Shown here one piece after another: positions 1 through 22,365 of a stretch of DNA of 22,365 nt (positions are counted from its first letter, which is position 1; every line of letters begins with the position of its first letter). Made by a program: the position numbers and the translations under genes. The DNA is from a virus, in IMG/VR virus record IMGVR_UViG_3300043398_000212, positions 1 to 22,365 of that record. The stretch is one strand, 5' to 3'. Under the pieces are notes generated by a model. It ran no database searches. It worked only from the letters and a program-made list of their open reading frames with translations, and was not told the origin of the DNA.

Positions 1-1146
1 TACAAAAACAACAAAGCAGTTGACCTGCTTACCGTGAATAATTACTTAAAAGATTCAGGCAAACTCGAATTGACAGGCGGCGCTTATTACCTTGCCCAAC
101 TCACAAATAAGGTTTCCAGTGCTGTTAATATTGAATTTCACACAGCTATTTTAATTCAAAAGTACATATCAAGGGAACAAATCCGAATTGCCGGCGAAAT
201 GGCAGAATTGGCCTTTAATGATGAATTAGACCCATTTGAATCAGTTGCAAGGTTTAATACAGAACTTATCACACTTGTAAATAGTAGCCTAAGAAAGCAA
301 ATAAACCCATTCTCCCGCGTTTTTGATACCGTGTTAGATGAGATATATACCCCATCGCTAAAAGATGGCTTAAAATGCGGTTTTAATGAATTAGATGAAT
401 TGATAGGTGGATTTCAGCCCTCAGATTTAATTGTTTTGGCAGCAAGGCCAGGAATGGGTAAAACCGCTTTAATAGTAGCAATGATGCGACATTTAGGTAT
501 GGCAGGTATTCCAAGCGGGTTTTTCTCTCTCGAAATGAGCCAAGAACAAATCGTAAAACGCATGATTTCAGCCGAATCCGGTATTTATTCCACAAAGTTT
601 AGAAGTGGACATTTTAACGAATTTGATTTGTCAGCCATTGAAAACATAGACCCATATTTTAAGAATTTGCCGATATTTATTGATGACTCAGCCGGAAGTA
701 GTTTAACCGAAATTCAGGCCAAATCAAGGCAAATGCACCAATTAGGGGCGAAGGTTATTTTTGTGGACTACCTACAATTGATAAAATCCACGTCACGAAG
801 CAGAGAACAGGAAGTTGCCGAGGTTTCACGCGGTCTAAAAAATATTGCAAAAGACTTAGGTATTCCGGTTGTTGCACTTGCTCAATTGAATAGAGGCGTA
901 GAAGATAGGGCTGATAAACGGCCAATGCTTTCCGATTTAAGAGAATCGGGTGAAATTGAAAACAGCGCGGACGTGGTTACTTTCTTAGTCAGACCTGAAT
1001 ATTACAAAATAGAAAACTTCAACTTTCATGGCAACCATACAAGTGCCGATGGTATTGGAATTTTGGACGTACAAAAAAACAGACACGGGGCAACCGGAGA
1101 TATGCTGATTAATTTTGATAAAAACCTGATTAAATTTTATGGATAA
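1..1146 (+). CDS. dnaB: Replicative DNA helicase, DnaB type (5' end outside window)
   Basis: Replicative helicase that unwinds DNA ahead of the phage fork, as a ring-shaped RecA-fold ATPase. The frame is open from base 1. The first 11 in-window codons (YKNNKAVDLLT) continue smoothly into the GTG at 34 and resemble the DnaB N-terminal domain, so 34 is not a credible start and the gene begins upstream; 381 residues are visible. Counting from base 1, a Walker A motif (ARPGMGKTA) lies near residues 148-156. It is followed by a Walker B-like segment (VIFVDYLQL), the invariant AQLNRGVE stretch and the DnaB H4 region (SDLRESGEIENSADVV). The gene ends FYG-stop and overlaps the next start by 8 nt. Family assignment is very secure. 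What is missing is only part of the N-terminal, primase/loader-contacting domain. Confidence 0.96.
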   Translation, partial: YKNNKAVDLLTVNNYLKDSGKLELTGGAYYLAQLTNKVSSAVNIEFHTAILIQKYISREQIRIAGEMAELAFNDELDPFESVARFNTELITLVNSSLRKQINPFSRVFDTVLDEIYTPSLKDGLKCGFNELDELIGGFQPSDLIVLAARPGMGKTALIVAMMRHLGMAGIPSGFFSLEMSQEQIVKRMISAESGIYSTKFRSGHFNEFDLSAIENIDPYFKNLPIFIDDSAGSSLTEIQAKSRQMHQLGAKVIFVDYLQLIKSTSRSREQEVAEVSRGLKNIAKDLGIPVVALAQLNRGVEDRADKRPMLSDLRESGEIENSADVVTFLVRPEYYKIENFNFHGNHTSADGIGILDVQKNRHGATGDMLINFDKNLIKFYG

Positions 1147-1315
1147 AACAGAATACGAAAGGGCAAAAAAAATGCTCAAATCCGCTATTGCAAAATATGA
1201 AGGCTTACCCGCTAACACGGCCGAAGAAAAAATGGCAAAACTTCACGCAATGGACGAGGTAATTGAATTGAACGAATACCTTTTAATTCTAATGAATGAC
1301 CATTTTATAAAATGA
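1139..1315 (+). CDS. Small hypothetical protein, 58 aa
   Basis: Not recognised. The ATG at 1139 overlaps the last 8 nt of the helicase gene, and the frame runs to TGA at 1313. The protein (MDKTEYERAKKML... to ...LILMNDHFIK) is charged and looks wholly helical, with no cysteine and no membrane segment. The overlap suggests translational coupling to the helicase. A small helical protein next to DnaB could be a helicase-associated factor, but nothing in the sequence shows that. The frame and spacing fill an otherwise empty gap and support a real gene. Confidence 0.6.
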   Translation: MDKTEYERAKKMLKSAIAKYEGLPANTAEEKMAKLHAMDEVIELNEYLLILMNDHFIK

Positions 1316-1339
1316 GAGCAGAATATAAACAAAAATATT

Positions 1340-1822
1340 ATGAATCAGGTAGAAGTAAACAGGAGAGTATCAAAGCTCGTTGACCAAAAAAGACAACTCA
1401 GGATCAAACACGAAAGCGACATGAACAGAATCTACAACCTTTCAGAGAAAATCGCAGAACTTCAAGCGGAAAACGCAGCATTGAAGGGAAAACTATCCAT
1501 TTATGAATCTGCAACACCCATAAAGGACGTTGTTTTTGAAAACGAAGGGCAAAAAGTAACCAGGGCAATACAGCAAAAATATCCGAACTTTGGATTATGG
1601 TGCTTAAAAACCCGCAGCAGGAAAAGGGAAATTTGTGTTCCGCGACAAATATGGCAGTCAATCATGGTGCTAAAAAAGTTCTCATTAAAACAAGTCGGAG
1701 AATATTGCGGTGGCCGCGACCACAGTAGTATCATAAATTCCAAACAAGTTGTCCAAGACCTTTGTGATACCGACAAAAAGTTTTTGGCAAGCTATGAAAC
1801 AATTTTAAAAGAGGCAAAATAA
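1340..1822 (+). CDS. Coiled-coil protein with DnaA domain IV (DNA-binding) but no AAA+ domain
   Basis: Predicted DNA-binding protein of 160 residues. Residues about 10-55 are a heptad-rich coiled coil (QKRQLRIKHES..., AELQAENAALKGKL). Residues about 89-145 match the C-terminal helix-turn-helix domain of the bacterial initiator DnaA: TRSRKREICVPRQIW parallels the DnaA segment around its conserved R-x-I-A region, and CGGRDHSS (123-130) parallels the DnaA signature GGRDHTT that contacts the DnaA box. The nucleotide-binding domains of DnaA are absent. It lies between the helicase gene and a long structured non-coding stretch. By inference it could recognise a phage origin or DnaA boxes, recruit or compete with host DnaA, or act as a repressor. 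The start is the ATG at 1340 with only A-rich sequence upstream, as is common in Bacteroidota. Confidence 0.85.
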   Translation: MNQVEVNRRVSKLVDQKRQLRIKHESDMNRIYNLSEKIAELQAENAALKGKLSIYESATPIKDVVFENEGQKVTRAIQQKYPNFGLWCLKTRSRKREICVPRQIWQSIMVLKKFSLKQVGEYCGGRDHSSIINSKQVVQDLCDTDKKFLASYETILKEAK

Positions 1823-1885
1823 TTTAGTTAATTTACAAAATTAATTAGGATATTTCAAAAGTCTTATTTTAATTTGCAAGCAGTT

Positions 1886-2341
1886 CTTTGAAACAAAGAT
1901 ATTTTCAGGATTCCCGAAAGGGTGGTATAAGGGGACGCGGAAGCGGCTAATGGAACGGAATAGGACGTGCCGAAATACTCCTACCTGAAAGATATTTGCC
2001 AATGGGTGTAATCCTCCTTTTCACTAACGGGTAAAAGTGAACCAAAGGCAATAAACATAGGTGGCATCCTGCGATAAATACTTTTTATAGGCATACTAAT
2101 AAAGTCGTGCGCAAAGGCCTGCACGGAGTACGCGGATAAAAGCATTGTCCTATGTTTTCCCCTTCAACCTTAATCAGTTGTGGGGGAGCAAAAGCTGTGA
2201 TGCTAAACACAACGCAAAGATGGGTATTGCATAGTGTCCGAATTGAAGCGGAAAATCGCACCTCTACCCAAGGTTCGTAGAATCGGTAAAAATCTTCAAT
2301 CACAGCTTTCCCCTTGCCCCATACTTTAAAACGGTATGGGG
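1886..2341 (+). ncRNA. Candidate large structured RNA, about 450 nt, unknown family
   Basis: No gene fits 1823-2361, but complementary segments abound. Domain I: AGGATT 1907-1912 with AATCCT 2010-2015, enclosing CCC-GAAA-GGG (1913-1922, a GNRA-type loop) and GGTGG-TAT 1921-1928 with ATA 1975-1977 plus CTACC 1981-1985. Then the hairpin TTCAC 2020-2024 with GTGAA 2037-2041. Domain II: AAACATAGG 2053-2061 with CCTATGTTT 2149-2157, containing CGTGC 2106-2110 with GCACG 2121-2125. Domain III: AAAGCTGTGAT 2191-2201 with ATCACAGCTTT 2299-2309, continued by GGGG 2182-2185 with CCCC 2310-2313 across a bulge. Inside it, AAGAT-GGGTA 2217-2226 pairs with TACCC 2265-2269 and ATCTT 2292-2296. The GAAA loop and a G-U pair favour the plus strand. 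No tmRNA, RNase P, tRNA or group I/II intron signature was seen. Transcript ends are unknown and no clear promoter was found. Seen: complementarity. Inferred: that it folds as RNA. Confidence 0.6.
2317..2341 (+). other. Perfect 8-bp hairpin before the membrane-protein gene
   Basis: CCCCATAC (2317-2324) and GTATGGGG (2334-2341) are perfect inverted repeats around a 9-nt loop. No T-run follows, so it is not an intrinsic terminator. It sits 20 nt before the ATG at 2362 and could be the 3' hairpin of the structured RNA or a stability or translation-control element for the next gene. Confidence 0.7.
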
Positions 2342-2361
2342 TTGAGGCGGTGAAAAGAAGT

Positions 2362-2550
2362 ATGGAAAACAAAGAAAAAAGCATTTTCAGTATCGGGTTT
2401 GGTGGATTGCTTACCCTGATATTTATAACCCTTAAATTGGTTGATAAAATAGATTGGTCATGGTGGTGGGTGCTTTCGCCATTATGGATTCCCGTTGCCT
2501 TGATTTTGTTTTTAGTTTTGATTGTCATTTTGTTTTCTGAAAGAGATTAA
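2362..2550 (+). CDS. Small two-helix membrane protein, Fragile-X-F-associated (Tmemb_185A) type
   Basis: A 62-residue membrane protein. Residues about 8-25 (SIFSIGFGGLLTLIFITLKL) and 33-58 (WWWVLSPLWIPVALILFLV...) form two hydrophobic helices separated by VDKIDWSW. The LLTLIFITLKL...IDWSWWWVLSPLWIP pattern is the one found in short phage proteins usually labelled transmembrane Fragile-X-F proteins, whose function is unknown. A TTG at 2314 in the same frame would add 16 residues, but those fall inside the hairpin at 2317-2341. The ATG at 2362 gives a normal charged N-terminus and was preferred. The gene directly follows the structured non-coding region. Confidence 0.75.
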   Translation: MENKEKSIFSIGFGGLLTLIFITLKLVDKIDWSWWWVLSPLWIPVALILFLVLIVILFSERD

Positions 2551-2568
2551 CCCCCTAAACAATAAACC

Positions 2569-2895
2569 ATGACATATAAAAAAGGAAAAACAATTTACAT
2601 TAAATGCAATGTTGGTATAACGGAGGTAATATCTGGGTACAAATGCGTTATCGAAAGGGTAAATAAAAAAGAAGGGCAAGTTTCATCGTTAAGGGTTTCA
2701 ATTTGCGAAGATTTTAATTTAAGAGAGGGTTTTACAAAGAGTGAAACGATGCCAAAAAGAACATTTCAAATCGCACCCAAAGCATATCAGTTTTTTGAAA
2801 ACAGAAAGGAATTTGTCGATAATATATATTTAACTTTGTTTAATGCAATCAAGACATTACGGTCATATGAGGACGAAGTATTTAAATTTTCATAA
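2569..2895 (+). CDS. Hypothetical protein, 108 aa
   Basis: Not recognised. The protein is basic at its start (MTYKKGKTIYIKC) and looks like a mixed beta domain over residues 1-65, then a helical C-terminus (KEFVDNIYLTLFNAIKTL...). There is no signal peptide, membrane segment or metal-binding cluster. It starts in the TAAACCATG context 18 nt after the membrane-protein gene and stops 3 nt before the next start, so it is the first member of a compact set of small genes. Its place between replication and packaging genes suggests an accessory role, unproven. Confidence 0.75.
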   Translation: MTYKKGKTIYIKCNVGITEVISGYKCVIERVNKKEGQVSSLRVSICEDFNLREGFTKSETMPKRTFQIAPKAYQFFENRKEFVDNIYLTLFNAIKTLRSYEDEVFKFS

Positions 2896-2898
2896 ACC

Positions 2899-3093
2899 AT
2901 GAACTGGATAAAAAGACTTTTTTCAAAATGGGTATTTATACCACACCAATTATGTCCAAAATGTCACGGTCAGGGTATAGTAAGTAAACCGCCTTATGTC
3001 GCGGGTGATGCAACTCAATGGGCTGGGGATGGTAGAAATTTTGAATGCAGGGTTTGCAAGGGTAGTGGAGTAATTTTAATGAGTAAACAATAA
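2899..3093 (+). CDS. Small DnaJ-like zinc-finger protein, 64 aa
   Basis: A 64-residue protein with two CxxCxGxG motifs: CPKCHGQG at about 19-26 and CRVCKGSG at about 50-57. This spacing and the Gly pattern are those of the DnaJ/Hsp40 cysteine-rich zinc-binding region, here as one four-cysteine unit without a J domain. The N-terminus (MNWIKRLFSKWVF) is amphipathic and basic, then PHQL leads into the first motif. By family knowledge it would bind one zinc ion and could act in protein or nucleic-acid contact; the target is unknown. It begins 3 nt after the preceding stop and ends 3 nt before the next start, both in the TAAACCATG context. Confidence 0.8.
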   Translation: MNWIKRLFSKWVFIPHQLCPKCHGQGIVSKPPYVAGDATQWAGDGRNFECRVCKGSGVILMSKQ

Positions 3094-3096
3094 ACC

Positions 3097-3192
3097 ATGA
3101 TATTAATTATATTTTTACTTTTAATCCTTTGGCTTTTGCATAAATGTGCGGTTGCTATGGACTATCTTAAAGACAGAAATAAATACAAATAA
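3097..3192 (+). CDS. Tiny membrane peptide, 31 aa
   Basis: A 31-residue open frame (MILIIFLLLILWLLHKCAVAMD... ending RNKYK). Residues 2-14 are almost purely aliphatic and aromatic, giving one short membrane helix, followed by a basic, soluble tail. It starts in the same TAAACCATG junction as its neighbours, three nt after one stop and three nt before the next ATG. That junction is the best evidence that it is translated. Function is unknown. The length is typical of small phage membrane peptides. Confidence 0.65.
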   Translation: MILIIFLLLILWLLHKCAVAMDYLKDRNKYK

Positions 3193-3195
3193 ACC

Positions 3196-3432
3196 ATGAC
3201 ATTTGAACAAGCAAAACAGCAGATAGCGGGAAACACGTTTTTAAAAACAAAAACATGGGATTCTGTAATTGAAAACATTTCTGGCGCAGATTTAAAATAT
3301 TGTATTGACCAAGCTGCCGAACTATGGCAGTCCGAAAACCTTGCCGAGATTGAAGCGAAAGACAAAAGGATTGCAGAATTGGAGGCAGTGTTGGTTAATA
3401 TTTATTTTACAGCAAAGGGACTTTTAAAATGA
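3196..3432 (+). CDS. Hypothetical helical protein, 78 aa
   Basis: Not recognised. Mostly helical: residues 1-45 are a compact amphipathic segment with one cysteine (MTFEQAKQQIAG..., DLKYCIDQAAELW) and residues 47-65 form a short coiled coil (LAEIEAKDKRIAELEAVL). No membrane segment. The ATG lies in the fourth TAAACCATG junction, and the TGA stop overlaps the next ATG as ATGA, so translation is probably coupled. An accessory early gene by position only. Confidence 0.75.
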   Translation: MTFEQAKQQIAGNTFLKTKTWDSVIENISGADLKYCIDQAAELWQSENLAEIEAKDKRIAELEAVLVNIYFTAKGLLK

Positions 3433-3650
3433 AAACAGCAGTACAAACCTTTTTTGATGAATTAGTTAGCTTGGGATTTATTGAAAACCCCGATGATTTG
3501 TTAGTCCAAGATAGGCTCAAACAAGCCCTTAAAACAGAAAAACAGCAGATAATTGATGCTCACAAAATGGGGCAACATTACGAAGCAGATTGGAAAGATA
3601 CGGTGGATTCACAACAATACTACAAACAAACCTATGGAAGCGAAGGATAA
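3429..3650 (+). CDS. Hypothetical protein, 73 aa
   Basis: Not assigned to a function. The acidic, helical sequence (FFDELVSLGFI..., RLKQALKTEKQQIIDAHKMGQHY) resembles short proteins often seen beside one another in Bacteroidota phages and carrying a KQQIxDAxxxGQ-like segment. The ATG overlaps the previous stop (ATGA). The 3' end overlaps the next gene by 17 nt if that one starts at 3634. No cysteine or membrane helix. Confidence 0.75.
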   Translation: MKTAVQTFFDELVSLGFIENPDDLLVQDRLKQALKTEKQQIIDAHKMGQHYEADWKDTVDSQQYYKQTYGSEG

Positions 3651-3861
3651 AGCAAAAGAGTTGGTTGAAAAATTCAAGCCGTATATGTACCCTTATGTTG
3701 GCAGTTCCTATTTAACAGGCGATGAATTTCCAGAGCAGATTTTAAGGTATGCCAAACAATGCGCCTTAATCGCAGTTGATGAGATATTGCAAACAAACTT
3801 GTTAGACCATCAAACACACGACTATTGGCATAAAGTAAAACCCGAAATTGAAAAACTATGA
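3634..3861 (+). CDS. Hypothetical protein, 75 aa
   Basis: The frame is open from 3553, but the upstream 27 codons lie entirely over the previous gene and read as unlikely protein. The ATG at 3634 gives a sensible N-terminus (MEAKDKAKELVEKFKPYMYPYV). The rest (QILRYAKQCALIAVDEILQTNLL) matches a common small protein type in Bacteroidota phages with an AKQCALIAVDEI core. Its function is unknown. The stop overlaps the following ATG as ATGA. Confidence 0.75.
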   Translation: MEAKDKAKELVEKFKPYMYPYVGSSYLTGDEFPEQILRYAKQCALIAVDEILQTNLLDHQTHDYWHKVKPEIEKL

Positions 3862-4133
3862 AAGTAGCAACATGGAAAGGATGTAAGGATTGCCCGTATA
3901 ACCAATGGGATTCAAACAGTGGTTATAGCTGCGAAAATCCCAATATGGAGCCAATTTACTTTGATAGGGACGGTATCGAAATTCCCGAAACCCCTCACGA
4001 AAACTGCAAGCTGCCAGATTTGCCAAGTATGGAATTTGCCGTTAATACAGCAATGTTACAAAGCAATTATATGCACAAGCTGAAATCAGTTGAATTTGGT
4101 GCTAACTACGTTTTAAACAAAATAAAGCAATGA
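3858..4133 (+). CDS. Hypothetical cysteine-containing protein, 91 aa
   Basis: Not recognised. The N-terminal half holds four cysteines: CKDC at 9-12, one in SGYSCENPN and one in HENCKLPD. They could form a small zinc or disulfide-stabilised fold. The C-terminal half is helical (SMEFAVNTAMLQSNY...KIKQ). It is coupled to both neighbours by ATGA overlaps (3858-3861 and 4130-4133). No known catalytic motif is visible. Confidence 0.72.
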   Translation: MKVATWKGCKDCPYNQWDSNSGYSCENPNMEPIYFDRDGIEIPETPHENCKLPDLPSMEFAVNTAMLQSNYMHKLKSVEFGANYVLNKIKQ

Positions 4134-4300
4134 AATTTACAATAACATTTTTGGATTTTGCCGATAGAGAACTAAAGCAACAAATAATTGAGGGCGTGGA
4201 TAATTTGCATTCTGCAATTGTAGAATTTGAAGAGGTTCAGCCGTTATTTTATGATTATTTGGTTTTAAAAGTAGAATTAACCCCTGAAAATGAAAAATAG
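4130..4300 (+). CDS. Hypothetical protein, 56 aa
   Basis: A 56-residue frame starting in an ATGA overlap with the previous gene and ending 11 nt inside the next. The protein starts MKFTITFLDFADRELKQQI and ends VLKVELTPENEK, with an alternating pattern suggesting a strand-helix-strand mini domain. Not recognised. The overlapping start and stop on both sides fit the surrounding gene packing and support it as a real gene. Confidence 0.65.
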   Translation: MKFTITFLDFADRELKQQIIEGVDNLHSAIVEFEEVQPLFYDYLVLKVELTPENEK

Positions 4301-4562
4301 AATTTACAGATTTTTGCGAAAAATAACCAAAACACCCGAATGGGCTGTACCTCCTAATTGGGTTTATAAAATAGGTATATTAATGTTTGGTAATCCGCAA
4401 AAAATAGGCGGGGTGCTTTATAATTGGGAATCTGATATGTTTGAATTTAACGGCATAAAAATAACCAGACAAGCGATTGTAAGCCTTACACAAATGAACG
4501 GGGTTTATAAGTTAGAAAGCGAAAACGGGGTTGTAACCATAACCAAAGTAAATGGAAGTTGA
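4290..4562 (+). CDS. Hypothetical protein, 90 aa
   Basis: Not recognised. Basic N-terminus (MKNRIYRFLRKITKTPEWAVPPNW) followed by a beta-rich region (GGVLYNWESDMFEFNGIKI..., GVYKLESENGVVTITKV). There is no full membrane segment and no metal-binding cluster. It overlaps the previous gene by 11 nt. It is one of the last rightward genes before the leftward packaging genes. Confidence 0.72.
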   Translation: MKNRIYRFLRKITKTPEWAVPPNWVYKIGILMFGNPQKIGGVLYNWESDMFEFNGIKITRQAIVSLTQMNGVYKLESENGVVTITKVNGS

Positions 4563-4567
4563 AATTT

Positions 4568-4726
4568 ATGCCAATGAGAATAACAAAAAACAAATCGGGG
4601 AGTTTCAAGGTGCAAGTGAAGGATTATACCTACAGCGGTGGGACGTGGGTTAAATGTTTATATGCAGGAATACGATTTTTGATTCTGAAAAGAGGGTTTA
4701 AGATTAAACAAAATACTCCATTGTAA
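4568..4726 (+). CDS. Small basic hypothetical protein, 52 aa
   Basis: A 52-residue frame with strongly basic content: MPMRITKNKSGSFKVQVKD at the start and RFLILKRGFKIKQN near the end. ATGs at 4568 and 4574 are both possible starts. Its 3' end overlaps the 3' end of the leftward terminase gene by 23 nt, so the two transcription units converge tail-to-tail without a visible terminator between them. A shorter frame (4552-4653) overlaps it, but the 52-residue frame has the more protein-like composition. Possibly a nucleic-acid binder by charge; unproven. Confidence 0.5.
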   Translation: MPMRITKNKSGSFKVQVKDYTYSGGTWVKCLYAGIRFLILKRGFKIKQNTPL

Positions 4727-6077
4727 TCCCACCAGTATCTCGTCCCCAGGGGTCAATAGTAATGAAACCTTGTGCGCGAATGAATTTTCGCATTAATTCG
4801 GCATAGCGAGCCGCGTCAATTCCGTGATTAAAGTTGTCTTGTGGCATTACGTTATTTTCCCCATCCCTATCCTTGCCGTATGAGTAATTGTTAAATTCTT
4901 TGCGTAGGTTGACACTTTTTTCCGTTACGCGGATTTCGTCATAAGAAAGCATCATTTCTAATCCTGAAACAACACTCCCTGGTTTCTTTGTCGCCTTCCT
5001 TACCGAGCATCCATGAGCAACCAATTCCGCAATGGTTTCCGGTCTTGCGTTGTCTGCGAAAACATAAGTACCCTTTTGGGTATTATCGCGGACAAGGTTT
5101 TTTAGCCCTTTTTTGAATATGCCATTTTCGGTTCTGTCATCCAACATGATAGATTTCCCGTAAAACAATTCGTCAATGTACAAGTATTTCTTTCCTTCTT
5201 CCTGAATTACTCCGGTTCTTACCATTGCCGCAGGGTCTTTCGAGAATCCAAAGTCTAATCCCTGATTAACATGGTATTTGTGCGGGTTTTCGTAGAAAAT
5301 ATCAGGCCATTGTTTTACTACCTTCACATTATTGAATACCAAACCATCAATTGTGCCAATTTCGCCAAGCCCGTAGATTTTATATTTCTCAGGATCAGTA
5401 TGCTTCATTTTCTCGATTTGGGCAATTTGCTTTTCACCAAGAAATTTACGGTTGTTTCTCCAGGTGGTTTTATAAAGTATTGTTGTTGGGTCTATACCGT
5501 GTTTAGGTTCACCATTTTCGTCCAAAATTGGTGCATCATTAGCATCGAGTAGTATCGGCTTCCATACTTTTGTATGCGCCCAAAATTCAGCATTCGGGTT
5601 AAAGTCAATCCATACTTGCTTTGTGGTACGGAATGAAATCTCATGGTAAATATCGTAAGGTATGCCATTTGCTTCATTGAAAAACGAGTATTCCCGTTTA
5701 CCATGTTTTGCCTGGTCGATGGTTTCAAAGGAACGGAAACTGATTCGTGACCCGTTAAAGAAAAAGTAAGTCTTATCAGTAGAGTGAAATTGCTTTATAT
5801 ATGCTTCAATCTGTGGGTCATTGATTAATATGGTTTGCATATCATTCATTGCGCCTTGTTTTAGCGAAGGAACGTCTTTGCCTATAATCAAAATTCGTGA
5901 CCTCGGTTCTGTTATGGCTTTGATTATAGCGCATTGCATTAGACCGTATGTTTTGCCGGAACTTGTCCCGCCCTGGTGAATTACAACAAACTTATCCGAA
6001 TTTAATGTTAGAGGGACTATTTGGTTTACCCCAAGACTAAAAAAGCTGTCAAGGTTCAATTTCGATTGATTGGTCAT
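4704..6077 (-). CDS. terL: Terminase large subunit (packaging ATPase and nuclease)
   Basis: Motor and nuclease that cuts concatemeric phage DNA and pumps it through the portal. The 457-residue length is normal. The ATPase domain has Walker A GGTSSGKT (36-43) and a Walker B-like FFNEAN (132-137), with the acidic pair typical of the PBSX-like Terminase_3 group. The RNase H-like nuclease domain shows its acidic residues in GLDFGF (D275), FADNARPE (D342) and HGIDAARY (D421). It starts at 6077, overlapping TerS by 29 nt, so the two are probably co-translated. It lies on the strand opposite to the portal and capsid genes, which is less usual. The function is very secure; which packaging type it uses (cos or pac) cannot be told. 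Confidence 0.96.
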   Translation of the reverse strand: MTNQSKLNLDSFFSLGVNQIVPLTLNSDKFVVIHQGGTSSGKTYGLMQCAIIKAITEPRSRILIIGKDVPSLKQGAMNDMQTILINDPQIEAYIKQFHSTDKTYFFFNGSRISFRSFETIDQAKHGKREYSFFNEANGIPYDIYHEISFRTTKQVWIDFNPNAEFWAHTKVWKPILLDANDAPILDENGEPKHGIDPTTILYKTTWRNNRKFLGEKQIAQIEKMKHTDPEKYKIYGLGEIGTIDGLVFNNVKVVKQWPDIFYENPHKYHVNQGLDFGFSKDPAAMVRTGVIQEEGKKYLYIDELFYGKSIMLDDRTENGIFKKGLKNLVRDNTQKGTYVFADNARPETIAELVAHGCSVRKATKKPGSVVSGLEMMLSYDEIRVTEKSVNLRKEFNNYSYGKDRDGENNVMPQDNFNHGIDAARYAELMRKFIRAQGFITIDPWGRDTGGITMEYFV

Positions 6078-6690
6078 TTTCTAATACTGCTCCTGACTCT
6101 ATTACGGTTAAATTAAGTTCCATTTTACCATCTGCATTGGGTGTTATCATGTGCTGATTGAGATTTACGGTTTTCTTTTCTGGATTCCAACTATCAAAGA
6201 TAGATTTCATTTTAGCGATTAAAGCAGTTGCGTTTCCTTTTTCAAAGTTACCCTCTACAATGTCAATAAGCCTTTTTTCCCATGATTCTTTGTGGGCCAC
6301 CTCGCCCATTTCTTTGACCATGTTCCATTCCGGTATATCCTGCTCCCATTTCCTGATTCTTGTTCGCGGGATAAAAAGCCCACCACCGAAACTTTGGTAG
6401 GTCTTTCCAATTGCAAGGTGAGAAAACAACTTTTTTAGATACTCCGGTCTGAAACCTTTGTAAACTGCCAATTCCGCTTGTCGTTGTGGTGAAGGTAGAT
6501 ATTCTGCCCTTGTGGAATCGGATGCAAGAAACTCAATCAAAGCATCACCCTCGGACGAATCCCAAAACTGTTCCTCTGTCATTATGGTGCCTGGTTCTAC
6601 ATCCGTTACCAGCACTTCTGTGTCAATGGCGATATGCGCGTTTTTCCTTCGCGGCTTTGCCATCATTTTGTCGAACTCCTCTTGCTTCAT
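6049..6690 (-). CDS. terS: Probable terminase small subunit
   Basis: Candidate DNA-recognition partner of TerL. The 213-residue protein starts MKQEEFDKMMAKPRRKN, has an acidic stretch to about residue 60, and then a helical region (PQRQAELAVYKGFRPEYLKKLFSHLAIGKTYQSF). The segment RTRIRKWEQDIPEWNMVKEMGEVAHKES resembles the helix-turn-helix plus tryptophan pattern of TerS proteins, in which a short basic helix is followed by W-x-x-x-x-P-E-W/F. Position directly before TerL with a 29-nt overlap is the strongest support. An internal Met at about residue 9 is an alternative start that would reduce overlap with the small gene upstream. Moderately sure. Confidence 0.7.
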   Translation of the reverse strand: MKQEEFDKMMAKPRRKNAHIAIDTEVLVTDVEPGTIMTEEQFWDSSEGDALIEFLASDSTRAEYLPSPQRQAELAVYKGFRPEYLKKLFSHLAIGKTYQSFGGGLFIPRTRIRKWEQDIPEWNMVKEMGEVAHKESWEKRLIDIVEGNFEKGNATALIAKMKSIFDSWNPEKKTVNLNQHMITPNADGKMELNLTVIESGAVLENDQSIEIEP

Positions 6691-6790
6691 AGAATTGATA
6701 TTCCGTTACCTCGGTTCCTTGTTTTGTTTTATACCTGCGCTTGAAGTAGTTGCCTTCAAGACCCAATTGCTTGATTAGTGAGTCTTTCAT
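6623..6790 (-). CDS. Small basic hypothetical protein, 55 aa
   Basis: A leftward frame of 55 residues (MKDSLIKQLGLEGNYFKRRYK... to ...EKRAYRH), rich in Lys, Arg and Tyr. It fills the gap between the gene at 6756-6950 and the terminase small subunit. It overlaps the former by 35 nt and the latter by 68 nt, the longest overlap in this region. If TerS starts at its second Met the overlap falls to 44 nt. Composition and the filled gap speak for it, the large overlap against. Function unknown. Confidence 0.4.
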   Translation of the reverse strand: MKDSLIKQLGLEGNYFKRRYKTKQGTEVTEYQFYEARGVRQNDGKAAKEKRAYRH

Positions 6791-6950
6791 TTTCTGTTTC
6801 TAATTCTTTGATTCTATCCGCCCTGCGATAAAGTTCCTGCATTGCAGAGTCATATTCAGCCCATCCTTCTTCTTTTTCTGGGTTTTCTGAATACATGATT
6901 ACTTTTGCTGCTTCCGCAACTCTAAGTACGATTTTGTCTGATATTGTCAT
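6756..6950 (-). CDS. Small hypothetical helical protein, 64 aa
   Basis: Not recognised. The 64-residue acidic protein (MTISDKIVLRVAEAAKVI...) ends in a coiled-coil-like stretch (LYRRADRIKELETENERLTNQ). It starts with a 4-nt overlap with the end of the NinG-like gene (6947-6950), so translation is likely coupled. It lies in the leftward unit that ends with the terminase genes. Confidence 0.7.
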   Translation of the reverse strand: MTISDKIVLRVAEAAKVIMYSENPEKEEGWAEYDSAMQELYRRADRIKELETENERLTNQAIGS

Positions 6951-7333
6951 TTGTGTTTTTCGATTATTTCAATCAAGTAAAATCTATCTGTCTTATGGGC
7001 TTTTTTTTGTGCAGCCAACATATCCAACATAGCAAGCCTTTCCGAACCTATCCTTTTTTCAAGTTCTATCCGGTAAGGAATAAGGTTGCCGTGTTTGTAG
7101 TAATTGCATTGTACGCATTGACCATGACAGTTATCTTCTAAGAACCTCATGTGGTTGTATTGGCCGGCAGAATAAAAGTGACCCGCCTGTTCTACTCTAC
7201 CGGAACACGAAACACAACGCTTTCCTGCATCCCTTTTACGAACCCAAGCGTTAAATACAGTCTGCGCCTTAGTTTTGAGTTTCGGGGTTGTGTATTTTGA
7301 GTAGCGTTGAATTATTGACGAAGTTAGTTCCAT
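6947..7333 (-). CDS. ninG: NinG-like recombination protein (Rap family)
   Basis: Homologue of lambda NinG (Rap), a protein that promotes recombination and has been linked to structure-specific DNA cleavage. From the ATG at 7333 the protein has 128 residues; an ATG at 7363 would add MFYILKRYLF. The family signature is complete: CVSC, then QAGHFYSAG, RFLEDNCHGQCVQCNYYKHGN, and PYRIELEKRIGSERL. The two CxxC pairs should hold zinc and the conserved His residues should be in the active site. The 7333 start is preferred because it reduces overlap with the upstream gene from 95 to 65 nt. Encoded in the leftward unit with the terminase. Confidence 0.88.
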   Translation of the reverse strand: MELTSSIIQRYSKYTTPKLKTKAQTVFNAWVRKRDAGKRCVSCSGRVEQAGHFYSAGQYNHMRFLEDNCHGQCVQCNYYKHGNLIPYRIELEKRIGSERLAMLDMLAAQKKAHKTDRFYLIEIIEKHK

Positions 7334-7655
7334 AAACAGATACCTTTTTAGAATGTAAAACAAATTTTTCTACTCCCATCATTTGAACCGGACGGTAACA
7401 CCTGGAACACAAAACTACTGCATTCGTGTGATTTAAAATTTTTCCGCTTAAAGGCAAAATGCCATAAGAAGCACCACCGCAACAGTAGCATTCTTGCGAC
7501 ATAAATACACGGACTTCTTCAATTGACAGGTCGTTCTGAATGCCCATTTTCATGCAATACATTCGTATAGAAACCCAATCCATATCTTTCTTATAAACGT
7601 ATTTGCTGCGCTTTTGGCCTATATCCTTGCGCTTTTTTCTTTGGTTTCCTGCCAT
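7269..7655 (-). CDS. Basic four-cysteine (zinc) protein, 128 aa
   Basis: First gene of the leftward unit. From the ATG at 7655 it has 128 residues: a very basic N-terminus (MAGNQRKKRKDIGQKRSKYV), a helical middle, then CYCCGG (CxxC at 56-59) and LCSRCYRP (CxxC at 83-86). The spacing and the text between (GKILNHTNAVVLC) recall HNH nuclease or zinc-ribbon folds, but a full HNH motif is not seen. The frame is open to 7694, but that start would lie upstream of the predicted transcription start, so 7655 was chosen. It overlaps the NinG-like gene by 65 nt. Possibly a DNA-binding or degenerate HNH-type protein. Confidence 0.68.
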   Translation of the reverse strand: MAGNQRKKRKDIGQKRSKYVYKKDMDWVSIRMYCMKMGIQNDLSIEEVRVFMSQECYCCGGASYGILPLSGKILNHTNAVVLCSRCYRPVQMMGVEKFVLHSKKVSVYGTNFVNNSTLLKIHNPETQN

Positions 7656-7670
7656 AACAGAATATTTTAG

Positions 7671-7700
7671 CAAAATTACATAAATGATTTGCAATTACAA
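7671..7700 (-). promoter_or_regulatory. Bacteroidota-type promoter for the leftward packaging unit
   Basis: Read leftward, TTG (7700-7698) is followed by 19 nt and then TAATTTTG (7678-7671), an exact fit to the TAnnTTTG -7 element with the usual spacing of the Bacteroidota primary sigma factor. Transcription would begin about 5-8 nt further left, only some 8-10 nt before the ATG at 7655. It sits in the 50-nt gap between two divergent genes. Confidence 0.65.
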
Positions 7701-7705
7701 CGAAT

Positions 7706-9229
7706 GTGGTTAAATTACAAGTAATTTGCATTCCGTTGGCAAATCAGATAAACCCATCCACTTATCGCGGTGGCTTTTGGGGAGGCATATCTTCATTTCT
7801 ATCGGGTTTCCCCTGGATAGGGAAAGGTAGCGATTTGACGTATGTAAACAACCAAATCCAAAACGACAAATATGGGTTTGATTTAGGCAATACCGAAAAA
7901 CTTATCAATGCCGGCTACATAACAAACCCTCATGTTTTTTCTGTTATAAATAAAATCCTGATGGAGATTATCAACATTCCCTGGGGTGTTTATAATGTAG
8001 AAGATAGGGGTAAACTCAAAAGATTAAAGGCATTAAAAAATGGTGGCGACTTTGATTCTGTTTTAGCGATAGACAAGGCGACTTATACCTTATCTGAGGG
8101 TGACAGCGATTTGGACAAGTTGCTGAAAAAGCCAAACTCAAAGCAGACTTGGGAACAAATGATACAATCCATGACCGGAATGTATATTTTGACCGGAGAT
8201 GCTATCGGGTACGGGGTAAAAAGCAATCTTAGGGTAAGGTCTGGGCTTTTGGAATTGATACCGCTTCCTTCGCAGTTTGTAGAGGTAATTCCTAAAAACA
8301 TTTGGACAGGCGAAGTAAGTAAATATGTATTGTGGCTTTCACCGGACAAGGGGCAAGAATTTGACCCTACCGAAATTGTACATATCAAGAACTTCAATCC
8401 AAGCCTATCGAAAGTCAATGTTGACAATAAACAAATATTCAGTTTAGGCTTGCGCGGAATTAGTAATCTCGCTTCACTTGCAAGGGTAATTCAAGGTTCT
8501 AATGACGGGTTTATAGCCCAAATGCGACTGATACAAAATGGTGGCCCGATAGGGATTTTAAGCAATGCAAGTAACGAGCCTTTAATAATGGCAGATGCAG
8601 CGCAAAGCCAACAAGCAACCGACCAACAAATGTCGCAATACTCAGGGGCTTGGAACAAAGGCAAAATAAGAGTTACCACAGCGAATCTGAAATGGATTTC
8701 TATGGGTATGAACTCTGTTGACCTGCAACTTTTGGAATTGCAGAAAGCGACCTTGCAGAATGTTTGCAATGTACTGAATATGCCGCTTGAAATGATGTCG
8801 CTTGAGGGTTCTACCTTCAACAACAAAAAAGAGGCATTGAAGGAAATGTGGAACGGGGCTATTCTACCAAACCTGAATATTATCCGTGACCACATAAACG
8901 AATACCTTTCTAATTTTTATCCTACACTCAAAAACGGTACGCAATGGATTGACTACGACCACAGAGCCATTCCCGCTTTACAGCAGGATATTGAAAAAAT
9001 GCACAAAATATGGAAGGAAAGAGTTGAAACCCACCTTGCTACGCCTGAAATGTACCAACAGGCAATGGGCATAGACAATGTGCAGCCGGATGGAAACCTA
9101 AGCAAATATTTTACCACAACAAACCTCAGAAGGGCAGACGAACCTTTGCCTGGAAGAACTGATGTAAATAACAATGGAAACAACAATGACCCCGGAGGAA
9201 CTGGAAGCCCTGCGGCAAAAAAAGATTAA
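7706..9229 (+). CDS. Phage portal protein, HK97 type
   Basis: The dodecameric portal forms the vertex channel through which TerL pumps DNA and to which the tail attaches. The 507-residue length is normal, with the order expected for the family: an N-terminal region with NPHVFSVINKIL, the segment TWEQMIQSMTGMYILTGDAIGY, a beta-rich wing (LIPLPSQFVEVIP, VLWLSPDKGQEF, EIVHIKNFNP), and the long helical stem and crown with NVLNMPLEMM and STFNNKKEALKEMWNGAILP. The start is GTG at 7706: a stop lies in frame at 7685, and the ATG at 7704 is out of frame. The C-terminus is Asn/Gly/Pro-rich and low complexity. A small frame overlaps its last 44 nt. Confidence 0.93.
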   Translation: MVKLQVICIPLANQINPSTYRGGFWGGISSFLSGFPWIGKGSDLTYVNNQIQNDKYGFDLGNTEKLINAGYITNPHVFSVINKILMEIINIPWGVYNVEDRGKLKRLKALKNGGDFDSVLAIDKATYTLSEGDSDLDKLLKKPNSKQTWEQMIQSMTGMYILTGDAIGYGVKSNLRVRSGLLELIPLPSQFVEVIPKNIWTGEVSKYVLWLSPDKGQEFDPTEIVHIKNFNPSLSKVNVDNKQIFSLGLRGISNLASLARVIQGSNDGFIAQMRLIQNGGPIGILSNASNEPLIMADAAQSQQATDQQMSQYSGAWNKGKIRVTTANLKWISMGMNSVDLQLLELQKATLQNVCNVLNMPLEMMSLEGSTFNNKKEALKEMWNGAILPNLNIIRDHINEYLSNFYPTLKNGTQWIDYDHRAIPALQQDIEKMHKIWKERVETHLATPEMYQQAMGIDNVQPDGNLSKYFTTTNLRRADEPLPGRTDVNNNGNNNDPGGTGSPAAKKD

Positions 9230-9263
9230 AGCCGTGAAGGAAGGCAGTATCATAGAAAAATGA
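9186..9263 (+). CDS. 25-residue microprotein between portal and protease
   Basis: A 25-residue frame (MTPEELEALRQKKIKAVKEG, then SIIEK) that starts within the portal gene in another frame and stops in an ATGA overlap with the protease start. The sequence is a clean charged helix and not low complexity like the overlapping portal tail. Double coupling and the otherwise unused gap of 30 nt support translation. It may be a small helical assembly factor, or simply a re-initiation bridge from portal to protease. Confidence 0.45.
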   Translation: MTPEELEALRQKKIKAVKEGSIIEK

Positions 9264-10075
9264 TTACACCTATTCCCGACTTCGCAAACAAAGCGGATTT
9301 GTTCGACTGGCTAAAGCTGAACGAAAAGAAACTTATTGCCGAAAAGGTAAAGTTCAAAAATACCGGCGATGTGGTTAAACACGCCCCTTCGTTTATTAGC
9401 GGCACAGAAGCCAACAAATCCGCTGATCCGAATTTGCCAAAAGATGAACTCCAGGTAAAGGCGATTATCAATACCACAAACCTTTTGGACAGCTATTTCG
9501 ATGTGCATATCCCTGGGCTTTGGGACAAATCGCTTTCCGAGAATAAATATATGTACCACTTGCAGGAACACAAAACCTCTTTTGATAAAGTTATTGCAGA
9601 GGGTTCCGCAGTAAAGGCGTATGTACAAAATTTCACATGGAAAGAATTGGGTTTTGATTATACCGGAACCACCCAGGCGTTGGTTTTTGATTCTACGATT
9701 AAAGCAGTTGACAACCCAATGATGTTTTCCAAATACCAACAGGGGAAAGTAAGACAACATTCTGTGGGAATGCAGTATATCAAAGTTCAAATGGCGATTG
9801 ACTCAAACCACAAGGACGATGAAAAATACAAACAGGCATGGGACAAATACTATCCTCAAATCGCAAACAAAGAAATGGCCGACAAGTACGGGTTCTTTTT
9901 TGCCGTTACTGAAGCCAAAGCAAACGAAGGCAGCGCAGTAATGTTTGGGGCTAATTATGCAACACCAACACTTGAAACAAAAGAACATGGAGCCGCTGAA
10001 AGCACTCCAAACAAGCCGGAGCAATCCACTTCAAAGTTCTTCCAAACCATAATCAATAATTTAAACAAAAAATGA
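9260..10075 (+). CDS. Prohead protease, HK97 (U35) type
   Basis: Maturation protease that cleaves the capsid scaffold domain inside the prohead. It has 271 residues. The core (about 64-235) shows VKAIINTTNLLDSYFDVHIPGLW, then the candidate catalytic His in HLQEH (H100 or H104), the candidate Ser in VRQHSVGMQYI (S168), and the closing EGSAVMFGAN (223-232), parallel to the family's E-x-S-x-V-x-x-P-A-N. The pattern HIPGLWxKS...HLQEHKxSFDK is characteristic of Bacteroidota phage proteases. The C-terminal tail (about 236-271) is polar. It overlaps the capsid start by 4 nt (ATGA), so the two should be made together. Confidence 0.85.
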   Translation: MITPIPDFANKADLFDWLKLNEKKLIAEKVKFKNTGDVVKHAPSFISGTEANKSADPNLPKDELQVKAIINTTNLLDSYFDVHIPGLWDKSLSENKYMYHLQEHKTSFDKVIAEGSAVKAYVQNFTWKELGFDYTGTTQALVFDSTIKAVDNPMMFSKYQQGKVRQHSVGMQYIKVQMAIDSNHKDDEKYKQAWDKYYPQIANKEMADKYGFFFAVTEAKANEGSAVMFGANYATPTLETKEHGAAESTPNKPEQSTSKFFQTIINNLNKK

Positions 10076-11322
10076 CACAAGAAGAAATCGTAGCAGCATC
10101 GGAAGTTGCTGAAAAGATTAACAAAACCAGTTCTCAGGTTGATTCCCTACAAAAAGAGGTTGAGTCCCTGAAAGAAAAAGGTAAAAACACCGCTTCTTTA
10201 GAAGAAGCCCTGAAAACAGCACAGGAATCGCTGAAAGCCCTTGAAGATTTTAAGGCAAAAGCCGAAGGCGACTTGGGCGACCTTGCTGCCAAAGTTGAAA
10301 AACAAGGTAAGAAGTTTGAAGGCGAAAGCACCGCAACCGCAATTGAAAAAGCACTCACAGAAGGTGCTGAATCTTTGAAGAACATGGTGAAAGACCCCAA
10401 TTCAAAGAGTATGCTTTTTGCCGCTAAAGCCGCAGGAACAATGACCATCGGAAACAACTACACCGGTGGAACAATTGGCATTACCGATTGGATGGGCGGG
10501 TTTACTCCCGTTGCCCGTAGAAGCCCCTACATTCGCCAAATCATCAACGTGATGCAAACAACCGGACAGTATGTTGCCTGGGCTGAACAAACCGCAAGGG
10601 ATGGTAGCGCAGCATCAACCGCAGAGGGCGCAGCAAAAACACAAAGCGACTTTGACATTGTTGAAGTTACCAAAAAGGTTGAAAAAATCACCTCTTACAT
10701 GAAGGCATCAAAAGAAAGCCTTGCCGACATTGCTTTCCTTTCAAGCGAAATCAATACCGAACTTCGCAGTTTGTTGGAATTGAAACTTGACAGTTTGTTG
10801 TACAACGGAAACGGAACTACTCCAAACATTAAAGGTATTGTTACCTATGCAACCGCTTTCTCTGTTGCATCTACATCGCTTGCAAACGGCGTTGACCAGG
10901 CAAACAATTTTGACGCTATCCGCGCTGCTGTATGGCAAGTGGTAAACGGCAACTTTATGCCAAACTATGTTTTGGTGAACCCAATTGATGCCGCATTGAT
11001 GGACATGACCAAACTGACCGATGGACAGTATGTTATACCTCCTTTTGCAACAGCAACAGGCCAAACCATTGCTGGCTTACAGGTTATCGAAAACACAGGC
11101 GTTACCGCTGGTGACTTTTTGGTGGGTGACTTTTCCAAATCCAACCTGGTTATGCGCGAAGAAATCAATTTCTCTATCGGATATGAGAATGATGACTTCA
11201 CCAAAAACCTTGTTACGATTTTGGCAGAATTGCGTGGTACACACTACGTAAAAACCAACCATGCCGGTGCTTTCGTAAAAGGAACTTTCTCAACCGTTAA
11301 AGCCGCACTTGAAACTGCTTAA
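10072..11322 (+). CDS. Major capsid protein, HK97 fold
   Basis: Shell-forming protein of 416 residues. Residues about 10-75 form a strongly charged coiled coil, the HK97-type scaffold (delta) domain. A linker follows, and the mature fold begins around residue 110-130 (SMLFAAKAAGTMTIGNNYTG...). Later features typical of the family are RRSPYIRQIINVM, VEKITSYMKASKESLADIAFLSSEI (E-loop and spine helix region), LLYNGNGTTPNIKGI, and the C-terminal NFSIGYENDDFTKNLVTILAELR followed by THYVK. The scaffold domain is presumably removed by the upstream protease; the exact site cannot be read. It is coupled to the protease gene by ATGA. Confidence 0.93.
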   Translation: MTQEEIVAASEVAEKINKTSSQVDSLQKEVESLKEKGKNTASLEEALKTAQESLKALEDFKAKAEGDLGDLAAKVEKQGKKFEGESTATAIEKALTEGAESLKNMVKDPNSKSMLFAAKAAGTMTIGNNYTGGTIGITDWMGGFTPVARRSPYIRQIINVMQTTGQYVAWAEQTARDGSAASTAEGAAKTQSDFDIVEVTKKVEKITSYMKASKESLADIAFLSSEINTELRSLLELKLDSLLYNGNGTTPNIKGIVTYATAFSVASTSLANGVDQANNFDAIRAAVWQVVNGNFMPNYVLVNPIDAALMDMTKLTDGQYVIPPFATATGQTIAGLQVIENTGVTAGDFLVGDFSKSNLVMREEINFSIGYENDDFTKNLVTILAELRGTHYVKTNHAGAFVKGTFSTVKAALETA

Positions 11323-11324
11323 TC

Positions 11325-11483
11325 ATGGAAAAGGTTGAAGTTAAATTCTTAGTTGAAGAAGCGGGTTTTGAAGTAGGCCAAAAAGTGATGGTGCGAGAAA
11401 AACTTGCAAAAGAACTTGTACTACACGGGAAAGCCGAAATCACAACCAAAAAAACAGAGGCCAAAAAAACCGACAAGAAATGA
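11325..11483 (+). CDS. Small basic head-module protein, 52 aa
   Basis: A 52-residue frame starting 3 nt after the capsid gene (stop TAA, TC, ATG). Residues 1-40 look like a small beta unit (VEVKFLVEEAGFEVGQKVMVREKLAKELV) and the C-terminus is a Lys/Thr-rich tail (EITTKKTEAKKTDKK). It ends in an ATGA overlap with the next gene. Small proteins of this type with a lysine-rich tail often follow capsid genes in Bacteroidota phages; their role is unknown. Candidate minor head or DNA-contacting component. Confidence 0.68.
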   Translation: MEKVEVKFLVEEAGFEVGQKVMVREKLAKELVLHGKAEITTKKTEAKKTDKK

Positions 11484-11926
11484 AAAAGTATTTCATATTA
11501 GCAGCGGTTATGTTGTTCGCAGTAGCAGCAACCGCACAAACGTACACTTTGCTTTCTCCTTACGGAAATGCAACAGATTCAGTTTCTAATTCAGCAACGA
11601 ATTATTTATACAAACAAATACCAGGCCCGGCAGAGGTTATTACAATTCAATTGACAATAACAAAACTGTCTGGAACAGGCGCAGGAACGGCAACCCTTTG
11701 GGCAAGCCTCGATGGGGTTACTTATGTTAGACTAAGAGAAACGGGGTATCACAGCACTACTACTTCTACCAATTCTGACAGCCTGGCGATTAAAAACGTG
11801 ACCACTCAAAGCATTGCATGGTCTGTTAAACCATCCACGTATTTGTATTACAAGGTAAGCGTTACCGGATCAGGAACCGAGCTTTTAACTTTAGCAGCAA
11901 CCGCAATACAGAGAAAACCAAAATGA
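11480..11926 (+). CDS. Predicted exported beta-rich protein inside the head module, 148 aa
   Basis: The first 20 residues (MKKYFILAAVMLFAVAATAQ) form a textbook Sec signal peptide: Lys-Lys, a hydrophobic core, and A-T-A-Q as the likely cleavage region, a form common in Bacteroidota. The mature part is Ser/Thr-rich beta sandwich-like (ITIQLTITKLSGTGAGTATLWASLDG..., YLYYKVSVTGSGTELLTLAATA). Proteins with the TLWASLDG...YYKVSVTGTG pattern occur in Bacteroidota phages; function unknown. It is coupled to both neighbours by ATGA overlaps, so it belongs to the late structural operon. Virion proteins are assembled in the cytoplasm, which makes a signal peptide odd here. It could be a surface-modifying protein, or the segment could be a structural hydrophobic helix. 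Confidence 0.75.
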   Translation: MKKYFILAAVMLFAVAATAQTYTLLSPYGNATDSVSNSATNYLYKQIPGPAEVITIQLTITKLSGTGAGTATLWASLDGVTYVRLRETGYHSTTTSTNSDSLAIKNVTTQSIAWSVKPSTYLYYKVSVTGSGTELLTLAATAIQRKPK

Positions 11927-12429
11927 GCATTCTCGCAGCAAGTGACTTCACGGGGCAGTTTGGCATTGCACAAAACAATGTTACTGATTTTTCATGGTAC
12001 TTTGAAAGGTACGAAAGAGAATACCTTGTGAAGTTGCTTGGTGCAGATTTGTATGGTCTTTTTTATGCCGACCTCGGTGGCAATCCCGAAACACCTACGG
12101 AAGATAAATATGTGACAATTTTTGAGCCTTTGACTTTTGACGAAGGGAAACCTTATGTTTCGCATGGAATAAAATTCATACTGAAATGTTTTGTTTTCTA
12201 TCATTTTATCAAAGACAACAATTTGTATCACTCAATCGCGGGACTCGTTAGTAATAACGTAGAAAATGCGGTAGCACAAATTGAAACAAAAGGCGCACAA
12301 TATATCACCACAAGGTATCAGGAAGCACTTGAATCTTTTGAGGCAATTCAGGTTTACATTCAAAACAACATGTCGGATTACCCTGATTTTAATGGGGTAG
12401 AAATACAACGGAGTCCTGTTTTTTGGTAA
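11923..12429 (+). CDS. Probable head-tail connector (adaptor), 168 aa
   Basis: The 168-residue protein is mostly helical, with YLVKLLGADLYGLFYADL near residues 34-51, a hydrophobic central helix (GIKFILKCFVFYHFIKDNN), and a C-terminal helix (YQEALESFEAIQVYIQNNM). This all-helical plan and the position two genes after the capsid fit the adaptor that docks under the portal. It overlaps its neighbours by 4 nt (ATGA) and 1 nt (TAATG). The exact role is inferred from synteny, not from a diagnostic motif. Confidence 0.6.
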   Translation: MSILAASDFTGQFGIAQNNVTDFSWYFERYEREYLVKLLGADLYGLFYADLGGNPETPTEDKYVTIFEPLTFDEGKPYVSHGIKFILKCFVFYHFIKDNNLYHSIAGLVSNNVENAVAQIETKGAQYITTRYQEALESFEAIQVYIQNNMSDYPDFNGVEIQRSPVFW

Positions 12430-13154
12430 TGAGGCACTTTGCGGACATATTGGGAGAGGTAATTGAAAACATGGATTTATCAATCTGTGTTGAAACGGTT
12501 ACGGACTTAGGTGACGACCTTTGGAAGTTATCTATTTGTGACTGCTCGACCACTTTACACGCAATGCCATCGACAACAAACCGAAATCTTTATGCAAGCA
12601 ATTCCGGTACGGATTACAAAATAACAGCGATAGACCATGATGTAAGCATAACCGTTGAAAGTGAAACAGAACCCGCAACCGGAAATTACACCCTTGCCCG
12701 ACCTGCGTATATGCACGGAACCCCTATGGAGATAAGTGCAGAAATCGCAAAAAAGCAAACGGACATTTCCCGCTATCCCTTAATTTGGTTGTTGGAAATA
12801 ATTAATACCGATGTATCGGGGAGTTATGACCCTTTAAGCAGTATTGAAATGCAGCCCGATTCGAGAATTTTCGTTTTGGACTATGCAGACTATTCGGCTT
12901 TAACAGAGGATTTGTACGATGCACCGGTAAGACCAATGGCAAACCTTGCAGACAGAATAACCAAAGAGTTTGTAAGGCAAGGAGTTTCCGATAATCCTAT
13001 TCGGGTAAACCAAATTCCTTATGCCAAATTCGGCTCAAATTACACAAATGCCAATACTGCTGATAGAAGTTCCGCGTTATTAAGCTGGCTCGTTGACCAC
13101 ACAGGGGGAGTAGAATTAAGACTAACAATTCCAATTTACAAACAAATTAATTAA
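12429..13154 (+). CDS. Probable head-closure or tail-completion protein, 241 aa
   Basis: The 241-residue protein starts at the ATG at 12429 that shares one base with the previous stop (TAATG); a TTG six nt earlier is not needed. The first third is beta-rich (LSICVETVTDLGDDLWKLSIC, YKITAIDHDVSITVESE). The middle has PMEISAEIAKKQTDISRYPLIWLLEI, and the end resembles a small tail-terminator-like domain. It lies between the connector candidate and the tail tube, where head-closure and tail-completion proteins are found. No specific motif allows a firmer call. Confidence 0.55.
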   Translation: MRHFADILGEVIENMDLSICVETVTDLGDDLWKLSICDCSTTLHAMPSTTNRNLYASNSGTDYKITAIDHDVSITVESETEPATGNYTLARPAYMHGTPMEISAEIAKKQTDISRYPLIWLLEIINTDVSGSYDPLSSIEMQPDSRIFVLDYADYSALTEDLYDAPVRPMANLADRITKEFVRQGVSDNPIRVNQIPYAKFGSNYTNANTADRSSALLSWLVDHTGGVELRLTIPIYKQIN

Positions 13155-13162
13155 ATAAGAAA

Positions 13163-14095
13163 ATGACACAAGTATGTTCATGCAATGTAGGACTCGGAAA
13201 CTCAAAAGTTCCTGGTTGCGACAATATTGCATCCGTAGCACATGGTTTGCTGTTTGTGCCGCTGTTTGACGACACCGGAACCCGCAACCAAATCGACTTA
13301 ACCGACACCCTCGACCAAGCCTATTGGGACGCTTGGACATCAAACACCGACCAATCACAGAGATTGCGTCCGTTTGTTTCCAAGAAGTTTCAGAATGTGG
13401 ACTTGGCAAGAGGCGAATCTATGTATGAAACTTACGATTCCGGCGACATGGAGTTTATCCAGTCTGGCGAAAAGAAGTTTACCGCAGTATTACCAAATAC
13501 CTCTCCCGCTGTAATCAAGTTCTTTGATTCTGCACGTTGCAGCAAAGTTGGAGTTTACGTAGTGGACATTAACGGCAACCTGATTGGCAACGCAAGTGCC
13601 ACAGGATTTTTGCGCCCGTTTTATATCCATGACAAATCAATTGATGCCCGTGAGGTTCCTGCAAAAGACAAAACCGCACAAAAGATTGAACTGAAATTCA
13701 ACTTTGCCAAGACCGAAGAAGATGGCGATATTGGGATGATTTTGGCAAGCGAATTGGCAAGTGTAAGCCTGTTGGAATTGGAAGGTTTGTATGACACTTA
13801 TGGTGTTTTTTCAAGCATTACCACCACAGGTTTTGTTGTTGATCTGCGTACTCATTATGGAACTGTTTTGAATCCAAACCGCGTAAGCGGATTGGTGAAA
13901 GCAGACTTCACATTAAAGAATCGCGGAACTGGTGCAACAATCACCATTACGACCACAACTGAAAATTCCGTAACGCCTGGTCTTTACACTTTTGTTATCC
14001 CTTCACAGACTTCCGGCCACAAGTTGAAATTAACTTTCAGCTATGCCGGTTATGATTCTGCCGAATTGGGTGAGCAAATAATTCTGATACCATAA
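13163..14095 (+). CDS. Probable major tail (tube) protein with C-terminal Ig-like domain
   Basis: The 310-residue protein has the size and place of a siphophage tail tube subunit. The N-terminal region has three cysteines (CSCNVGLGNSKVPGC). The middle is beta-rich with DSGDMEFIQSGEKKFTAVLP and the long loop RPFYIHDKSIDAREVPAKD. From about residue 225 the sequence (FVVDLRTHYGTVLNPNRVSG..., ATITITTTTENSVTPGLYTFVIP, HKLKLTFSYAGYDSAEL) reads as an added Ig-like domain, as in other tube proteins that display surface decorations. It sits in front of a strong terminator, as expected for a high-copy structural product. A tail tube call is by order and fold impression. Confidence 0.65.
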   Translation: MTQVCSCNVGLGNSKVPGCDNIASVAHGLLFVPLFDDTGTRNQIDLTDTLDQAYWDAWTSNTDQSQRLRPFVSKKFQNVDLARGESMYETYDSGDMEFIQSGEKKFTAVLPNTSPAVIKFFDSARCSKVGVYVVDINGNLIGNASATGFLRPFYIHDKSIDAREVPAKDKTAQKIELKFNFAKTEEDGDIGMILASELASVSLLELEGLYDTYGVFSSITTTGFVVDLRTHYGTVLNPNRVSGLVKADFTLKNRGTGATITITTTTENSVTPGLYTFVIPSQTSGHKLKLTFSYAGYDSAELGEQIILIP

Positions 14096-14292
14096 TGGAT
14101 TTAAGGATTGGGAATTTCAGTTGCGATGTTGAGGCTTGTTTGAAAATGGGTAAAACCAAATTCATTGCAGCGCATCCGCACGTTGATGATGTAGAAATGG
14201 TATGGCAGGAAATTGAAAAATTTGTACCTTTGAAGGAATCAAAACCAAAAAAAGGAAATGACGAAACCAAAGGAGAAGCCGAAACCAATTAA
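14095..14292 (+). CDS. Small acidic/basic protein after tail tube, 65 aa
   Basis: The 65-residue protein begins in a TAATG overlap with the tail tube gene. Residues 1-45 look folded (MDLRIGNFSCDVEACLKMGKTKF..., HPHVDDVEMVWQEIEKFV); the C-terminus is a charged tail (LKESKPKKGNDETKGEAETN). It contains a run of seven A at 14247-14253. Shifting by +1 or -2 there would extend the product to the TAA at 14315-14317 (adding KEMTKPKEKPKPI and NPEAEYPD). It could be a minor tail component or an assembly factor; it is not recognised. Confidence 0.65.
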   Translation: MDLRIGNFSCDVEACLKMGKTKFIAAHPHVDDVEMVWQEIEKFVPLKESKPKKGNDETKGEAETN

Positions 14293-14320
14293 TCCAGAAG
14301 CAGAATATCCCGATTAACTT

Positions 14321-14352
14321 AAAGGGGCGGGTTTAATAGCCCGCCCCTTTTT
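14321..14352 (+). terminator. Strong intrinsic terminator inside the late operon
   Basis: AAAGGGGCGGG (14321-14331) and CCCGCCCCTTT (14340-14350) pair perfectly over 11 bp around an 8-nt loop, followed by two further T (TTTTT in all) and then ATT. The T-run is on the plus strand, so it acts on rightward transcripts from the head and tail-tube genes. It ends 3 nt before the ATG at 14356. It probably lets the tube and capsid genes be expressed more than the tape measure genes. Confidence 0.9.
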
Positions 14353-14355
14353 ATT

Positions 14356-14826
14356 ATGGAAGCATTGTTTAATCTGTTGAATAACTTTAAGAAATTGGAC
14401 GAGGACGTTCAGTTCAAGAAGTTTTTTGACATAACCGAACATAAGGCATTTGTGATTTCGCGAAATACCTGGGGGCAGCTTTTTGAAATGGGTGTAGATG
14501 CTTTTTCGCGACCATTACCTACTTACCGGCCTTCGACTGTTAAAAGGAGAGGCGGAGTAAAAGGGGACGGAACACCGTTCAGGGTAGGGGAACATTACAC
14601 ATTGAGGGATTACGGGAATTTCTACCAAAGTTTTCAGGTAAAGGCGTATAAAGGATTTTTGGAGATTGACGCTGATACATTGAAAATGCACGATGGTAAG
14701 ACTTTTTTTAATCCCGATGATGTAGTAGGTTTGACTGATGATAGCAAAGAAAAACTGGTAGATTATATGTTAGAAACGAATTTTATACCCAATGATATAC
14801 TTGAAACCGTATTACAATTCGATTGA
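14356..14826 (+). CDS. Tail morphogenesis protein candidate, 156 aa
   Basis: The 156-residue protein lies right after the terminator. It has a helical N-terminus (MEALFNLLNNFKKLDEDVQFKKFF), then RPLPTYRPSTVKRRGGVKGDGTPFRVGEHYTL, then LRDYGNFYQSFQVKAYKGFLEIDAD. The last part recalls the L-x-D/T-G-x-x-x-x-S-F pattern of phage virion-morphogenesis and minor-tail proteins of the HK97 gp10 or Mu G type, where a Gly is followed by a short helix and beta strands. It overlaps the next gene by 35 nt. The position just before the tape measure suggests tail assembly, not proven. There is almost no room for a ribosome-binding site because the terminator abuts the start. Confidence 0.6.
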   Translation: MEALFNLLNNFKKLDEDVQFKKFFDITEHKAFVISRNTWGQLFEMGVDAFSRPLPTYRPSTVKRRGGVKGDGTPFRVGEHYTLRDYGNFYQSFQVKAYKGFLEIDADTLKMHDGKTFFNPDDVVGLTDDSKEKLVDYMLETNFIPNDILETVLQFD

Positions 14827-15265
14827 AGAACTGCCGATGTTTAATTGGCTGAAACTCAATGGCGGTGAGTATAAATACCTATTGAAACCATTTTGGCTAT
14901 CAATGGTAGAAAGCATGAAAGAAACGCCAAAGCGGAAAGCGCGATGGTTTTCCTTGTATGACCAATACATTAACGAGATTGGGCTTACAGAGGACTATAA
15001 AGAATTATTGCGAGCCATGAAAAAACACGGTTTAGCTTGTGTGCGATACATTCAGAATCCAACAAGTTTGAACAAAACAAAAATGGCCGCTGCGGAATCC
15101 GAGATACAGGATTTAAGCAAAGGCGAAAAAGGCAAGTTTGAGGAATTTGTGGCAATGGTTGAAAAGTACATGGGTATTCCGGTGGACTTGAAAAAGATAA
15201 GCGTAAAGAGGTTTTATGCTTATGTAGAAATAATGAAAAAAGAAAATGGCAAAAAAGATATTTAG
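14792..15265 (+). CDS. Tail assembly chaperone candidate, 157 aa
   Basis: The helical 157-residue protein begins MIYLKPYYNSIEELPMFNWLKLNGGEYKYLL, a motif seen in proteins encoded just before the tape measure in Bacteroidota phages. The remainder is charged helix (RKARWFSLYDQYINEIGL..., FEEFVAMVEKYMG, RFYAYVEIMKKENGKKDI). In many siphophages the genes directly before the tape measure make the chaperone that coats it, which is the inferred role. It starts 35 nt inside the preceding gene and overlaps the tape measure by 20 nt. The ATG at 14837 is a possible internal start but would remove the SIEELP motif. Confidence 0.55.
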   Translation: MIYLKPYYNSIEELPMFNWLKLNGGEYKYLLKPFWLSMVESMKETPKRKARWFSLYDQYINEIGLTEDYKELLRAMKKHGLACVRYIQNPTSLNKTKMAAAESEIQDLSKGEKGKFEEFVAMVEKYMGIPVDLKKISVKRFYAYVEIMKKENGKKDI

Positions 15266-17864
15266 CAGTGATATATTTGGCGAAGAAAATCTATTTGATA
15301 AACAGTACAAAGGTGCTTTACAGTTAGAGAAAGCCCTTGACGGGGTTATATCGAATATACGAACAATGGCATCGGTTACAGGGGCAACACTCAAAGATGC
15401 TAATGTAAATAATGCAGGCGGGGTAGAAAAACTTGGAAGGTCTTATAACGAGGCTACTATGGAAGCGAAATTGCTTAAACAAGCCGAGGAAGATTTAATC
15501 AAAACACGGGCGAAGATAAACATTTCAAATCAGGAAGTTATCACAGAACTTACGCAGGTAAGGAAAGAATATCAACTTTTGATGGCTGAAAAAAGGGCAA
15601 AAGCAAGGGTTGATAACGATGAAATTGGCGCATATCAAAAATTGACAAATGCGATGCAGTTGGCCGCAAGGCAAATGAAAAACCTTTTTGTCGAGGGCAA
15701 GCAGAATGAAGAACAGTTTAAAAGACTATCGGCTGAATATTCTAAACTTTACGAACAAGCACTTGCCGCAGACAAATCAGTAGGCCAATATCAAAGAAAC
15801 GTTGGTAACTACAACATGGAAAATCAGCGACACGCCTATTCTTTATTTCAAGTTACACAGGTACTTAGAGAAATGCCAAACTTTGCCCAAAGTGCAACTA
15901 TCGGAATACGGTCTTTGGGAAACAATATTCCAATGCTTACCGCTGAACTTACGAGAATGGCAAAATCTGTTGACGAAAACACAGGTAAGGTCTTTGGTTG
16001 GAAAAACACCATGAAAGCCGTTGTGGGTGAGATTTTCGGATGGCAGAGTGCGATTATTCTTTTGATCACCGTTTTTACGATTTTCGCAAAAGAGATAGGA
16101 GAATGGACTTCAAGTGTTTTTGGCGCAAGGAAAGAGTTGTCTGCGTTAAAAGACATTCAAAAACAAATAGCCGAAGTAGGCCAAGAAAACCTGCATAATT
16201 ATGCCAAAGAAAGAGCCGAAATAACACTACTCGTTGGTGTTTTAAAATCGGAAAATACAACAAAAGAAGAAAAATACAAAGCAACAAAGCGGCTCAATGA
16301 AATAAGTCCTGAATATTTGGGGAATATATCGGCGGAAACCATTAACACGGACGAGGCCACAGACGCAATTGCGAGATACATTGTGCATATCGAGAGGTTG
16401 GCAAAAGCAAAAGCCGTATTTGACAAGTATTCTGAATTGGAAAAAATCATTGTCGATACCCAAACAATTGACACAAACGTAAGAAACAGAGAGGCCTTAA
16501 AAAAGTTGGTTGGCGAAGATTATGAAGAAATTGCCTATGAAAACGCAAAGGTTTCCGCAGAGGCAAGGGGAAATATGGAAGGAGAAAAAGGTTGGAAGTT
16601 CCAAGCGGAGTACAACCATTATATTCAACTTGCGCTGGCAGCTAAAAGGGCTGCCGCTATTTATGAACAAAAAACCCTAAACGATTTTTTAAATAAAAGC
16701 GGGCTAATTGGAGAGCTTGGAAGCGACAAAAAGATTAGTGGCGGTGGAATAAAAGGCGGCGCAAGCGGCAAAGGTTCGGGCGGCGCAGACGAGCCGAAAT
16801 ATGCAAACGGTGATATGGATAAGGCTTTTCAATCATGGAGAACCCAAATGGAAACTGAGGCCAATAATTTGTTACTTAATCAGCGTATGACGGCGCAGGA
16901 ACATTCAAGGGTAATGATTCAAATTGAACTTGAATACCTTGAACGCACCAAGCAACTTTATATTGAATACGGCAAACCAATTTTAGAAATTGAAAAGAAA
17001 ATATCCGAGGCAAAACTAAGGATGTTAAACCCTGGCTCTGAATCAAAACCCGACAAACCTGAGAAACCCGCGAAAGTTGATGACATGGGCAAAAACCTAA
17101 AAGATTCCGCCACAAACTTAATGAAACTCGCACAGACCATTGACAAAGTAGTGAATGATTGGGAAAGGGCGCAACAACAAAGACTGCAACACCAAATGGA
17201 TATTACCAAACGGAAGCAGGAAGATTTGCGAATGTTGGCAGCACAGGGGGTAAAAGATGCGAAAGACAACCTTGCTTTTGAGGAAAAGAAACAAGCCGAA
17301 TTGCAACAGAAACAGGAAAGATTACAGAGGGCAGCGGTTTACAGACAAACTGCGCTTGCAGCACTTCAAACGTATAATAACAAAATACAGGCAGGCGACC
17401 CGAATGCACTTGGGCATACTTTAACGGACATTGCGGCTTTACTTGCGTTTGTAGCATTCACCCCAGGTTTTATTGAAGGAACAGAAAAGGGTACTGTCGC
17501 TGATAATTTAGGAAACCCGCAATTAAAAGGAAGGGATGGTTACATGATACGGGTAGACGGCAAAGAAAAGATTTTTAACCCAGAGCATACAGAAATGATT
17601 GGGGATATGACAAATTCGGAGGTTGCCCAATTGGCTTTCTTGTACAGAAGCGGAATGAGTCCTGTGAATGTAGACGCAAGGTCAACAGCGAAAAATGATG
17701 ATGTTGTTCAAGAATTGCGCGAAGTAAAGAAGGCTATTGCAGAACAACGGCCACCGCAAATGATGTGGAACGACACCGATAAAGCGATGGAGTACAAATA
17801 CAATCAGGGTAACAAAATGGTGCGCGAAATACACAAAACAAGCGGAATTTGGAGTGATAGATAA
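15246..17864 (+). CDS. Tape measure protein, 872 aa
   Basis: Longest complete gene. Long helical, coiled-coil protein that sets tail length and is ejected with the DNA. Residues 60-180 are charged coiled coil. The segment AYSLFQVTQVLREMPNFAQS plus ATIGIRSLGNNIPML (about 197-231) is typical of Bacteroidota tape measures. A hydrophobic stretch (SAIILLITVFTIFAKEI, 268-284) could span a membrane. A Gly/Lys-rich linker (ISGGGIKGGASGKGSGG) lies mid-protein, and a second hydrophobic patch (ALLAFVAFTPGF) near residue 735. By the usual 1.5 angstrom per residue rule, 872 residues imply a tail near 130 nm. It overlaps the preceding gene by 20 nt and the next by 1 nt (TAATG). Confidence 0.92.
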   Translation: MAKKIFSSDIFGEENLFDKQYKGALQLEKALDGVISNIRTMASVTGATLKDANVNNAGGVEKLGRSYNEATMEAKLLKQAEEDLIKTRAKINISNQEVITELTQVRKEYQLLMAEKRAKARVDNDEIGAYQKLTNAMQLAARQMKNLFVEGKQNEEQFKRLSAEYSKLYEQALAADKSVGQYQRNVGNYNMENQRHAYSLFQVTQVLREMPNFAQSATIGIRSLGNNIPMLTAELTRMAKSVDENTGKVFGWKNTMKAVVGEIFGWQSAIILLITVFTIFAKEIGEWTSSVFGARKELSALKDIQKQIAEVGQENLHNYAKERAEITLLVGVLKSENTTKEEKYKATKRLNEISPEYLGNISAETINTDEATDAIARYIVHIERLAKAKAVFDKYSELEKIIVDTQTIDTNVRNREALKKLVGEDYEEIAYENAKVSAEARGNMEGEKGWKFQAEYNHYIQLALAAKRAAAIYEQKTLNDFLNKSGLIGELGSDKKISGGGIKGGASGKGSGGADEPKYANGDMDKAFQSWRTQMETEANNLLLNQRMTAQEHSRVMIQIELEYLERTKQLYIEYGKPILEIEKKISEAKLRMLNPGSESKPDKPEKPAKVDDMGKNLKDSATNLMKLAQTIDKVVNDWERAQQQRLQHQMDITKRKQEDLRMLAAQGVKDAKDNLAFEEKKQAELQQKQERLQRAAVYRQTALAALQTYNNKIQAGDPNALGHTLTDIAALLAFVAFTPGFIEGTEKGTVADNLGNPQLKGRDGYMIRVDGKEKIFNPEHTEMIGDMTNSEVAQLAFLYRSGMSPVNVDARSTAKNDDVVQELREVKKAIAEQRPPQMMWNDTDKAMEYKYNQGNKMVREIHKTSGIWSDR

Positions 17865-19600
17865 TGGCAGAACTTACCTTTAACTTAGACGGCCTAAAAA
17901 TAAACCCACCCGTTGAATCCCGCGACATTGAGATAATTGGCGCATGGATTAACGGTACTGTACAACCAAATTTGGTAACAGAGGAATTTACTTTTGTAGG
18001 TGAAGCAGCACAGAAAATCTTAGACTATATCGAAGCCGGCAAAACAACCGGTGCAGGGATATTCAGAGGAATGCCTTTAACCATAGAAGCCGCAGACCAG
18101 GTGGACGGAACTGTAATTGTTTGGGATGGGTTTATTGATTTCCTGAAAGGCTACGAGGTAAAACTGCCAAACAAAGTAAAGGTAAAAGTTTCGCGCCCCG
18201 ATGACTTGGAACGCTTTGATAAAATCATGGCAGCATTGAGTTACGGTTATTTAAAAGACAAGGGCTTTATTACAAAGAGGGACTTTGTGGATGTGTTTTA
18301 TACTGTGATTCCTGTGGATAGGGGAGAGGGGATGATACCTATGATTCTTGCCGAATATTTAATGGTAAAGGAATTTTTAGAGGCAATTACACAATTCATC
18401 ATTATTACAGGCAAGGTTTCCGCAGGTAGTTTTTGGGACATAATAACAGCTATTTTCTACTTGATTTATCTCATATTTATGATTATAGCCATAGTAAAAA
18501 TGCTATATGAGATACTGATACGGGTATTCCCACCTACACGCCAAAGAAAAGGAATGACACTTCGCAAGCTGCTTACAAAGGCTTGTGAATACAGGGGTAT
18601 GAGGTTTGAATCTAATATCAAGGAACTTGACCAACTTGTTTATATGCCCACCGCAAATTCTGTTTTTAAAGTGACGCAGAAAAACGAATTAAGTCTTGGA
18701 GTTCCCTCAATGACAGATTTTGGTTACAGGTGCAATGATATGTTCCGCTTGGCCTCTGACTTGTTCAATGGGCAATTGAAAGTAGATACTGGAGTTGTAA
18801 AACTTTATACAGAATCCGATCCGTTATGGATTCAAAATTCAAGCTACATTTTACCGGACGTTCTTTTGGATAAATACACTTACAATATTGAGGATGCGGT
18901 TTCAACCAGGCTATTTAGTTTTGAAGTGGACACAATGGACGAATGGACGGCGGAAGATTTCACAGGGACGAATTACGAAGTTGACCTAAAAAGCACACAG
19001 AACATTGAGCAGAAATACTTAATACTGAAAGGCTACAAGGAATTAAGGTGGCCAGTTGCGCTTGGCAGCAGGTATGGGATATTGGACGAGGTGCAGACTT
19101 TTGTAAACAAACAGCTTATTCAATTATTTCAGGGTAAAAATCCCATTGCAAAAGGGTTGGCAAACAAACTAATCAAATTAGTACCCAAGAATAAACGACC
19201 TGCGGTAAAGAATTTTATTGTGAACGGGTTTACACCCTTGTTTGGGATAATCAAAGTTTCGAGCAAGAATTTTAATGTGCCGAAATTGGTAGTTGTTGGA
19301 GTTCCTTTAAAACACAGGGACATTCTGAGTGCGCGGGTTTTGTGGAATAAATACCACTCATATAGGAGTTTTGCCGCACCATACACCGGACAAAGGATAA
19401 GACACCAAAACATAAAAATACCATTTGGGCTGATAGATTTTATCAAACTGAGTTCAAATTCATACTTCAAGACCGCTTCCGGCCAAGTAGGTAAATTCAC
19501 GGATTTAAAATGGAACATGATGCACGATTGGGCTACTGTGAGTTTTGAGATTTTTGAGCCTTACATCAAGTCATTAACAGAAACGACATTTGAGCCGTAA
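17864..19600 (+). CDS. Distal tail / tail hub candidate with membrane-like segment, 578 aa
   Basis: The 578-residue protein comes right after the tape measure, the normal place of distal tail and hub proteins. The N-terminus (MAELTFNLDGLKINPPVESRD) is a beta domain. Residues about 190-222 (FWDIITAIFYLIYLIFMIIAIVKML...) are strongly hydrophobic, long enough for one membrane span, followed by basic RVFPPTRQRKGMTLRKLL. The C-terminal half is beta-rich with LILKGYKELRWPVALGSRYG and VSSKNFNVPKLVVVG. Function is inferred from place. The hydrophobic segment is unusual for a tail part and may insert into the host membrane on infection. The ATG overlaps the tape measure stop (TAATG). Confidence 0.6.
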   Translation: MAELTFNLDGLKINPPVESRDIEIIGAWINGTVQPNLVTEEFTFVGEAAQKILDYIEAGKTTGAGIFRGMPLTIEAADQVDGTVIVWDGFIDFLKGYEVKLPNKVKVKVSRPDDLERFDKIMAALSYGYLKDKGFITKRDFVDVFYTVIPVDRGEGMIPMILAEYLMVKEFLEAITQFIIITGKVSAGSFWDIITAIFYLIYLIFMIIAIVKMLYEILIRVFPPTRQRKGMTLRKLLTKACEYRGMRFESNIKELDQLVYMPTANSVFKVTQKNELSLGVPSMTDFGYRCNDMFRLASDLFNGQLKVDTGVVKLYTESDPLWIQNSSYILPDVLLDKYTYNIEDAVSTRLFSFEVDTMDEWTAEDFTGTNYEVDLKSTQNIEQKYLILKGYKELRWPVALGSRYGILDEVQTFVNKQLIQLFQGKNPIAKGLANKLIKLVPKNKRPAVKNFIVNGFTPLFGIIKVSSKNFNVPKLVVVGVPLKHRDILSARVLWNKYHSYRSFAAPYTGQRIRHQNIKIPFGLIDFIKLSSNSYFKTASGQVGKFTDLKWNMMHDWATVSFEIFEPYIKSLTETTFEP

Positions 19601-19609
19601 CTTTGTTTT

Positions 19610-19840
19610 ATGAAAAAGATAATTGTTATCGCGCTGTTTTGTGTTTCTACACTCTCTTATGCAGGTACAACCGATTCTACCTCTGACAAAAAGAAAGCAA
19701 ACGCAATGGCATGGAAAGCCACAGGCATAAGCCTTGTTGTTGCACTCATATCCAAGCCGAAAAGTTTTCTTCGATATTTGGGATGGGGTTTCGTTGGCTT
19801 GGGAACCGTTGGCATTATAATGACCTCCGGTAAAGAATGA
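19610..19840 (+). CDS. Small protein with signal peptide and C-terminal hydrophobic segments, 76 aa
   Basis: The 76-residue protein has MKKIIVIALFCVSTLSYAG as a signal peptide with a likely cut after SYA, then a polar stretch (TTDSTSDKKKANAMAWK), and two hydrophobic segments (ATGISLVVALIS and YLGWGFVGLGTVGIIMT). It begins 9 nt after the hub gene and ends just before a hairpin. Possible roles are a membrane or envelope component, a lysis accessory or a superinfection protein. No motif decides. Confidence 0.7.
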   Translation: MKKIIVIALFCVSTLSYAGTTDSTSDKKKANAMAWKATGISLVVALISKPKSFLRYLGWGFVGLGTVGIIMTSGKE

Positions 19841-19870
19841 AAAAACCCCGCCGACAACACGAGGCAGGGT
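19840..19870 (-). terminator. Intrinsic terminator facing left (minus strand)
   Basis: ACCCCGCC (19845-19852) and GGCAGGGT (19863-19870) surround a 10-nt loop. On the minus strand the single mismatch becomes a G-U pair and six T follow (19845-19840), which is a good leftward terminator. On the plus strand it is a C-A mismatch followed by CTTTC, which is weak. It may still end rightward transcription partly. Confidence 0.6.
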
Positions 19871-19949
19871 CTTTCAACATGGAATCTAAAAACTAAACAG
19901 ATGCAAATTTATTAAAATTTAGTTATCTTACATAATTATTTGCGAAATA

Positions 19950-19979
19950 TTTAAAAAAAATGTATTAACGCTAATTTTG
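19950..19979 (+). promoter_or_regulatory. Possible promoter for the tail-tip unit
   Basis: TAATTTTG at 19972-19979 matches the Bacteroidota -7 element exactly, but the -33 side 19 nt upstream is TTT rather than TTG, in a very A/T-rich stretch where such matches arise easily. Transcription would start close to the GTG at 19985, giving an almost leaderless message. Between 19871 and 19984 nothing else was found. Confidence 0.3.
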
Positions 19980-19984
19980 CCAAA

Positions 19985-20197
19985 GTGGACTTCGGAAAAT
20001 CTTTTGCCGAACTCGGTGACAACTTGAAAAAATGGCAAGGCAAAATCCTTGACCTTGCACCGGACGACAAGAAAGAGGGAATCAAAAAAATCTTTGCCGA
20101 AGGGAATAAGGCTATTGAGAATTTCGACAAAGTAAATCCAACAGAATTACAGGACAAATTAATGCAGGAGGCCATGAATCTTGTTAAACAGCATTGA
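19985..20197 (+). CDS. Small helical protein, 70 aa
   Basis: Not recognised. The start is GTG at 19985; no ATG is available in frame. The protein is charged and helical throughout (DFGKSFAELGDNLKKWQGKIL..., IKKIFAEGNKAIENFDKV, TELQDKLMQEAMNLVKQH). It contains an AGGAGG in its 3' part that appears to serve the next gene, which starts 17 nt before its stop. A small tail-module gene of unknown role. Confidence 0.65.
   Translation: MDFGKSFAELGDNLKKWQGKILDLAPDDKKEGIKKIFAEGNKAIENFDKVNPTELQDKLMQEAMNLVKQH
20166..20171 (+). promoter_or_regulatory. Shine-Dalgarno sequence for the large tail gene
   Basis: AGGAGG lies 9 nt before the TTG at 20181. It decides the start of the following gene, since an in-frame stop (TGA, 20175-20177) excludes anything earlier. 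Full Shine-Dalgarno sites are rare in Bacteroidota genes. Confidence 0.55.
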
Positions 20198-22365
20198 GTT
20201 CTATAATGAAACAATACATGGACAGTCCTTCACAGGCACTCCCGCCTCTTACCTTCACGGAAATGTAGGCGACAGGTGTAAGGCAATCATTGACATTGAA
20301 ACAGAACTTTCTACTGAAAGCGACACGGGTGAAGAATTTATCATTTCCGGTGGCAACAAAATAACAAGGACGACGGGTTCTTTTTTGGAGGAAGGTTTTT
20401 TCCCTGGTCAAACACTTAATATTAACGAAATTGGTGGCACAAGCCAAACGGCAGAAATAGAATTGGTATTCGTTACCGATGATTATTTTACCTATACCGT
20501 AAATTCAGGTTCTTTTTCTAACGGCACTTATCCTGATGGTGCAGGAACCGGAAACGTAGAAGCCATTGTTATTGACAATATTACTGCGGTAATACACAGA
20601 TTTGGCATAATTGGCAACGAAGATACAACTTCATATAAATCACCCTACAACGGTGCAACGCAAGAATTTAAAGCAATAGGGCTTACTGTAGGTGCAACAG
20701 TAAGCGGAACTTATAAGAATGGAACCCAAAGTGACGAGAGCCTAACAATTAAATACAACTCCAACACAGCGGGTGTCCATTCGCTAACTATTACCCATTA
20801 CTTCAAAATCACCCCGTTTTATCTCGATGAATTTGCAGGGGACTTAGATGCCGGAACCATTCCCGCTTTTTTACTTGGCTCCAATTCGGATAAATACGTT
20901 TTTGAATCTGAATTAAGGTTTGACATCAACAACCCAAACAACAGGATAATCGAATCTTTCGACAGATACAAAGGCAGCGTAGGTTGGTATGGCGAACAAC
21001 TCGACAACCAGGATGCTGCTTTCACGATTGACTCAGTAGATTTTCTGAATGTAGATACCGGAGAAACACTTGAAACGATAAAGCCCGATATTACTACAAG
21101 AGTTACCATAGGTATAACCGGAACTTTCAACTCCACGACTGCTTTTGTAGCTAATATCGGCACGACTAAAAATGCGGACATTTATCAGGCTTCGCAGAAT
21201 GACTTTGAAACAACCTTTTTGTGGAGTAGCCTGTATGTAAAGGGCGAAAACAGGGCTTTGGGTGCTGACAAGTTGCGAAAAATGACCGTTGCTTATGTTT
21301 CCGGTACAGAGGCAACTGTTACGCTTGAAATCAAATATACCAATCTTTCTTCTATTGATAGCGGTGATAATTTTTTACTGTCGCTTTCAATCGCAGACCA
21401 AAGCCTTGCCCTTCCCGCACAAAATAAATGCACCCTTTTAATTGCCTATGATGCTTATTTGATAGATTCTTTTGCTAATGTACCAGGGCTTTTGACTTGG
21501 AGCAATGCAGAGGTTTTTTCGCATGAAATGAATGTGGCTTCGACAGGTAAAACCTCATACAGAGGTTGGCCGAAAGACGGATTACAGGTTAAATTTTCGG
21601 CAATACTTGGGACAGATTGCACATTAACCGGACTCAAATACGGGGTTTGTGCCTATGATGGTGAAACATTGTTTGATATAAATTCGTTTTCCGCACCGCT
21701 TGGAACACCTACAATAGATTCAAACGGCGTTCAACACTTCAACATTGATTCAACCAGAGGATTTAAACTTGATTCTGCTGATCCGTTCAATCGGGTTTAC
21801 TTGGAAACCACAAGTATGTCCCCGATAACCATTGCCGGACGTTGCGGAATTAAAATAGGCTGGCAGGATTGGCAAAGGAACGATGAAGTTGACACGGTTT
21901 TTATTGATACCGGAAACCCAAACGAGAATTTGAACCGATTGGCAAGCAATTACGCGGCCAATGGTTATAAATTATATGTTTTTGTAAAAGCAGATGTAAG
22001 TTACCAGGGTGGGCTTTCGACAGAATACACAAACCTTGTAAATCTCGATGCTTACCAGTTTGAACTTGACGACAATCCCACGCCTGAATGGAGTGCAGAT
22101 ACGAAAATTTACAACACCAATGGCGATGAAATTGGTGCGATAGACTTAAATGGGTTTAACAATATCGAAATTACACTCACTCCTGATGGCGGGGACACTT
22201 CTATTTATACCGGACTTGAAGGAATTGTCAGGATAGAAAAACAGGGCCATGCCGGAGAGGAAATTCACGAACTAAGTACATTCAGGGATTCATACGATGA
22301 AAACCCGCTTGTGCCGGACGTAGGACAAACCTATGCTAAAATAACCGATAACACAACGGATTTGG
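20181..22365 (+). CDS. Large tail-tip / receptor-region protein (3' end outside window)
   Basis: One frame stays open from 20175 to the window end, giving at least 728 residues from the TTG at 20181 (LNSIEFYNETIHGQSFTG...). It overlaps the preceding gene by 17 nt. The sequence is beta-rich and Asn/Thr/Gly/Asp-rich throughout: GATVSGTYKNGTQSDESLTI, NNPNNRIIESFDRYKGSVGW, YVSGTEATVTLEIKYTNLSS, STRGFKLDSADPFNRVYLE. This suggests a chain of sandwich domains as in tail-tip, baseplate-hub or receptor-binding proteins. There is no signal peptide, catalytic motif or coiled coil. The place after tape measure and hub candidate supports a distal tail role. Which host structure it binds cannot be told, and no specific family is recognised. 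Confidence 0.75.
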   Translation, partial: MLNSIEFYNETIHGQSFTGTPASYLHGNVGDRCKAIIDIETELSTESDTGEEFIISGGNKITRTTGSFLEEGFFPGQTLNINEIGGTSQTAEIELVFVTDDYFTYTVNSGSFSNGTYPDGAGTGNVEAIVIDNITAVIHRFGIIGNEDTTSYKSPYNGATQEFKAIGLTVGATVSGTYKNGTQSDESLTIKYNSNTAGVHSLTITHYFKITPFYLDEFAGDLDAGTIPAFLLGSNSDKYVFESELRFDINNPNNRIIESFDRYKGSVGWYGEQLDNQDAAFTIDSVDFLNVDTGETLETIKPDITTRVTIGITGTFNSTTAFVANIGTTKNADIYQASQNDFETTFLWSSLYVKGENRALGADKLRKMTVAYVSGTEATVTLEIKYTNLSSIDSGDNFLLSLSIADQSLALPAQNKCTLLIAYDAYLIDSFANVPGLLTWSNAEVFSHEMNVASTGKTSYRGWPKDGLQVKFSAILGTDCTLTGLKYGVCAYDGETLFDINSFSAPLGTPTIDSNGVQHFNIDSTRGFKLDSADPFNRVYLETTSMSPITIAGRCGIKIGWQDWQRNDEVDTVFIDTGNPNENLNRLASNYAANGYKLYVFVKADVSYQGGLSTEYTNLVNLDAYQFELDDNPTPEWSADTKIYNTNGDEIGAIDLNGFNNIEITLTPDGGDTSIYTGLEGIVRIEKQGHAGEEIHELSTFRDSYDENPLVPDVGQTYAKITDNTTDL

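Follow-up and report, generated by a model that had tools for sequence, protein, structure and literature searches.

What occupies the longest gene-free stretch of this phage, next to its replication genes, is the question raised by the window analysed here (the whole 22,365-nt stretch of the phage contig, an IMG/VR record). An earlier note had described a gap of about 540 nt without a credible reading frame and proposed that it carries a large structured RNA. The gap itself was borne out: it spans positions 1823-2361 (539 nt), no other such stretch in the window is as long, and stop codons interrupt all six frames, none of which shows the codon usage of this phage. Codon log-odds were at, near or below zero in every frame, as against about 0.1-0.26 for most long genes of the phage, and the one ORF exceeding 54 aa was an antisense frame that extends through the downstream gene. 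A reassigned stop codon that would open the stretch was rejected because all three stops are present in most frames. This is a non-coding stretch, of a length unusual in phages. Its GC content of 44% (0.40 for the window) lies at the 95th percentile of the window, and it is bordered by AT-rich flanks, with a GC of 0.26 across 1761-1920.

Upstream lie the DnaB helicase (1-1146; Pfam and PHROGs) and, directly before the stretch, a protein of 160 aa with DnaA domain IV only (Bac_DnaA_C, 1340-1822, + strand; Pfam PF08299, 8.2e-9, above cutoff). This domain is the DNA-binding part; the ATPase domain was unmatched, the gene adjoins that of the replicative helicase, and its product has a single clear relative in IMG/VR (49% over 67 aa). 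The downstream neighbour (2362-2550, + strand) encodes a small membrane protein of unknown function (phrog_1374; PHROGs 2.1e-21) and is followed by further small genes on the + strand and then by the terminase (4704-6077, minus strand; Pfam and PHROGs). One of the small proteins (2899-3093) contains CxxC pairs and has weak similarity, below cutoffs, to the DnaJ zinc finger and to anti-TRAP. The gene order between 4704 and 7694 is unusual, since the minus-strand terminase genes and a NinG-type endonuclease (6947-7363, minus strand; Pfam and PHROGs) are set between two long + strand blocks, and the portal, capsid and tail genes are all on the + strand (Pfam and PHROGs).

Because the DnaA_C and DnaB genes flank the stretch, the main rival to an RNA is an element acting at the DNA level. 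Such an element, for instance an origin or initiator-binding region, would be bound by the neighbouring protein with DnaA domain IV, and the phage's DnaB helicase would be loaded onto it. Unwinding would take place in the AT-rich tract (1823-1885), and the stems would be incidental or form cruciforms. Both this tract and the position directly downstream of dnaB and the DnaA_C-only gene recall phage origins that lie beside initiator and helicase genes. The second contig that carries the stretch (IMGVR_UViG_3300047547_000143) has a DnaB start upstream and a gene there with a start that presumably resembles phage replication organisers, which was also counted in favour. However, the DnaA box TTWTNCACA occurs 0 times in the window vs 4.5 expected by chance, a figure to be read with the reservation that the phage protein may use another box. 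Neither iteron-like repeats (the repeat pairs are chance-like only) nor a turn of the GC skew was detected at the stretch. The absence of an iteron-type repeat family and of DnaA boxes, in which the stretch differs from those origins, also argues for an RNA on the + strand, and we consider an origin unlikely at this locus.

The proposal of an RNA had been built on long-range complementary arms, and every one of these is present where it had been placed. They comprise a 9-bp arm (AAACATAGG/CCTATGTTT, 2053-2061/2149-2157), an 11-bp arm (AAAGCTGTGAT/ATCACAGCTTT, 2191-2201/2299-2309) with GGGG/CCCC beyond a bulge, a 6-bp arm (AGGATT/AATCCT, 1907-1912/2010-2015), and nested helices in which AAGAT-GGGTA pairs with TACCC and ATCTT. 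The GAAA-loop hairpin CCC-GAAA-GGG (1913-1922) has a stem of merely 3 bp, and the 6-bp arm crosses a better local helix (1902-1909/1984-1991). The arms were compared with 1000 dinucleotide shuffles of 1886-2341, a region picked by eye beforehand. The longest perfect helix reached at least 11 bp in 2.7% of the shuffles, two helices of at least 9 bp occurred in 3.8%, and 1.3 helices of at least 8 bp are expected by chance per shuffle on average. Thus the arms exist, and the content in long helices exceeds that of about 97% of shuffles, but with 2.7% and 3.8% of shuffles matching them they do not stand far beyond chance and make weaker evidence than the note had suggested. The 9-bp arm alone, and arms of 5-6 bp, are not evidence because shuffles yield comparable helices by chance. 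The bulges, the G-U pair and the GNRA loop, which had been put forward as marks of RNA and not of protein-binding palindromes, make a weak argument, since a chance fold shows all three.

The folding energy of the whole segment on the + strand was better than that of 95% of shuffles (z -1.95; 5/100 equally good). Two observations count against an RNA on this strand: a z of -1.95 or lower was also reached in 7.7% of 78 windows of 460 nt from this phage, nearly all of them coding, and the 5′ half of the stretch (1841-2080), analysed in 160-nt windows, folded no better than shuffles on either strand. Within 2081-2400, the 160-nt windows of the + strand had z values no lower than -1.1 to -1.5. These figures support a mild enrichment and are no proof of structure. 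Several coding windows of the same phage outfold the stretch; those at 11921-12080, 14321-14480 and 8081-8240 have + strand z values below -4.4.

The minus strand scored better, which also counts against the + strand and raises the alternative of a structured RNA that would extend from about 2345 to about 1893 on the minus strand. On that strand no shuffle was as good as the whole segment (z -3.08; 0/100), 160-nt windows had z below -2 from 2001 to 2320, with -3.96 for the sub-window 2161-2320, and a terminator-like site lies at 1919-1903. Against this, terminator-like sites number 2 vs 1.2 expected by chance, no minus-strand -7 element was found in a useful position, and the genes from 1 to 4726 are all on the + strand. 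A minus-strand RNA is in our judgment improbable.

On the + strand, the predicted domains cover 1900-2342 consecutively and almost without gaps, with some GU pairs. Domain 1 (1900-1994) would be closed by the helix TTTTCAGG/CCTGAAAG (1902-1909/1984-1991; pair probability 0.83 when folded alone, without comparative support) and holds the hairpin at 1913-1922. In domain 2 (1996-2051), TTGCC/GGCAA is predicted to enclose a TTCACT/AGTGAA hairpin (closing helix 0.68). Domain 3 (2053-2157) would be closed by the 9-bp helix and have a three-way junction inside, and its main helices reach 0.87-0.95 alone and lower values in the whole-segment fold. Domain 4 (2157-2188) is a predicted hairpin, TTCCCCT-CAAC/GTTG-GGGGGAG (0.9-1.0). 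Domain 5 (2183-2313; 0.89-0.95) contains the 11-bp helix 2191-2201/2299-2309 (helix length P 0.027 vs shuffles) and inner helices including 2221-2226/2265-2270. The last element, domain 6, is a predicted 3′ hairpin at 2316-2342 (GCCCCATACT/GGTATGGGGT, arms 2316-2325/2333-2342; 0.96-0.98). When the whole segment is folded, the long-range pairs 1929-1935/2309-2315 and 1960-1966/2147-2153 compete with domains 1 and 3, so that the arrangement of the domains is provisional. The 3′ hairpin is followed by TGAGGCGG, with no T-run and 20 nt to the next start codon (2362), and the terminator scan did not call it; with the next gene at 2362 and no T-run, it does not indicate a transcript end.

Transcription signals on the + strand were sought in the AT-rich tract 1823-1885, which from its place in the 0.26 GC region could be a promoter or an unwinding region for the sequence downstream. 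An imperfect -7 element, TTTTAATTTG, was spotted by eye near 1867-1876, and the exact motif TAnnTTTG is absent from the + strand of this tract. No clear promoter or + strand terminator was found for the stretch.

Homology searches gave no support. Rfam searches of the region with cmscan, both at the gathering threshold and with E relaxed to 10, returned no real match; CRISPR-DR13, TCV_H5 and RRE appeared as trivial matches, all far below cutoff. By blastn, no relative of the stretch was detected among INPHARED phages or PLSDB plasmids, in the latter of which four short matches to the AT-rich flank were dismissed as chance. Exact motif scans of IMG/VR (GGAAGCGGCTAATGG, CAAAGATGGGTATTG, GCGGATAAAAGCATT, CAATGGGTGTAATCCTC) and of GTDB contigs (AGGTGGCATCCTGCGATA) were evaluated by nhmmer and anchored alignment. 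Besides the near-identical contig, the matches to GGAAGCGGCTAATGG, GCGGATAAAAGCATT and CAATGGGTGTAATCCTC in IMG/VR and to AGGTGGCATCCTGCGATA in GTDB were chance-like, as were those to CAAAGATGGGTATTG in IMG/VR among the matches listed. The best of the motif-scan matches listed (L329; 227 nt, nhmmer E 0.24) was rejected because it falls within a coding frame of 898 aa, and a 17-mer also present in two terminase-related phages was rejected as it lies in the gene just before the terminase.

The probable Bacteroidota affiliation of the phage was taken from the earlier note, and 395 genomes of that group searched by DNA contained no homologue of the stretch. Covariance models were built for 2051-2159 and 2182-2314. 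Each drew a blank in 296 Bacteroidota genomes; across 87 sources, comprising the window and loci of phages, the models gave self-matches only, and among pattern-hit loci nothing rose above chance; phage and pattern-hit loci amounted to about 2.4 Mb in total, each model covering part. The empty searches of Bacteroidota genomes are weak evidence because they had no positive control.

Since conservation of the stretch was seen nowhere, and the helix statistics reach just the 3-5% level in a region chosen by eye, it could be a non-functional or fast-changing spacer, for instance what is left of a gene that was lost, with stems that reflect chance and mild GC enrichment. Half a kilobase of useless DNA would, however, be unusual for a compact phage, and no remnant of a frame was recognised, as judged by codon usage alone. 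We think a spacer rather unlikely.

The absence of genes, the GC content and the weak folding signal make a structured RNA on the + strand the leading reading, which we hold tentatively, at somewhat less than an even chance. The stretch would be an unclassified phage RNA of roughly 440-460 nt acting as RNA. A multi-domain RNA would fit all of the observations. In its favour are the lack of any gene over 539 nt in a phage that is densely coded elsewhere, a GC of 0.44 beside a tract of 26% GC and the consecutive tiling of domains over 1900-2342; the want of an Rfam match, homologue, covariation, clear promoter or + strand terminator in the searches described counts against it. The RNA may be co-transcribed with the replication genes or initiated within the AT-rich tract (1823-1885), and the transcript would fold into five or six successive local domains between 1900 and 2342. 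It could function as a stable trans-acting RNA or as an RNP scaffold; less likely, it would be a cis leader of the small-gene operon, which begins 20 nt past the last hairpin.

Few classes of large phage RNA are known, to our knowledge very few. Phages may also carry group I and II introns, RNase P RNA and tmRNA; these are unsupported here, with no Rfam or ARAGORN match, flanking genes that are separate and intact, and no catalytic core of a self-splicing intron (groups I and II) recognised in the stretch by the Rfam models. GOLLD and ROOL had been named as precedents, and membership of either is not supported. GOLLD occurs in phages and prophages. Its members are often longer than 800 nt and located close to tRNA islands, ROOL is phage-borne and has many domains and no known protein partner, and those large phage RNAs whose structures have been solved assemble into cages made of RNA alone, with a function not yet known (PMC12286853). 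The stretch resembles GOLLD as a large, gene-free, multi-domain candidate RNA in a phage and differs from it in its length of about 450 nt and in matching no GOLLD model (Rfam, E up to 10). It shares with ROOL a phage location and many predicted domains, whereas it matches no ROOL covariance model (Rfam, E up to 10) and has no tRNA island nearby; ARAGORN detected no tRNA gene or island in the 22-kb window, proximity not being a strict requirement for GOLLD. A new class of about 450-nt multi-domain phage RNA, located between replication genes and a small-gene operon of an uncultivated Bacteroidota-type phage and unrelated in sequence to GOLLD, ROOL or any Rfam family, is possible but doubtful. 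If it exists, it would add a further independent class to the few large phage RNAs known. At present the stretch, a single sequence with weak statistics, is of value as a defined target, with coordinates, domains and negative searches, to those who have transcriptomes or deeper metagenomes.

Within the collections searched, the phage appears to be an orphan. Protein baits (DnaA_C, TerL, DnaB and a TerL alignment) retrieved only distant phages, none with a related stretch; the terminases nearest to its TerL show about 30-39% identity along their length. In Bacteroides phage BC669P2, a 737-nt gene-free stretch lies upstream of the terminase (L011 2493-3229; record 15114-15850) and contains repeated TTTTTGAGAGAAAAG units, which resemble iterons or a regulatory array. 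The sole other copy of the stretch in the searched collections is that of IMGVR_UViG_3300047547_000143, which is about 99.9% identical to the window over 16 kb and 100% identical across the gene-free stretch, so that one genotype is represented overall. The same contig lacks 13 bases of the window, 7717-7729 (ACAAGTAATTTGC), which fall at the beginning of the portal gene or immediately ahead of it, and this gap makes the listed GTG at 7706 unlikely to be the real portal start.
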